Source: a bacterium
Lineage (GTDB): Bacteria > Pseudomonadota > Alphaproteobacteria > Rhodobacterales > Rhodobacteraceae
NCBI GenBank assembly: GCA_016124195.1
Contig: WGOE01000004.1
Coordinates: 186,001 to 250,000 of the forward strand
Length of the DNA stretch: 64,000 bases
Direction: 5' to 3'
In this document: positions 1-64,000 of the stretch, piece after piece
Layout of the letters: the number at the start of each line of letters is the position of its first letter
Numbering within the stretch: position 1 is the first letter of the stretch
Notes under the pieces: generated by a model
The model's input: the letters and a program-made list of their open reading frames with translations, nothing else
Database searches by the model: none
Told to the model about the DNA's origin: nothing
Translations under genes and position numbers: made by a program

Positions 1-1
1 C

Positions 2-469
2 GGCAACATGAAGTTCATGATGAACGGCGCGCCCACCATCGGCACGCTCGACGGCGCCAATGTCGAGATTCTGCAAGAGGTCGGGGCCGATAACTTCTTC
101 CTCTTCGGCATGACCACCGAAGAGGCCAACAAGCGCCGCGAGGACCCCGAACAATCGCGCAAGGCCATCGAGGCGAGCCCCGCCCTGCAGGTCGTCCTGC
201 AGCAGATCGTCGAAGGACGGTTCTCTCCCGGTCAGACCGACCGCTATTATGGGCTGGTCGATCGCGTCTGGCACCACGATTATTTTCTCGTGGCAGCCGA
301 TTTCGATGCTTATGATGCGGCTCAGGCCGAGGTCGACAAGGCATTCGCCAACCGCGACCGCTGGACCACGATGGCCGCGATGAACACGGCGCGGTCGGGC
401 TTCTTCTCTTCGGATCGCACGATCCGGAACTACATGCGCGACATCTGGGACATCCCGTCCGCCTTGTGA
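2..469 (+). CDS. glgP: Glycogen phosphorylase, C-terminal part (5' end outside window)
   Basis: Releases glucose-1-phosphate from alpha-1,4-glucan with a pyridoxal-phosphate cofactor. Only the last 155 residues are visible. The fragment opens with G-N-M-K-F-M-M-N-G-A, the strongly conserved PLP segment of phosphorylases; the Lys codon at 11-13 aligns with the cofactor lysine (Lys680 in rabbit muscle enzyme). GTLDGANVEI and NFFLFGM follow, also family hallmarks. The frame is open to the window edge, so the start lies upstream. The TGA stop overlaps a GTG codon of the next reading frame, and the glgB ATG is 26 bases further on, so the two are surely one transcription unit. Breakdown and synthesis of glycogen are therefore encoded together here. 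Confidence 0.97.
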   Translation, partial: GNMKFMMNGAPTIGTLDGANVEILQEVGADNFFLFGMTTEEANKRREDPEQSRKAIEASPALQVVLQQIVEGRFSPGQTDRYYGLVDRVWHHDYFLVAADFDAYDAAQAEVDKAFANRDRWTTMAAMNTARSGFFSSDRTIRNYMRDIWDIPSAL

Positions 470-495
470 CGGGGGCCCTCACGAAAGGACTGCGA

Positions 496-2679
496 ATGAC
501 CGACCTACTCCTCGATTCCGGCACGGCACAGGCGATTGTGGAGGGGCGTCACGGCGATCCGTTCGCCGTTCTGGGCCCGCATCCGAGGGGCAAGGACTGG
601 GTCGTCACGGCCTTCGTGCCGGGTGCCGTGAAACTGGCGCTGGTGCCGGCCGGCAAGGGCGCAAAGCCGGTCGAAGCCACTGAAAAGCCCGGCTTTCCCG
701 GCCTCTTCCACGTCGTGATGCCCAAGAATGCCAACTACCGGTTCCGCGCCACTTCGGCCAACACGGAATGGGAGTTCGAGGACGCCTATCGCTATGGCCC
801 GGTCCTGGGCGAGATGGACGAATATCTCTTGGGCGAGGGCACGCACCGGCGCATGTGGCAGGTGCTGGGCGCCCACCTGATCACGCATGAAGGCACGGCC
901 GGCGTACATTTCGCGGTCTGGGCGCCCAATGCGCAGCGCGTCTCGGTCGTGGGCGATTTCAACATCTGGGACGGCCGGCGCAACCCGATGCGGCGGCGCG
1001 GCGCCACCGGGGTCTGGGAAATCTTCATTCCCGGCCTGAAGGAAGGGGCGAGCTACAAATACGAAATCCGCACGCCGGACGGTGCCATCCTGCCGCTCAA
1101 GGCCGATCCGGTGGGGTTTGGGTCGGAACATCCGCCGGCCAATGCCTCGGTGGTGCGCGACATCTCGGCCCGCGCCTGGGGCGATGCGGAATGGATGACG
1201 CGCCGGCAGGCCGCCCAGAACATCGAGGCGCCGATTTCCGTCTATGAGGTGCATCTGGGCTCGTGGAGGCGTGCGCCCGGCAACCGCATGCTGTCTTACC
1301 TGGAAATGGCTGAACAACTGGTCGATTATGTCGCCGACATGGGCTTCACCCATATTGAGATGCTGCCGGTTTCCGAATATCCGTTCGACGGCAGCTGGGG
1401 TTACCAACCGGTCGGTATGTTTGCCCCGACGATCCGCCACGGCACGCCGCAGGAATTCCGCACTCTGGTCGATGCCGCCCATGCCAAGGGGCTGGGCGTG
1501 TTGATCGACTGGGTGCCGGGGCATTTCCCGACCGATGCGCATGGTCTCGGCCGCTTCGACGGCACGGCGCTGTACGAACACCAGGACCCACGCGAGGGGT
1601 TCCATCAGGACTGGAACACCCTGATCTACAACTACGGCCGGATCGAAGTGTCGAACTACCTGATCTCCAACGCTTTGTATTGGTTGGAGGAATACCATAT
1701 CGACGGGCTCCGCGTCGATGCGGTGGCCTCGATGCTTTACCGCGACTACAGCCGCGCGGCGGGCCAGTGGATCCCCAACAAGGATGGCGGGCGCGAGAAT
1801 TACGAGGCGATCTCGGTTCTGCAGCGCACCAATGTGATCTGCTATGGCGAGGTTCCCGGCATCATGACGGTGGCCGAGGAATCGACCGCCTTTCCCGGCG
1901 TCTCGCGCCCCGTCGATGGCGGGGGCCTCGGCTTTGGCTTCAAGTGGAACATGGGCTGGATGAACGACACCCTGTCCTACATGCAAAAGGACCCGATCTA
2001 CCGCAAATACCACCACCACCAGATGACCTTCGGCCTCGTCTATGCCTGGTCCGAAAATTACATCCTGCCGATTTCCCATGACGAGGTCGTGCATGGCAAG
2101 GGCTCGATGCTGTCCAAGATGCCCGGCACGGCTTGGGAGAAATTCGCCAACCTGCGCGCCTATTACGGCTTCATGTGGGGGCATCCGGGCAAGAAGCTCT
2201 TGTTCATGGGGCAGGAATTCGCCCAAGGGGCCGAGTGGAACCACAAGCAGAGCCTCGACTGGCATCAACTGGACATTCCGGACCATGCGGGGGTACAGCG
2301 GCTGGTGCGCGACCTCAACCGGGTCTACCGCGACAACCCGGCCCTGCATGTGAATGACACCCGCGCCGAGGGCTTTGCCTGGATTGACGGCAACGATGCC
2401 GAGGGTTCGACCTATTCCTGGGTCCGCAAGGGCAAGGCGGGCGATCCGATGGTGGCGGTCGTCTGCAACATGACGCCGGTCGAGCGGCGGATGCGGCTGG
2501 GCCTGCCGGCGCCGGGTGGCTGGAGCGAGATCCTCAACACCGATGCGGCGATCTACGGCGGGGGGAACCGGGGCAACATGGGGGGCCTCAAGACCGAGGC
2601 AGAGCCGTGGAATGGCCTCGCGCAATCGGCCATGGTCACGGTGCCGCCGCTGGCCACGCTTTATTTCCGGCAAGACTGA
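496..2679 (+). CDS. glgB: 1,4-alpha-glucan branching enzyme (GH13)
   Basis: Moves alpha-1,4-glucan segments to O6 positions to create glycogen branches. The 727-residue length is typical of the long bacterial GlgB with an N-terminal CBM48 half. The GH13 motifs are in order: [17 protein letters not shown], the nucleophile Asp near residue 408 in [10 protein letters not shown], the acid Glu near residue 461 in AEEST, and [16 protein letters not shown] at 466 overlaps the glgP stop and is in frame, but the ATG at 496 has AAAGGA six bases upstream and is preferred. Second gene of the visible glg operon; glgC follows after 38 bases. Confidence 0.98.
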
Positions 2680-2717
2680 ATTCAAGCGGCGAAGTCCGCA
2701 CATCTCGGGAGGATGAC

Positions 2718-3989
2718 ATGGCACCTAAACCCAATGCGCGGCTTTCCAGCCAGGCGATGGCCTTTGTTCTGGCCGGCGGGCGCGGATCGCGGCTGAAGGA
2801 GCTGACCGACAGGCGGGCCAAGCCAGCGGTCTATTTCGGCGGCAAGACCCGGATCATCGACTTTGCCCTGTCGAACGCGCTGAACTCCGGCATCCGCAAG
2901 ATGGCGATCGCGACCCAGTACAAGGCGCATTCCCTCATTCGCCACATGCAGCGCGGCTGGGGCTTCCTGCGGGCCGAGCGCAACGAATATCTGGACATAT
3001 TGCCGGCCAGCCAGCGGATGGACGAGACGAACTGGTACCGGGGCACGGCCGATGCCGTGGCGCAGAACATCGACATCATCGACAGCTATGGCGTGAATTA
3101 TGTCGTCGTTCTGGCCGGCGACCATATCTACAAGATGGACTACGAGATCATGCTGCAACAGCATGTCGATTCAGGCGCCGATGTCACCATCGGCTGCCTG
3201 ACCGTGCCGCGGATGGAGGCCACGGCCTTCGGCGTGATGGATGTCGACAAGTCGATGCGGATCACCCGCTTTCTGGAAAAGCCCAAGGACCCACCTTCGA
3301 TTCCGGGCGATCCCGACCATGCGCTGGCCTCGATGGGGATCTATATCTTCGACTGGGCCTTCCTGCGCGACCTTCTGATCCGCGACATGGCCGATACCAA
3401 CAGCCAGCACGACTTCGGCATGGACCTGATCCCGGCCATCGTGAAGGGCGGCAAGGCCATGGCGCACAAGTTCAGCGACAGCTGCGTCAAATCGGGTCTG
3501 GAGACCGAGCCCTATTGGCGCGATGTCGGTACGATCGACGCCTTCTGGCAGGCCAACATCGACCTGACCGACTTTGTCCCCAAGCTTGACCTTTATGACA
3601 ATGCCTGGCCGATCTGGACCTATGCCGAGATCGTGCCGCCGGCCAAGTTCATCCATGACGAAGATGGCCGGCGGGGTTCGGCCGTCTCGTCGCTGGTGTC
3701 GGGCGATTGCATCGTCTCGGGGTCCGAGGTCAGGAACTCGCTTTTGTTCACCGGCGTGCGGACCCACAGCTTTTCCAGCCTCGAATATTCGGTCGTGCTG
3801 CCTTACGTGACGGTGCACCGCAATGCGAGCCTGAAGAATTGCGTGATAGACCGGGGGGTTGTCATTCCCGACGGGCTGGTGGTCGGCGCCGATCCCGAGG
3901 AAGACGCCAAGTGGTTCCGCCGCAGCGAGGGGGGCATCGTGCTGATCACGCAGGACATGCTGAATGCGCGTGCGGCAAAGCTGGGCTAG
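2718..3989 (+). CDS. glgC: Glucose-1-phosphate adenylyltransferase
   Basis: Makes ADP-glucose from ATP and glucose-1-phosphate, the committed step of bacterial glycogen synthesis. The 423-residue protein has the nucleotidyltransferase loop [20 protein letters not shown], the DFALSN stretch, [12 protein letters not shown], and a C-terminal left-handed beta-helix region ([15 protein letters not shown]). The start is the ATG at 2718, behind a strong GGGAGGA; the open frame extends 37 codons further upstream but has no ribosome site there and would overlap glgB. Enzymes of this group are usually allosterically controlled by sugar phosphates, which cannot be judged here. It lies between glgB and glgA on the same strand. 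Confidence 0.98.
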
Positions 3990-4007
3990 GATGCGGGCGG
4001 AACGGGC

Positions 4008-4055
4008 GCGGGGCCAGCCCCCCGCACCCCCCGGAATATTTGGACCTGAATGAAG
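4008..4055 (+). repeat. GC-rich hairpin plus CCCCCGGAATATTTGG-type intergenic element
   Basis: Between glgC and glgA, GCGGGG (4008-4013) can pair with CCCCGC (4020-4025). A C-rich run, then GGAATATTTGGACCTGAATG, leads directly into the glgA ribosome-binding region. I recall similar elements (C-rich hairpin, then an ATATTTGG core, then GATGAAG) from many Rhodobacteraceae intergenic gaps, but could not search for them. It could be a dispersed repeat or a local attenuator or stabiliser hairpin. Confidence 0.5.
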
Positions 4056-4066
4056 GGGGTGCAGCG

Positions 4067-5508
4067 ATGAAACTCAGGGGCAGGGTTCTGTCGGTCGCCT
4101 CGGAATGCGTGCCGCTGGTCAAGACCGGCGGGCTGGCGGATGTGGTGGGCGCCTTGCCGGGGGCGCTGGCGCCCTTGGGCTGGGAGATGCGCGTGCTGAT
4201 GCCGGCCTATCGGGCGCTGCGGGCCCGGGTGGCGGAGGCGCCGGCCAACTGGACCGAGGTCTGGCGCGAAGAGGGGCTGTGGGGCGGGCCGGGCCGGGTG
4301 CTGCTGGGCCGGGTCGACGGGCTGGAGGTGATGCTGCTGGATGCGCCGCATCTTTATGGCCGGGTGGGCGGGCCCTATTCCGGGCCGTCCGGCGATTGGT
4401 CGGACAATCCGCAACGCTTTGCCGCCCTGTCCTGGGTGGCGGCGCGGATCGCGCGCGAGGGCGCGGGCGACGGCTGGAAGCCGGACGTCATGCATGTGCA
4501 CGACTGGCAGGCGGGCTTCGCGCCGGCCTATCTGGCCTATGGCGGCAGCAATGGCGTGGGATCGGTCCTGACCATCCACAACATCGCGTTTCAGGGCTGG
4601 GCCGCGGCAAGCCTTCTGGGCGAATTGCGCCTGCCGGCCGATCAGTATTATCCGGGCGCGCTGGAATATTTCGGCGGGTTGTCGAGCCTGAAGGCCGGGC
4701 TGGTGACCTGCGACCGGATCACCACCGTCTCGCCCACCTATGCGGCCGAACTGATGCGGCCCGAATTCGGCATGGGCTTGCAGGGCGTGATCGCGGCGCG
4801 CTCGTCGGTCGTGGCGGGCATCCTGAACGGGGTGGACACCACGGTCTGGACGCCTGAAGGCGAGCCCTTGGCCTATTCGGCCAAGGCGATGGCGGGCAAG
4901 GCCGCCAATCGAGCCGAGCTTTGCGCGGCCTTTGGTCTTGAGGTGCCGGGACCGCTGGCCATCATCGTCAGCCGCCTGACCGACCAGAAGGGGATCGACC
5001 TTGTCCCGCAAGTCATGCCTGATTTCATCGAGGCGGGCGGTGGCCTTGTGGTGCTGGGTTCGGGCGATCCGGTGCTGGAGGGCGCGATGCGGGATCTGGC
5101 GGCGCGCTATCCGGGGCGAGTCGGGCTGCGCATCGGCTATGACGAAGCCCTGAGCCACAGGCTTTTCGCTGGGGGCGATGCGGTCCTCGTGCCCTCGCGG
5201 TTCGAGCCTTGCGGGCTGACGCAGATGTATGGCCTGCGCTATGGCACCTTGCCGGTGGTGGCGGCGGTGGGCGGGCTGGCCGATACGGTCATCCATGCCA
5301 ATCCGGCGGCAATCTCGGCCGGGGTGGCGACCGGCATCACCTTTCATCCAACCGATGCCACGGCCTTTGCCACGGCGCTGCGCCAGATTCTGGCGCTTCA
5401 TGCGCAGCCCAAGCTTTGGGCCCAGGTGCAGCGGAATGCGATGCAGCAGGATGTTTCGTGGGCCAGTTCGGCCGCGGCCTATGCCGCCCTTTATCAGGGC
5501 CTTGTGGC

Positions 5509-5512
<4 letters not shown>
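4067..5512 (+). CDS. glgA: Glycogen synthase, ADP-glucose type (GT5)
   Basis: Extends alpha-1,4-glucan using ADP-glucose. The 481-residue protein has the N-terminal KTGGLADVVGALPGAL motif, whose Lys contacts ADP-glucose. Its C-terminal half carries SRLTDQKGIDL and PSRFEPCGLTQMYGLRYG, with the conserved catalytic-site Glu. The ATG at 4067 is preceded by GAAGGGGG; upstream in-frame starts would lie inside glgC. The stop codon overlaps the GTG proposed as the glgX start, suggesting translational coupling. Local G+C is high, as in the neighbours. Confidence 0.98.
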
Positions 5513-9251
<3,739 letters not shown>

Positions 9252-9431
9252 GGCGGTTGGGAGGGCTGCTCGCCCCCCCAAGCCCCCCTCGGCCAGGGCG
9301 GCTGCCGCCCCCCGGCGCCCCAGGCGCCCTGTCCTGCATGGGCCATCGGCGTGGAAACGACCTGACAGAGTCGGTTTGGGACATGTCTTTCCAGGGCTTT
9401 GGCGTTTGCTGGACCAAAGCGGAGGATGATC

Positions 9432-10961
9432 ATGAACAAAGTCAGAAGGTCCGGGCGGCAAGCCCGGCAGGCAGAGCGATCGAAGAAGGGGACCGGTCTG
9501 GGCCGGCCCTATATCCTGCGCAACATTCCGACCTATGACGTCTTGTCCGAAGAAAACCTTGTCAGGATCGAGCGGGCGGCCGACCGGGTTCTGGCCGAAA
9601 CCGGGATCGAGTTTCGCGACGACCCGCAGGCGCTGGACCTCTGGCGCGGGGCCGGGGCCAAGGTGGACGGGGTGCTGGTCAAGTTCGAGCCGGGTCTTTT
9701 GCGCGAGCTTTTGCGGTCGGCGCCTGCCACCTTCACCCAACATGCCCGCAATCCGGCACGGTCGGTGGAAATCGGTGGCAAGTCGGTGGTCTTTGCCCCC
9801 GCTTACGGCAGCCCTTTCGTGATGGACCTCGACAAGGGGCGGCGGTTCGGCACGATGGAGGACTTTCGCAACTTCATCAAGCTGGCTCAGGGCAGCCCGA
9901 ATTTCCATCATTCCGGCGGCACGATCTGCGAGCCGACCGATGTCGCCGTCAACAAGCGGCATCTCGACATGGTTCTGGCCCATATGACCCTGTCGGATCG
10001 GCCCTTCATGGGCTCGGTCACGGCGGAAAGCCGGTCCGAAGACAATATCGAGATGTGCCGAGTCCTGTTCGGCGAGGCGTTTGTGAACGATCATTGCGTC
10101 ATTCTTGGCAATGTGAACGTCAATTCGCCTTTGGTCTGGGACGGCACCATGACCAAGTCTTTGCGCGCCTATGCCAGGGCCAATCAGGCCGCCGTGGTCG
10201 TGCCCTTCATCCTGGGCGGAGCCATGGGCCCGGTGACCAATGCCGGCGGCATCGTCCAATCGCTGGCGGAAACCATGGCCGGCTGTGCCCTGACCCAGTT
10301 GGAACGCAAGGGCGCGCCGGTGATCTTCGGCAACTTCCTGTCCTCGATGAGCCTGCGTTCCGGCTCGCCCACTTTCGGCACGCCGGAGCCTGCGATCGGG
10401 TCGATTGTGATCGGCCAACTGGCGCGCCGCCTGAACCTGCCCCTGCGTTGTTCGGGCAACTTCACCACATCGAAGCTGCCCGATGCCCAGGCGATGATGG
10501 AAGGCACGATGTCGATGCTGGCCGCCATCCATTGCGGCGCGAATTTCATCCTGCATTCGGCCGGCTTCCTCGACGGGCTGCTGAGCATGTCTTACGAGAA
10601 ATTCATGCTAGACGCCGATCTCTGCGGTGCCCTGCACGCCTATCTGGACGGAATCAAGATCGACGACGATCAGCTGGCGGTCGAAGCCTTTGCCGAAGTC
10701 GGCCCGGGGAATCACTTCTTTGGCTGCGACCATACCCTGGCGCATTACGAGACTGCGTTTTGGGACAGCGATCTGTCCGACAACGAGCCCTTCGAGAAAT
10801 GGGAGGCTGCAGGTTCGACCGATGCGGCGACCCGTGCCAATGCGCTGTGGAAAAAACGGCTCGCCGAATATGAACCGCCTCCGATGGAGGATGCGACCCG
10901 CGAGGCGCTGCAGGATTATGTGGCGCGCAAGAAATCCATGACCCCGGATGCCTGGTACTGA
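9432..10961 (+). CDS. Trimethylamine methyltransferase family protein, non-pyrrolysine (MttB/MtgB-like)
   Basis: A 509-residue homologue of the MttB superfamily, recognisable from YILRNIPTYDVLSEENL, the DMVLAHMTLSDRPFMGSVT region and the C-terminal HYETAFWDSDLSDNEPFE. The superfamily transfers methyl groups from methylamines or betaines to a corrinoid protein. There is no in-frame TAG, so it belongs to the large Pyl-free branch (MtgB-like), whose substrates are often quaternary amines. The ATG at 9432 lies six bases after GGAGG; the ATG at 9426 is too close to it. No corrinoid protein or reactivase gene is adjacent, so substrate and partner are unknown. It stands alone, with about 180 bases upstream holding two GC-rich hairpins. 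Confidence 0.85.
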   Translation: MNKVRRSGRQARQAERSKKGTGLGRPYILRNIPTYDVLSEENLVRIERAADRVLAETGIEFRDDPQALDLWRGAGAKVDGVLVKFEPGLLRELLRSAPATFTQHARNPARSVEIGGKSVVFAPAYGSPFVMDLDKGRRFGTMEDFRNFIKLAQGSPNFHHSGGTICEPTDVAVNKRHLDMVLAHMTLSDRPFMGSVTAESRSEDNIEMCRVLFGEAFVNDHCVILGNVNVNSPLVWDGTMTKSLRAYARANQAAVVVPFILGGAMGPVTNAGGIVQSLAETMAGCALTQLERKGAPVIFGNFLSSMSLRSGSPTFGTPEPAIGSIVIGQLARRLNLPLRCSGNFTTSKLPDAQAMMEGTMSMLAAIHCGANFILHSAGFLDGLLSMSYEKFMLDADLCGALHAYLDGIKIDDDQLAVEAFAEVGPGNHFFGCDHTLAHYETAFWDSDLSDNEPFEKWEAAGSTDAATRANALWKKRLAEYEPPPMEDATREALQDYVARKKSMTPDAWY

Positions 10962-10979
10962 CCTCGGAGCCGCGCAATT

Positions 10980-10998
10980 GATTTTTCGCAGAAAAATC
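10980..10998. terminator. AT-rich hairpin between convergent genes, likely bidirectional terminator
   Basis: GATTTTTC and GAAAAATC form a perfect 8-bp stem with a GCA loop. It lies between the 3' ends of the MttB-like gene (10961) and the lytic transglycosylase gene (11008). Runs of T or A lie within the arms on both strands rather than after the stem. Confidence 0.55.
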
Positions 10999-11007
10999 GT
11001 GGGCGTG

Positions 11008-11466
11008 TCAGGACCTCAGGCCGGTTTCCTGCAGAAGGCCGCGCCGCTTGGCCTCGTAGTAATAGCCATGCGAATACCAGTAGATCGCGCGGTCCTCGCT
11101 GCCGCGTGACACGATCCAGGCGCCACGCAGATATTTGCCGGCGTATTTGAGGTTGGTTTCGGCATCCAGAAGGCCGCTCGGCGGGCCGTCGAAGCCCATT
11201 TGCCGCGCGGTCTGCGGCATGATCTGCATCAGACCGTAATAGGGCCCATGGCGCGCCGCCGGATTGTAGCCGCTTTCGCGCTGGATGACCCGATGGATCA
11301 GACTGGCTGGCATGCCGTAAATCGCGGCATATTTCGCCACCAGCCGGTCCATTTCGGGGGTCTCCCCGCGATAGTTCTCGACAGGTTTGCGGCCACAGGC
11401 AGCCAGGGCCGCCAAGGCCAATCCTGGCAGGGAGTTGGTCAGAAATGTGCGGCGCGGCATGGGCAT
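11008..11466 (-). CDS. Small lytic transglycosylase lipoprotein (SLT domain)
   Basis: Predicted to cleave peptidoglycan glycan strands in the cell envelope. The 152-residue protein starts with a twin-arginine-like PRRTFLTN segment, a hydrophobic stretch and a lipobox LAAC (Cys near residue 24), so it is probably exported and lipid-anchored. The SLT core is visible: IQRESGYNP with the catalytic Glu near residue 64, then GPYYGLMQIMPQTA, the family's GLMQ motif, and a later YWYSHGYYYEAK. It is short for this family: a minimal catalytic domain with no binding modules. Convergent with the MttB-like gene and divergent from the HNH gene. Confidence 0.9.
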   Translation of the reverse strand: MPMPRRTFLTNSLPGLALAALAACGRKPVENYRGETPEMDRLVAKYAAIYGMPASLIHRVIQRESGYNPAARHGPYYGLMQIMPQTARQMGFDGPPSGLLDAETNLKYAGKYLRGAWIVSRGSEDRAIYWYSHGYYYEAKRRGLLQETGLRS

Positions 11467-11716
11467 CAGGAACGTCCTTTCGTTTCCTGCCTCTTATCGG
11501 GGCAATCCGGTGCAAGGAAAGAGAAGATTTCGCCGCAAGCCTGCCCAAGCGAGGCCTTGCCTGTCATGCCCCTGTCACGACGGTTTGCGATGACAGGGGG
11601 GCGCGCGTATATCCGGGGGGGTTGCCAGCGGAGAAACGCCATATATAGTCTAACTTATGGGCGCCATGGCGCATCTGGTGCCGGGTGCGCGGGCTCTCGA
11701 ACGGAGTCTTTGCGGA

Positions 11717-12301
11717 ATGGACGGTGACTTTCGAACCAGCTTCGTGCGCGATCCCGCGACGCTGAAATATTGCCCGGCTTTGGTGCTGAATGCGGATTTT
11801 CGTCCGCTCAGCTATTATCCCCTCTCACTTTGGCCCTGGCAGGAGGCGATCAAGGCGGCGGTCCTCGACCGGGTGACGATCCTGGCCGAATATGATCAGG
11901 TCGTTCGAAGCCAGAGGCATGAATTCAGACTGCCCTCGGTCGTCGTGCTGAAAGAATTCGTCCAACCTCAAAAGCGCGTGGCCTTCACGCGCTTTAATCT
12001 TTTTCTGCGCGACGAGTTTTGCTGCCAGTATTGCGGGGCCAAGGGCGATCTGACCTTTGACCACGTCATGCCGCGTGCGAGGGGGGGCGTCACCTCGTGG
12101 GAGAACGTGGTGGCGGCGTGCAGCCCCTGCAACCTGCGCAAGGGCTCCAAGACGCTGCGTCAGGCCGGCATGCACCTGAACCGTCCGCCCCGCGCGCCCA
12201 GCCCGGAAGAGATGCAGACCCATGGCCGCCGTTTCCCGCCCAACCATCTGCACGAAAGCTGGATGGACTACCTTTATTGGGATGTCGAACTCGAGGCTTA
12301 G
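11717..12301 (+). CDS. HNH endonuclease family protein
   Basis: A 194-residue protein with a complete HNH/zinc fold: CQYCG, then LTFDHVMPRARGG (the catalytic DH), then WENVVAACSPCN with the second Cys pair. The N terminus (CPALVLNADFRPLSYYPLS) is typical of the stand-alone HNH proteins common in alphaproteobacteria, which are mostly housekeeping and of unknown role. The frame is open from 11657, but the ATG at 11717, with GGAG upstream, fits the usual family start. Nothing nearby suggests a restriction system or homing element. It ends 135 bases from the convergent beta-helix gene, with a strong hairpin between. Confidence 0.85.
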   Translation: MDGDFRTSFVRDPATLKYCPALVLNADFRPLSYYPLSLWPWQEAIKAAVLDRVTILAEYDQVVRSQRHEFRLPSVVVLKEFVQPQKRVAFTRFNLFLRDEFCCQYCGAKGDLTFDHVMPRARGGVTSWENVVAACSPCNLRKGSKTLRQAGMHLNRPPRAPSPEEMQTHGRRFPPNHLHESWMDYLYWDVELEA

Positions 12302-12313
12302 GCCCGTCCGATC

Positions 12314-12359
12314 GACCGGCAGCCCGGCGTCGATTGGCATCGATGCCGGGCTGCGGTCG
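12314..12359. terminator. Long GC-rich hairpin between convergent genes
   Basis: GCAGCCCGGC (12319-12328) pairs perfectly with GCCGGGCTGC (12345-12354). CGACC and GGTCG extend the stem around a single bulged base, and the loop can form a further imperfect stem. Its position between two converging genes suggests a bidirectional terminator, although no T-run follows. Confidence 0.6.
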
Positions 12360-12436
12360 TGCCCCTGGTGGATCAGGACAGGGCAGCCAGCCGCAACCGT
12401 CCGTGATCTGGCGCGGTTCCGGCTGGTGCCATGGCC

Positions 12437-14446
12437 TTACAGGCCGTAGATCAGGCCTGGGTCCATCGCGATATAGCCCACAGCCTCGCCCGTGTGACCC
12501 ATCTCGACATCGGCCGATTGCTCTTCCTGGGCAAAGACTGCGACGCTGTCCACGAAGATGTTGTTGAGCCGCAGATCGGCCGTATCGGGGCCCCGCATGG
12601 TCTGCATGTCGGCGATGAAGGCGAAGTGATCAGTGCCGAAGGCGCCGGGCATGTCGATGCGGTGCACGGTGCTGTCGACCGGGTCCATCGAGCCTGCCAT
12701 AAGCCCGCCGCCCGTGCCGGTGCCGCTGTCCAGCGCGATCCAATCCACGGCTTCAGCCTTGATCGGGGTGGCGTTGGCCTCTTGCTGCTGCAACTCCATT
12801 TTGAAGCCCGAGGTGCCGACCGACATGATCCGGTCGGTCACGGTGGCGGTCTGGCTGTCGGACGCGACCTGCGCCATCACCAGCGGCTTGCCATTGAAGG
12901 CCGCCCCCCCGAAGCCGATGGTGCTTGCGACGCCCGAAGCGGTCGAGGAGCCCGCCGCGATGACCTGACCATTGGCCAGGGTATGGGTGCCGGCGGAAAC
13001 GGCCATCCAGCTGATCTGCTCGTTTGCATGGTAGCCGTCGAGATAGTTCCATTCCTTGATCTGAAATTCAAAGCCCGTGCTGGTGACATTGCGCACGATC
13101 AGGCTCGCGGGTTGGCCGCCGTGCATCGTCATTGGGCCCATCACGACCGAGGGATTGTCGATGGCCGAAGAAAAACTGACCGAATGCCACTGCGCACGGT
13201 TTTCCTGCAAGACGTTCAGGACCCCGGATTCACCGATCTTGGTCAATCCGGGCGAGGGAGGGGAGGAGCCATACTCCTCGGCGCCGATGTCGACCTTGCC
13301 CACCACTCGCACATTTCCGCTCACATCGGTGGCGCCAAGCCCAAAGGCATCCGTTCCAGCGTCGATTGCCTTCGAGCCGGACGACAATTCGAAATTGCCA
13401 TGCGCGGCATCAACGAAAAGCGGATTGACGCCAATGAGGTTCTGATTGCCGGTCGTCGCAATTGCATTGCCACCGTCATTGCGGAACGAGTTTTGCCCCG
13501 CAATTCCATTGAACAGCAGGTTATTGTCGAAGATCACGTTCTTGTTGACATACCCGCTGTAAGAGTTGTTGTCGAATGCGGTATTTCCGCTGATCGAGGA
13601 ATCGGCAACGGCTATATTGTTGACGAAGGTATTGTTGCTCGATTGAGCGTTCGAGATTTCACCGCGCCAAGTGCCGGTGTTGGCCAGGTCGACGTTGTTG
13701 TGATAGGCGGTGTTGCCGCTGACGGTGACGTGATCGCTCCACGTCACCTGCACGCCCTTGCCTCCGTTGCCGTAGACAAGGTTGTTCTCGACCAGGGTTG
13801 CGTAGTTATAAGCCTGGTAAGCAGTGTTCTGGGTGCTCTGAAAGTCATCGATGATGATGCCGTTGCCGTCAGTATGCTCTCCGGCATGGGTGACATTGTC
13901 ATGCGAGATGTTATTGCGCACAATCGTTCGATAACCCGTGGTCGTCGTGTCACCGGTGATGTTTCGGTTTTCGTAAATGGAGATACCCGAAAACCAGCCA
14001 GAGCTTGCATTGCCGTAGGTCTCGTTGCCCTCGACCGTGATGAAGTCCGAGTAGTTGAATTGAATTCCTGACTCGCCATTGCCGTGCGAGATGTTGTTGC
14101 GCACCGTGATGTGGTGAACGTTATTGGCCTGGATCCCGTCGCCCTTTGCGCCCGCGATATCAAAACCTTCGATCGTGACGTAATTTGCATTGACGTCGAT
14201 CGCGTCATAGCCCGTCGTCGGCCGGATCAGCGCTTGACCGGGCACTTCCGAATGGATCGTCACATCCCCTGCGGCCGACCCCCCCTTGGCGATGTTGAGG
14301 GTTTCGTTGTAAGTGCCTGGACGAACGATGATTTCATCGCCCGGCTTCAGGTTCGCACTGAGGGCTTCGTTGATTGTGCGGAAGGGTGAGGTCGCTGTCC
14401 CTGACGCTGTGTCGCTGCCTGTGGTTGCAACATAGTAGATTGCCAT
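12437..14446 (-). CDS. Secreted-type right-handed parallel beta-helix protein with three C-terminal modules
   Basis: A 669-residue protein starting MAIYYVATTGSDTASGTATS, the usual opening of pectate-lyase-like beta-helix proteins of unknown substrate. Residues about 20-390 contain repeated N-rich coils (ITVRNNISHGNG, ITVEGNETYGN and similar) that fit a right-handed parallel beta-helix. Residues about 405-660 hold three related modules ending in the signatures ISWMAVSAG, VDWIALDSG and VGYIAMDPG. No cleavable signal peptide is visible, so export by a type I system is a guess. G+C and codon use are milder than in the neighbours. It may be a polysaccharide-acting or adhesion protein, being next to the EPS island, but no catalytic residues could be assigned. 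Confidence 0.8.
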   Translation of the reverse strand: MAIYYVATTGSDTASGTATSPFRTINEALSANLKPGDEIIVRPGTYNETLNIAKGGSAAGDVTIHSEVPGQALIRPTTGYDAIDVNANYVTIEGFDIAGAKGDGIQANNVHHITVRNNISHGNGESGIQFNYSDFITVEGNETYGNASSGWFSGISIYENRNITGDTTTTGYRTIVRNNISHDNVTHAGEHTDGNGIIIDDFQSTQNTAYQAYNYATLVENNLVYGNGGKGVQVTWSDHVTVSGNTAYHNNVDLANTGTWRGEISNAQSSNNTFVNNIAVADSSISGNTAFDNNSYSGYVNKNVIFDNNLLFNGIAGQNSFRNDGGNAIATTGNQNLIGVNPLFVDAAHGNFELSSGSKAIDAGTDAFGLGATDVSGNVRVVGKVDIGAEEYGSSPPSPGLTKIGESGVLNVLQENRAQWHSVSFSSAIDNPSVVMGPMTMHGGQPASLIVRNVTSTGFEFQIKEWNYLDGYHANEQISWMAVSAGTHTLANGQVIAAGSSTASGVASTIGFGGAAFNGKPLVMAQVASDSQTATVTDRIMSVGTSGFKMELQQQEANATPIKAEAVDWIALDSGTGTGGGLMAGSMDPVDSTVHRIDMPGAFGTDHFAFIADMQTMRGPDTADLRLNNIFVDSVAVFAQEEQSADVEMGHTGEAVGYIAMDPGLIYGL

Positions 14447-15195
14447 TTCTTCTCTTTCTTTGTTGGCTTTGTATCATCCTGAAGGTTTTCGTTGCGCATT
14501 TGGCGGTATCGCAGGCTGTGCAAGACATCCTTTTGATCCACCTCTGCGTCAAGTCGATACATATCAGGGGTTTCGGTCTAAGCCAGCCGGTTTGCAAGTC
14601 GATCGGCAAAGTTTTACGCAGCCGTGACATTCCAGCGGGTTTCCTATTGATTGCTTGATAACGGCGAAAGCTTTTTGGAAGTCCCGTCAATTGCTTAGTT
14701 TGACCCGATGCCGGACTTGGATCTGGCAGGTTGCGCGGACTTTTGCTGATCCCATGATTTTGCCGGGTCCCGGTGCGTGCTGCGCCGGTGGACACCGGCA
14801 ATCTTCCGCCGGTCGCTTTTCGGGATCGGCCGGATGTTTGATTCGGCCGTGGCCTCTGGCGTTTTTCAACGTGGATCCAATCAACTACTCCTTTCGGCGT
14901 ATGAACTACTCCTTATGGAGGATAGATAACACTTTGGATCCATCGCCCCGCTTCAAAGGTGGGTATTCCGCGCCGGTCATGCGTCTTTTGGAGAATTGAA
15001 GCCTTGCACTGGCGCCATCGCGACTTTGGAAATCATTCGCCCAGATAGGCCTCATCCGCCGATTGACGCCCGATTGCGCCCAAGTGGGAACTTCTCGCCC
15101 GAGGTCGCTGGTTGCTAGGTTTGGCTCAAGGCCCCCCGCAGGCCTGCGTTGCGCCATTGAACCACCCTTTCCAAATTCATTTCGTGGAGGATCCT
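14447..15195. other. 749-bp divergent intergenic region, lower G+C, no gene supported
   Basis: Lies between the beta-helix gene (leftward) and the first EPS operon (rightward), and is visibly more A+T rich than its surroundings. Short open frames here lack ribosome sites and family features. The notable content is the repeat structure at 14872-14942; the segment should hold the promoters of both flanking units. Confidence 0.6.
14872..14942. promoter_or_regulatory. Inverted repeat enclosing two 21-bp-spaced direct repeats (candidate EPS operator or sRNA element)
   Basis: TGGATCCAA (14872-14880) and TTGGATCCA (14934-14942) are perfect inverted arms. Between them AACTACTCCTT occurs twice, at 14883-14893 and 14904-14914, a 21-bp register (two helical turns). 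The first copy continues as TTCGGCG, matching a site upstream of the exporter gene near 32713. TACTCCT fits the TACYYMT heptamer bound by NarL-type regulators. Confidence 0.5.
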
Positions 15196-16728
15196 TTGCC
15201 AGTCACCAATTGCACGCTTGGGCCCGGGGTCCGGATCACGCATCCCGATCTGGTCAATCTTTATGGCTGTCAGATCGGGGCGGGCACGATGATCGGGCCC
15301 TTTGTGGAGATTCAATCCGACAGCATCGTGGGCGCCCGCTGCAAGATTTCGTCGCACAGCTTCATCTGTGAAGGTGTCATGCTGCAGGACGAGGTCTTTG
15401 TCGGTCACGGTGTGATGTTCACCAACGATCTTTACCCGGCCAGCACCAATCCGGACGGTTCGATGAAGGGACCTCAGGACTGGACCTGCCACCAGACCCT
15501 CGTCTGTCGCGGCGCCTCGATCGGCTCGAATGCCACGATCCTGTGCGGGGTGACGATCGGGGCCGGCGCGATGGTCGGGGCCGGAGCGGTCGTCACGCGC
15601 GACGTGCCGGATGGCGCGACGGTCGCCGGCGTTCCGGCCCGGCCCATCGGCGCGGCGCGTCGCAGAGCTTGCCGGCAAGAAGACACTCGGTTCGGCCATG
15701 GTGCGGTCATGATCAACGTCGGTATTGCAGGTTATGGCTATTGGGGACCGAACCTGTGCCGGGCGGTGGCTGAATCGGGTTGCGCCCGGGTCGAGATGAT
15801 CGCGGACATGTCGCAGGACGCCCGCGCCCGGGCCGAACTGCGCCATCCGGCCGCGCGTCTGACCGGCGACATCCACGCGATGATTGCCGACCCCAAGGTC
15901 GATGCCGTGATGATTGCAACGCCAGTCAGCACGCATTTTCCGCTGGCGCTGGCGGCGCTGAAGGCGGGCAAGCATGTGCTGGTCGAAAAGCCGATGGCAG
16001 AGACCCCGGCCAAGGCAGCCATCCTCGTCAACGAAGCCGCGGCCCGGTCCCTGGTGCTGATGGTGGACCACACCTTCATCTACACCGGCGCCGTCCAGAA
16101 GATCGCGGCGCTGATCGCCGAGGGAGAGCTGGGCCAGCTTTACTATTACGACTCGATCCGCGTGAACCTTGGCATCTTTCAGCGCGATGTCGATGTGATC
16201 TGGGACCTTGCGGTGCACGACTTCGCCATTCTGGACCGGCTGATGCCGACCCGGCCGGTGGCCGTGACTGCCAGCGCCGCCAGCTGCATCGTGGGCAGTC
16301 CGGCCAACATGGCGCATGTCTCGGTCTATTACGAAGATGGCGCCATGGCCCATCTGAACGTCAACTGGCTGGCGCCAGTCAAGATCCGCCAGACCATGAT
16401 CGGCGGCAGTCGCCGCATGGTCATCTACGACGACATGCAGACCAGCGAAAAGGTCAAGGTCTATGACCGCGGCGCGGCGCCGGGCGACACGCCGTACGAG
16501 ACGCGGGTTTCGTACCGGCTGGGCGACATGCGCGCGCCGGCGCTGTCCTCGAAAGAGGCTCTCTTGACCGAAGTGCAGGAATTCGTGCGCTGCGTCGAGA
16601 CCGGCGCCACGCCCCTTTCGGACGGGGCCAGCGGCTTGCGTGTCGTCGATCTTCTGGCCGCGGCCAGCCTGTCCAGCAAACGCCGCGGTGTTCCCATCGA
16701 ACTCGATTTGAAAAGAGAAGCATCATGA
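15196..16728 (+). CDS. Fused hexapeptide N-acetyltransferase and Gfo/Idh/MocA sugar oxidoreductase (WlbB-WlbA-like)
   Basis: One uninterrupted 510-residue frame carries two enzymes. Residues about 1-155 are a left-handed beta-helix acetyltransferase (GCQIGAGTMIGPFVEIQ, ATILCGVTIGAGAMVGAG, ending VAGVPARPI). After a roughly 20-residue basic linker, MINVGIAGYGYWGPN opens a Rossmann-fold oxidoreductase with the family signature LVEKPMAETPAKA. The two activities occur as separate proteins in diacetamido-uronate pathways (WlbB and WlbA). The best start is a TTG at 15196 behind GGAGG with a five-base gap; GTG 15184 and TTG 15112 lack a ribosome site. An internal ATG at 15709 could start the second domain but has no ribosome site. 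The 3' end overlaps the aminotransferase by ATGA. Confidence 0.85.
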   Translation: MPVTNCTLGPGVRITHPDLVNLYGCQIGAGTMIGPFVEIQSDSIVGARCKISSHSFICEGVMLQDEVFVGHGVMFTNDLYPASTNPDGSMKGPQDWTCHQTLVCRGASIGSNATILCGVTIGAGAMVGAGAVVTRDVPDGATVAGVPARPIGAARRRACRQEDTRFGHGAVMINVGIAGYGYWGPNLCRAVAESGCARVEMIADMSQDARARAELRHPAARLTGDIHAMIADPKVDAVMIATPVSTHFPLALAALKAGKHVLVEKPMAETPAKAAILVNEAAARSLVLMVDHTFIYTGAVQKIAALIAEGELGQLYYYDSIRVNLGIFQRDVDVIWDLAVHDFAILDRLMPTRPVAVTASAASCIVGSPANMAHVSVYYEDGAMAHLNVNWLAPVKIRQTMIGGSRRMVIYDDMQTSEKVKVYDRGAAPGDTPYETRVSYRLGDMRAPALSSKEALLTEVQEFVRCVETGATPLSDGASGLRVVDLLAAASLSSKRRGVPIELDLKREAS

Positions 16729-17849
16729 TCCCGTTTCTTGATCTGCAAAGCCAATACCGCTCCATCGCGCCCGAGCTTCAGAACGCCGTCCTCGCCACCT
16801 TGCGCAGCGGCTCTTACATCCTGGGCGAGCCGGTCGAATGTTTCGAAGAGAATTTCGCAAGCTATTGCGGCACGAAATATGCGATCGGGGTCAACACGGG
16901 CACCTCGGCCCTGCATCTGGCGCTGCTGGCGGCGGGCATCGGCCCGGGGGACGAGGTCATCACCGTGCCGATGACCTTCGTGGCGACGGTGGCCGCGATC
17001 CTTTACACGGGCGCTACACCGGTCTTTGTCGACATCGACCCGGTCACCTGGAACATGGACCCCAGGCAGATCGGCGCGGCCATCACCCGACGGACGCGCG
17101 CCATCCTGCCCGTGCATCTGCACGGCCGGCTCGCCGACATGGAGGCGATCCGGGCCATCGCGCGGCTGCACGACCTTGTGGTGATCGAGGACGCGGCTCA
17201 GGCCCATGGCGCCGAACGTGACGGGCGACGGGCCGGGGCCTTTGGCGACATCGGCTGCTTCAGCTTCTATCCGGGCAAGAACCTCGGCGCTTGCGGCGAG
17301 GCCGGGGCCGTGGTCACCAGCAACGAGGCACATGCCGCCAAGATCCGCTGCCTGCGCGACTGGGGCCAGCAGGGCAAGTACAACCACGTGATGGAGGGCT
17401 TCAACTTCCGCATGGATGCGATCCAGGGCGCCATTCTGGACGTCAAGCTGCGTCATCTGGAGGATTGGACCAAGACGCGCCGTGCTGTTGCCAATGCCTA
17501 TCACGCCGGCCTTTCCCCCAGGATCGCGCGGGCCGCGGGGCCCTTCGGACCGGATCACGCCTGCCATGTCTATGCCATCCGCGTGGCCGACCGCGACGGC
17601 CTGCGCCGCAGGCTGGAGGAGGTCGGCGTGGCAACCAACGTGCATTATCCCAAACCGGTTCACCTTCAGCCGGCCTATGCGCGGCTCGGCTACAAGAAGG
17701 GCGATTTCCCGGTGTCCGAGGCGCTTGCCCAGACGTCGCTGTCGCTGCCGATCCACCCCGACCTTTCGGCGCGCGATGTGCAACAGGTCATCGACGCGGT
17801 GAACGGGTTGGCCAATGTCTCGCCCGCCGCCGCCTTGATGATCGCTTGA
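16725..17849 (+). CDS. DegT/DnrJ/EryC1-family sugar aminotransferase (WlbC-like)
   Basis: A PLP-dependent aminotransferase of 374 residues acting on a keto-sugar nucleotide. It opens MIPFLDLQSQYRSIAPELQ, as in WlbC/WbpE-type 3-aminotransferases. It has NTGTSALHLAL, VIEDAAQAHGA and the cofactor-lysine segment CFSFYPGKNLGACGEAG. Start and stop overlap with the upstream fused enzyme, matching the biochemical order of 3-keto formation, transamination and N-acetylation. Together they suggest a UDP-2,3-diacetamido-sugar or similar 3-amino sugar. The C4 versus C3 specificity cannot be settled by reading alone. Confidence 0.88.
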   Translation: MIPFLDLQSQYRSIAPELQNAVLATLRSGSYILGEPVECFEENFASYCGTKYAIGVNTGTSALHLALLAAGIGPGDEVITVPMTFVATVAAILYTGATPVFVDIDPVTWNMDPRQIGAAITRRTRAILPVHLHGRLADMEAIRAIARLHDLVVIEDAAQAHGAERDGRRAGAFGDIGCFSFYPGKNLGACGEAGAVVTSNEAHAAKIRCLRDWGQQGKYNHVMEGFNFRMDAIQGAILDVKLRHLEDWTKTRRAVANAYHAGLSPRIARAAGPFGPDHACHVYAIRVADRDGLRRRLEEVGVATNVHYPKPVHLQPAYARLGYKKGDFPVSEALAQTSLSLPIHPDLSARDVQQVIDAVNGLANVSPAAALMIA

Positions 17850-17860
17850 GGGGAAAGATC

Positions 17861-18862
17861 ATGTCGAAAAGCTCTGTCCTTGCCAACAAAAGGGTGCTTG
17901 TCACTGGCGGCAGCGGGTTTGTCGGATCGCATCTCGTTGACCTGCTGGTCGAGGCGAAGTGCCGCGAGATCGTCGTCATCGACAACATGGTGCGCGGCCG
18001 GCCGGAAAATCTGTCCCGGGCCATGGCCAGCGGGGCGGTCACGCTGGTCCGCGGCGATATCCGCGACGCGGCCCTGATGCGGCGGCTGATGCCGGGGATT
18101 GACACCGTGTTCCATCAGGCGGCGCTGCGCATCACCCATTGCGCCGCCGAACCGGACGAGGCGATGTCGGTCATGGTGCAGGCCACCTACGACCTCTTGC
18201 AACTTTGCCGAGAGATGGGGACGCGCAAGGTGGTGATGGCCTCCTCTGCCTCGATCTATGGCCTGGCCGAGCATTTCCCGACCACCGAGGCAGAACCGCC
18301 CTATCCGAACCGCACGCTGTACGGCGCGGCCAAATCCTTTGGCGAGGGGCTCCTGCGGTCGTTCAACGACATGTACGGGCTCAACTACGTGGCTTTGCGC
18401 TATTTCAACGTCTATGGCCCGAGGATGGACCTGCACGGCCGCTATACCGAGGTCATGGTGCGCTGGATGGAACGCATCGCGGCAGGCGAGCCGCCGATCA
18501 TCTTTGGCGACGGGCTGCAGACGATGGACATGATCGACGTGCGCGATGTGGCGCGCGCCAATATCCTCGCCGCGACCTCGAAGGTCAGCGATGCCGTCTT
18601 CAACGTCGGCAGCCAGACCGAGACGTCGCTTCTGGACCTGGCCTCGCTGTTGGCGGCAGGCATGGGGCGGCCCGATCTGGTGCCGATCCATGCCGAGGCC
18701 CGCGCGATCAATCCCGTGCCGCGCCGCTTGTGTTCGGGCAAGGCCGCGCGCGAGCAGCTGGGCTTCAGGCGCGAAATCGCGCTGTCCGACGGGTTGCGCG
18801 ACCTCATTGCCTGGTGGAGGGCGGAAAAGGCCGCCGCACCGTCAGCGGAGGCCGCAGCATGA
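17861..18862 (+). CDS. NAD-dependent epimerase/dehydratase (UDP-glucose 4-epimerase type SDR)
   Basis: A 333-residue extended short-chain dehydrogenase acting on a nucleotide sugar. It has the NAD loop VTGGSGFVGSHL, the second-strand acidic IDNMVRGR, SSASIYG, the catalytic Tyr-Lys in TLYGAAKSFGEGL, and RYFNVYGPRMD. It most resembles the 4-epimerase/dehydratase group; the exact substrate is not determinable. The ATG at 17861 follows GGGGAAAG by a few bases; the longer open frame lies inside the previous gene. It overlaps the next aminotransferase by ATGA, so the four genes 15196-20049 form a tight operon. Confidence 0.88.
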   Translation: MSKSSVLANKRVLVTGGSGFVGSHLVDLLVEAKCREIVVIDNMVRGRPENLSRAMASGAVTLVRGDIRDAALMRRLMPGIDTVFHQAALRITHCAAEPDEAMSVMVQATYDLLQLCREMGTRKVVMASSASIYGLAEHFPTTEAEPPYPNRTLYGAAKSFGEGLLRSFNDMYGLNYVALRYFNVYGPRMDLHGRYTEVMVRWMERIAAGEPPIIFGDGLQTMDMIDVRDVARANILAATSKVSDAVFNVGSQTETSLLDLASLLAAGMGRPDLVPIHAEARAINPVPRRLCSGKAAREQLGFRREIALSDGLRDLIAWWRAEKAAAPSAEAAA

Positions 18863-20049
18863 TCCCGATCGCCAAACCATTTCTGGGCGCGGCAGAGGCC
18901 GATGCGGCGCGCGCCGCCGTCCTGTCGGGCTGGGTCTCGCAAGGGCCGCAGGTCGCGGCCTTCGAGGCCGAATTTGCCGCCCTCGTCGGCGCACCCCATG
19001 CCTGCGCCGTGTCGAACTGCACGACCGCGCTGCACCTGGCCTGCCAGGCGCTTGGTATCGGGCCGGGAGACGAGGTGATCACGGTCAGCCACTCTTTCAT
19101 CGCCGGGGCCAATGCGATCCGGCAGACCGGCGGCATCCCCGTCTTTGTCGACATCGAAAGAACCGGCTACAACATCAGCGTCGCTGCGGTCGAAAAGGCG
19201 ATCACCGGGCGGACCAGGGCGATCCTCTGCGTGCATCAGATCGGCATGCCCTGCGACCTCGAAGCCTTGCTGGCCCTGGGCCGGCAGTACGGCCTGCCGG
19301 TGATCGAGGACGCCGCCTGCGCCATCGGATCGGAAATCCGCATCGATGGCCGTTGGGAAAAGATCGGCAAGCCGCATGGCGACATCGCCTGTTTCTCGTT
19401 CCACCCGCGCAAGGTGATCACCACGGGCGAGGGCGGGATGCTGACGACGCGGCACCCCGATCTGGACGCGAAATTCCGGCTGTGGCGCCAGCATGGCATG
19501 TCGATCTCGGATGTGCAGCGCCACGCCTCTTCGCAGATCCAGTTCGAAGACTACCCCGAGCGCGGCTACAACTACCGCATGACCGACATCCAGGCCGCCA
19601 TCGGGCGCGAACAGCTCAAACGGCTGGACGACATCGTGCAGAAGCGGCGTGCCATCGCGACGCTTTATCACAGGATGATGGCCGATATCCCGGGGATCAC
19701 CCTGCCGGTCGAACCGGACTGGGCGCGTTCGAACTGGCAAAGCTATTGCATCGGGCTCGATCACGCCATCGACCAGCGCAGCCTGATGCAAGCCCTGCTG
19801 GACCGGGGTGTGGCAAGCCGGCGCGGCATCATGTGCATGCACCTGGAAGGCGCGCAGGCCGATGTGCCGCTGCGCCATCCGCTGGACCGTTCGGTGGAGG
19901 CGCGCGACCATTCGATCCTGCTGCCGCTCTTTGCCCAGATGACCACCGACGAGGTGCGCCGCGTGGTCAACACCCTGCGCGCCGAAGTCCTGTTCCTGCT
20001 GTTGGCGCCCCGACCCCCGGCAGACCCGCCCGCCGCCGTTGCGTCCTAG
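18859..20049 (+). CDS. DegT/DnrJ/EryC1-family sugar aminotransferase
   Basis: A second PLP-dependent sugar aminotransferase, 396 residues, different from the one at 16725. It opens MIPIAKPFLGAAEADAARAA, has SNCTTALHLACQALG, VIEDAACAIGSE and the cofactor-lysine motif CFSFHPRKVITTGEGG, typical of perosamine-synthase-like or 4-aminosugar enzymes. The PLP motif differs from the first copy (FYPGK versus FHPRK), consistent with another ring position. It ends by sharing the four bases CTAG with the converging acetyltransferase gene, a possible acetyl-donor partner. Confidence 0.88.
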   Translation: MIPIAKPFLGAAEADAARAAVLSGWVSQGPQVAAFEAEFAALVGAPHACAVSNCTTALHLACQALGIGPGDEVITVSHSFIAGANAIRQTGGIPVFVDIERTGYNISVAAVEKAITGRTRAILCVHQIGMPCDLEALLALGRQYGLPVIEDAACAIGSEIRIDGRWEKIGKPHGDIACFSFHPRKVITTGEGGMLTTRHPDLDAKFRLWRQHGMSISDVQRHASSQIQFEDYPERGYNYRMTDIQAAIGREQLKRLDDIVQKRRAIATLYHRMMADIPGITLPVEPDWARSNWQSYCIGLDHAIDQRSLMQALLDRGVASRRGIMCMHLEGAQADVPLRHPLDRSVEARDHSILLPLFAQMTTDEVRRVVNTLRAEVLFLLLAPRPPADPPAAVAS

Positions 20050-20708
20050 CCCCGTCCCGGACCCGGCTGCGGATCCGTCATGGTGCGGATCTGCCGGGCC
20101 GGGTTTCCCACCATCACCGCCCCTTCCGGCACATCGCGGACGACATTGGCGCCCATCCCGATCAGGGCGCCATCGCCGATGCGGATGCCGTTGCGGATGG
20201 AACTCGCGCTGCCGATGTAGCAGCCCTTGCCGATGACGACAGAGCCGGCGAGGGTCACGTTCGATCCGATGATCGAGCAGGCGCCGATGCGGACGTCGTG
20301 ATGGATCACCGAATTGACCAGCACCATGACATGGTTGCCCAGGATTGCATTCGAGGTGACGACGGCGCCCGGATACAGCACCGCCCCATGTCCAAGCTGC
20401 GCATAACCCGACACGCTGGCGCGCGGATGAACCAACCGGGCAAACCGCGCCTCGGGAATGCGCAGAGCGTCAATCATCGCTTGCCGACGCGGATAGGATT
20501 TCTCTGACCCGATCAGGAAAAGATAAAGGCAATCGCCAAATTCATGCGCGCGTGCCAGAGGGGCCAGGGGAATGCCCTTGAAATCCGCGCCATGGCGTGG
20601 GTCATCCGAGAGAATTGCCGCGACCTTGAATTCGGCCTCGGCGGCCTCAAGAATCTCCAGCGTGTTCCCGCTGAGGCCGATCAGGACGATGGTCTGTTTC
20701 AAAGGCAT
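20046..20708 (-). CDS. Sugar O/N-acetyltransferase (NeuD/PglD-like)
   Basis: A two-domain sugar acetyltransferase of about 220 residues. The N-terminal Rossmann-like PglD domain (TIVLIGLSGNTLEILEAA) is followed by hexapeptide repeats forming a left-handed helix (GHGAVLYPGAVVTSNAILGNH, IGACSIIGSNVTLAGSVVIG) and the closing VGNPARQI. The ATG at 20708 with GGGAAG upstream is preferred over more distant starts at 20729 and 20780. The protein would acetylate an amino sugar made by the converging aminotransferase operon. It has its own leftward promoter candidate at 20769-20797. Confidence 0.85.
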   Translation of the reverse strand: MPLKQTIVLIGLSGNTLEILEAAEAEFKVAAILSDDPRHGADFKGIPLAPLARAHEFGDCLYLFLIGSEKSYPRRQAMIDALRIPEARFARLVHPRASVSGYAQLGHGAVLYPGAVVTSNAILGNHVMVLVNSVIHHDVRIGACSIIGSNVTLAGSVVIGKGCYIGSASSIRNGIRIGDGALIGMGANVVRDVPEGAVMVGNPARQIRTMTDPQPGPGRG

Positions 20709-20768
20709 TATCTTCCCTATTTCGAACATGGCGCAACGATCAGATTCGCACGCGCAAATCATTTTGGA

Positions 20769-20797
20769 AGTATAATCCATTTCGGCCCGGTGACCAA
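20769..20797 (-). promoter_or_regulatory. Candidate sigma-70-type promoter for the NeuD/PglD-like gene
   Basis: Read on the minus strand: TTGGTC at 20797-20792, a 17-base spacer and TATACT at 20774-20769, about 60 bases upstream of the proposed start codon. Confidence 0.45.
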
Positions 20798-20929
20798 TGA
20801 ATACAGGTCAGTTATCGCTTTTGGTTGCGCGGTATGGTATAATTAAACCCATAGTTGTATTCGGGTCGGGCGGCGGCGAATCACTTCAGCCTTGCCGGTC
20901 TGATCTGGCGCTGGGGGGCAGGCTTTTAG

Positions 20930-21075
20930 CGACGCGAAGTGGCATTTTCGATCCTTGATGACCTGCTCCGCCAAATAAATTTGCCAGCCGGTGGCGCATT
21001 CGGCATGCCCCGTACAAGGCAGGTTTGGCCTGGGTCCGCGGCCTCAAAGCCGAGCGACCCATGCGGATCGGCCAG
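20930..21075 (-). pseudogene. Possible remnant of an IS5-type transposase C terminus
   Basis: The minus-strand reading gives LYGACRMRHRLANLFGGAG, resembling the LY-x-R-x-R-IE-x-MFG region near the end of IS5-type DDE transposases. IKDRKCHF appears in the next frame, where R-R-x-A-T-R-Y-D would be expected. The catalytic Glu is not conserved and the frame is broken. The match is short and weak, and no terminal repeats were identified. Confidence 0.25.
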
Positions 21076-21362
21076 GCACCGCCGTCGCCGCGAGGGACAT
21101 CCTCGGCGGGGACGGGGTCCTCTGCCTCGGGCGTAGACCGGGTTTCCCCCACGATTTCAAGGTCAACCATTCGCCCCTGCTGATCCGGGCCCCACGATCG
21201 GCAGGAGGATTAACATCTGTAAATCAAAGGTTAACACGACATATCGTGAAGAAGGGAGGACGGTGCCGGATACCCCTGCACGCAACAAGGCACTTGCGGG
21301 CAGATGAAACTGCGACGCGCGATTTCGCCAATGAACTGCGGTGCCGTGCTTGAGTACAGTGT

Positions 21363-21445
21363 CAATGGCCGGTCACGGGCGGCGCCTTGCCGCATCGTCT
21401 CCGGACTGACCGGCCATTGCCTGACCACGGTCAAATCCGGTCAGG
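21363..21445. repeat. Nested inverted repeats upstream of the LuxR-type regulator
   Basis: CAATGGCCGGTCA (21363-21375) pairs perfectly with TGACCGGCCATTG (21407-21419). CCTGACC (21420-21426) pairs with GGTCAGG (21439-21445). The first arm starts about 320 bases before the regulator's ATG. It could be a terminator, a leader hairpin pair or an operator. Confidence 0.5.
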
Positions 21446-21684
21446 TCGAATTCGGTTGATATCCATCAATGCCCGGGGTCCGTCTTTGACAAAACCTGTT
21501 CAAACGATGTGACCGCACCAGACTCCGGACTGGGCAAAGACCCGAGCCGCATACCCCTTCCGAGGCAATTTTCGCCCGAAGCCATGCCGGTAAGAATAAC
21601 CCGGAGTTCGTCCAGCGCGGGCGCGAAGAAAAGTGGATTACGCTTGATACGCCCTCAAATTTGCTCTGACAGGAGAATTGGGAT

Positions 21685-22503
21685 ATGGAAACCGGAGTAC
21701 GTGGCGGCGATTCCGCCAGAGGCAGATTTCCGTTTGCACGGCGCAGCATCGAGATTGACCCGCGCGCCATTGCCGTCTTGGGATCTGCGCCGAATAAGAC
21801 TGCTGCTCCTCTGACCAAGGCGCCACCGTTCGATCTTTTGGCCGTGATCGACAATCGCGCCCTCGAACGCGAGTGTTTTGTGCTTTGCCTGCAACAGCAA
21901 TGCCAGGGCTCGCGCGTGGTGGGATATGAATCGGTCAGCGACTGGCAGGCGCGGGTCGGTGCATCCGACATTCGCCAGGTCATCCTGACCAACATCGGTT
22001 CGAAGCCGCTGACCGACGAAGGTGTCAGGGCCATGGTCAAAGAGCAGGTCGCCATGGCAGGCGCGGTGCCGGTGGTCGTGCTGGGCGCCTCCGAGGATCT
22101 TGATACGGTGATTGCGGCACTGGAATGCGGCGCTGCGGGTTATATCCCGCCCGCCATCCACATCGCCAACATCGAGGATGCGGCCAGTCTGGCCGTGGCG
22201 GGCGGTGTGTTCTTTTCGCGCAAATCGGTCTTTGCGCTGCGCGAGGGCGGCCCGCCCGCGGATGCGGCGACGACGCTGGTGCTGGACCAGTTCACCACCC
22301 GGCAACGCGCCGTGGCGCAGGTGTTGCGGCGTGGTGCGGCCAACAAGACCATCGCCTACGAACTCAAGCTGCGCGAAAGCACGGTGAAGGTGCATGTCCG
22401 TCAGATCTTCAAGAAGCTGAAGGCCACGAACCGCACGCAGGCGGCCTTCCTGCTCAACCAGATGACGGGATGGTCGGGCGACCCGCCCCAGACCAAGGAT
22501 TGA
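21685..22503 (+). CDS. LuxR/NarL-type transcriptional regulator with degenerate receiver
   Basis: A 272-residue DNA-binding protein. Residues about 50-185 look like a decayed response-regulator receiver: where the phospho-acceptor Asp is expected the sequence reads ILTNIGSKPL, and the usual conserved Lys is replaced in AAGYIPPAIH. Phosphorylation therefore seems unlikely. Residues about 205-265 are a clear LuxR-type HTH (FTTRQRAVAQVLRRGAANKT, then IAYELKLRESTVKVHVRQIF). AGGAG precedes the ATG. It sits in the middle of the polysaccharide island and is its only obvious regulator; no histidine kinase is adjacent. Confidence 0.87.
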   Translation: METGVRGGDSARGRFPFARRSIEIDPRAIAVLGSAPNKTAAPLTKAPPFDLLAVIDNRALERECFVLCLQQQCQGSRVVGYESVSDWQARVGASDIRQVILTNIGSKPLTDEGVRAMVKEQVAMAGAVPVVVLGASEDLDTVIAALECGAAGYIPPAIHIANIEDAASLAVAGGVFFSRKSVFALREGGPPADAATTLVLDQFTTRQRAVAQVLRRGAANKTIAYELKLRESTVKVHVRQIFKKLKATNRTQAAFLLNQMTGWSGDPPQTKD

Positions 22504-22528
22504 AAAGCGCGCCCCGGGCCGGATGCCG

Positions 22529-23995
22529 TCAGAGGCTCCGGCCGTTTCCGATGGCCCGGCCCGGGCGCAGGACGAAAGTGCCAAGGATGCCCAATTCGCG
22601 GCGCAAAGGATGTGCCAGCAGGATTACCCCCGCGACCCATCCCACCGCAGCCCCGGCAATGGCCAACGCAGCGACAGCGGCACTCATCCCATCCCAAGAC
22701 CCGAGGCTTGCGATCAGGGTGACGGGCAGGACCAGGGTCGCCAGGGTCACGCCGCCGCTGGTCAAGAGCACCTCGCCCAGCTCGGCCCAGGCAAAGGGCA
22801 CCTTGCGCCGCACGAACCACAGAAGGCTTGCGACCTGCAGCGATCCGGTCAGGAAAAGGCTCATCGCCATGTCATGCAGGCCGGAATGCGAGGCCCAGAG
22901 CATGACGGCAAAGCTGGGCGGCAGGGCGATCGACATCGCCGCCGCCATGTCGCGCACCCGCCCCAGCGAGACGAGGACCGGAAAGCACAGATAGGTCGGA
23001 AACAGCAGGAAATAGGCCAGCGCCACGATCCGCACCAAGGGGATAGCCGCCAGCCATTGCGGGCCCAGCAGCAGCCGCACGATGGGATCGGCCAGAACCG
23101 CGATCATCGCCAGCGCCGGCCATTGCAGCCCAGAGACGTAAGACAGGCCGGTCAGGAACGGCCCCTTCAGCACACCCGAATTGCGCGCATGGGCCGACAG
23201 CGCGGGCAAGAGAACCGGTTGTGCCGCGCTCAAGAGCAGGCGGTCCGGCAATTGGTTGAGCGAGATCGCCCGGGCGAACAGACCGACCTCGGCAAAGCCC
23301 AGAACCCGACCCAGGATCAGCCTGGGCAGCGCGTCGGCCAGCATCCCCAAGAGGGTCACGATGGTCGACCAGGTCCCGAAGGGCAGGATCTGGCGCCAAT
23401 GGCGCAATGCCGGCCGGAAGATCCAGAAGTCGGGCCGGCAGATCAGCGCACCCGCCGCCGAAACGCCCGCCGCCAGAACCGAGCCCCAGACGAAGCTGAA
23501 GGGGCCAAAGCCTGCCAGCGCCAGCGTGATCGTGGCCACCGCATTGGTCAGGGCCGTGGCAACGCCGATCGCCGCGACCCGGCCAAAGGCCATGTCGCGC
23601 CGCATCAGGGCCAGCAAGGGGTTGCTGATCGGGGCCACCAGAAAGGCCAGGGCTGCAACCCGCAACAGGCCGCCCAGCTCTGCCTTGCCGTAATAGCTGG
23701 CCAGCATATCCGACAGCGCCAGCGCGCTGACCCCGAGGCCCAGCGACATCAGCGCCATGATTGTGACGGCCGTACGCACGGTCATCGGCGTCAACTCGGC
23801 GGCCTGGATCAGATAGGCGCCGATGCCGAAATCGCGGAAGGTTTCGATCAGGATCACAACTGTGCTGGCCAGAAGGAACAGGCCCACCTCTGCCGGCGTC
23901 AGGATGCGCGAGACGATGGCCATCGTGGCGAGGTTCAGCACCACGCCCGAAATCTTGTCGGCGAAGGCCATAACGAAAGAGCGGCGGATCATCAA
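22529..23995 (-). CDS. Wzx-type oligosaccharide flippase (MOP family)
   Basis: Predicted to flip lipid-linked repeat units across the inner membrane. The 488-residue protein is hydrophobic throughout, consistent with 12-14 membrane segments, and starts MMIRRSFVMAFADKISGVVL, typical of polysaccharide transporters. The RILTPAEVGLFLLASTVV segment near residues 30-50 matches the family (R-x-L-x-P-x-x-x-G). It overlaps by four bases with the upstream gene at 23992. Together with the Wzy-like protein at 31228 it points to Wzx/Wzy-dependent assembly. Confidence 0.87.
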   Translation of the reverse strand: MMIRRSFVMAFADKISGVVLNLATMAIVSRILTPAEVGLFLLASTVVILIETFRDFGIGAYLIQAAELTPMTVRTAVTIMALMSLGLGVSALALSDMLASYYGKAELGGLLRVAALAFLVAPISNPLLALMRRDMAFGRVAAIGVATALTNAVATITLALAGFGPFSFVWGSVLAAGVSAAGALICRPDFWIFRPALRHWRQILPFGTWSTIVTLLGMLADALPRLILGRVLGFAEVGLFARAISLNQLPDRLLLSAAQPVLLPALSAHARNSGVLKGPFLTGLSYVSGLQWPALAMIAVLADPIVRLLLGPQWLAAIPLVRIVALAYFLLFPTYLCFPVLVSLGRVRDMAAAMSIALPPSFAVMLWASHSGLHDMAMSLFLTGSLQVASLLWFVRRKVPFAWAELGEVLLTSGGVTLATLVLPVTLIASLGSWDGMSAAVAALAIAGAAVGWVAGVILLAHPLRRELGILGTFVLRPGRAIGNGRSL

Positions 23996-25824
23996 AGCCT
24001 CCTGTTGCCGCGATGGCCCTTGACCGCGGGGCGCGACGGTCCACCGGCGGCAAGGCTGCGCAGGGCGGCGCGGAGCTTGCGCAGGCCGTCCAGCCCGCGC
24101 GCGCCCAGGATCTTGACCGCAACCGATCTTCCAAGCTGGCGCAGGTAGCGAAATTCACGCGCCGGCGGCAGATCGGGACGCACACCCGTGCGGCGCATGA
24201 CCCGGTCGAGCCCGCGCAGCCAGAGCCCGGATGCGTGTGCCGCCGCCAAGCGCTTCGGCGTCAACGCCGGCTGGCCCGCCCGCGCCAGAAGCCCGTCGAG
24301 CCAATCGAGATAGGCCGCCTCGCTGCGTTCCGGCATCGGATGGATGCTGGCGGGTCGGCCTGCGCCCCGTGGTGCCTCTGGCCGGGCCTTGCCCGCCAGC
24401 CGGTCCAGCGCCCTGACGATGTGGTCAAGCTCGGGATGGGAGAGGCCCGGGTAGCGGTCGCGCAGGGCAATCGCCTCGGGGCCGCGCCCGGCCGCCAGCA
24501 GGGCCACAAGGTAGAGCGCCCATTCCACCGCGTCGGGCGTGGCGGCGCCATAGTCGACCAGCGTCGTCTCGATCGACCGCGCCAGCCGTGGCAGGGCGGC
24601 TTCAGGATGACCCTCCACCAGATCGCACAGGGCAAGGCCCAGATGCGCCTCGGGCAGATAGGGCACGTAGTCGAGCGCCGTTTGCAGGGCGTCACGCGCG
24701 CCGGCACTGTCGTCGGCGGCCATCAGGCCCGCGGCGCGTTGCAGCGCCAGCCGGTCAAGCCCGCGCCCGACCAGATGGCCATGGCCGCGCCAACCGGCCG
24801 CCTCGACGATGCAGAGGGGCGCGAAGGGGCCGGGCTGACGGATCCTCTGCCCGGCCTTGAGCATGCGGTTCAGATCGTACCATTCGCGGATCTGCGACCG
24901 CTGCTGCATCGTGTGGCGGTCATGGACCAGCCGATGCCCGGCGCGGGTGATCTGGCGCAGGTGATCCTCATCGGCGAAAAGCGCGTCGAGCCGGTCCAGA
25001 ACCTCGTCCGGTTCGGCAAAGACGCAACTGATGTCATCGGCAAAGCCGGCGGCTTCCAGCGCGGGGGTGCGTTCGGCGATCAACAGGCTGGCGCAGGCCG
25101 GAATCTCCAGATGCTTGCGCACCAGTTCATGCCCCATCGTCCCACAACTGGGCGAGGCCCAGGCGGCATTGAGCGCGCGGGCATAGCTTTCGCCCGCCAG
25201 CATCCGCCGCGCCGCGCCGGATTCGTACTGGAAGGGCGGGGTGACAAGGCAGGGGTAATGCTTGCTCAGGGTATCGTAGACCTTCTGCCGCCAGGGATAA
25301 AGCCGGTAGGCCTGACCGATCAGCGCGACGGGAATGACTTTCTGCAACCCATGGTCGCGAAACATCGCGGGGTCAAAGAAGTTGGGCCAGACGAAGGTCC
25401 GGTCGGCGATCGCGGGCGTGTATTCGGGCATCGCCGTCCCGATGGTGAAGTAGGTGTCGATTCCCCAGGCCTCCATATCCGCCAGAAACCCCGAGCGCCG
25501 GTCGCACCAGGGGTCGCCGTTGTGCAGGCCCAGTTTGGGCACCCCGGGGTTGGCGGCTGTGTTCGCGATGCGGAGCCGGCGCGAGCCATGGCTGCGGTAG
25601 CCGGCCTCGAACAGGGCGAGGTCCGGTTCCAGCCGATCGCAGACCGCGGCGTAGTCGCAGTCCTCGTTGATCACCGTGACCTCGAAGAACTGCGACAGGC
25701 ATTTGACGTGGTGCTGCATGTGCAGGGCCAGGAAGGACGAGGCACCCAGGTTCGGAAAATGGTTCCACTGGAAGAACGCCAGTCTGGGCTTTTGCGCAGG
25801 GGGGGCGCGCAACGCCTCTTCCAT
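23992..25824 (-). CDS. Glycosyltransferase-like protein (CgeB/GT1-type) with C-terminal helical repeats
   Basis: A 610-residue protein. Residues about 15-320 look like a two-lobed glycosyltransferase: LAFFQWNHFPNLGASSF at the start, then GLHNGDPWCDRR, and a C-lobe with FQYESGAARRMLAGESYARA and SCGTMGHELVRKHLEIPACA, as in the CgeB-like GT1_2 family. Residues about 350-450 are Ala/Leu-rich and TPR-like (ALQRAAGLMAADDSAGARDA). The C-terminal 120 residues are unassigned. The ATG directly follows the TAG stop of the UXS-type gene, so they are translationally linked. Donor and acceptor are unknown. Confidence 0.7.
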   Translation of the reverse strand: MEEALRAPPAQKPRLAFFQWNHFPNLGASSFLALHMQHHVKCLSQFFEVTVINEDCDYAAVCDRLEPDLALFEAGYRSHGSRRLRIANTAANPGVPKLGLHNGDPWCDRRSGFLADMEAWGIDTYFTIGTAMPEYTPAIADRTFVWPNFFDPAMFRDHGLQKVIPVALIGQAYRLYPWRQKVYDTLSKHYPCLVTPPFQYESGAARRMLAGESYARALNAAWASPSCGTMGHELVRKHLEIPACASLLIAERTPALEAAGFADDISCVFAEPDEVLDRLDALFADEDHLRQITRAGHRLVHDRHTMQQRSQIREWYDLNRMLKAGQRIRQPGPFAPLCIVEAAGWRGHGHLVGRGLDRLALQRAAGLMAADDSAGARDALQTALDYVPYLPEAHLGLALCDLVEGHPEAALPRLARSIETTLVDYGAATPDAVEWALYLVALLAAGRGPEAIALRDRYPGLSHPELDHIVRALDRLAGKARPEAPRGAGRPASIHPMPERSEAAYLDWLDGLLARAGQPALTPKRLAAAHASGLWLRGLDRVMRRTGVRPDLPPAREFRYLRQLGRSVAVKILGARGLDGLRKLRAALRSLAAGGPSRPAVKGHRGNRRL

Positions 25825-26853
25825 CTAGGTGGCCTGTTCCAGCCGCGCCGCGCCATTGCTGCGCAGGCGGGCGAGATGGGCAACCTTCATCGGCACGCGG
25901 TCCTGCACGCCCGAAAGAATCTGGTCGAAATAGTGGATCGTGCGGCGCAGCCCCTCTTCCAGCTGGACGCTGGGCGACCAGCCCAGATGTTCCTGCGCAC
26001 GCGTGATGTCGGGACGGCGCTGGGTCGGGTCGTCCTGCGGCAGGGGCCGGTGGATCAGGATGGAACGCGAGCCGGTGATCTCCAGCACCAGCTGGGCCAG
26101 CTGGCGCATGGTGAATTCGGCCGGATTGCCCAGATTGCAGGGCAGGGGCACCGTGTCGGGCGCCTCCATCAGCGCCATCAGGCCGCGCACCAGATCGTCC
26201 ACATAGCAGAAGGACCGGGTCTGCAGGCCGCTGCCATAAAGCGTGATCGGTTCGCCCCGCAGGGCCTGCACGATGAAATTCGACACGACGCGCCCGTCAT
26301 CGGGACGCATCCGCGGCCCATAGGTGTTGAAGATCCGCGCCACGCGGATGTTCACGCCATATTGGCGGTGGTAGTCGAAAAACAGCGTCTCGGCGCAGCG
26401 CTTGCCCTCGTCGTAACAGGCGCGCGGGCCGACCGGGTTGACGTTGCCGAAATAGCCCTCGACCTGGGGATGCACGGAAGGATCGCCATAGACCTCGCTG
26501 GTCGAGGCCTGAAAGATCTTGGCATGCGCGCGCATCGCCAGGTCCAGCATGTTGATGGCGCCATGCACATTGGTGCGCACCGTCTGGACCGGGTCGATCT
26601 GGTAGTGGATGGGCGAGGCGGGGCAGGCCAGATTGTAGATCTCGTCGATCTCGGCGCAGAGGGGAACGGTGACATCGTGCCGCAACAATTCGAAGCGGTG
26701 ATCGTCCATCAGGTGCAGGATGTTGTCGCGGCTGCCCGTGTGAAAGTTGTCAAGGCAGATGACATCATGTCCGGCCCCGATCAGCCTTTCGCACAGATGC
26801 GAGCCGACAAAGCCCGCGCCCCCGGTGACAAGAATGGTCTTGGTGTTAAGCAT
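25825..26853 (-). CDS. UDP-glucuronate decarboxylase-type SDR (UDP-xylose synthase family)
   Basis: Likely converts UDP-glucuronate to UDP-xylose. The 342-residue extended SDR has [14 protein letters not shown], the family-specific [22 protein letters not shown] and the distinctive active-site Y-D-E-G-K in [13 protein letters not shown], then [10 protein letters not shown] and [16 protein letters not shown], all matching UXS enzymes. The ATG at 26853 is seven bases from GGAGG; the in-frame TTG at 26859 is too close to it. No UDP-glucose dehydrogenase is present in the window, so the UDP-glucuronate supply must be encoded elsewhere. Confidence 0.9.
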
Positions 26854-26903
26854 GGTCAAACCTCCAACGAAATTCTTTTTGCAAAACGGGCGTCCAGCCG
26901 ATC

Positions 26904-28277
26904 TCAGTAGGCGCCCTTGCGGCCGATGAGGGCCGCGAAAGTGCCAAGGATGATCTGCAGATCCAGCCAGACCGACTGGTTGTCGATGTAGTGTTCGTCA
27001 AGTTGGCGCTGCTGGGCGATGTCGGCATCGCTGCGCGCGCTGATCTGCCACAGGCCGGTGATCCCCGGCATGACTGAGGCTCGTTTGGCCCGGAATTCGG
27101 CCGGCATGGCCGCCAGATGATAGTCCGGAAAGGGGCGGGGGCCCACGATGCTCATCCCGCCCGTCAGCACATTGATCAGCTGCGGCAATTCGTCGATGCT
27201 CGACACGCGCAGGAACCGGCCGATGCGGGGCAGCACGCGCGGATCGTGGCGCAGCTTGAAATGCGCCTGCCATTCCGCCCGGGCCGCCGGATTGACGCGC
27301 AGCAGCTCTTCCAGCCGCTTTTCGGCATCGCGGTACATGCTGCGTAGCTTGAAGACCCGCAGCCGCGCGCCCTGAAAGCCTTCGCGTTCCTGCACATACC
27401 AGACCGGGCCAGGATCGGCGATCCAGATGGCCAGGGCGGCGAGCGCCATGATCGGCGCGACCAGAACCAGCGCGGGCAGGGCAATTGCCAGATCGATCGC
27501 GCGTTTGAGCGCAGCGGCCGCGCGCGGTCGCCGCGCACACAGGGACAGGCCGACCGCGCCCCCGATGGCGGTCGGGCGCAAGCCCGACACCCGCAGATCG
27601 GGCATATCGGCCAGCACGATGACCTCGTGGTAGCGGCGGCGCAATTCTTCGGCCTCTTGCGGGTCGGGCATATAGCTCATGGCCGCAATCACGCCGCGCC
27701 CGCCAGACGGGTTCAGGCCAAGGTGCCAGTGTTTGGCAAAGCAAGCCTCAAGGCTGCTTGTCAGATGCGGTCCGCTGAAAAAATCCGTCGGCGTGCCCCA
27801 GAGATCCGCCCGCCGCAGGCCCTTGCGAGCGAGGCTGCGCAGCGGCACCTGAACGAGGACCGCGAGTGCGAGGAACAGCGCGAGTGGCGCAAGATCGGCC
27901 GTGGTCGCGCCCGCAATCCCCACGGCCACGGCCGCCGTCATCAGCGTGGCCAGAGCCCTGCGCCGCAGGATCTCTTGCGGATGCAGACGGTCCCCCGGAT
28001 AGAGGTCAAGCAGCCAGGTCAGGCCGACAGCGGCTGCAGCGACCATGGCCAGACCCGGCATCAGGTCGGCCGGGGCGGCCATCGTGCGGACCAGCGCCGC
28101 AGCAAGGCCAAGACCCGCAAGGTCCGCCAGGGCCATCGTGGCGGCGCACAGCGGCCGGCGCGCCCTCTGGGCCTGTGCGGGACGCTTGTGCGCATCGCCC
28201 GGCAAAGCGGCTACCTCTGCCGCCACCTCTGCCGCCACCTCTGCGGCCTTGGGCACCTTGGGGTTGACCAGCATCAT
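26904..28277 (-). CDS. Polyprenyl-phosphate sugar transferase (WcaJ/ExoY type), initiates EPS unit
   Basis: Transfers the first sugar phosphate to undecaprenyl phosphate. The 457-residue protein has four hydrophobic segments in residues about 45-150. From about residue 250 there is a classic sugar-transferase catalytic domain: [69 protein letters not shown] and [13 protein letters not shown]. The region between appears to be a decayed CoA-binding-like domain. Codons near the start include three 12-bp tandem repeats encoding AEVA units. GAGGAGGA lies just upstream of the first of two ATG codons. Confidence 0.93.
28213..28248. repeat. Three tandem 12-bp repeats inside the sugar-transferase gene
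   Basis: ACCTCTGCCGCC occurs at 28213 and 28225, and at 28237 with one base changed. On the minus strand it encodes repeated AEVA within the N-terminal tail. Copy-number changes would keep the frame. Confidence 0.8.
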
Positions 28278-28389
28278 GACGGCGTCCTCCTCGGCAGACG
28301 TGCCGGCGCACCCCCGGCGCTGCGGTCAAGGCGACAGGGCGGCGCTGCGCGGGGCTGTGCGGGCCGGCCGGCACTCTGGGATCGCTGTG

Positions 28390-29331
28390 TCATGGGCGGC
28401 GCCCCTGTGGCTGGGCAAAGCGGCCCTGGCCCGCTTGTCGAAGTCCGTCGGGGACGGTACGCGGAACAGGGGTCGCACCGCCGGAACCGGCCTCTGCGAT
28501 CGGAAAGGACCGCAGCCCGGTCTTTTGCAGCATCCGCAGCGCAAGATACCCCGGCACGACCCGGGCATAACGGCGCCAGAGCCGCCGCGGCTCGGTCAAA
28601 AGTCGGTAGGCCCATTCGAGCCCGGCCCTTTGCAGAAGCTTCGGAGCGCCGGCCTTGTTGCCGCCGATGAAATCGAAAGCGGCACCGACCCCCAGCAGGA
28701 TAGGCGCCTCCAGCCTGTCGCGCATGCGGGCCATCCATCTTTCCTGTTTGGGCGTGCTGAGCCCGACCCAGACCACCTCTGCCCGTGCGGCATTGATCAG
28801 GGTGCCGACCTCATCCTCTTCCGCGGCGGTCAGCGCGCGGAACGGTGGCGCGTAGGCGCCGACGATCTGGCAGCCGGGATACATCCGGCGCAATCTCATC
28901 TCCAACTCTAGCAGGTTCTTTGGCGTGGTGCCGTAGAGGAAATGCCGCAGGCCCGTGGCCGTGCCGCGGGCAAACACGGCGCGCATCAGGTCGGGCCCAT
29001 AGACCCGCCCGGCGTCAGGATGCCCATTGCCATGCAGCGCCCAGACCAGCGGCATGCCATCGGCCACCACGGCCATCGCCTGATTGTGGATGCGCCGCAA
29101 CTCGGGGTCGCTCTGGCATTCGATCAGGCCATGCGCGCCGCAGACGCAGACATAGCCGCGCCGGCGGCTGGTCACGGCCTCGATGACCAGATCGACCGCG
29201 CCTTCCAGATCGAGCGCCGCAACCGCAACGCCCAGAATGTTGGAAACCGCGACTGCGGGCGTCCCTGCATGTTCTGTCGGCATCCATCCCGGCGCGTCTG
29301 GCGCCACCTTGCCCGGGGCCTCGGTCTGCAT
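28390..29331 (-). CDS. WecG/TagA/CpsF-family glycosyltransferase (GT26)
   Basis: Adds a sugar, often the second residue, to the polyprenyl-linked acceptor made by the initiating transferase encoded just downstream. About 313 residues. Family motifs visible are VCGAHGLIECQ, VVADGMPLVWALHGNG, YGPDLM, YGTTPKN, VVWVGLSTPKQERWM, LLGVGAAFDFIGGNKAGAP and the C-terminal EPRRLWRRYARVVPGYL. The ATG at 29331 has AAAGGG upstream; the ATG at 29358 has a poorer ribosome site. It is divergent from manC across a 326-bp region with two adjacent palindromes. Confidence 0.92.
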   Translation of the reverse strand: MQTEAPGKVAPDAPGWMPTEHAGTPAVAVSNILGVAVAALDLEGAVDLVIEAVTSRRRGYVCVCGAHGLIECQSDPELRRIHNQAMAVVADGMPLVWALHGNGHPDAGRVYGPDLMRAVFARGTATGLRHFLYGTTPKNLLELEMRLRRMYPGCQIVGAYAPPFRALTAAEEDEVGTLINAARAEVVWVGLSTPKQERWMARMRDRLEAPILLGVGAAFDFIGGNKAGAPKLLQRAGLEWAYRLLTEPRRLWRRYARVVPGYLALRMLQKTGLRSFPIAEAGSGGATPVPRTVPDGLRQAGQGRFAQPQGRRP

Positions 29332-29657
29332 CGGCCTGATCCCTTTCTGCCATCCCAAGACAAAAGGCTAAGCTGCGTTGTCCCGCCCGGGAACCTGATA
29401 GAAGGGCGGTGGTGATCACCAGTGCTGCAGCACGTCAGAGGGGTCCTGTCCGTCGAAAGGGTGCAGCCGGCTTCCCCCGTTCAGCCGATTGGGGGTGTCG
29501 GCTCCCGCTGGCGGTCTGGAAGCGCGCCGATCGGAGGGCTTTACTTGGGTCCGGCAATCGCCCTCGATGCAAGGGCACGCGCAACGGCCGGGTCAGGTGT
29601 CCGTATCAGGTCGCGCACAGGGCGCGCGTGCCCCCGCAAGGTCCGAGGAGATACACC
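29332..29657. other. 326-bp divergent promoter region between the WecG-like gene and manC
   Basis: No gene is supported here. It holds the paired palindromes at 29410-29433, a loose CGAAAGGGTGC match to the EPS motif near 29454, and several GGGGG/CCCCC runs. Both flanking genes should be transcribed from this segment. Confidence 0.6.
29410..29433. promoter_or_regulatory. Two abutting perfect 12-bp palindromes
   Basis: TGGTGATCACCA (29410-29421) is followed without a gap by GTGCTGCAGCAC (29422-29433). Both are perfect and lie in the divergent promoter region, about 80 bases from the WecG-like start and 225 from manC. Palindromes of this kind usually bind dimeric regulators. Confidence 0.5.
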
Positions 29658-31262
29658 ATGAACAGCGATGCCAAGACGGCCAACCTGCGGACCGTTGATG
29701 CAGAAATGCTGCGGCCCGAGACCCTCGGCAAGCCGCGGGTCGATGCCGAAGCCCCGGTCGTGCCGCGCGATGCCGCCACGCCGCAGCCGGCGGGTTCTGT
29801 CCCGGGTTCTGTATCGGGTTCTGTACCGGGTTCTGCGGGCCTCATCACGCCGGTCATCCTGTGCGGCGGGTCGGGCACGCGGCTCTGGCCCCTGTCGCGC
29901 AAGAGCTATCCCAAGCAGTTCGTGCCCCTGGTCGGCCAAGAGACGCTGTTTCAGGCCTCGGCCCGGCGCCTTTGCGGGGCCGGCTTCAATGCGCCCCTGA
30001 TCATCACCCATGCCGATTTCCGCTTCATCGTGGCCGAGCAGCTCACCGCCATCGGGGTCGAACCGCAGGCCGTCCTGATCGAGCCGCAGTCGCGCAACAC
30101 GGGCCCGGCGATCCTGGCGGTGGCGCTTTTTCTGCAGCGCCGGGCGCCCGATGCGCTGATGCTGATAGCGCCGTCGGATCACCTTATCCCGGACGGCGCG
30201 GCTTTCCGTGCCGCGGTCGAAACCGGGCGCAGGGCGGCCAGAGCCGGGCGGCTTGTGACTTTCGGCGTGCCGCCGACCCGGGCCGAGACCGGCTTTGGCT
30301 ATATCGAACAGGGGCCTGCCGCCACGGCCTTCGGGCCGGGCGTGCACGACATCGCCCGCTTTGTCGAAAAGCCCGATGCCGCAACGGCCGCGCGCCTGGC
30401 CGCGGACAGCCGCTTCCTGTGGAACACCGGGATCTTCCTCATGTCGGTCGAGTCGGTGATCGCCGCCTTCAAGGACCACGCGCCGCATCTGATCGAGCCG
30501 GTCGCGGTGGCAGTGAGCGGGGCGCGGACCGATCTGGATTTTGTCCGGCTCGATGCGGCGGCCTGGTCGGGGGCGGCCGACATTTCGGTCGATTTCGCCA
30601 TCATGGAACAGGCGGCCAACCTTGCCGTCGTGCCCTTCGCTGCGGGCTGGTCGGATCTGGGCTGCTGGGACGCGGTCCTGCGCGAGACCGATCAGGATGC
30701 GCGCGGCGTCTCGGTCTTCGGTGCTGCCACGGCGGTCGACTGCGATAACGCGCTTCTGCGGTCCGAAGATCCCGCCGTCCGGCTCGTCGGCCTCGGGTTG
30801 AAGAACGTGATCGCGGTGGCCATGCCCGATGCGGTGCTGGTGGCCGATGCCAGCCGCGCGCAAGAAGTCGGCAAGGTGGTGGCGGCGCTGAAAGAGCAGG
30901 GCGTCCGGCAGGCGACCCAGTTTCCCAAGGACCACCGGCCCTGGGGCTGGTTTGAAAGCCTCGTCACCGGCCCGCGCTTTCAGGTCAAGCGCATCGTGGT
31001 GCATCCGGGCGCGGCCCTGAGCCTGCAGTCGCATCATCACCGCGCCGAACACTGGACCGTGGTCGAGGGCACGGCCCGGGTCACCATCGACGACAGCGTG
31101 AAATTGCTGACCGAAAACCAGTCGGTCTATATCCCGCTTGGCGCCGTGCACCGCATGGAAAATCCCGGCAAGCTGCCCATGGTCCTGATCGAGGTGCAGA
31201 CCGGCTGCTATCTGGGCGAGGATGACATCATCCGCTACGAGGATGTCTATTCCCGCTCTTGA
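29658..31262 (+). CDS. manC: Mannose-1-phosphate guanylyltransferase / mannose-6-phosphate isomerase
   Basis: Forms GDP-mannose, the substrate of the 3,5-epimerase encoded at 39758. The 534-residue protein has an extra N-terminal tail of about 65 residues with a GSVPGSVSGS repeat. Then come the nucleotidyltransferase motif ILCGGSGTRLWPLSRKSYPKQF, AIMEQAANL, and a C-terminal cupin isomerase domain with RPWGWFESL, KRIVVHPGAALSLQSHHHRA and YIPLGAVHRMENPG. The ATG at 29658 follows GAGGAG. No separate phosphomannomutase is in the window. The 3' end overlaps the converging Wzy-like gene by 35 bases. Confidence 0.94.
   Translation: MNSDAKTANLRTVDAEMLRPETLGKPRVDAEAPVVPRDAATPQPAGSVPGSVSGSVPGSAGLITPVILCGGSGTRLWPLSRKSYPKQFVPLVGQETLFQASARRLCGAGFNAPLIITHADFRFIVAEQLTAIGVEPQAVLIEPQSRNTGPAILAVALFLQRRAPDALMLIAPSDHLIPDGAAFRAAVETGRRAARAGRLVTFGVPPTRAETGFGYIEQGPAATAFGPGVHDIARFVEKPDAATAARLAADSRFLWNTGIFLMSVESVIAAFKDHAPHLIEPVAVAVSGARTDLDFVRLDAAAWSGAADISVDFAIMEQAANLAVVPFAAGWSDLGCWDAVLRETDQDARGVSVFGAATAVDCDNALLRSEDPAVRLVGLGLKNVIAVAMPDAVLVADASRAQEVGKVVAALKEQGVRQATQFPKDHRPWGWFESLVTGPRFQVKRIVVHPGAALSLQSHHHRAEHWTVVEGTARVTIDDSVKLLTENQSVYIPLGAVHRMENPGKLPMVLIEVQTGCYLGEDDIIRYEDVYSRS
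29793..29840. repeat. Four tandem 12-bp repeats in the manC 5' region
   Basis: Units of GGTTCTGTNNCG start at 29793, 29805, 29817 and (diverged) 29829, encoding Gly-Ser-(Val)-Pro/Ser steps in a non-catalytic tail. The unit is four codons, so gain or loss preserves the frame. Confidence 0.8.
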
Positions 31263-32523
31263 CCCGGTCCGGCGTCCAGCGGAGGGCGAAACTGGCGATG
31301 ATGGTCATCATGATCAGCCACCACAGGTCGTTCTGCGACAGAAGGTTGCTCTCGGTCAGGTTCAGCGTCAGCATGACGCCCACCATCACGTTCATCCAGG
31401 CCCAGCCCTCCTGTGGTGCCGCACAATGCAGCGACGCGCCCCGCCGGATCGTCTGGACGACGGCCAGCGCAAAGATCGCCAGCCCGAGCACGCCAAAGTT
31501 CAGAAGGATGTCCAGATAGCCGTTGTGCGAATGCGGCGGGCTCCATTGCAGGATCCCCGCGATCCAGAGGGCCTGCTGCTTTCCCGGCGCCCAGAAGGCC
31601 TGATAGCCATAGCCAAGCCAGGGCCGCTGCGCGATCCTTGTGTCGACCAGCGCCCACAGCGGGACACGTCCGGTCAGGGTGGCGTCCTTGCCCAGCGATT
31701 CCAGCAAAGGCACGAGAAACTGGTACAGGAACAGCAGGATGATCGCCGTCACCTCCAGCGCCAAGAGGATCAGCACCCCCTGTGACAGGCCCCGTGTGCG
31801 GTATAGCAGCCGGTATAAACCGAAAAGCACCGCCCCGACGACCACCGCAAAAAGGCTGGTCGCCGAACCTGCCAGCATCAGGCAGATCAGGCTCATCGTC
31901 AGCATCGCCGCGGCCCAGAGGCGCAGGCGCCCGCCGGCATCGCCAAAAAGGCCAAGCGCCAGGATCACTCCGACGCAGGCCGCCCAGCCCAGAACGTTCT
32001 TGTGGGTGAAGACGCCGCGCAGTCCGGTCCCGTCGGGCATGAAGGCCACCGAAGGCGCGGCCGCCATCAGGATCAGGCTCAGGAACAGGCTGACCCCCAC
32101 CGTCATCGACACCAGAACCAACAGTTGGCGCGGCGTGAAGCGGATCGCCAGCAGATAGCCCAGCAGGACCGCCATCAAAAGCCCGATGGCGCGGCGCAGC
32201 GTGACCTGCGGTTCGATCGACCACAGGGTCGAGGCGAAGGCCAGGATGACCAGCGCCACGATGGGCAGCGTCCGTCTCGCCGCCAGCAGAACCTGGCCCG
32301 GATAGCGCGCCAGAAGCGTCAGCGCGATCAGGTAGATCGGCAGTTGCAAAAGTTGCAGCCGGGCGCGCTCGGCCTCGCCCAGGGTGCCGGCCTTGACCAG
32401 CAGCAGCAAGGGAAAGACCGCGCCCGAGGTCAGGAACAGCGCCACCGACGCGCCCCACCATTCGAACCTGCGCCAGCCGAGGCGCAGACCCGCCGGACGG
32501 GCCAGGCGCAGCGCGGCCGTCAC
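31228..32523 (-). CDS. O-antigen ligase/polymerase family membrane protein (Wzy-like)
   Basis: Probably polymerises the lipid-linked repeat units in the periplasm. The 431-residue protein is strongly hydrophobic, about 11 membrane segments. It has the large periplasmic loop expected of the Wzy_C family, with GVFTHKNVLGW, LTGRVPLWAL, GYGYQAFW and HSHNGYLDILLNFGVLGL, the last matching the conserved H-N-x-Y/x-L stretch. Translation most likely starts at a GTG at 32523, seven bases after GGAG. It converges on manC and overlaps it. A ligase role is less likely, as no LPS genes are nearby. Confidence 0.87.
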   Translation of the reverse strand: MTAALRLARPAGLRLGWRRFEWWGASVALFLTSGAVFPLLLLVKAGTLGEAERARLQLLQLPIYLIALTLLARYPGQVLLAARRTLPIVALVILAFASTLWSIEPQVTLRRAIGLLMAVLLGYLLAIRFTPRQLLVLVSMTVGVSLFLSLILMAAAPSVAFMPDGTGLRGVFTHKNVLGWAACVGVILALGLFGDAGGRLRLWAAAMLTMSLICLMLAGSATSLFAVVVGAVLFGLYRLLYRTRGLSQGVLILLALEVTAIILLFLYQFLVPLLESLGKDATLTGRVPLWALVDTRIAQRPWLGYGYQAFWAPGKQQALWIAGILQWSPPHSHNGYLDILLNFGVLGLAIFALAVVQTIRRGASLHCAAPQEGWAWMNVMVGVMLTLNLTESNLLSQNDLWWLIMMTIIASFALRWTPDRVKSGNRHPRSG

Positions 32524-32903
32524 CGGACCGCTCCGCCGGGGCCGATCCCGTCCGCCGTCCGAAGACGGGGTGTCGCCCGGCTGGGCGCCGCAAGGGCTCT
32601 GGTCATTGTCATCGTCACTCTCTGCCCCGGCGCGGCCCGCCCGAGCCTGCCCCTGCGGGTGCGTGCGGACGGGCTACATTTTCACTCTGACGCCTTTGGC
32701 ACGGCCCGGTCGACTTCTCCTTTCGGCGGAAGGGCCGTGGTCGCGACGGTGCATTTGCGCCTCGATCCTCCGAAAGGGGTAGCGCGGCCCGGGCGATACG
32801 CCCCATGGCCATGTTCGAAGCGCCCGGCCCCTGACGTAGACTTCGGGCCATGCCGCCCGAGACCATGTCATGAGGGCGCGTCAAATTTGCAGGGCGATGC
32901 GGA
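32524..32903. other. 380-bp divergent region upstream of the export operon, no gene supported
   Basis: Separates the leftward Wzy-like gene from the rightward export/glycosyltransferase operon. It contains the EPS-associated motif inside an inverted repeat (32700-32739) and an inverse copy at 32770-32783. Both divergent genes lack another obvious promoter region. Confidence 0.6.
32700..32783. promoter_or_regulatory. Candidate EPS operator: motif inside an inverted repeat plus an inverse copy
   Basis: ACTTCTCCTTTCGGCG (32713-32728) matches ACTACTCCTTTCGGCG at 14884-14899 in 15 of 16 bases. It is flanked by CACGGCCC (32700-32707) and GGGCCGTG (32732-32739). CCGAAAGGGGTAGC (32770-32783) is the reverse complement of the same motif with two differences. 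Confidence 0.5.
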
Positions 32904-34136
32904 ATGTTTGAGGCGAACCCAGGACGGGGGCTGTGCGACGCAGCCTCTTTGTGGCGCAAGGCAATGGCCGCGGCTCTGCCGGCGGGTCTGATCCTGACGA
33001 TGGCGGCCCTTGCCGCGCGGGCGGATACCCCGGTCGAACGCGGCGACGTGCTTTACGTCTCGGTCGCGGGCGCGCCCGACATGACGCGCGAGGCCAAGGT
33101 CGATGCGGATGGCAGGATCCGGCTGCCCATCCTGGGGGGCATCGATGTGGCCGGTGTCGATGTGGACGAGATCCAGCGCCGGATCGAGGCGGCCCTGGTG
33201 GCGCGCGACATCGTGCTGTCGCCGGTCGTGCTGGTCGAAGTGTCGTCCTATCGGCCGATCTACATCGGCGGAGCGGTGCGAACCAGCGGCGAAGTGCCCT
33301 ATCAGCCCGGGCTGACCGTGCGCCAGGCCATCATCGCGGCCGGCGGACTTGATGCCTTGCCGGGCACCAAGGCGGCCGCGCCGGGCGATGTCGCCGAACT
33401 TCTGGCGCGCCGTCAGGCCGCCATCCTCGATCTGGCCAGCAGCGACAGCGAGATCGCCCGCCTGAAGGCGCAGCTTGGCGATGCGGCCATGCCGCAGCCC
33501 GCCGCGCCCGATCCGCGCCCCGAGGTCGATGCCACCCTCTCGGTCGACCGCGACCTTCTGGGCGCGCTGACCGATCAGCGCAAATCGGATGCGAGCTATG
33601 CCGATACCGCCGTAGCCCTGCTGCAACTGGAGCTGGACGTGCTGACCCAGCAGGGCGCCCTGCAGGCCAAGGAGCGGGATCTGCAGCATCAGGATGTGGA
33701 AAACACCCGTGTCATGGTTGAAAAGGGCCTGGTTCCGCTGCCAAGGCTCAACGATCTGCAGCGCGAGGAATCGCGGCTGTCGCGCGATCTTCTGGAAAAC
33801 TCGGCCTTCGCGGCCCGTGCCCGGCAGGACATTGCCAGCATCCGCCACCAGAACGCCGCCGCCGATGCCGCCGCCCGCATCACCTGGCTTGAGGAGTACC
33901 GCAAGGCCCTGCAGACCCATGCCGCACTCGAGGCCGAGATCGACATCACCAATGGGCGTCTGCTGACGGTGGGAAGCCTGAGCGCGGTGCCGGGCCAGAC
34001 GGCCGAACCCGTCCCCGAACTACTGGCCCATCGCCGCTTGGGTGGTCAGGCCTCGGTGGTGCGGCTGACGCTGGACGACGAGGTTCAGCCCGGCGATGTG
34101 ATCGACGTCAAATTGCCCGAACTTCCCCGCAGCTGA
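32904..34136 (+). CDS. Polysaccharide export protein (ExoF/Wza family) with coiled-coil insert
   Basis: A periplasmic or outer-membrane export component of 410 residues. After a hydrophobic signal (AALPAGLILTMAALAARA) comes a Poly_export domain (VERGDVLYVSVAGAPDMTRE, DGRIRLPILGGIDV), then a SLBB-like segment (PIYIGGAVRTSGEVPYQPGL). Residues about 170-350 are long, charged and Ala/Leu/Gln-rich, predicted coiled coil, as in ExoF. No lipobox Cys is seen. A second start at 32961, just before the signal peptide, is possible, as neither site has a strong ribosome-binding sequence. First gene of an operon running at least to 39671. Confidence 0.87.
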   Translation: MFEANPGRGLCDAASLWRKAMAAALPAGLILTMAALAARADTPVERGDVLYVSVAGAPDMTREAKVDADGRIRLPILGGIDVAGVDVDEIQRRIEAALVARDIVLSPVVLVEVSSYRPIYIGGAVRTSGEVPYQPGLTVRQAIIAAGGLDALPGTKAAAPGDVAELLARRQAAILDLASSDSEIARLKAQLGDAAMPQPAAPDPRPEVDATLSVDRDLLGALTDQRKSDASYADTAVALLQLELDVLTQQGALQAKERDLQHQDVENTRVMVEKGLVPLPRLNDLQREESRLSRDLLENSAFAARARQDIASIRHQNAAADAAARITWLEEYRKALQTHAALEAEIDITNGRLLTVGSLSAVPGQTAEPVPELLAHRRLGGQASVVRLTLDDEVQPGDVIDVKLPELPRS

Positions 34137-34155
34137 ACGAGACAGGAGATCTGCC

Positions 34156-35106
34156 TTGGCCAAGCCATCCGTCAGCGTGATCCTCAACAATTACAACTAC
34201 GGCGCATACCTGGGGCATGCCATTCAAAGCGTGCTGGACCAGACGAGTGCGCCTGCCGAGGTGATCGTGGTCGATGACGGTTCGACCGACAATTCCCGCG
34301 AGGTGATCGCTGCCTTCGGCGACCGCATCATCCCTGTGCTGCAGGACAATGCCGGACAGGCCGCCGCCATCAACGCCGGCGTGGAGCGCAGCACCGGAGA
34401 GGTCCTGAGCTTTCTGGATGCCGACGACTGGTGGGTGCCCGACAAGGTCGCGACGATCGGCGCGGCCTTTGCCGGAAACCCCGATGCCGGTCTGGTCTAT
34501 CACCGCCTGCAACCGATCCGCTCGGACGGCACCCACGCCTTCCGCGCCATCCCGCGCAGCCTGTGCGCCGGCGATCTGGCGCCGCGCATGGCGCGCTCGG
34601 GCGGGCGCTGGCCTTATCCGATGACCTCTGCCGTGTCGGTCCGACGCCGGATCTGGGACCGGGCGGGCGAGATTCCCCGGGGCTTTCGCATTTCCGCCGA
34701 TGCCTGGCTGGTGTCGATCCATCCGTTTCTGGCGCCGGTTGTCGGCCTGCCCGACGTGCTGGGCTATTACCGCATCCATGCCAATCAATGGTACCGCGCC
34801 GAGGACGATGCCCTGATGCTGCAAAAGCGCATGGCGCACTGGAAGGCGACAGTGGATGTGACGGACCGCTTCCTGCGCCTCAATGGTCAGCCGTGGCGCG
34901 TGCTGTTGGCGGATCACCACCCCTATCAGGTGGCCGCGGCCCGGCTGCACGGCGCCGGACCGGGCGAGCGTCTGCGGCTTCTGTGGAGCGGGCTGTCTGA
35001 CGTGGGCGAGCCCAACCTCTTGCGCCGCCTGCGCGATACCCTGCGCGAGGTGCGCCAGGTCTCGGGCCGGGGCATGGCGGATGCAGCGCCCCTTGCCCAA
35101 CCATGA
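34156..35106 (+). CDS. Glycosyltransferase family 2
   Basis: A 316-residue GT-A inverting glycosyltransferase. VSVILNNYNYGAYLGHAIQS and EVIVVDDGSTDNS form the nucleotide-binding half. FLDADDWW carries the DxD metal site, and QDNAGQAAAINAG is family-typical. The C-terminal half is helical without membrane segments, so it should act on the cytoplasmic face. The TTG-leading stretch before the ATG has AGGAGA. It overlaps the next gene by ATGA. Donor sugar unknown. Confidence 0.9.
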   Translation: MAKPSVSVILNNYNYGAYLGHAIQSVLDQTSAPAEVIVVDDGSTDNSREVIAAFGDRIIPVLQDNAGQAAAINAGVERSTGEVLSFLDADDWWVPDKVATIGAAFAGNPDAGLVYHRLQPIRSDGTHAFRAIPRSLCAGDLAPRMARSGGRWPYPMTSAVSVRRRIWDRAGEIPRGFRISADAWLVSIHPFLAPVVGLPDVLGYYRIHANQWYRAEDDALMLQKRMAHWKATVDVTDRFLRLNGQPWRVLLADHHPYQVAAARLHGAGPGERLRLLWSGLSDVGEPNLLRRLRDTLREVRQVSGRGMADAAPLAQP

Positions 35107-36203
35107 GGGTGCTTCTGATCGGGTCAGAGCCGGTTGACTACACCATCGCCTTTGCCAACAGCGTGGCAACCCGGGCTTCGGTTGTGCTGGTCGTGCCCCG
35201 GGCGCGCTTTGCCGCGCTGACCGGCTGGCTCGATCCCGCGATCGAGGTCAGGCTGATCGACTGGCCGCGCCACCGCAGCCTTGGCAATCCGGGTTTCCTG
35301 TGGCGCCTGACCCGGCTGATCCGGCGCGAAAGGCCCGATCTTGTCCATGTTCTCAGCAACACGGTGCTGTGGCTGAATCTCGCCGTGCCGTTCTGGCGGA
35401 CTTGCCCGCTTGTGACCACGGTTCATGATGTGCACCTGCATCCCGGCGACCGCGACACCGCGAAACTGCCCGATTGGAGCCCGCGCCTCATGGTGCGCCA
35501 GTCGCCCGATATCGTGGTGCATGGCGTGGCCCTGCGCGACGCGGCGGTAAAGACCTTCGCCAAACCCGCCGATCACGTCCATGTCCTGCCTCATCCCGCG
35601 ATCTGGCGCTATGCCGAACTCGCGCGGGCGCAGGGCATGCAGCGGGGCGCGGCGGGTGCGGCCTTTACCGTCCTGCTTTTTGGCCGGATCTTTGCCTACA
35701 AGGGGCTCGATGTGCTGATCAAGGCCGAACGCCTGCTGGGCGCGCGCATCGCGGGCCTGCGGATCGTGGTGGCCGGGCGCGGCGACGACCCCGGCGCGTT
35801 GCGTGCCGCGATGGGCGATCCGGCCCGCTATGACATCCGGCACCGCTTCATCGAGGATGGCGAGGTCGCTCAGCTGTTCCTTGACGCCGATCTGGTCGTG
35901 CTGCCCTACCGCGAAGCCTCGCAAAGCGGGGTGATCCCGGTGGCCGCCACCTTCGGCAAGCCGGTGGTGGTGACCGATGTCGGAGAGCTGTGCGCCACGG
36001 TCGCGCCGCAGGGTCTGGGTCTGGTCGTGCCGCCGGGCGATGCCGCTGCCTTGTCCGAGGCGATGGCCCGGATGGCCGAAGATGCGGCCTTTCGTCGGCA
36101 ATGCGGCCAGAATGCGCGTTTCTGGGCCGAAGAGGTGACAGGCCCCTGTGCCATCGGGGCACAGGCGGTCGCAATCTATGACCGCATCCTCCAAAGGACC
36201 TAA
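35103..36203 (+). CDS. Glycosyltransferase family 4 (GT-B)
   Basis: A 366-residue GT-B enzyme. The N-lobe starts MRVLLIGSEPVDYTIAFANS and includes HDVHLHPGDRD. The C-lobe has LLFGRIFAYKGLDVLIKA, IVVAGRGDDPG and the donor site VLPYREASQSGVIPVAATFG, with the first Glu of the EX7E motif kept and the second replaced. It is embedded between two other glycosyltransferases in one operon. The acceptor and sugar cannot be inferred. Confidence 0.87.
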   Translation: MRVLLIGSEPVDYTIAFANSVATRASVVLVVPRARFAALTGWLDPAIEVRLIDWPRHRSLGNPGFLWRLTRLIRRERPDLVHVLSNTVLWLNLAVPFWRTCPLVTTVHDVHLHPGDRDTAKLPDWSPRLMVRQSPDIVVHGVALRDAAVKTFAKPADHVHVLPHPAIWRYAELARAQGMQRGAAGAAFTVLLFGRIFAYKGLDVLIKAERLLGARIAGLRIVVAGRGDDPGALRAAMGDPARYDIRHRFIEDGEVAQLFLDADLVVLPYREASQSGVIPVAATFGKPVVVTDVGELCATVAPQGLGLVVPPGDAAALSEAMARMAEDAAFRRQCGQNARFWAEEVTGPCAIGAQAVAIYDRILQRT

Positions 36204-36312
36204 GCCGGCCCGTCGAACGGATGCTTGGCGAAAACGCTTGGTCAAATTGTCCCGCCGCGGCCCCTGCGCGAGATTTGATCCGGGCCGAAAGGCTCCTGTC
36301 GAGGGAAGGCGC

Positions 36313-37506
36313 ATGATCGTGGCATCTGCAAGGTCGAAATCCGCAGCCCGGATCAGGCATTACGTGGCCGGCGGCACCGAACACGGTGGCGGCATCGGCC
36401 GGTTGATCGGCTATATCGGCGCGGCGCCAAGCCGGAACAGCCACAGCGTGACCGACACGCGCGGCCCGAAATGGGATGCTTTGCGCTCGCCCTTCCGGCT
36501 GGCGGCCGCGATGGGCGCCATGCTGAACGACCGGGTTCTTGCGCCCGACCGGCTGCACCATCTGCACATCGCCGGTCGCGGCAGCACGGCGCGCAAGCTG
36601 ATCCTGGGCGGTCTGGCCCGCGGGCTGGGCTGCGCCCATGTCATCCACCTGCACGATTTTGACTATGCTGCCGATTACATTCGCCGTCCGGCCTGGCAGA
36701 AGACCGCGATCCGCCGCCTGTTTCAGGGCGCAGACCGCGTGATCGTCCTGGGCAAGCGCGACCGCGACACGGTGGTCGACCTGCTGAGGGTGGCCCCCGC
36801 TCAGGTGAGCGTGCTGCACAATGCCGTGCCCGACCCAAAGGCCGGCGGCTCCGACAATCCCGGCCTTGCCGGGTCCAGCCTTGCCGCGTCCGGCCCGCGC
36901 GATGGTGAGGCGGGCTCTGCCGCGGGTCCGGTCCGCATCGTCTTTCTGGGCCAGCTTGGCCCGCGCAAGGGCGTGCCCGAACTGTTGCGGGCGCTCTCGC
37001 GGCCGCTGATGCAGCCGCTGGCCTGGCACGCGGTGCTGGCGGGGGACGGGCCGGTCGAAACCTATCGGGCGATGGCCGAAGATCTGGGCCTGGCCGACCG
37101 CGTCACGCTGACCGGCTGGCTGGATCAGGACCGGACCCGCGCGCTGTGCGAGGAGGCCGAGATTCTGGTTCTGCCCTCGCATGGCGAGGGCATGGCCATG
37201 GCCGTTCTGGAAGGCCTCGCCCATGGGCTTGCGGTGGTCACGACCCCGGTCGGGGCCCATGGCGAAGTGATTTCCGATGGCCAGACCGGCGTCTTTGTTC
37301 CGGTCGGCGATGCCGATGCGCTGGCCGATGCGCTGGCCGATCTGGTCGCGCATCCCGACCTGCGCCGCAAGATCGCCGCAGCCGGGCGGGCGCATTACAA
37401 ATCCTGCCTCAGCATCGAGGCCTATATGGCCCGTCTCGATGCCCTGCATCATTCGCTTTGCCCGCGCCCGGACGAGGCGCTTCCTTTGAAAACAGGTGCG
37501 TCGTGA
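36313..37506 (+). CDS. Glycosyltransferase family 4 (GT-B)
   Basis: A 397-residue GT-B glycosyltransferase. N-lobe: RIRHYVAGGTEHGGGIGRLI; C-lobe: VFLGQLGPRKGVPELLRAL and the intact EX7E site HGEGMAMAVLEGLAHG, followed by TTPVGAHGEVI. A Gly/Ser/Ala/Pro-rich stretch of about 30 residues, SDNPGLAGSSLAASGPRD and neighbours, separates the lobes and looks like an inserted linker. The ATG at 36313, after GGGAAGG, is chosen over starts inside the preceding gene. The stop overlaps the GTG of the co-polymerase gene. Confidence 0.87.
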   Translation: MIVASARSKSAARIRHYVAGGTEHGGGIGRLIGYIGAAPSRNSHSVTDTRGPKWDALRSPFRLAAAMGAMLNDRVLAPDRLHHLHIAGRGSTARKLILGGLARGLGCAHVIHLHDFDYAADYIRRPAWQKTAIRRLFQGADRVIVLGKRDRDTVVDLLRVAPAQVSVLHNAVPDPKAGGSDNPGLAGSSLAASGPRDGEAGSAAGPVRIVFLGQLGPRKGVPELLRALSRPLMQPLAWHAVLAGDGPVETYRAMAEDLGLADRVTLTGWLDQDRTRALCEEAEILVLPSHGEGMAMAVLEGLAHGLAVVTTPVGAHGEVISDGQTGVFVPVGDADALADALADLVAHPDLRRKIAAAGRAHYKSCLSIEAYMARLDALHHSLCPRPDEALPLKTGAS

Positions 37507-39671
37507 ACCAGGCGACCCGCTACAAGGCCCCGCCGCTGGACTTCTCTTCTCCAGAGCCAGTCGAACTGCGTGAGGCCGATCTGGATCTGTCATCGGTCCT
37601 GCGCCTGATCCGGCGCCGGATCCGGTTCATCGGGGTCGTGGCAGCCGCACTGACCCTGCTGATCCTGCCGCTGATCATGATGCTGCAGCCGGTCTATCGC
37701 GGCGAGGCGCGTTTCCTGATCCAGCCGCCGCTGGTGGCCGACCCGGCCGCCGCCAAGCCCGGCTTCAACCTTGACGACGAAGTGCAGCGCGTCACTTCCC
37801 GCGCCATCGCGGACCACATCGTGCAGCAGTTCGACCTGACCAGCCGGCCCGAGTTCAACCCGAACCTCAAGCCGGCGTCGATCCTGAGCAAGCTGGTTGG
37901 CGCAGCCCGGGTCAGGCTTTTGGGGCAGTCTGCCAGCCCCGCGCCAAGACCCGATCCGGCCGAGGCGGTGCTCGCGGCCTTTTACGACCGGCTTGTCGTG
38001 CAGCGCCAGACCGACAGCATCATGCAGATCAGCTTCCGGTCGACCGATCCCCAGCTTGCGGCCGATGTGCCCAATGCCATGGTCGAAGCCTACCTCGCTG
38101 ACCGCCGCGCCTTTCACGATGCCCGCATCGCGCAGGCGATGGATCAGGTCGATGCCCGTCTTGCCGCGCAGCAGGCCCGTGCCGATGCCGCCACAGCCGC
38201 CGTCAACGCCTTTCAGAACCAGAACGGCGTCACCTCCGCGGGCCACGTCGTGGACATCCAGACCAACCAGCTGGTCCTGCTGAACGCGCAGCGCGCCGAC
38301 CTGCAAAAGCGCCGCATCGAACTGCAGTCCAAGATCGCCAGCGTCGAGGCGGCGCTGGCCGGCGACGGTCCTGCGCCTCTGGAAGAGCCCGACAGCCTGA
38401 TCCAGCTGCGCCAGAGCCTGCAGCAGGAAAAGAACGAACTGACCCGGCTCAGCAGCCGCTTTGGCGATGGCTTTGCCGGGGTTCAGACCCAGCGCGCCCG
38501 CATCGCCGGGCTCGAAACCGCGATCCGGGCCGAATTGACGGCCTGGGGCCAGTCGCTCAAGGCGCAGCTTGTCCAGCTGGGGGATGAAGAGGCCCAGGCC
38601 GCCGCCTCCGATGTCGCCGCGCAGGGCGCCTTGTCCAGGACCTCGATCGCCGAGATGCAGCTGACCGACCTGGTCCGCCGCGCCAGCGTGCAGACCCAGA
38701 TCCTCGAAGCGATCCAGGCGGAAAAGAGCCAGCTGGAAGGATTGCGCACCCAGCCGGTCTTCGATCTGGAGATGCTGTCGCCTGCGACCGTGCCGATCTG
38801 GCCAGAGGGGCGCAGCCGCAAGGTCTATCTCATGCTGGCGGCCTTTGCCGCGGTCGTGGTCGCCGTCACGGCGGCTGGGCTTCTGGAACTGACCGACCGG
38901 ACCCTGCGCAGCCCGCAGCAACTGCAGGGCGAACCGGGGCTGGTTGCGATCGGCCTGCTGCCCGTGCCGGCCCGGCGCGGCCATTCGGACGGGGGGCTTG
39001 ATGCCGCCCCCGATGCCCGATTGGCCGAGGCGTTGCGCGGTGTGATCCTGGCCATGGAGAACGACAATGGCGGGGTTCTGCCGGCCAGCCTGATGATCAC
39101 CACGGCCCGGCCCGACGAAGGCGCCGACCGTGTCGCCTATGGGTTGGCACATGCGATGGCCGATAGCGGCCACAACGTGCTGATCGTGGATGCCCTGACG
39201 CCGAACAGCCAGTTCAGGCTGGGCCGCAAGCGCAATGTCGAACCCGGCCTTGCCGAATATCTGCGCCACGAGCATCCGCTGGCCAAACTGGCCACTCACA
39301 GCAAGATCCCCGGCGTCGAAGTTCTGCATCACGGAAACGGCCCTCTCGCGCCGCTTGTGGACACCACGGCGATCGAGGCGATCCTCGATCTCGCGGCGGC
39401 CTTCGGTCAGATCGTGATCTTCGTCTGCCCGCCGGTCTTGAACAACACATCCGCCCTGCGCATCGCAAGCGCCGTGCGCCGGGTGCTCTTGGTGATCGAC
39501 TGGGGGGCCACGCCGCGCGAAAGCGTTCTGCTCAGCGCGCAGCGCCTGCGCGTGGCCCGCATCGACCGGATCCTGACGCTTTTGAACCGGGTACAGCCCA
39601 AGCAGCACGCGCTTTACCCCTATCGCGATGCCGCAGCCTTCGCCGACCCCGGCAGCGCGCCGGGCTGGTGA
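37503..39671 (+). CDS. Wzz/ExoP-type polysaccharide co-polymerase with decayed BY-kinase domain
   Basis: Controls chain length and couples polymerisation to export. The 722-residue protein has a first membrane segment near residues 40-65, a Wzz domain, a long periplasmic coiled coil (about 210-430), a PxxP-type loop before the second membrane segment (MLSPATVPIWPEGRSRKVYL), then a cytoplasmic domain shaped like a bacterial tyrosine kinase. The Walker A site reads TTARPDEGADRVAYGLA (residues about 533-549), lacking the GKT/S. The A' motif is LIVDALTP, missing its second Asp. The C terminus has only two Tyr (YPYRD). Kinase activity is therefore doubtful. The GTG start overlaps the previous stop. 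Confidence 0.88.
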   Translation: MNQATRYKAPPLDFSSPEPVELREADLDLSSVLRLIRRRIRFIGVVAAALTLLILPLIMMLQPVYRGEARFLIQPPLVADPAAAKPGFNLDDEVQRVTSRAIADHIVQQFDLTSRPEFNPNLKPASILSKLVGAARVRLLGQSASPAPRPDPAEAVLAAFYDRLVVQRQTDSIMQISFRSTDPQLAADVPNAMVEAYLADRRAFHDARIAQAMDQVDARLAAQQARADAATAAVNAFQNQNGVTSAGHVVDIQTNQLVLLNAQRADLQKRRIELQSKIASVEAALAGDGPAPLEEPDSLIQLRQSLQQEKNELTRLSSRFGDGFAGVQTQRARIAGLETAIRAELTAWGQSLKAQLVQLGDEEAQAAASDVAAQGALSRTSIAEMQLTDLVRRASVQTQILEAIQAEKSQLEGLRTQPVFDLEMLSPATVPIWPEGRSRKVYLMLAAFAAVVVAVTAAGLLELTDRTLRSPQQLQGEPGLVAIGLLPVPARRGHSDGGLDAAPDARLAEALRGVILAMENDNGGVLPASLMITTARPDEGADRVAYGLAHAMADSGHNVLIVDALTPNSQFRLGRKRNVEPGLAEYLRHEHPLAKLATHSKIPGVEVLHHGNGPLAPLVDTTAIEAILDLAAAFGQIVIFVCPPVLNNTSALRIASAVRRVLLVIDWGATPRESVLLSAQRLRVARIDRILTLLNRVQPKQHALYPYRDAAAFADPGSAPGW

Positions 39672-39757
39672 GCCCGCCGGCACGGGCGATCCCTTCAAGG
39701 CCCAAGCCGGGGCAAAGGCGGGGCAACAACTCAAGTCGTCATTTCGGAGATTGAAAC

Positions 39758-40732
39758 ATGAAAAAGACAGCTCTGGTTCTTGGTGCCGGCGGATTTATCG
39801 GAGGCCACCTGGTCAAGCGGCTGAAGCGCGACGGCATGCAGGTGCGCGGCGTCGATTTGAAGCACAATGAATTTTCCAAAAGCCCCGCCGATGAATTTGT
39901 GATCGCGGACCTGCGCGAACAATCCGCCGTGCGCGCCGTCATCGACCAGCGCTTTGACGAGGTCTATCAGCTTGCCGCCGATATGGGCGGCGCCGGTTAT
40001 ATCTTCACCGGCGAAAACGATGCGGACATCATGCACAATTCCGCATTGATCAATCTGAATGTCCTGGATGCATGTCGCCAAAAAGGCGTGGGAAGGATTT
40101 TCTATTCATCTTCAGCGTGCATGTATCCCGAACACAACCAGCTGGATCCCGACAATCCCAATTGCGAGGAATCCAGCGCCTATCCCGCCAATCCCGACAG
40201 CGAATATGGCTGGGAAAAACTGTTTTCCGAACGGCTTTATCTGGCCTATGCCCGCAATTACGGCATGGATTGCCATATTGCACGCTATCACAACATCTTC
40301 GGCCCGGAAGGAACCTGGACCGGCGGCAAGGAAAAGGCGCCGGCAGCGCTTTGCCGCAAAGTGGCCGAGACGCCCGATGGCGGGCGCATCCAGGTCTGGG
40401 GCGACGGATTGCAGACCCGGTCGTTCCTTTTTATCGACGAATGCATCGAGGGCACGATCCGGCTCTTGCGGTCGAATTTCGCCGGGCCGGTCAACATCGG
40501 CTCGACCGAGATGATTTCGATCAACGATCTGGCCCGCATGATCATCGGCCTGTCCGGCAAACGGATCGAGATCGAGAATGTCAACGGATTCCAGGGCGTG
40601 CGTGGCCGCAATTCCGACAACCGGCTGATCCGCCAGGCCCTGGGCTGGGCGCCCTCGCAACCCCTGAAGGCGGGCATCGCAAAGACGCTGAAATGGATCG
40701 ACGAAAGGGTGCATGAACACGCATTTGCCTGA
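39758..40732 (+). CDS. GDP-mannose 3,5-epimerase (GME type)
   Basis: Very probably converts GDP-D-mannose to GDP-L-galactose (or GDP-L-gulose). The 324-residue SDR matches the plant enzyme motif by motif: QLAADMGGAGYIF, the active-site Cys in YSSSACMYPE, DSEYGWEKLFSERL with the Tyr-x3-Lys, ARYHNIFGPEGTWTGGKEKA, PAALCRKVAE, VWGDGLQTRSFLFIDECIEG, and GVRGRNSDNRLI. These are far more specific than generic epimerase motifs. The ATG follows CGGAGATTGAAAC. Together with ManC it gives the island a route to L-galactose residues. It is separated by 86 bases from the co-polymerase gene, with slightly lower G+C than its neighbours. Confidence 0.92.
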   Translation: MKKTALVLGAGGFIGGHLVKRLKRDGMQVRGVDLKHNEFSKSPADEFVIADLREQSAVRAVIDQRFDEVYQLAADMGGAGYIFTGENDADIMHNSALINLNVLDACRQKGVGRIFYSSSACMYPEHNQLDPDNPNCEESSAYPANPDSEYGWEKLFSERLYLAYARNYGMDCHIARYHNIFGPEGTWTGGKEKAPAALCRKVAETPDGGRIQVWGDGLQTRSFLFIDECIEGTIRLLRSNFAGPVNIGSTEMISINDLARMIIGLSGKRIEIENVNGFQGVRGRNSDNRLIRQALGWAPSQPLKAGIAKTLKWIDERVHEHAFA

Positions 40733-40834
40733 AAGCCGCGCACGACGGGCCGTCGGGCGCCGCATCGGGCGGCCCGCTGCCGAACGGCCCTTTCCACTTG
40801 CGCGGAACGCAGCACTCTGCGGAAAGGGATGAAG

Positions 40835-41749
40835 ATGGACGCCGAGCCGACGGTGATTGGCACAAGGAACGCCTCGCTTGCCGCGCGTCTGCAGGAATTC
40901 GCGGGGCTTTTGGAAGATCAGGGCGCCGACCGCTTCCGGGTACGCGCCTATCAGGAGGCGGCGGCCCAGATCCTTGCGCTGCCGGTGCCCCTGCGCGACC
41001 TTTTCGAAAGGGACGGGATGGCGGGCCTCATCGCTCTGCCCAGGATCGGGCATGGCATCGCGGCGGCGCTGGCCGAGATGCTGACCTCGGGGCGCTGGTC
41101 GCAGCTGGACCGGCTGCGCGGGGATGCCTCACCCGCGCGGCTGTTTCAGACCATTCCCGGGATCGGCGCGGCGCTGGCCCGCAAGCTTGCCGACGATGAA
41201 GATATTGAAACGCTGGAAGAACTGGAGATTGCCCTGCAGCCCGATGGCCGCCAGATCGCGGGTCTTGGTCCGCGGCGCAGACAGGCTGTCCTGGACCATC
41301 TGGCGCAACGGCTTGGCGCGGCCCGACGCGGCCAGAGTGCGACCGCGATGCCGTCCCTGGCTCTTTTGCTGGAGGCCGACAGCCTCTACCGTGACCGCGC
41401 CGCGGCCGGAACCCTGCGAAAGATTGCCCCCCGCCGGTTCAATCCGGAAGGCAAGGTCTGGCTGCCCATTCTGCATGCAAGACGGGACGACTGGCACCTG
41501 ACCCTGCTGTGGTCGAATTCGGCGCTGGCCCACCGCTTGGGCAAAACCACGGATTGGGTCGTGGTCTACTTTCACAAGGACGGCCTGCCCGAGGGGCGCT
41601 GCACCATCGTCACCGAAATCCGCGGCCCTCTGGCCGGGCACCGCGTGGTGCGCGGCCGAGAGGCTGACTGCGCCGAACTGGAAGCCAGCCACCCCGCTTT
41701 GCCCGAAGGGTCAGCACCAGCAAAGTTCGACCACGAAAATCACATCTGA
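40835..41749 (+). CDS. Helix-hairpin-helix DNA-binding protein (PolX N-terminal-like, no polymerase palm motifs seen)
   Basis: A protein of about 304 residues. Its first 150 residues resemble the 8-kDa plus HhH region of family X polymerases: LAARLQEFAGLLEDQGADRF, YQEAAAQILALPVPL, a first HhH IALPRIGHGIAAALAEML and a second FQTIPGIGAALARKLADD. The expected nucleotidyltransferase GGxRR and DxD motifs and the PHP domain are absent. The second half (LLLEADSLYRDRAAAGTLRK, then LTLLWSNSALAHRLGKT) is unfamiliar. The ATG at 40835, six bases after GGAAAGGG, is better spaced than the ATG at 40829. Role unknown, perhaps DNA repair. It adjoins the Crp/Fnr cluster. Confidence 0.75.
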   Translation: MDAEPTVIGTRNASLAARLQEFAGLLEDQGADRFRVRAYQEAAAQILALPVPLRDLFERDGMAGLIALPRIGHGIAAALAEMLTSGRWSQLDRLRGDASPARLFQTIPGIGAALARKLADDEDIETLEELEIALQPDGRQIAGLGPRRRQAVLDHLAQRLGAARRGQSATAMPSLALLLEADSLYRDRAAAGTLRKIAPRRFNPEGKVWLPILHARRDDWHLTLLWSNSALAHRLGKTTDWVVVYFHKDGLPEGRCTIVTEIRGPLAGHRVVRGREADCAELEASHPALPEGSAPAKFDHENHI

Positions 41750-41787
41750 TGGCTCGGGCTGATACCGGAAGCGGTGCGGCGCGGCGG

Positions 41788-42528
41788 TCACTCTTCGCCG
41801 GCGTCAAGATCATTGCCGCAGGCATCGGTCAGGGCCTGCAGATCGGGCACTTCAAAAGTCTCTGGCGTCAGGATGCGGATGACGCCCTGCGCCTCGAGCT
41901 CGTGAAAGGCCCGGCTCAGCGTTTCTTTCCGGGTGCCCAGATATTGCGCCAGATCCTTGCGAGACAACACGTTGCGCACGATGATCGGGCCGCCGCGGTC
42001 CGCCGCCCGCGCACGCCGGGCGAGGATCATCAGGAACGAGGCGACCCGTTCCACCATCTTGCGGCCGCTGATCAACAAGAGCCATTCGCGCGCCGCATCC
42101 ATCTCGTCCAGAAGATGGACGAGGAACAGCCGTTCGACATCGGGATATCGGTGCAGCACCTCTTCGAACGGCCCACCCGGAAAGCACAGGATCCGTGCCG
42201 GCGTCAGCGCCTCGATCCGGTAGGAGCTGGGTCCATCCAGCATCCGGCCGTAAATGTCGGTCGGCACCAGAAGGCCCACGATATGTCTGCGGTGCTGATC
42301 CACCGACTGGATCATGCCGGCGACGCCCTCGACGAGATAACCGATTTCGTGAGCGATCTTGCCGTCTTCCAGAATGACGTCTCCGGCTTGCAGGCTGCGC
42401 AGGGTTGCAAGCGACAAGAGCGCCTCGCGCGAGTCCGGCGACAGGGTGGCCATAAGCTTGACCAGAAGCCCGTCGGCCCCGTCGATCACGGCTTCGATTT
42501 CGGCACGGCTGTCGGCGTCATTTGCCAT
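41788..42528 (-). CDS. Crp/Fnr-family transcriptional regulator
   Basis: A 246-residue regulator with an N-terminal cyclic-nucleotide-binding-like beta barrel (LQAGDVILEDGKIAHEIGYL) and a C-terminal HTH. The recognition helix reads TRKETLSRAFHEL, containing the E-x-x-S-R arrangement that in FNR contacts TTGA half-sites. No Cys cluster for an iron-sulphur centre is present, placing it with FixK/Dnr-like proteins rather than oxygen-sensing Fnr. The ATG at 42528 is 12 bases from GGGAGG. Divergent from a second regulator of the same superfamily, with an FNR box between. Confidence 0.9.
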   Translation of the reverse strand: MANDADSRAEIEAVIDGADGLLVKLMATLSPDSREALLSLATLRSLQAGDVILEDGKIAHEIGYLVEGVAGMIQSVDQHRRHIVGLLVPTDIYGRMLDGPSSYRIEALTPARILCFPGGPFEEVLHRYPDVERLFLVHLLDEMDAAREWLLLISGRKMVERVASFLMILARRARAADRGGPIIVRNVLSRKDLAQYLGTRKETLSRAFHELEAQGVIRILTPETFEVPDLQALTDACGNDLDAGEE

Positions 42529-42856
42529 GGCAATAGTTTTCCTCCCTTCGGCTCCTAGCAATCAAGTTGGACCGATGTCGTAAACCAGCTGTCTCAAACG
42601 GTTGAATGTACGGTTTTAATAAGAAAAAAGATTAACACATGTTATGATTCCCGTCGTTGATTCTGATCAATGCGGCCCCGTCTGAAACGTGCACCATGAA
42701 TTTGATGTGTGGTCTGGGCTCCGGTCCGTCAAGGACTGGCCTGAAGAAGAGTGTGTGAGAAAAAAAGGCTCGCCTTGGGCGCCGGCCGTTGCGGGTGCGG
42801 TCTGCGGTTCATGACGATGCAAGATTTCGCTGTCTTCTTAATTCTGGGGGGTGGGA
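42529..42856. other. 328-bp divergent promoter region between two Crp/Fnr genes
   Basis: Relatively A+T rich, containing a poly-A/T patch at 42615-42635 and the perfect FNR box at 42657-42670. It holds the start regions of both regulators. No gene is supported. Confidence 0.7.
42657..42670. promoter_or_regulatory. Perfect FNR/FixK box (TTGAT-N4-ATCAA)
   Basis: The sequence is TTGATTCTGATCAA, identical to the FNR consensus. Its centre lies about 135 bases from the leftward Crp/Fnr start and 193 from the rightward one. Autoregulation or cross-regulation of the two regulators is likely. Confidence 0.8.
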
Positions 42857-43696
42857 ATGGAATTTGGATGGAACAACCGCGCCGACGGTCCGCCGGACGC
42901 CAAGCTGTCTCGTGGCGCAAGAGCGGCCAATTTGCCCGGCCGGCCGCTGGAACAGACGCAATCCCACCGCGCCGGCCCGACCTACTTGTCCGGGGACCTC
43001 GTCACGCTGGATGCCGGGGCCGAAGTGATCGCCGAGCGGTCCAGCGGACGTCACATCTGGCTGATCCGGTCGGGCATCCTGCGGCTGCAGCGGTTCTCGT
43101 TCGACGGCCGGCGCCAGATCCTGGCGCTGGCGCTCCCTGGCGAGATCATTGGCTATGAAACCCCCTGGCGCAGCGGATTGTCGGTCGAGACGGCGACCCG
43201 CGCCAAACTCTGCCGGATCGACCGGCGCGACTTTGAAGACCGGCTGGACGCCGATGCCGTGTTGCGGCGGGAATTTGCGGCACAACAGCAGGATCATATC
43301 GAGCGGCTGCGCTGGCTGACCTGTTCGATAGGCTCGCTGCGGCCCGAGGAACGGCTGAGCGCTTTTCTGGCGCTGGCCACCTGCTGCATGCCCTATCAGC
43401 CATTGCCCGATGGGACGGCGGTGCTGACGATGCTGATCTCGCGCGCGGACATGGCCGATCTGCTGGCGACCACCATGGAGACGATCAGCCGCGTCACCCA
43501 TGCGCTGGAAGAGGACGGGGTGGTGACCATCGTCGATCCCGCCCATTTTCGCATCGTCGACCTGAAGAAGCTGGCGGCGCTTGGCCGCATCAGCGACAGT
43601 TTCGAGGATATGGCGACGCGGCTTAAACAGCCGCGGGATCGGTGTTTTCTCAGGGCCTGGTCCTGCGGCAGCTGTGTTTCGCGCTCGGCCTGTTGA
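42857..43696 (+). CDS. Crp/Fnr-family transcriptional regulator with Cys-rich C-terminal tail
   Basis: A 279-residue regulator. The sensor barrel (YLSGDLVTLDAGAEVIAERS, then LWLIRSGILRLQRF-like) is followed by an HTH whose recognition helix TMETISRVTHALEE keeps the FNR E-x-x-S-R residues. The protein runs on past the HTH into a tail of about 35 residues ending CFLRAWSCGSCVSRSAC: four Cys with spacing C-x6-C-x2-C-x5-C, the last being the final residue. There is no N-terminal Cys cluster. The ATG at 42857 after GGGGGTGGG is preferred to the GTG at 42851. The TGA stop lies within the box that precedes hsp20. Confidence 0.88.
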   Translation: MEFGWNNRADGPPDAKLSRGARAANLPGRPLEQTQSHRAGPTYLSGDLVTLDAGAEVIAERSSGRHIWLIRSGILRLQRFSFDGRRQILALALPGEIIGYETPWRSGLSVETATRAKLCRIDRRDFEDRLDADAVLRREFAAQQQDHIERLRWLTCSIGSLRPEERLSAFLALATCCMPYQPLPDGTAVLTMLISRADMADLLATTMETISRVTHALEEDGVVTIVDPAHFRIVDLKKLAALGRISDSFEDMATRLKQPRDRCFLRAWSCGSCVSRSAC

Positions 43697-43706
43697 CAGC
43701 AGTCAA
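43693..43706. promoter_or_regulatory. FNR/FixK-type box upstream of hsp20
   Basis: TTGACAGCAGTCAA is a perfect inverted repeat of the FNR type with C/G flanks. Its centre is 75.5 bases from the hsp20 ATG. Placing it at -41.5 predicts a -10 element near 43730, where TATCGT is found. The upstream regulator's stop codon lies inside the box. Confidence 0.72.
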
Positions 43707-43774
43707 TGCTGCCATGTCCCGCCCGCGCCTATCGTTCCGGACATTGAATGCAACTTTGATGGAGGATTGGCACG

Positions 43775-44305
43775 ATGGGAAAAAAACAAGGTGATATTGC
43801 CGTCAGAAGTGAACCCGCCGCGACTGGCGCTGTAGCAGGGCCCGAATGGGAACCCTTTCGCGCGTTGCGTCGCCAGATGGACCGCTGGATGGCCGATTTC
43901 GACGGACCAGATTTCCGGTTCGGCCTGCCACGCAAGATGATGATGCCGCAGCTTTGGCCCGAGCCGGGGATAACGGTGCCGCCGGTCGATCTGGTCGAAC
44001 GGGACGATGGCTATGAACTGCAGGTCGAATTGCCCGGGCTCACCGAAAAGCAGGTCGAGGTCAAGCTTTCAGACGGCGTGATGACGATCAAGGGCGAGAA
44101 GTCGGCCGAACGGGTCGAGGACCAGGCCGATTTCCACCTGCGCGAGCGCAGCTATGGCGCGTTCCAGCGGTCGTTCCGCGTGCCCTCGGGCGTGGAGGGC
44201 GACAAGATTCAGGCCAGCTTTGAAAATGGCGTCCTGAAAGTCTCGCTGCCCAAATCGGCCGCGACCCAGCAAACCGCCCGCAAGATCGAGGTGAAGCCCG
44301 CCTAG
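43775..44305 (+). CDS. Small heat-shock protein Hsp20 (alpha-crystallin family)
   Basis: An ATP-independent chaperone that holds unfolded proteins. The 176-residue protein has an extended N terminus (RALRRQMDRWMADFDGPDF). The alpha-crystallin domain begins at PPVDLVERDDGYELQVELPG and includes VEVKLSDGVMTIKGEKSAE, GAFQRSFRVPSGVEGDKIQA and the A-x-x-x-N-G-V-L signature ASFENGVLKVSLPKS. GGAGG lies upstream of the ATG. An FNR/FixK-type box at 43693 suggests induction by the nearby regulators. It converges on the phosphotransferase-ATPase gene, sharing the four bases CTAG. Confidence 0.95.
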   Translation: MGKKQGDIAVRSEPAATGAVAGPEWEPFRALRRQMDRWMADFDGPDFRFGLPRKMMMPQLWPEPGITVPPVDLVERDDGYELQVELPGLTEKQVEVKLSDGVMTIKGEKSAERVEDQADFHLRERSYGAFQRSFRVPSGVEGDKIQASFENGVLKVSLPKSAATQQTARKIEVKPA

Positions 44306-45846
44306 AGCGGGTCCCCGGTCAGGCAGGACAGGGCGGCAGAGGCTGCGGCGCTCGTGGCTTCGGCACTGCCGCCCGCATCGATGCTGCGCCAGTGGCGTGG
44401 GTCGGGAGGATCGGCCGAAGCCAGCGCCGCCAGCTGAGCCTGCACCACGGCCGGATCGGCGTCCGAGGCATCGCCGTGCCGCGCGCTTACCCTTTCGATC
44501 AGGACATGCGGCGGCGCCTGCAACCACAGGCCGCAAAACGAGATGCCCGCCCGCGACGCCAGATCCTCAGCCGCCCGCCGCTGGGTCGCCTCCAGAAAAG
44601 TGGCATCCAGAATGACGCTGGCGCCCGCGGCGCTCAGCCGGGCTGCCCGGGCCAGCATCCGCTGATAGATCGCATCGCGCGCGGCCGGCGCATAGCTGAC
44701 CGCTGAGGTCAGGCTCTTGCGTTCGGTGTCGCTGCGCAGATGTACCGCGCCGGGGCAGGGCGCGATCATGGTACAAAGCGCCCGCGCCAGTGCCGTCTTG
44801 CCGGTGCCCGACACCCCGCCGATGGCCAGGCCGACCGGCTTGCGGTTGGCCAGATGGCCCAACGCCTGCGTCAGATAGCGCCGTGCCGTGGCGGCCGAAT
44901 GTCCGGGCTGGCCGGTCGCCTGATCGGTCTGCAGCACGACCATGGCGCGGATCGCCGCGCGCACCGCCATGAACAGCGGCAGGGCGGCAAGGCCGGCGTC
45001 TTCGGCCCCGCCAGCCGCCAGAAGATAGGCGTTCAGCACCGCATTCGCCTGGCGGCCGAAGGACAGGTGGCACAGGTCCATCAGCAGGAAGCCAAGATCG
45101 TAAAGCACATCGCAGGTCGCCAGACGCTCGTCGAATTCCAGCGCGTCTAACAGGACCGGCCGTCCGTCAATCAGAAGCAGGTTGCCCAGATGCAGATCGC
45201 CATGCACCCGCCGCACATGGCCCGCGGCAGAGCGCTGGCGCAGGGCGGGGCTGACCGCGGTCAGGTGCTGCCGCGCGGCGCTCAGGAAAGCTGCGAGCTG
45301 ACCCACATCGAGCCCGGCCTGCATCGGCGTCAGCACGCGCTCCAGCTCATCAAGGATCTCGCCGATCAGCGCGTCCCCCGGTTCGGATCGGGTCGGGCAA
45401 CCGCTGTGAAACGCCTGAATGACCCTTCCGAGGTCTTCGGCCACGGCCTCGGTCAGCCGGCCGCTGGCTGCGACCGCAGTCATCTCGTCTTCGGTGGCAA
45501 AGCGGTTCATCCGCAGCACCCATTCGACCGGGGGCCCGCTGCCGTCGAGCCGCAGCCCGGCATCCGGCGCAAGGGTGATGGGCACCACGTCGCGGTAGAT
45601 GTCGGGCGCGGTCGCCCGGTTCAGGTCCAGTTCGCGCTGCAACATCGCGTGGCGCAGGTCCGGCGTGGACAGGTCCATGTAATCATAGCGCACCGCGCGC
45701 TTGATCTTCAGCGCAACCCGGCCGCACAGGAAGACATGTGCGCCATGGGTCGTGACATGCGTCACCGGACCGGGCTCAGGGTAGGTGGCCGGCGCGCAAA
45801 GCAGGCGGATGATCGCGTCCTGCGGGCTCTCGTCAGGCTGCCGCAT
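44302..45846 (-). CDS. Aminoglycoside-phosphotransferase-like / P-loop ATPase fusion protein
   Basis: A 514-residue two-domain protein. Residues about 25-330 are a phosphotransferase-like domain (HGAHVFLCGRVALKIKRAV, then RRVHGDLHLGNLLLIDGRPV with the catalytic HGDLH-x2-N, and LLDALEFDERL). Residues about 345-514 are a zeta-toxin/kinase-like P-loop domain with Walker A GGVSGTGKT and LDATFLEATQRRAA. The architecture matches the DosR-regulated mycobacterial protein Rv2004c; substrates are unknown there too. The ATG at 45846 follows GGAAGGGG; the more distant start at 45900 would cut into the promoter. A TTGATCCGCGTCAA box is centred 75.5 bases upstream, the same distance as at hsp20. Confidence 0.87.
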   Translation of the reverse strand: MRQPDESPQDAIIRLLCAPATYPEPGPVTHVTTHGAHVFLCGRVALKIKRAVRYDYMDLSTPDLRHAMLQRELDLNRATAPDIYRDVVPITLAPDAGLRLDGSGPPVEWVLRMNRFATEDEMTAVAASGRLTEAVAEDLGRVIQAFHSGCPTRSEPGDALIGEILDELERVLTPMQAGLDVGQLAAFLSAARQHLTAVSPALRQRSAAGHVRRVHGDLHLGNLLLIDGRPVLLDALEFDERLATCDVLYDLGFLLMDLCHLSFGRQANAVLNAYLLAAGGAEDAGLAALPLFMAVRAAIRAMVVLQTDQATGQPGHSAATARRYLTQALGHLANRKPVGLAIGGVSGTGKTALARALCTMIAPCPGAVHLRSDTERKSLTSAVSYAPAARDAIYQRMLARAARLSAAGASVILDATFLEATQRRAAEDLASRAGISFCGLWLQAPPHVLIERVSARHGDASDADPAVVQAQLAALASADPPDPRHWRSIDAGGSAEATSAAASAALSCLTGDPL

Positions 45847-45914
45847 GGCTTGCCCCTTCCTTTCAGACCGTGAAGGCCCGGCTGCGATATTGTGACACAC
45901 CGGACGGCCTGGCC

Positions 45915-45947
45915 TTGATCCGCGTCAACACCGTTGACGCTGGTCAA
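45915..45947. promoter_or_regulatory. Tandem FNR/FixK-type boxes in a divergent promoter
   Basis: TTGATCCGCGTCAA (45915-45928) and TTGACGCTGGTCAA (45934-45947) lie 19 bases apart, centre to centre. The first is 75.5 bases from the leftward phosphotransferase start and the second 86.5 from the rightward zinc-protein start, so each probably serves one gene. Confidence 0.72.
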
Positions 45948-46026
45948 TGTGCCCGGCCGGGATGCGGAGAATGCTGCTTTCACGGCCTGCGCCGCAGGTC
46001 GTGGAAAATCGGGTAGGAGCAGACCG

Positions 46027-46347
46027 ATGCGTGACAATTCCCTTCAGATCAGACCGCAGCCCGCAACCGATGTCGGCATTGTTTTTCACGGCTGTCCCAG
46101 TTGTGGTGCCGGTCCCCTGCAGTCCCGCACGATCTCCAGCATCCTGTGGCAGGGCGACAAGGCCGTGATGGTGCGGGGCGTGCCCGTCACGATCTGCGCC
46201 GCCTGCGGCGAAGACATCATCAGCGAGGCGACCGCCCGCGATCTGCACCGCATCACCGGGGCCGCCTACGGCACCTTTTCCAGCGCAAAGCATGTCAGTA
46301 TCCCGGTGCTCGAATTCGGCAAGATCGCGAGTTCCAGCAGCACCTAG
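46027..46347 (+). CDS. YgiT-type zinc-finger protein (MqsA N-terminal-like)
   Basis: A 106-residue protein with two C-x2-C zinc ligand pairs, FHGCPSCGAGPLQ and TICAACGEDIIS, separated by the beta-hairpin typical of YgiT/MqsA-type antitoxin N termini. The C-terminal part (EATARDLHRITGAAYGTF) is short and shows no clear HTH. No MqsR-like toxin gene is adjacent, so it may be a stand-alone zinc protein rather than an antitoxin. The ATG at 46027 is seven bases from AGGAG. An FNR/FixK-type box lies upstream, linking it to the stress island. Confidence 0.72.
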   Translation: MRDNSLQIRPQPATDVGIVFHGCPSCGAGPLQSRTISSILWQGDKAVMVRGVPVTICAACGEDIISEATARDLHRITGAAYGTFSSAKHVSIPVLEFGKIASSSST

Positions 46348-46448
46348 CAAAGCAGCCGGAAGCGCCATGCCGGGGGCCACCCGGCGCGGCAGGGCAGGTG
46401 CGACCGTGCCAGAGACGCGGTCCGACTGCCGCGCCGGCGACGCACCGC

Positions 46449-46916
46449 TCAGCCGGTCACGCCGGCGTTGTGCATCGCATCTGTTATGGCCTGCCTCAGG
46501 TCGGCTTCCGACAGGAGCAAGAGGTTCTTCGGCACCTCGCGGAGAACCAGTCTGCGCAGCATCATGGGCATCGACAGGCGCAGATTGCCCAGCACGTCGT
46601 GTTCGGCATAGATCACCAGCCGGTCCAGTTCCCCGGCGCGTCGGTGACATTCCAGAAGGGCTATGACCTGACGGGCGAAGGCCCGCATATCTTCGGCCAC
46701 GGGATCGTGCCGGACGTCGCGCGACCGATGCCGCCCGCCGCGTCCCGGGGCAGGGCGCGAAGGTCCGCCCGCAAGGGATGCCTTCACATGCAGGCCTTCG
46801 GATTTCATCACCAGTTCCGGCAGCCCATCCGTGTCGCGGTCATCAAGCCCGCGTAGGATCCGCGCGCGCGCGCCGTTCATGACCAGCGCCCAAGTCCGCT
46901 TCTTGTTGCCCATCAT
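46449..46916 (-). CDS. Host-attachment-family protein (Host_attach, eRF1-like fold)
   Basis: A 155-residue protein of the family annotated as required for attachment to host cells. It has TWALVMNGARARILRGL near the start, a basic variable middle (RPAPGRGGRHRSRDVRHD), then FARQVIALLECHRR, LDRLVIYAEHDVLGNLR and the final LREVPKNLLLLSEADLRQAI. These match the conserved order A-D-x-x-x-A-R, P-x-x-L-G-x-L-R and K-D-L. The biochemical role is not established; in many proteobacteria it neighbours Hsp20 or universal-stress genes. A TTGATGGCGGTCAA box is centred 67.5 bases upstream. Confidence 0.82.
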   Translation of the reverse strand: MMGNKKRTWALVMNGARARILRGLDDRDTDGLPELVMKSEGLHVKASLAGGPSRPAPGRGGRHRSRDVRHDPVAEDMRAFARQVIALLECHRRAGELDRLVIYAEHDVLGNLRLSMPMMLRRLVLREVPKNLLLLSEADLRQAITDAMHNAGVTG

Positions 46917-46976
46917 CGTATCACCCGGAAGTGAAGTTGCTGCGCTACTTTCTTCATCGGCTTTGCGCGCGTGGCA

Positions 46977-46990
46977 TTGATGGCGGTCAA
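46977..46990. promoter_or_regulatory. FNR/FixK-type box upstream of the host-attachment-family gene
   Basis: TTGATGGCGGTCAA fits TTGAY-N4-RTCAA. It is 67.5 bases from the leftward start and about 119 from the rightward FecR-domain gene. Confidence 0.65.
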
Positions 46991-47102
46991 TTCCTGACGA
47001 GGGCGCTGGCCTGCGCCACGCCCCCGGCGGCCGACCGCGGTGCTATGCGGCGGCGCCCGAAGCTGCTAGGATCGCGAGGTCTTGTGGCAGAGGAAACCGA
47101 CC

Positions 47103-47765
47103 ATGCTCATCGGATCGAAAGGCCGGCCCAATGCGCCAAGGGCGCGCCTTGCGGGGGCTGGGCTGGCCATGGTGCTTGCGCTTGTTGGCCTTGGCGCGCG
47201 GGCGGCCGATACGCAACGGGCCTGCAGCGTGGACGGCATGTCGCGCGGCGGCGAAGCGCAGCTGGCGGTCAAGGGGCAGTGGCAGCCCATCGCCAAGGGT
47301 CAGGTCCTGGCACCCGATGCGAGGCTGCGCACCGGGCCGAACACGCGGCTGCACGTGACCTGCGACGACGGGATCGCCGTCACAATCGGCGTCGCCACCG
47401 AGATCGCGCTGACCGGGCTGGTCGGGGCGGCGGGCCCCGACCGCAGCATCGTGATGCATCTGACCGCAGGCTCGACCGGGATCGTGGCACCCAGGCACAC
47501 CTGGGACAGGTTCGAGGTTGCGACCGATGTCGCCATCGCCTCGGTCCGTTCGACCGAATGGCTGGTCGAGCGCGGCCCCGATGGCACCTCGTCCGTCTTC
47601 ACCCGCCGCGGGCTGGTGGCGGTCAGAGCCGGCGGCACAGAGGTCGCGGTGAATGCGGGCAAGGGCGTTTCTGTTTCGGCGGGGGCGGTGATGGGTCCGG
47701 TCAACACCTGGAGCCGCGCCCACATCGCCGAATCCGGGCGCGCGCTTGGCTTTGACTGGAAATGA
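47103..47765 (+). CDS. Periplasmic FecR-domain protein
   Basis: A 220-residue exported protein. After a basic N terminus and hydrophobic signal (LAGAGLAMVLALVGLGARAA), it carries a FecR domain: QWQPIAKGQVLAPDARLRTG, LHVTCDDGIAVTIG, VMHLTAGSTGIVAP and FEVATDVAIASVRSTEWLVE. Such proteins often sit in front of CHASE2 adenylate cyclases, as here, where the stop overlaps the cyclase ATG. They may form a periplasmic input to the cyclase, but this has not been shown. The ATG at 47103 is preferred over 47082, since GAGGAAA lies between. Confidence 0.82.
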   Translation: MLIGSKGRPNAPRARLAGAGLAMVLALVGLGARAADTQRACSVDGMSRGGEAQLAVKGQWQPIAKGQVLAPDARLRTGPNTRLHVTCDDGIAVTIGVATEIALTGLVGAAGPDRSIVMHLTAGSTGIVAPRHTWDRFEVATDVAIASVRSTEWLVERGPDGTSSVFTRRGLVAVRAGGTEVAVNAGKGVSVSAGAVMGPVNTWSRAHIAESGRALGFDWK

Positions 47766-49657
47766 CGGCACGGCCGCGTGCCCGGCCCGGCTGGATCGGT
47801 GTCCTGGCGACTGCGGCGCTGTGCCTGGGCTTTGCGCTGTGGCGCGTCCTTTCGGGTGATGCCGTGACCGACGGCTGGCAGGATCGCTCGGTCGATCTGC
47901 GCTTTGTGCTGCGCGGTCCGCGCCCGGCGCCGCCTGATCTGGCCATCGTGGCGATCGACGAGGCGACGGTTGATCGTCACGGCTGGTCGCCACCGCCGCG
48001 CGCGCTGTTTGCCCGGGCGATCCAGACCGTGCTTGCGGCGCGACCCGCCGCCCTTGCCATCGACATGCTGTTTCTGGATGCCACCGATCAGGATGCGGCA
48101 CTGCAAGCGGCGCTCGCCGCCGGTGCGGGGCGGGTGATCCTGGGTACGGCGGCCGATTATGCTGCCGCGGGTCCGGTCTCGCGGTCGCCGGCGCTCGAGG
48201 CGGCGCTGGTGAACAGCGCCCTGCCCACCGTGGCCGGACAGGCTGCGGTCGCGACCCCGGCCCCCCGGCTTTTCGCGCCCAATGACCGTTTCCTGACCGA
48301 TGCCACGCTGGGTCATGTCAACATCATCGCCGCGGCCGACCGGGTCGCGCGTCGGGTTCCGCTGACCGAATGGATGGGCGAGGACCTTTATCTGCCGGCC
48401 CTTTCCCTGGCGGCAGCGCTGCAGTTCGCCGGGGCCGCGCCCCCGATCCTCAGCCCGGGCCAAAGCATCGCGGTCGCGGGCCGCAAGATCGCCACCGACC
48501 GGCACGGCGCCGTTCTGGTCAATCTTTACGGAAAACACGGCGCGGTGCCGACTTATAGCCTTGAAGATCTGGTCGGCGGGCGCGTGCCGGCCGAAGCTCT
48601 GGCCGGTCATGCGGTCTTTCTGGGCATCACGGCGGCCAGCCTGTCGGACGAATTCGCCACCGCCTTCGACGCCCATACCCCCGGCGTGGAGGTTCTGGCG
48701 ACACTGGCCGGCAATCTGATGACCGGGGACCTTTTGATCGAGGATGCCACGACCCGGGCCGCGACCGTCGCGCTGACCTGCCTTCAGCTGCTGGCGCTGG
48801 CAGGTTCGCTTGGCATCCGCCGCCTGGGCCTTTTCGCGCTGAGCCTGAGCCTGCCTTGGGCGGCGGGCCTTGGCGCGCTGGTGCTGGCCTTTGACCGCGC
48901 CAACCTCGTGCTGGACGCGCCGGCCGTGGTTTTCACGCTCCTCCTGGGCAGCGGCGCCGTCGTCGCCCGGCGTCTGACGCGCGAGACCTTGCGGTCTGGA
49001 CGGCTGGCCAGCGAAAGGCAGAACTTGTCGCGCTATGTCTCCCCCCTTTTGGCCGAGGATCTGGCCCGGTCCGCGACACCCGATTTCGCCGGCCGCACCC
49101 AGGCCGCGACGGTGCTGTTCGTCGATCTGGCCGGCTATACGACCCTGTCCGAGGCCCTGTCCCCGGCCGAGACGCAAAGCCTGCTGCACGGGCTCCACAT
49201 CGCCTACGAGGGTGCCGCCTCGGACCATCGCGGCGTCGTGGCCGGGTTTTGGGGCGACGGCGCGATGATCGCCTTTGGCCTGCCGCAGCCACAGGCCGAC
49301 GATGCCGCGCGCGCGATTGCCTGTGGCCACGCGCTGCTGGCCCGTGCTGCGAGCTTGACCCCGCCCGACCGGCTGGGCCAGCCCCTGCGGCTCAGGGTCA
49401 GCATTCATTCCGGCGTGGTCGTGGCCGCGATGGCCGGAAGCGACCGTCAGGCCCAGGTCACGCTGAACGGCGACACGGTGAACGTGGCAAGCCGCCTGCA
49501 AGAGGTGGCCAAGCAGAACGGGGTGAGCTTTGTCCTTTCCCGTGCGACGCTGGCCGAGGCAGAGGCGGCATCTCCGGGATCGGCGGCCGGATTTTCCCGG
49601 CTTGGACCTGCCGCGATCCGCGGTCGCGCCGAACCGATCGAGGTCTGGTCGCACTGA
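47762..49657 (+). CDS. CHASE2-domain adenylate/guanylate cyclase (class III)
   Basis: A 631-residue membrane enzyme producing cAMP (possibly cGMP). A first membrane segment (WIGVLATAALCLGFALW) precedes a periplasmic CHASE2 domain (DLAIVAIDEATVDRHGW, DMLFLDATDQD). Three membrane segments follow at about residues 330-400, then a class III cyclase domain: VLFVDLAGYTTLSEAL with a metal Asp, GVVAGFWGDGAMIAFG with the second Asp, and VTLNGDTVNVASRLQEVAKQ. Overlaps the FecR-domain gene by ATGA. Its product could feed a Crp-type regulator, though the two in this window look FNR/FixK-like. Confidence 0.92.
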   Translation: MTARPRARPGWIGVLATAALCLGFALWRVLSGDAVTDGWQDRSVDLRFVLRGPRPAPPDLAIVAIDEATVDRHGWSPPPRALFARAIQTVLAARPAALAIDMLFLDATDQDAALQAALAAGAGRVILGTAADYAAAGPVSRSPALEAALVNSALPTVAGQAAVATPAPRLFAPNDRFLTDATLGHVNIIAAADRVARRVPLTEWMGEDLYLPALSLAAALQFAGAAPPILSPGQSIAVAGRKIATDRHGAVLVNLYGKHGAVPTYSLEDLVGGRVPAEALAGHAVFLGITAASLSDEFATAFDAHTPGVEVLATLAGNLMTGDLLIEDATTRAATVALTCLQLLALAGSLGIRRLGLFALSLSLPWAAGLGALVLAFDRANLVLDAPAVVFTLLLGSGAVVARRLTRETLRSGRLASERQNLSRYVSPLLAEDLARSATPDFAGRTQAATVLFVDLAGYTTLSEALSPAETQSLLHGLHIAYEGAASDHRGVVAGFWGDGAMIAFGLPQPQADDAARAIACGHALLARAASLTPPDRLGQPLRLRVSIHSGVVVAAMAGSDRQAQVTLNGDTVNVASRLQEVAKQNGVSFVLSRATLAEAEAASPGSAAGFSRLGPAAIRGRAEPIEVWSH

Positions 49658-49730
49658 CCCGCCGCCATCGGTGCGGTCGATCGTGCGCTGCGGCGCGCTT
49701 TTGGCGTGGCGCTGCGGGTTTGCGCGGCTG

Positions 49731-51236
49731 TCACGGGTTTGTGGTCAAAGGCTCCAGATCCCAGACCGCGACCAGACGGTCCGGGGTCTTTCGGTTGCGC
49801 ATGGCAAGGCGGGTCTTGGGCCCGTGCGGCACCTCAGGGGCGTCCTCGACGAAGCGGACCGGTTCGATCCCGGTGATATCTTCGACCAGAAGTCCGATCC
49901 GTTCGCCCGCGCTGCGCACGATCACGATGCCGGACCGGATCCCCCGATGCGCCTCGGTCACGCCGGCGAGCCAGGTCATGCAGAACACCGGCAACAGCGC
50001 ATCGCGGTGCCGGACCCAGCCAAGATAGCCGTCGTGGCGCGGCTGGGCATCGTCCAGCGCGGCCGGGCGGGGTGCGATCTCTTCCACGTCCTGGATCGGC
50101 AGGGCGCGCAGACCGCCGGCACGCACGAAGATGGCGGTGCCGGCCACGCCCTTTGGACCATCGGCGATGTCCGTGGCCACCAGGGCCTTGTCGGCGCGGC
50201 GATGGGCGACGCCGGCCAGAGACTGCACCTGCGGCTCTGCGATCAGCTTTTCGATATCAAGGACATAGCAGGGTTCGCCCTGGGCATCGAAGACCACGCC
50301 CAGAAACAGGTCTGGGCGCGCGCAGGGCGCTTTGGGCATCGGTGCGATCTGGCCGCGCTGCAGGTGCAGGATGTCCGAGATGCGATCGCTGCGCAGCGTC
50401 AGGCTGCGCGCGGCGTCCAGCCTGACCACGACGCCGCCCGATTGCAGGAGCCGCTCGGCCCCGGCGGCAAAACCCGTGTAGATGCGCGGATTCATCAGCG
50501 CCATCTCGATCCCGTGGCGTTCCACCGTGCCTTCGCAGGCGCCGTGGAACAGCACGCGGCTGTCAACGACGGTGTCGGCCAGCGTCGCCTCGATCTGGCG
50601 GACCGAAACGCAATAGCGCCAGGTGCCGATCTCGCAGCGCAGATACTGGCTGGAGCGGTCCAGATGCCGGGATGGGGCCGGACGCTCGGTCGCATGGGGC
50701 ACATCCACCATGTCAATGAGGGCGCGCGCGTCCAGCAGGCTGACGACCTCCTCGCCGAAAAGCGCCACGCCCGGTAGAACCGTGCGCGCCGGGGCCGAAC
50801 CGGCCGGGTCAAGATCCTGAACGGTCAGGTCCCGCGACTGCACGATGCGGTGCACGTCGTGGGCCGCAATGCCGACCACACGGTCATCGGCTCGCAGAAT
50901 GGCAATGATGCCAGGGCTTTGGCCGGGCGGCGACCCCGGCAAGGGCAGGGTCAGGGCGGTCGCAAGGTCCAGCACCGGAATCACCTGACCGCGCAGGGCC
51001 ACGCATCCCACCGCGTGGCGACCACCCGCGGGCAAGGGCTGCAGACCGGGCGGGCGCACCATCACTTCGCGCAGGTTGGCGACCGGAATGCCAAGGGTCA
51101 GGCCGCCCAGCGAGATCAGCGCGGTCGCCCCATTGGCCGCGGGGAAAGGATCGCGCGGACCGGTCCCCGCCGCGATATTCGCCGGCAAGAGCGACGCTAT
51201 TGGCTCTGCTCCCGGCGTGCTGGCCGCGCCATCCAT
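49731..51236 (-). CDS. Triple CheW-domain chemotaxis protein
   Basis: A 501-residue protein built from three CheW-like domains in tandem (about 35-165, 195-330 and 360-495). The first is most canonical: LISLGGLTLGIPVANLREVM, GCVALRGQVIPVLDLATAL and IGIAAHDVHRIVQ-like residues. The second (YLRCEIGTWRYCVSVRQIEA) and third (IFVRAGGLRALPIQDVEEIA) are more diverged. CheW domains link receptors to the CheA kinase; three in one chain suggests a scaffold. It starts one base after the stop of the chemoreceptor gene, so the two are co-expressed. No cheA, cheY or flagellar gene is in the window. Confidence 0.9.
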   Translation of the reverse strand: MDGAASTPGAEPIASLLPANIAAGTGPRDPFPAANGATALISLGGLTLGIPVANLREVMVRPPGLQPLPAGGRHAVGCVALRGQVIPVLDLATALTLPLPGSPPGQSPGIIAILRADDRVVGIAAHDVHRIVQSRDLTVQDLDPAGSAPARTVLPGVALFGEEVVSLLDARALIDMVDVPHATERPAPSRHLDRSSQYLRCEIGTWRYCVSVRQIEATLADTVVDSRVLFHGACEGTVERHGIEMALMNPRIYTGFAAGAERLLQSGGVVVRLDAARSLTLRSDRISDILHLQRGQIAPMPKAPCARPDLFLGVVFDAQGEPCYVLDIEKLIAEPQVQSLAGVAHRRADKALVATDIADGPKGVAGTAIFVRAGGLRALPIQDVEEIAPRPAALDDAQPRHDGYLGWVRHRDALLPVFCMTWLAGVTEAHRGIRSGIVIVRSAGERIGLLVEDITGIEPVRFVEDAPEVPHGPKTRLAMRNRKTPDRLVAVWDLEPLTTNP

Positions 51237-51237
51237 A

Positions 51238-54006
51238 TCAGGCTGCCTTCGTGACCGACGCCAGTTCGGAAATCAGGCCCACGACGTCGCGCGACACGCT
51301 TTCCTGATCTGCCACCGAAACCGAGATGCGGTCGATCGACGTGGCCGTCTCTCCCACGCTTTGCACGATGCGTTCGAAGGCCGTGCGCGCCGCCCGCGAC
51401 CGTTCCGCCCCGAGGCCGACCCGTGACGTGCTTTCGCTGATCAGCTTGGCGATATCCATCGCCGCATGCGAACTGCGTTCGGCCAGCTTGCGCACCTCAT
51501 CGGCCACGACCGAGAAGCCGACGCCGTATTCGCCGGCCCGCGCCGCCTCGATGGCGGCGTTGAAGGCCAGAAGGTTGGTCTGGTTGGCAATCTCGGTGAT
51601 GACTTTGATGATATTGGAGATTTCTGCCGAAGAGGTCGATATCATCTCGATCGAGTTGATCGCGTTGTTCAGCGCATCGAAACCTTCAGAGGCATTGGCG
51701 CGGGTTTCGGCCGAATGGCTCAGGCTTTGCGCGGTGGAGGAATTGATCTGCTTGATCGAGCCGGACAGCCGGTCGACCATCCGTGCCATCGCCGCGGCCC
51801 TTTCGCGGATTGCGACCTCCAGTTGCACCTGGTCGGTGATGTCATGGGCATATTTGATCACGCCGATCGGCTGGCCGTGGATGTCGAGCAGTGGCGAGTA
51901 GCTGGCGTGGATCCAGATGTCGCGGTCGTATTTGCCCAGGCGATGGAAGCGGCCCTGCTGCGCCTCGCCCCTGCGCAGACTGGCCCAGAAATTGCGGTAG
52001 GTCTGCGATTTGATATGGTCGGCCGAGCAGAAGATCGCGTGGTGCTGGCCGATGATCTCGCGCAGCGAATAGCCGGACAGCAGAAGGAAATTCTCGTTCG
52101 CGGCCTTGATGTTGCCTTCAAGATCGAACTCGACCACCGCCTGGCTGCGGGTGATCGCATCGAACTTGCTTTCGAACTGGGCATTGGCCAGGCGTTCGGC
52201 CGTGACGTCGGTGGCAAATTTGACAACCTTGGTCGGGCGTCCATCCAGATCGAAGATCGGGTTGTAGGTGGCGCGGATGAACACCTCGCGCCCGTCCCGC
52301 CTGATGCGGATATACTCGCCGGCGTCGAATTCACCGCGGGCCAGTTTCTCCCAGAAGGCACGATAGGCTTCGCTGGTGGCATGGTCCTTGGTGCAGAAGA
52401 TCCGGTGATGCTGGCCGGCGATCTGTTCGGCCGTATAGCCCATCAGGTCGAGGAAGTTCGCATTGGCGGTCAGCACATTGCCCTGCAGGTCGAATTCCAC
52501 GACCGCCATCGAACGGTCGCAGGCGCGCGTCTTGCCCTCGAAATCGGCATTGATCAGGCGCTGTTCGGTCACGTCGCGGCCATGAAACAGCACCCGGCTG
52601 ACCTTGCCATCCAGATCGTAGATCGGGCTGTAGGTGCCTTGGGCGAAAAAGACCTGACCGCCCCGGCCATAGCGGCGGTATTCGGCGGTGATCGCCTCTC
52701 CCTTTTTCAGCCGTTGCAGATGCGAGCGGAACTCGTTGGTTTCGATGGCATCGGTCTGCCAGAGCATCGCCTCGGATTTGCCGCGCAAGTCCTCGATCCG
52801 GTAGCCCGAATGGGCGAGAAACATCTCGTTGGCCTGGAGAATCGTGCCGCGATCGTCCATTTCCAGCATGAGTTCAGTGCGCGACAGCGCTTCGAGCCTG
52901 CCAGCCATGTCATTGACGGCCGAGCGCTGTTCGGTCACGTCCATCGCGACCTTGACCACGCGGGCAATCTCTCCGCCCGGGCCGGCGATGGGATTGTAGC
53001 TGGCCTGCAGCCAGACCGGGCGCCCATCCTTGGTGATCCGCTTGTATTCGCCCATGTCGAAGGTGCCATCGGCCAGCTTCTTCCAGAACTGCTTGTAGGC
53101 GGCGCTGCGGACATAATCCGGCTCGCAGAAGATGCGGTGGTGCTTGCCCACCAGCTCTTCGCGGCTATAGCCCATCAGCGACAGGAATTTCGCGTTCGCC
53201 TCGATCACATTGCCTTCCAGATCGAATTCGACCATGGCCATGGCCTTGCCGAAGGCATTCAGCCGGCCGCTGTTTTCGGCCGCGGCGGTCTTGGCCGCCG
53301 TCACGTCCATGGCGAATTTGGCCACCCTTGCGACCTTGCCGTCGGGTCCGAAGATCGGGTTGTAGCTGGCGCGGATCCAGACGGACTGACCCGAGGCGGT
53401 GATCCTTTCGAATTCGCCGTCGATGATCTCGCCCTTGGCCAGCTTGCGCCACATCTCGACATAATCGCTCGAAGCGGCAAAGGCCTTGCGGCAGAAGATG
53501 CGGTGGTGGCGGTTCTTGAGGCCCTCCGCGTCATATCCCATCAGGTCGAGGAAATTGGCATTGGCGCGCAGGATATTGCCTTCAGTGTCGAATTCGATCA
53601 CGGCCTGCACGCGTTCGATGGCGCTCATCTTGCTGACGAGGTCGGCGTCCTTGGGCACGAGGCGGCCGTTCAGGACCAGCGTCGGCACCTCTTCGGAGGC
53701 ATCGCGCAGAAAGCCGTGAAAGGTCACGGCGGCGTCGTCATCGGCCAGGTGGGTGTGAAATTCGACCGGATCGTTGCCGCCCAGGGCCGCGTTCAGCCGG
53801 TCGAGCAGATAGCTGCCCTCGCGCACCAGATCGGGCAGACGGCAGCCCACCACCGACACATTGCCCCCGCCCACCAGCCGGTCGGCGGCCGCGTTGGCCA
53901 TCAGGACCATCCCGTCGCTGGCCCTGACCCGCATCACCATGCTCGTCATCAGCATCAGACGGTTTGCGGTTTCGATATCGGCGGCGTCAAGGTTTAGGGC
54001 TGTCAT
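51238..54006 (-). CDS. Soluble multi-PAS methyl-accepting chemotaxis protein
   Basis: A 922-residue receptor with no membrane segment, so cytosolic. Residues about 10-115 are a decayed PAS-like domain ([20 protein letters not shown]). Five PAS-PAC units of about 122 residues follow, each with a version of [24 protein letters not shown] and, in four of five, HHRIFC. The fourth unit, counting the decayed one, reads [20 protein letters not shown] and lacks HHRIFC. The last 175 residues are an MCP signalling hairpin with [21 protein letters not shown] and [20 protein letters not shown] is six bases from the ATG at 54006. It is adjacent to the triple-CheW gene. Confidence 0.92.
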
Positions 54007-54689
54007 CTGTATCTCCGCGCGCGGGTCCTGCCCCCCCGGCTTATCCTGCCGGCCTGAAGCGACCGTTAACAACCGGTCAGGTCCGGGCCGCGCGACGCTT
54101 AAAATTCTCCTGATCGCCCTTGCCCGCCTCTTGAGTCACAAGGGCGACCGGCCACATCACGGTCTGCGGGAAGGCCGCAGCCGGCGCGGCCATGCCGATG
54201 TTGATGGCGTGAACGGGCAGGCGCGCCCGGGCGGGATGCCCGGCTGGGATGCCTGCTAGATAAACCGTGGCGAGGTGGCGGGGGCCGAGCGACGGCATGG
54301 CACGGCCAAGCGAACTTGCCGCGGGGTCGGGCACGGCCAGCCGCAATGGGTCGCGGCCTTCGCAGCGCGGGGTGCGATATTCCCGAAACCGCCAGGCCTC
54401 TGGCGGCGGACCCTGCATCAGGCACGGCAGATCAGTCGGCGCGTCATCCGGTTTGCGGCCCTGTGACGTCAGGTTTTCAGGTCAGATCAGCGCCCCGGGC
54501 CGCAAGGCGCCGCGTCGTTCGGGTTCGAGGATCAGGGCCCGATAACTCAGGTCCGCGCCGCCATGGCGACCGGATCGGTGAAGAGGCGGTCGGACAGCGC
54601 CGGAAAGGTCTGGTCCCGACCATGCAACTGCGTCGGGGCGCGCGGCGCCGCTGTCCTTGATCCGGCATTGCACGGGGCCACCGGGGTTG
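54007..54689. other. About 680-bp region without a supported gene
   Basis: Between the chemoreceptor start and the eroded RTX gene. Several high-G+C open frames exist on both strands, but none shows a recognisable family, ribosome site or consistent codon pattern. It may include more of the decayed RTX region. Confidence 0.5.
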
Positions 54690-55335
54690 AATTCGCGCAC
54701 GGCCTCCTACACCACCACCACCTGGGTCACTGCATGGCTCGGCGGTGCCTATCCTGGCGATGATGCGAATGACGTGGTGCAAGGCACCGCGGCCGACGAG
54801 ATGATCAGCGGTTATTCCGGCGATGACATCCTGTTCGGCGCAGGCGGCAAAGAGTGGATCGACGGCAAGGATGGCAATGACGCCCCGAACGGCGATGCCG
54901 AGGCCGGGTCGAGTGTCGTTTCGGCCAAGAACGACGGGCGGGAGCGCGGCGCGGGCGGTGACGGGCTGAGCGGCGGCACCGGAATCGAGGTTCCGACCGG
55001 GGGGGACGGGGCCGACCAGTTCGCCCGGGGCTTGATCGCCGATGCGCCTTTGGGCCCCAGGATGGTCCGGATCGCCGACTTCACCCGGGGCGTCGACAAG
55101 ATCAGCCTCACCGGCATCGACGCCGCGACCACCGCCGCCCGCTGTGCCATCGATGCCTTCCCCTTCATCGGAACCGCCGCCTTTTTCCGGGATGGCCGCA
55201 GAGCTCCGTTATCACGTGCGACCCCGGTTCAAACGGTCGTGGTCGAGGGCCATGTCAAGGGCGATGGCGCGGCCGATTTCCACCGTCCCCTGACCGGAGC
55301 GGTTCGGACGCTGACGGCCGAGGATTGGATGCCTC
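54690..55335 (+). pseudogene. Eroded RTX / serralysin C-terminal-like calcium-binding protein
   Basis: The plus-strand reading has decayed nonapeptide repeats (GYSGDDILFGAGGKEWIDGK, then DGNDAPNGDAEAG), then RIADFTRGVDKISLTGIDA, FIGTAAF and HVKGDGAADFHRPLTGAVRT, the order seen at the C terminus of secreted RTX proteases and related proteins. The piece expected between FIGTAAF and TPVQTVVV appears in the +1 frame as FSGMAAELRYHV. This points to an extra T in the run at 55181-55185 and a compensating indel near 55220. No secretion-competent N-terminal domain or start is visible. Read as a remnant; a sequencing error in the T-run could explain one shift only. Confidence 0.65.
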
Positions 55336-55344
55336 AGCCCCGCC

Positions 55345-56973
55345 TCAGCCCGCCTCGGGTGCCAGTTGCGACAAGAGGATCTCGGCATCCAGACCGGCCA
55401 GAGCTCCGCTGATGCGGCCGCGCTCTGCGATCAGGCGGCTGGTAACGAAGGCCGCGGCGACCGGGTTCGGCGCATGGCGGATCAGGACCGAAGCTGTCAG
55501 GAGAAGCGCCGTCCTTTCGACGAACCAGCGCGCCTCGGCCTCGGGCGGCGGGGCGGGCCAGCGTTGGCGGTGCCGGGTCAGGGCGCTGTCATAGCCCGGG
55601 TCATGTCCGGTTGCGGCCTGCAATTCCGCCTCCAGTGCGCCACGGGCGGCGGGGTCGCGGGTCAGGGTGCGCAGGACGTCAAGGCAGATCACATTGCCCG
55701 AACCTTCCCAGATCCCGTTGAGCGGCGCCTCGCGGTAAAGCATCGGCAGGGGCGTGTCCTCGACATAGCCCATGCCGCCCAGGATCTCCATCGCCTCGCC
55801 TATGACCACAGGGCAAAGCTTGTTGGCGAGGAACTTGGCCAGGGCCACGCCGACCCGGGCCAGACCGCGCGCCTCGGCTCCATTGTCATCGAAGGCCCGT
55901 GCCACCCGCATCCCCAGCGCCAGACAGCCCAGCCAATCCAGCGTCAGATCGGCGAGCAAAGCGCGCATCAGCGGCTGATCGACCAGCCGGCGCTGAAAGG
56001 CGGTGCGGTAGGTGACCCAATGCAGCGCCTCTCCCAGGGCGGCGCGCATCAGGCCTGCCGGCGCCATGGCGGTGTCGAGCCGGGTGTGGTGGATCATCGC
56101 AACGATGGTCTGAATGCCCTGGCCCTCGTCGCCGATCCGGTGGGCCAGGGCGCGGTCATATTCGATCTCGGCCGAGGCGTTCGACCGGTTGCCAAGCTTG
56201 TCCTTCAGCCGCAGGAGCCGGATGCCGTTGCGCCCGCCCTCCATCCAGCGCGGCACCAGAAAGCAGGTCAGCCCGTGCGGGGTGCGGGCGAGGGTCAGAA
56301 AGCCGTCCGACATCGGGGCAGAGCAGAACCATTTGTGCCCGGTCAGCCGCCAGTCCGGCCCGTCCGGCTTGGCCATGGTCGCGTTGCTGCGCACATCGGA
56401 CCCTCCCTGCTTTTCGGTCAGCGCCATGCCCAGCGTCAGCCCGCGCTTGGCGGCTGCGGGCCGGACCGCAGGGTCGTAGTGGCGCGACACGAGCCCCGCG
56501 CGCCAGAACGGCGCCAGATCCGGATCAGCCGTCAGGACCGGGACCGCGGCCGAGGTCATGGTCAGCGGGCAGCAATGGCCCGGCTCGACCTGGCTCGCCA
56601 GATAGACCATCGCGGCATGGGTCGCATGGCCGCCTTCCATGCCCTCCCAGGCGATGGCGGCATAGCCTGCCGCGACCGACAGCTGCATGAATTGGTGATA
56701 GGCCGGGTGAAACTGCACCTCGTCGAGGCGGCGCCCGCCCCGGTCGAACAGGCACAGTTCGGGGATGTAGCGGTTGGCATCGCTTGCGGCCTCGGCGGCG
56801 GTGGCGCGGCCCAGATCGTGGCCATAGGCGGACAGGACAGCCGGCTGAGCGCCGAAGGCCCGGGCCAGATCGCGCAGGGCAGGGTCGGCCTGCCAAAGGT
56901 CGCGGTCGCCCCGGGCGGGCGGCTGGTTTGTTACTTCATGCGTGCCAAGATCGCTGGTGGGATCGCATTCCAT
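55345..56973 (-). CDS. Acyl-CoA dehydrogenase, AidB type
   Basis: A flavoprotein of about 542 residues related to AidB of the adaptive response to alkylation damage. The N-terminal domain (PPARGDRDLWQADPALRDLA) is AidB-like; ALTEKQGGSDVRSNAT and the C-terminal EILGGMGYVEDTPLPMLYRE plus NGIWEGSGNVICLDVLR are characteristic. FAD and substrate sites of the acyl-CoA dehydrogenase fold are intact, yet AidB proteins show little dehydrogenase activity. The ATG at 56973 has GGAGG eight bases upstream; longer starts at 56991 and 57048 are less likely. It stands alone, so ada-type regulation cannot be inferred. Confidence 0.9.
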   Translation of the reverse strand: MECDPTSDLGTHEVTNQPPARGDRDLWQADPALRDLARAFGAQPAVLSAYGHDLGRATAAEAASDANRYIPELCLFDRGGRRLDEVQFHPAYHQFMQLSVAAGYAAIAWEGMEGGHATHAAMVYLASQVEPGHCCPLTMTSAAVPVLTADPDLAPFWRAGLVSRHYDPAVRPAAAKRGLTLGMALTEKQGGSDVRSNATMAKPDGPDWRLTGHKWFCSAPMSDGFLTLARTPHGLTCFLVPRWMEGGRNGIRLLRLKDKLGNRSNASAEIEYDRALAHRIGDEGQGIQTIVAMIHHTRLDTAMAPAGLMRAALGEALHWVTYRTAFQRRLVDQPLMRALLADLTLDWLGCLALGMRVARAFDDNGAEARGLARVGVALAKFLANKLCPVVIGEAMEILGGMGYVEDTPLPMLYREAPLNGIWEGSGNVICLDVLRTLTRDPAARGALEAELQAATGHDPGYDSALTRHRQRWPAPPPEAEARWFVERTALLLTASVLIRHAPNPVAAAFVTSRLIAERGRISGALAGLDAEILLSQLAPEAG

Positions 56974-57317
56974 CCTGCAAACCTCCTGCATCTTGCGGCA
57001 GTCTACGCCAGACCGGGGCAAAGTCCAAACCCGCAAGCGGCCAGTCATAAGCTGCGCGGCAGGGGCGGGTTCGGGGAAGATGGTCCCGCGTCGGGCCCCG
57101 GCCGCGCGGTCCCCGACGCGGCGGCTGCCCGGTTCCGGGTGGCATGAAGGAACGCGTCAGCGCCAAAGCCACCTTCGGCTTTTTCAAGCCTTGGCCTGCG
57201 CGATGGTGGCATCGGGGGGCCCAAGCGCCGCGCATCGGCAACAGATCGGCAACAGATCGCTAGGCGCAGGGCGTCCTTTTGTGCTACTTTCCCATCAAAC
57301 TGCGGAGGGGTGATCCC
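56974..57317. other. 344-bp divergent intergenic region
   Basis: Separates the leftward AidB-type gene and the rightward propeller gene. It contains a 9-base direct repeat (GCAACAGATCG, twice, at about 57238-57260). No gene or clear operator is supported. Confidence 0.5.
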
Positions 57318-58499
57318 ATGGCACAGGGCGGCATCAAGGTTCTGGTCGGCACGACCAAGGGCGCGTTCGTTGTTTCGGGCGGCACGGACCGCGACGGCTG
57401 GGAGGTGACGGGGCCGCATTGCAACGGCTGGCCGATCAACCATGTGATTGGCGACCCCGAGACCGGCACGCTCTGGGCGGGCGGCGGCGGCGCCTGGCAC
57501 GGGGCAGGGGTCTGGCGTTCGGCCGATGGCGGGACAAGCTGGCAGGTGACGCGGCTGACCAAGGGCACGATGGACGACTGGGCCGCCAAGGACGCGGATT
57601 TCGCCAGGATGATCGGTTGGACCGACACGGCGCTGCCTTTCGCGGACGATTTCTCGCAGATCTGGTCGCTGGGCCAGTCTGGCGACACGCTTTACGCCGG
57701 CACCAAGCCCGCGAGCCTGTTGCAAAGCACCGATGGCGGCGTCAGCTGGAGCCTTGTGGAGGGGCTGACCAACCACCCTTCGGCGGGCTCGTGGAACCCG
57801 GGGGCTGCGGGGCTGGTCCTGCATACGATCGTGGCCGATCCGTACAATCCGGCCAAGATGTGGATCGGCATCTCGGCCGCGGGTGTCTTTGCCACCGAGG
57901 ACGGCGGTCAGACCTGGGAGCGGCGCAACCGCCTGTCCAATGCCGAGGCCTGCGCCCATCACGACCACCCCGCAGCACCGCGCGACGGCGAAACCGGGCA
58001 TTGCGTGCACAACATGATGCGCGCGCCGGGCTCCGAGGACGTGCTTTACCAGCAGAACCACCACGGGGTCTGGCGCTCGTCCGATGGCGGGCGCAGTTGG
58101 GACGAGATCACGGCGGGCCTGCCCTCGACCTTTGGCTTTCCGATCCGGGTGCATCCGCGCGACCCGGACACGATCTGGACCCTGCCGCTGAACGGCGACA
58201 GCGCGGGCCGCTTTCCGCCCGATGCCGCGGCGGCGGTCTGGCGGTCGCGCGACGGAGGCCAGAGCTGGCAGGCGCTGCGCGAGGGTCTGCCGCAAAAATC
58301 CTGTTATTTCACAGTGCTGCGCCAGGCCATGGCGGGCGATGGCCGCGACCCGGCCGGGATCTATTTTGGCACCAACAGCGGGTCGGTCTTTGCCAGTCTG
58401 GACGAGGGCGACACCTGGCAGGAAATCGTGCGCCATCTGCCGACGATCCTGTCGGTCGAAGTCGTCGATGCGCCGCCTCAGGCGGGGGGCGCCGGGTAA
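57318..58499 (+). CDS. Asp-box beta-propeller protein (sialidase/BNR-like, function unknown)
   Basis: A 393-residue protein with six Asp-box motifs of the form S/T-x-D-x-G-x-x-W: RSADGGTSW, QSTDGGVSW, ATEDGGQTW, RSSDGGRSW, RSRDGGQSW and ASLDEGDTW. Each marks a propeller blade as in BNR/VPS10/photosynthesis-system-type proteins. The start KVLVGTTKGAFVVSGGTDRD is typical of the exo-alpha-sialidase-like cytosolic proteins of unknown function. No signal peptide and no sialidase Arg triad or Tyr/Glu pair could be assigned. The ATG at 57318 has GGAGGGG upstream. Its last 22 bases overlap the converging GGDEF gene. Confidence 0.8.
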   Translation: MAQGGIKVLVGTTKGAFVVSGGTDRDGWEVTGPHCNGWPINHVIGDPETGTLWAGGGGAWHGAGVWRSADGGTSWQVTRLTKGTMDDWAAKDADFARMIGWTDTALPFADDFSQIWSLGQSGDTLYAGTKPASLLQSTDGGVSWSLVEGLTNHPSAGSWNPGAAGLVLHTIVADPYNPAKMWIGISAAGVFATEDGGQTWERRNRLSNAEACAHHDHPAAPRDGETGHCVHNMMRAPGSEDVLYQQNHHGVWRSSDGGRSWDEITAGLPSTFGFPIRVHPRDPDTIWTLPLNGDSAGRFPPDAAAAVWRSRDGGQSWQALREGLPQKSCYFTVLRQAMAGDGRDPAGIYFGTNSGSVFASLDEGDTWQEIVRHLPTILSVEVVDAPPQAGGAG

Positions 58500-60259
58500 C
58501 TGGCGGCCAGAGGCGCCTGGTTCCGCGCCGCAGCGATCAGCGCCGGTCTGACGGCCCTGGCACCCTGCGCCGCCACGACATGATTGCGCCCGGTCGATTT
58601 GGCGGCGTAAAGCGCCTCGTCGGCCTCGCGCAGCACATCGGCCAGGCTGTCGCCCGACCCGGAATAATGCGCAACGCCGATTGACACCGAAACCGGCGGC
58701 AGGGTCTTGCCATCATGCCGCACCGACAGTTGCAGGACCGCCAGCCGCACCGCCTCGGCCCGTTCCAGCGCGGCGTCGGCCGAAAGCTGCGGCAGGACCA
58801 GCATGAATTCCTCGCCCCCCAGACGGCAGGCGAACTCGCACCCCGCGCAGGTCGCGCCCAGCAGATCCCCCAGCGCCCGCAGAACCTCGTCGCCGCCCTC
58901 ATGGCCATAGACGTCATTGAAGGTCTTGAAATGATCCACGTCGATCGAGACGATGGCAAAGGGCGTGTCCGCCTCGTGCGCGGCGTGACGATCCAGCCGG
59001 TCCATCAGGTAGCGCCGGTTGTAAAGCCCGGTCAGCACGTCGCGGGTGGCCTGCTGCTGCAATTCATCGCGCATCCGCACGTTGGCGATGGCAAGGCTGA
59101 TGCGTTCGGCGCACATCTGCGCCAGCCGGTGCTGGTTGGCGGCGTCCTCGGCCCGCAGATCATCGTCGAGGCAGAGATACATCATCCCCACCGTCTCGCC
59201 ATGGGCGAGGAACGGAATGCAGATCGAGTTCCTTGCGGCATCGTCATGGGCATGGGCGCATCTGAAGGTCAATGCGCCCTCGGCATGGACATAGGTCCGG
59301 CCGCGACGCAGGCCCCAGCACTCCTCGGGGAGGATATGGGCGTGCAGGACGCCACCGTTCCAGCTGCAGCCGCCGTCCAGCACATCGCGCGTGCTGGAAT
59401 AGACATAGATCGAGCCCGCGACATCGGGCAGCATGTCGCCGATAAAGCGCTTGGCCATGGCGTAAAGTTCGTCCAGCGACTGGGATGATTGCAGCCATTC
59501 GTTGAACTCGCCCAAGAGCCGTACCTCGCGCCCGACACGCACCTGTTCGGCCAGATAGGCGTTTTCGGTCTGGACATGGGCCTGCATAGTGGCGAGCCGC
59601 TGTTTCGAGGCCTGATGGATGCGCCAGACGCCGAACAGCGCCGCGATGCCCGCCAGGCCGCCGATCACGGCAAAGGTCCAGCGGATCGTATCGATCCAGG
59701 CGGCATTGACGGCCGTGACGTCCTGATAGCGTTCGATGGCGCCGACGATGCGGCCGTTCAGCGTCAGCGGCAGGATCTCGTGATTGACCTCGCGGTCTAG
59801 CTGAGCATCGGTGTCATCGGCCTCGGCCGGGGCGGCCGGACGGCCCGAGACCTCTGCCTCGTTGGCGTGGATGCGTTCAAAGAAGCTTTTCCCCGATTGC
59901 AGCGCCATGTGCAGATCCGAAGGCGTGTTGGTCTGGCCGATGACTTCGGGGACCGAGGACCAGAAGACCCGCCCGCTCTGGTCGATCAGGTCCAGCCGGT
60001 AGATCCGTTCGGAGGTGGCGATGGTCTGCAGGGTGCGGCTGTCTTCGGGCGAGATCTGACCCAAAAGGAAGCTGCGCGCGCCGTTTTCAAATCCCGCGAC
60101 AAGCCGGTGGGCATAGTTCTGGCTTTCGACGCGGGCGACCTGCCGGTAAAGATGCACCGCCACGGCCTCCGGCGCCAGGGTCCAGATCAGAGCCAGCCCC
60201 GCCGCCATCAGCAGCAGCAGGGTGCCCAGCCACAATCTGGCGAAACCGATGTGGCGCAT
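58478..60259 (-). CDS. Membrane-bound GAF-GGDEF diguanylate cyclase
   Basis: Makes cyclic-di-GMP, which in these bacteria commonly promotes polysaccharide production. The 593-residue protein has a membrane segment at about 10-30, a periplasmic sensor region (about 35-195), a second membrane segment (TIRWTFAVIGGLAGIAALFG), a GAF domain (about 255-400; SLDELYAMAKRFIGDMLPDV) and a GGDEF domain (ATRDVLTGLYNRRYLMDRLD, IDVDHFKTFNDVYGHEGGDE). The active-site loop is RLGGEEFMLVLP, so catalytically intact. The inhibitory RxxD site five residues upstream is replaced (AGCE). Product inhibition through that site is therefore not expected. Confidence 0.93.
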   Translation of the reverse strand: MRHIGFARLWLGTLLLLMAAGLALIWTLAPEAVAVHLYRQVARVESQNYAHRLVAGFENGARSFLLGQISPEDSRTLQTIATSERIYRLDLIDQSGRVFWSSVPEVIGQTNTPSDLHMALQSGKSFFERIHANEAEVSGRPAAPAEADDTDAQLDREVNHEILPLTLNGRIVGAIERYQDVTAVNAAWIDTIRWTFAVIGGLAGIAALFGVWRIHQASKQRLATMQAHVQTENAYLAEQVRVGREVRLLGEFNEWLQSSQSLDELYAMAKRFIGDMLPDVAGSIYVYSSTRDVLDGGCSWNGGVLHAHILPEECWGLRRGRTYVHAEGALTFRCAHAHDDAARNSICIPFLAHGETVGMMYLCLDDDLRAEDAANQHRLAQMCAERISLAIANVRMRDELQQQATRDVLTGLYNRRYLMDRLDRHAAHEADTPFAIVSIDVDHFKTFNDVYGHEGGDEVLRALGDLLGATCAGCEFACRLGGEEFMLVLPQLSADAALERAEAVRLAVLQLSVRHDGKTLPPVSVSIGVAHYSGSGDSLADVLREADEALYAAKSTGRNHVVAAQGARAVRPALIAAARNQAPLAASYPAPPA

Positions 60260-60472
60260 GGGTCTTTCAGTCTCCGTCGTTCGGGCTCCCGCGCCAGTTT
60301 TCGCGCCGACTGGTTAACGAAGGATTAATGCCCGGGGCCGCCGGTCAACACGAAGCCGAGAGAGGTTTGAGACTGCACCCGGGGCGCATTGTCCCGGGGC
60401 TTTGCAGCCTATGCTTTCTTCTATGCTCCGGTCTTGCTAGACTTCTTACCGTATCGGGGGTAGAACCTCGGC

Positions 60473-60484
60473 GTTAGCGCTAAC
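60473..60484. promoter_or_regulatory. Perfect palindrome GTTAGCGCTAAC, LacI/GalR-type operator
   Basis: Ends 26 bases before the zwf ATG and just before its ribosome site. GTTAGCGCTAAC has the central CG and half-sites typical of LacI-family operators, which in alphaproteobacteria often control sugar-use and Entner-Doudoroff genes. No LacI-family gene is in the window. Confidence 0.65.
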
Positions 60485-60510
60485 GGCGCTTGAGCGAAAG
60501 AGGTCCAAAC

Positions 60511-61965
60511 ATGGTTTCCCGTGTCATTCCGGTTGATACTTTCGACCTTGTGATCTTTGGCGGTACCGGCGATCTGGCGCGCCGCAAGATCTTTCCGGGG
60601 CTGTACCGCCGCTTCATGGCCGGGCAGATGAATGCTGACAGCCGCATCATCGGCGCGGCGCGGGCCAAGAACAGCGATGAGGAATTCCGCACGTTGGTCC
60701 ATGACGCGCTGGTCGAATTCGTCCCGAAAGACCGGCAGGACAGCACCATGATCGCGGCCTTTCTGGCGCGGATCGACTATGTCTCGATCGACGCCAAGGA
60801 CCAGTCGGGCTGGAGCAAGCTGAAAGCCACCATGCGCGAAAACGTGGTGCGGGCCTTTTATTTCTCGGTGGCGCCGGCCCTGTTCGGCGATCTGGCCGAA
60901 CATCTGCACGCAAATGGCATCACCGACGCCTGGAGCCGGGTCGTGGTGGAAAAGCCCTTCGGCCGCGATCTCGCCTCGGCCAAGGCGCTCAATGCCACGC
61001 TGGCCAAGTATTTCAACGAAGCCCAGATCTACCGGATCGACCATTACCTGGGCAAGGAGACGGTGCAGAACCTGATGGCGGTGCGTTTCGCCAATATCCT
61101 GTTCGAACCGATCTGGAAGGCGCAGTACATCGACCATGTGCAGATCACGGTGGCCGAAACGGTGGGCGTGAACGGACGAGGCGCCTATTACAACCAGTCG
61201 GGTGCGATGCGCGACATGGTGCAGAACCACATGATGCAGCTCTTGTGCCTCATCGCGATGGAGCCGCCCTATCACTTCGACCCCGACGCGGTGCGCGACG
61301 AAAAGGTCAAGGTGATCCGCGCGCTGGAGACCGTGACTCCGCAAGACATCGTGCGCGGCCAGTATCTGGCCGGAGGCGGCGAGGGCGGCTATATCGAGCA
61401 TTCCGAAGACCCGAACTCCAGGACCGAAAGCTATATCGCGCTCAAGGTCGGCATCGCGAACTGGCGCTGGAAGGGCACGCCCTTTTACCTGCGCACCGGT
61501 AAACGCCTGCGGGCCCGCTATTCCGAGATTGCCATCACCTTCAAGGAACCGCCGCATTCGATCTTTGACGATGCCAAGGGCTGGAAGCCCAATGTGCTGG
61601 TGATCCGCCTGCAGCCGAATGAGGGCATGAACCTGATGGTGATGATCAAGGAGCCCGGCCCCGGCGGCATGCGCCTGATGCAGGTGCCTTTGGACATGAC
61701 CTTCGCCGATGCCCTTGGCGCGGATGCCGAGGATGTGCCGGACGCCTACGAACGCCTGATCATGGATGTGATCCGCGGCAACCAGACGCTTTTCATGCGC
61801 GGCGACGAAGTCGAGGCGGCCTGGGCCTGGACCGATCCCATCATCGACGGCTGGGAGGCGCGGGGCGACAAGCCGCAGGGCTATGACGCGGGTTCATCCG
61901 GGCCGGAAGATGCGCTGATGCTGCTGCATCGGGACGGCCGGCGCTGGCGCGAGATCAAGGAATGA
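60511..61965 (+). CDS. zwf: Glucose-6-phosphate 1-dehydrogenase
   Basis: Oxidises glucose-6-phosphate to 6-phosphogluconolactone with NADP or NAD, opening the Entner-Doudoroff and pentose-phosphate routes. The 484-residue protein has the coenzyme loop FGGTGDLARRKIFPGL near residues 15-30, VVEKPFGRDLASA, the signature RIDHYLGKETVQNL with the substrate-binding residues, and YKLRTGKRL-like YLRTGKRLRARYSE. AAAGAGG lies upstream of the ATG at 60511. A LacI-type palindrome precedes it. The stop overlaps the pgl start by ATGA. Confidence 0.98.
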   Translation: MVSRVIPVDTFDLVIFGGTGDLARRKIFPGLYRRFMAGQMNADSRIIGAARAKNSDEEFRTLVHDALVEFVPKDRQDSTMIAAFLARIDYVSIDAKDQSGWSKLKATMRENVVRAFYFSVAPALFGDLAEHLHANGITDAWSRVVVEKPFGRDLASAKALNATLAKYFNEAQIYRIDHYLGKETVQNLMAVRFANILFEPIWKAQYIDHVQITVAETVGVNGRGAYYNQSGAMRDMVQNHMMQLLCLIAMEPPYHFDPDAVRDEKVKVIRALETVTPQDIVRGQYLAGGGEGGYIEHSEDPNSRTESYIALKVGIANWRWKGTPFYLRTGKRLRARYSEIAITFKEPPHSIFDDAKGWKPNVLVIRLQPNEGMNLMVMIKEPGPGGMRLMQVPLDMTFADALGADAEDVPDAYERLIMDVIRGNQTLFMRGDEVEAAWAWTDPIIDGWEARGDKPQGYDAGSSGPEDALMLLHRDGRRWREIKE

Positions 61966-62630
61966 TCTTTCAGGCCTATCCCTCGCGGGAGGCTTTGATG
62001 GCGGGGCTCGCCACCGTCATCGCCGATCAGTTGCGCGCGGCGCTGGCCCGGGGGGCGGCCACGCTGTCGGTGCCCGGCGGCACCACGCCGGGCCCGGTCT
62101 TTGACCTTCTGGCCCAGGAGCCCCTCGATTGGGCGCGGGTCGCCGTGCTCTTGAACGACGAACGCTGGGTGGGCGAGGACAGCCCGCGTTCCAACACCCG
62201 GCTTCTGCGTGAACGCCTCATGCAGGGGCCGGCGGCTGCGGCCCATCTCGTGCCGCTTTACGCCGAGGCACCGCAGCCCGAGGACCGGTTGCAAGAATTG
62301 GCCCAGGGCATCGCCCCGCACCTGCCGATCAGCGTTCTTCTTCTGGGCATGGGGGCGGACATGCACACGGCCTCGCTCTTTCCCGGCGCCGACAAGCTGG
62401 CCGCGGCCCTGTCGCCCGAAGCGCCGGTCCTGATGGCCCTGCGCGCCCAGGCCGCGGGCGGGCCGCGCATCACCCTGTCGGCCCGCGTTCTGCAGGCAGC
62501 GCGCCACATCCATATCCTGATCACCGGACCCGAAAAGCGCGCGGCCCTGGACCGCGCCCTGACCCTGACCCCGACCGAGGCCCCCATCCGGGCGGTCCTT
62601 GATCAATCCACCGTGCACTGGGCGGAGTAA
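61962..62630 (+). CDS. pgl: 6-phosphogluconolactonase (DevB type)
   Basis: Hydrolyses 6-phosphogluconolactone made by Zwf. The 222-residue protein has the family motifs LSVPGGTTPGPVFDLLA, VLLNDERWVGEDSPRSNTRL, LLGMGADMHTASLFPGA and ILITGPEKRAAL. Length is normal for the DevB/SOL family. ATGA overlap with zwf suggests translational coupling, and pgi follows after three bases. The arrangement zwf-pgl-pgi is usual in this bacterial group. Confidence 0.96.
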   Translation: MIFQAYPSREALMAGLATVIADQLRAALARGAATLSVPGGTTPGPVFDLLAQEPLDWARVAVLLNDERWVGEDSPRSNTRLLRERLMQGPAAAAHLVPLYAEAPQPEDRLQELAQGIAPHLPISVLLLGMGADMHTASLFPGADKLAAALSPEAPVLMALRAQAAGGPRITLSARVLQAARHIHILITGPEKRAALDRALTLTPTEAPIRAVLDQSTVHWAE

Positions 62631-62633
62631 GCC

Positions 62634-64000
62634 ATGACAAAACCTGACAAATTCGCAAGCCTCAAGGCCCATTTCGCCACCGTGGCCGACCGCAGGATCC
62701 TCAGCCTTTTCGGCCAGGGCCGGGCGCAGAATTTCTCGGCCATGGCCGGAGAGATGCTGTTCGACTTTTCCAAGACCAATATCGACGAGACAGCGCTTGG
62801 CCTTCTCTTGGCGCTGGCCGAGAACTCCGGCGTGGCGGCCAAGCGTGCCGCGATGTTTGCGGGTGAAAAGATCAACGAGACCGAGGGCCGCGCCGTCCTG
62901 CACACCGCGCTGCGCGCCGGTCCAGAGGCGGTAATCAAGGTCGACGGCGCCGATGTGATGCCCGAGGTGCGCGCCACCCGCGCCCGGATGGCGGCCTTTG
63001 CCCGCGACGTGCGCTCTGGCGCCTTTGCGGGGCAGGGCGGCAAGATCACCGATGTCATCAACATCGGTATCGGCGGATCGGACCTCGGGCCGGCCATGGC
63101 CACGATCGCCCTGTCGCCCTATGCCGATGGCCCGCGGCTGCATTATGTCTCCAACGTCGACGGCGCCCATATCGCCGACACGGTCAAGGGCCTGAACCCG
63201 GCCACGACTCTGGTGATCGTGGCCTCCAAGACCTTCACCACGATCGAGACGATGACCAACGCCAACACGGCCAGAACCTGGATGGCAAAGGCGGTGGCCA
63301 ATCCGGCCGCCCAGTTCTGCGCCGTCTCGACCGCGGCGGAAAAGACCGCCGCCTATGGCATCGACCCCGCCCGCGTTTTCGGCTTTGAGGATTGGGTCGG
63401 CGGGCGCTATTCGCTCTGGGGCCCGATCGGTCTCGGCCTCATGCTGTCCATCGGTCCCGAGGCGTTCGAGGATTTCCTCGCCGGTGGCCGGGCCATGGAC
63501 CAGCACTTCCTGTCCGAGCCTTTCGCAAGGAACCTGCCGGTGCTCTTGGCGCTGGTCGGGATCTGGCACAACCAGATCTGCGGCCATGCCACCCGCGCCG
63601 TGCTGCCCTATGACCAGCGCCTGTCGCGCCTGCCCGCCTATCTGCAACAACTCGAGATGGAATCGAACGGCAAGCGCGTCTCGATGGACGGTGCCGATCT
63701 GCCCTGTCCTTCGGGCCCGGTGGTCTGGGGCGAACCTGGCACCAATGGCCAACACGCCTTCTATCAGCTGATCCATCAGGGCACCCGGGTGGTCCCTTGC
63801 GAGTTTCTGGTGGCAAAAGAGGGACATGAGCCCGACCTCGCGCACCAGCACCTCCTGCTCGTCTCCAACTGCCTGGCCCAGTCCGAGGCGCTCTTGCGTG
63901 GCCGCAGTCTCGAAGAGGCCACCGCGATCATGGCGCGCAAGGGCCTCACCGGGGCCGAGCTTGACCGCCAGGCCCGCCACCGCGTCTTCCCGGGCAACCG
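62634..64000 (+). CDS. pgi: Glucose-6-phosphate isomerase (3' end outside window)
   Basis: Interconverts glucose-6-phosphate and fructose-6-phosphate. The first 455 residues of the expected 530-550 are visible. INIGIGGSDLGPAMA, ASKTFTTIETMTNA (the SIS-type sugar-phosphate site), GGRYSLWGPIGL and NLPVLLALVGIWHNQ match the family, and MESNGKRV and EPGTNGQHAFYQLIHQGT follow. The frame is still open at the window end. Third gene of the zwf operon, which may continue into Entner-Doudoroff genes beyond the window. Confidence 0.97.
   Translation, partial: MTKPDKFASLKAHFATVADRRILSLFGQGRAQNFSAMAGEMLFDFSKTNIDETALGLLLALAENSGVAAKRAAMFAGEKINETEGRAVLHTALRAGPEAVIKVDGADVMPEVRATRARMAAFARDVRSGAFAGQGGKITDVINIGIGGSDLGPAMATIALSPYADGPRLHYVSNVDGAHIADTVKGLNPATTLVIVASKTFTTIETMTNANTARTWMAKAVANPAAQFCAVSTAAEKTAAYGIDPARVFGFEDWVGGRYSLWGPIGLGLMLSIGPEAFEDFLAGGRAMDQHFLSEPFARNLPVLLALVGIWHNQICGHATRAVLPYDQRLSRLPAYLQQLEMESNGKRVSMDGADLPCPSGPVVWGEPGTNGQHAFYQLIHQGTRVVPCEFLVAKEGHEPDLAHQHLLLVSNCLAQSEALLRGRSLEEATAIMARKGLTGAELDRQARHRVFPGN

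Follow-up and report, generated by a model that had tools for sequence, protein, structure and literature searches.

The window, by which we mean the whole stretch of 64,000 nucleotides analysed here, contains a compact island that we read as a putative second-tier low-oxygen survival module, in which the oxygen regulator FnrL would act on two CRP/FNR regulators (CRPA and CRPB) and these in turn on a small set of target genes. From the sequence comparisons below we give this reading a probability of about 0.6. CRPA and CRPB are a conserved pair, which the earlier note on this DNA had overlooked, and no paper on the pair was found in the open literature. The pair plus its own subclass of binding box is what looks new here.

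A motif scan confirmed the five exact TTGAY-N4-RTCAA boxes that had been claimed between 42657 and 46990 of the window. The first (TTGATTCTGATCAA, 42657..42670) is an FNR-type box of the TT type located between the divergent genes for CRPA (41788..42528, minus strand, 246 aa) and CRPB (42857..43696, plus strand). The second (TTGACAGCAGTCAA, 43693..43706) lies upstream of the gene for the small heat shock protein Hsp20 (43775..44305, plus strand; PF00011, E=1.4e-24). This box overlaps the stop codon of CRPB and is thus not purely intergenic, a correction to the earlier description. It is found 68 bp from the hsp20 ATG (66 bp in the relatives G007 and G323) if the start is placed at 43775, as we did; the gene caller gave 43877, which puts 170 bp instead of 68 in the distance table, and the window hsp20 was left out of the promoter set described below. 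By eye, a candidate -10 hexamer (TATCGT, 43730-43735) follows this box. Two more boxes (TTGATCCGCGTCAA, 45915..45928, and TTGACGCTGGTCAA, 45934..45947) share the divergent region between a fusion of an APH-like phosphotransferase with an AAA_33 P-loop ATPase (44302..45846, minus strand; PF01636 and PF13671), whose ATG is 68 bp from the former, and a YgiT-type zinc-finger protein of 106 aa (46027..46347, plus strand; TIGR03831, 40.3 bits against a cut-off of 20.2), the weakest member of the module. The last (TTGATGGCGGTCAA, 46977..46990) is 60 bp upstream of a gene for a baeRF family 12/Host_attach protein (46449..46916, minus strand; PF18856 and PF10116), a family that we take from its name to be release-factor-related. 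All these gene names agree with those given before. In the convergent interval between hsp20 and the fusion gene the window scan found no box. Comparison with solved structures gave for the fusion a match of the P-loop alone, to APS kinase, and for the baeRF protein no significant match.

The genome scan proposed in the earlier note found the exact box at 32 places (64 rows on both strands), five of them in the island. At least five of 32 boxes fell inside 4.32 kb in none of 200,000 simulations, and with the double box counted once the probability of at least four of 31 in the cluster under random placement was 9.5e-5. At one mismatch the whole window has 12 sites; shuffled versions averaged 2.95 and none of 100 reached 12. 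The conservation of the boxes in relatives, also proposed there, is apparent as well: the half-sites are kept and the spacers have diverged. Together with the bunched distances to start codons and a peak of -10 hexamers at a fixed distance, this makes the five boxes look like working sites.

Both regulators contain HTH_Crp_2 and cNMP_binding domains above the Pfam cut-offs, and their recognition helices (ETLSR and ETISR) have the E-x-x-S-R residues that had been reported. This helix and a TTGAT-type box are traits of FNR and FnrL, and both are found in the window. Neither protein, however, reaches the 300-bit cut-off of the NCBIfam equivalog for FnrL (147.5 bits for CRPA and 64.6 for CRPB) or of that for FixK (62.4 and 61.9 bits; by its name, a model made for the Caulobacter protein). 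The nearest PDB chain to both is FixK2. FNR-type oxygen sensors hold their cluster with three N-terminal cysteines and an internal one. The N-terminal motif is absent from the two window proteins, also when the frames are read from stop to stop, and direct oxygen sensing by them through an FNR cluster was rejected on this ground. By eye, both retain a cysteine at an internal position.

FNR-type cysteines are present in 21 of 37 CRPB rows and in 0 of 41 CRPA rows. The tree separates a CRPA group (support 99/90) from a CRPB group (100/99). Among 80 named loci CRPB adjoins a CRPA-type gene at 19 of 21 and an FnrL-like gene at 0 of 59, and a further set of loci has the two within 1.5 kb in 19 of 24 cases, the profiles used for sorting having been built from members of the families later counted. 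Named strains with both genes include Thioclava pacifica DSM 10166 and Pseudotabrizicola alkalilacus DJC. CRPA-type loci lacking CRPB include G356, G353 (whose contig is L175), G369 and L177. Distances within the two families are correlated (r = 0.87 across 36 pairs, with shared species history left in). Contig C319 of G007 retains the arrangement of the island (CRPA, box, CRPB, box, Hsp20, fusion, box), at 53-64% protein identity to the window and with diverged spacers, and a box between the two regulator genes is present in both G007 (L070) and G323 (L097).

The boxes concentrate around the pair in other genomes too. Within 5 kb of 13 loci in 12 genomes, selected for their CRPB gene irrespective of any box, there are 27 boxes against 0.69 expected from the box rate of each genome (sizes rounded). 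At least one exact box is found at 10 of these loci, the exceptions being G360, G129 and G301. Boxes lie at most 300 bp upstream of genes near pairs for Hsp20 (10/18), baeRF (16/25), the fusion (6/10), DUF2267 (8/10), CBS (5/7) and PRPP synthetase (6/6), compared with 32 of 400 other genes near pairs, an enrichment that is partly circular because the target families were chosen after viewing box-bearing loci. Locus L155, a duplicate of L175, was removed before these counts. Box-poor families are YgiT (1/8, the one being that of the window), APH-only proteins (1/6), S30AE (0/6), phosphoribosyltransferases (0/6), USP (0/3) and Zn-alcohol dehydrogenases (0/2). Relatives have a wider repertoire around the pair, in which Hsp20, the APH-AAA fusion and CBS proteins are joined by a CBS-containing M50 protease, a P-type ATPase, phosphoribosyltransferases and proteins of the S30AE ribosome-hibernation type; some of these genes have no box of their own.

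The best surviving alternative is that the boxes are simply additional FnrL sites, the pair controlling something else and being a neighbour by history. The genome does encode FnrL elsewhere (454.9 bits, cut-off 300), and the same 14-bp pattern is found at FnrL-type genes: at ccoN, ccoG, bchE, hemA, fnrL and ppsA, whose profile scores exceed the cut-off, and at genes resembling nosR, hemN and DksA, whose scores do not. Moreover, FnrL and the clusterless CrpK are reported to bind overlapping sites in Rhodobacter sphaeroides (PMC4263372), so that FnrL alone could drive every box. Against this stands the class of the boxes, in a comparison drawn up post hoc. Target boxes are mostly of the TTGAC type (76 C to 20 T half-sites; 28 CC, 20 mixed and no TT among 48), whereas fnrL promoters are mostly of the TTGAT type (27 C to 65 T and no CC among 46 boxes, rows that are not independent because they represent one promoter in many related species). 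Pair promoters have 28 C and 30 T half-sites among 29 boxes, 18 of them mixed. At the 15 loci with both kinds, the share of C half-sites is higher at the targets than at the pair promoter in 10 cases, the same in four and lower in one. In this genome the ccoG box is itself of the CC class. The clustering of boxes round the pair at 10 of 13 loci also speaks against independent FnrL sites, as does the upstream box of the fusion gene, found at 6 of 10 pair loci and at 1 of 13 relatives that carry the gene and lack CRPB (no match at 1e-20), the box in G051 being left uncounted because it is at the 3' side of the gene. Altogether we consider this alternative unlikely, at about one chance in five of our weighing.

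Promoter layout fits activation from the boxes. In class II FNR-type promoters the box is centred near -41.5. Across 61 oriented sequences from pair loci the -10 hexamer score has its maximum at 29.5 bp from the centre of the box, in keeping with that layout, the -41.5 position itself being predicted; the candidate hexamer before the window hsp20 is 1 bp off this peak. In the two-tier reading, a fall in oxygen would lead FnrL to bind the TT-type box between the regulator genes and to switch both on. In a second step CRPA and CRPB, which lack the cluster ligands here, would occupy boxes of the TTGAC type with centres near -41.5, a layout indicated by comparison, and from class II promoters would activate hsp20, the baeRF gene, and the kinase-ATPase fusion together with YgiT. 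Going by their families, the products may guard proteins and translation in the non-growing cell. The tree and the cysteine pattern suggest that CRPB was once an FNR-type sensor partnered with clusterless CRPA, and that its ligands decayed in the lineage of the window, which would leave FnrL as the likely oxygen input.

A broader and more tentative version, to which we give clearly less than even odds, is that several genera of Rhodobacterales have a two-protein oxygen switch. In it a cluster-bearing CRPB and a dedicated clusterless CRPA, with their own TTGAC subclass and possibly as a heterodimer, would run a DosR-like programme (Hsp20, baeRF, kinase-ATPase, CBS, DUF2267, PRPP synthetase and a ribosome hibernation factor). 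The lineage of the window would have lost the cluster stepwise, through three, two and no N-terminal cysteines, so that the pair would now relay the signal under FnrL, a subfunctionalisation in progress.

Taken as an explanation in its own right, a CRPA-CRPB heterodimer contacting one half-site each, with mixed boxes as its sites and one half being a cluster-based oxygen sensor in relatives, seems improbable to us. The conserved pairing, the matched divergence and the mixed boxes (18 of 29 in pair promoters, 20 of 48 at targets) are compatible with it, and Fnr1-Fnr3 heterodimers are reported in Herbaspirillum (PMC5934665), but 28 of the 48 target boxes are symmetric CC, and homodimers that regulate each other account for the pairing equally well. 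Least probable is that the pair senses nitric oxide or the redox state, like DNR/NNR or FixK2, with no oxygen relay: both regulators are clusterless, among solved structures FixK2 comes closest to them, and the nosR-like gene with a box is a denitrification gene, but none of the 30 scanned proteins of pair neighbourhoods belongs to denitrification and no haem site is identifiable from the sequence.

The earlier note had proposed that a family unrelated to DosR might control an analogous module. This part probably stands: the regulators are of a non-DosR family, and they appear to run a low-oxygen/stress survival module overlapping the DosR set, since Hsp20 and the APH-AAA fusion, matched as Pfam families, are both in the island, and relatives probably share with the DosR regulon further families found near the pair. 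Kinship with DosR was rejected, the DosR consensus palindrome (GGGACTWWAGTCCC, up to three mismatches) being at chance level, with four sites in 64 kb against 3.27 expected and none in the island. The DosR regulon of Mycobacterium tuberculosis resembles the island in having a small heat shock protein and a kinase-ATPase fusion (Rv2004c, according to the earlier note) under one low-oxygen regulator, and differs in that its regulator family and DNA box are unrelated. Similar also is the lxa locus of Burkholderia cenocepacia, with about 50 genes. It is a low-oxygen locus with alpha-crystallin and USPs whose comparison with DosR is already in print (PMC6127331); it is betaproteobacterial, and the regulator suggested there, BCAM0049/FixK, is elsewhere by locus number.

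The cautious wording of that proposal understated what was known. In Bradyrhizobium, Hsp20 and a host-attachment gene are reported as direct FixK2 targets (PMC6515984), and one Rhizobium Hsp20 as FnrN-dependent (PMC11784457). Predicted FixK targets also include Hsp20, CBS, alcohol dehydrogenase and phosphoketolase (PMC2908626), under a single FixK, unlike the two paired regulators here. FnrL is described as directly controlling the clusterless dnrE and dnrF of Dinoroseobacter (PMC5398030). The D. shibae DnrD/DnrE/DnrF and R. sphaeroides CrpK share with our pair the FNR-type box and the absence of a cluster, some being FnrL-controlled (PMC5398030, PMC4263372), but they serve denitrification, photosynthesis or plasmid genes, whereas in the window, compared with them by type, two regulators form a pair embedded among stress genes, and most boxes there are of the TTGAC type. 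Fnr1 and Fnr3 of Herbaspirillum likewise are among several paralogues with distinct half-site preferences that form heterodimers; they are described there as cluster-dependent and not as a paired locus (PMC5934665).

If true, a dormancy-like set known from mycobacteria and Burkholderia would be run in Rhodobacterales by a dedicated FNR-family pair, and similar survival programmes would therefore have been wired to unrelated regulators. Sensors whose N-terminal cysteines number three, two or none would form a natural series from oxygen sensor to relay, and the box subclass might distinguish the two tiers in genomes. The baeRF/host-attachment, DUF2267 and kinase-ATPase fusion proteins, conserved and little tested, would gain a common regulatory setting.

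A gene for a CHASE2-cyclase begins 0.8 kb past the last box, and its product had no blastp match among the matches listed for the loci of the compared relatives. Control by cAMP was considered and set aside: the regulators have cNMP_binding domains, but the CRP phosphate-binding signature was not seen by eye. Nor was a plasmid or mobile origin of the island borne out, since in a blastn of 41500-48000 against plasmids the best 10 of 48 records each cover the fusion gene alone, at no more than 16%. Homologues of the fusion are found on named plasmids under the title 'bifunctional aminoglycoside phosphotransferase/ATP-binding protein', and in Rhodobacter sp. CZR27 one pair is located on an 860-kb replicon.

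The five TTGAY-N4-RTCAA boxes claimed in the earlier note were all recovered by pattern search, exact in sequence and position (island 42657..46990). They accompany two genes for ETxSR-type regulators of the CRP/FNR family, CRPA (41788-42528, minus strand) and CRPB (42857-43696, plus), both with the recognition motif E-T-[LI]-S-R, followed by Hsp20 (43775-44305, plus), a fusion of APH and AAA_33 domains (44302-45846, minus), a YgiT finger protein (46027-46347, plus) and a baeRF family 12/Host_attach protein (46449-46916, minus; baeRF below). Neither regulator reached the FnrL or FixK equivalog cut-offs in a search with NCBIfam-type models, and the top solved-structure match of each is FixK2. 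A whole-genome search for the same pattern gave 32 places in 4,256,655 bases, so that about 0.03 would be expected per 4.3 kb. In simulation, none of 200,000 draws placed at least five of 32 random sites within 4.32 kb, and taking the double box as a single site gave a clustering P of 9.5e-5. Outside the island, boxes are found in front of fnrL (FnrL is complete, 454.9 bits against a cut-off of 300), at ccoN, ccoG, bchE, hemA and ppsA (all above model cut-offs) and at nosR-, hemN- and DksA-like genes (matches below cut-off); a universal-stress gene, named by eye only, is divergent from the boxed ccoN. The remaining non-island boxes lie within genes or next to unrelated genes. Together, the named genes are much of the classical FnrL set, showing that the pattern detects real sites in this genome. 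The boxes and genes of the earlier note are real and very probably regulatory.

Some further features of the window can be mentioned here. Another exact box (21456-21469, TTGATATCCATCAA), the reverse complement of the ppsA box on contig C16, is located 374 bp upstream of the called start of a LuxR-like regulator (21844-22503, by eye). Directly past the last island box, 47103-49657 codes for a FecR-like protein and a CHASE2-adenylate/guanylate cyclase; with the FecR start 112 bp away, this box (at 46977) could act in both directions. A PolX-like helix-hairpin-helix protein (40829-41749) adjoins CRPA, and a 54% identical relative is also near CRPA in genome G356 (L154).

CRPB was detected in 11 of 394 family genomes (E <= 1e-30), with CRPA on the same stretch in 10 of them; in the other, G027, the two genes are on separate contigs, both close to the contig start. 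The CRPA query matched 44 of the 394 genomes (49 rows, 1e-36), and profile scores, covering 30 loci and leaving 19 lower rows aside, separated 24 CRPA-type from six FnrL-like loci. CRPB was within 1.5 kb in 19 of the 24. Of the remaining five, G027 has its locus at a contig edge; in G356, G353 and G369 CRPB was not seen in wider stretches around CRPA either; and in G090 the adjacent gene codes for a CRPB-like but distant protein that carries CQTCKQRHNALC and scores 56.7 bits against the CRPB profile. Among the best 80 of 548 named relatives, 21 loci were CRPA-type and 19 had CRPB (14 divergent, two tandem, three convergent), the two exceptions being Actibacterium MAGs; none of the 59 FnrL-like loci in this set had CRPB. 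In a 91-row tree CRPA (41 rows, support 99/90) and CRPB (37 rows, 100/99) each formed one group, CRPA joining FnrL (13 rows) and not CRPB. Distances within both groups correlate (r = 0.87, 36 pairs, 0 of 5000 permutations), a figure that includes shared species history. Two pairs occur in one Cypionkella MAG (L162/L163) and likewise in G007, of the same genus as the window genome (L070; L071/L072), where one pair is clusterless, the CRPB of the other has CDVCPLRPRDGYGC and the contig of the second pair carries a baeRF fragment bearing a box.

A C-x2-C-x(4-9)-C motif ahead of the sensory domain is present in 21/37 CRPB rows (two of them, L072 and L160, with an unusually long last gap), 0/41 CRPA and 13/13 FnrL. 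The window CRPB has none of the three cysteines, of which most neighbours in its clade (Pseudotabrizicola, Cypionkella, Tabrizicola and others) retain two. The tree requires four to five changes of motif label, so loss and gain are not fully separable; the simplest reading is that a sensor-plus-relay pair would be the older state and that the window CRPB has probably lost direct sensing. Its C-terminal tail is cysteine-rich (CFLRAWSCGSCVSRSAC; 43640-43706) and extends into the box that precedes hsp20, and orthologues L070 and L097 have a CxCG end near the same place; it may be a metal site or chance.

The relatives are Rhodobacterales, and two of them share gene and box order with the window. 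In G007, contig C319 repeats the series CRPA, box, CRPB, box, Hsp20, fusion, box; its proteins are 53-64% identical to those of the window and its spacers differ in sequence. G323 keeps CRPA, box, CRPB, box, Hsp20. Distances from box to start are 64-66 bp for Hsp20 (6/10 pair loci), 64 bp for the fusion (4/9) and 61-62 bp for DUF2267 (5/8), some loci being near-copies. Over 61 oriented box-gene sequences, the score for a TATAAT-like hexamer is highest at an offset of 29.5 bp from the centre of the box (mean 1.84 versus 1.00 for all offsets, z 3.9). An FNR box at -41.5 with a -10 element at -12 gives this same spacing of 29.5 bp. The boxes are thus conserved and, by their predicted promoter layout, positioned as class II sites.

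Genes were counted around 43 loci (one duplicate dropped) and scored for a box within 300 bp upstream. CRPA was boxed in 28/42 cases, CRPB 14/35, baeRF 16/25, Hsp20 10/18, the fusion 6/10, DUF2267 8/10, CBS 5/7, PRPP synthetase 6/6, BON 2/4, FtsH 1/1, SPW 1/1, YgiT 1/8, APH-only 1/6, S30AE 0/6, phosphoribosyltransferase 0/6, USP 0/3, Zn-alcohol dehydrogenase 0/2 and other genes 32/400; the families were picked after viewing some of the same loci, which makes enrichment tests partly circular. Near-pair families without their own box may be transcribed by read-through from neighbours. In genome G163 (C12, 329-358 kb; L100/L113) 9 of 23 genome boxes fall inside 29 kb by the pair, with genes for CBS, DUF2267, phosphoribosyltransferase, P-type ATPase, M50-CBS protease, Hsp20, GATase and YtfJ-like proteins; neither the DUF2267 nor the M50 gene is preceded by a box on its 5' side. 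This island is a bigger version of the window module. The association is weaker outside pair loci: of 13 relatives that carry the fusion gene but no CRPB at 1e-20, one (G040) has a box upstream of that gene.

As far as the cited passages go, a predicted FixK core regulon includes Hsp20 and CBS (PMC2908626), FixK2 directly targets Hsp20 blr7961 and the host-attachment gene bll5315, a second such gene, bll4645, being induced and not a direct target (PMC6515984), Hsp20 depends on FnrN (PMC11784457), lxa has already been compared with DosR (PMC6127331), CrpK has been described (PMC4263372), dnrE and dnrF are under FnrL control (PMC5398030) and Fnr heterodimers are reported (PMC5934665). We read the module as a variant of the FNR/FixK regulon already known for low-oxygen stress, inferring its function, signal and partner roles from sequence. 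Its apparent novelties are the conserved regulator pair and a box class of its own; no description of the CRPA/CRPB pair was found in titles and abstract openings of mainly open-access literature, which is weak evidence of absence.

The box classes were compared post hoc, with non-independent rows from related species. At half-site position 5, targets (boxed genes near pairs) have C in 76/96 half-sites and fnrL promoters have T in 65/92. No target box (0/48) has T in both half-sites (TT), and no fnrL-promoter box (0/46) has C in both (CC). Pair promoters lie in between, with 6 TT, 18 mixed and 5 CC (n = 29). By locus, target boxes are C-majority in 17/24, even in 7/24 and the reverse in 0/24. 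The window has a TT pair promoter and four target boxes (two CC, two mixed); the 27 non-island boxes of its genome are 10 TT, 10 mixed and 7 CC. These classes fit a cascade in which FnrL would act on the pair and the pair on the targets; FnrL could nonetheless bind every box.

At distant pair loci (L104, L146, L148, L149) S30AE ribosome-hibernation-type proteins lie next to CRPA, Pfam-checked in L148 and L149, the latter protein also having a cold-shock domain at cut-off. In L145, L152, L153 and L100 the pair is adjoined by an operon of a YgiT-like protein, a dehydrogenase-like subunit and an MBOAT-like protein (the last two by eye), which differs from the solitary YgiT gene of the window.
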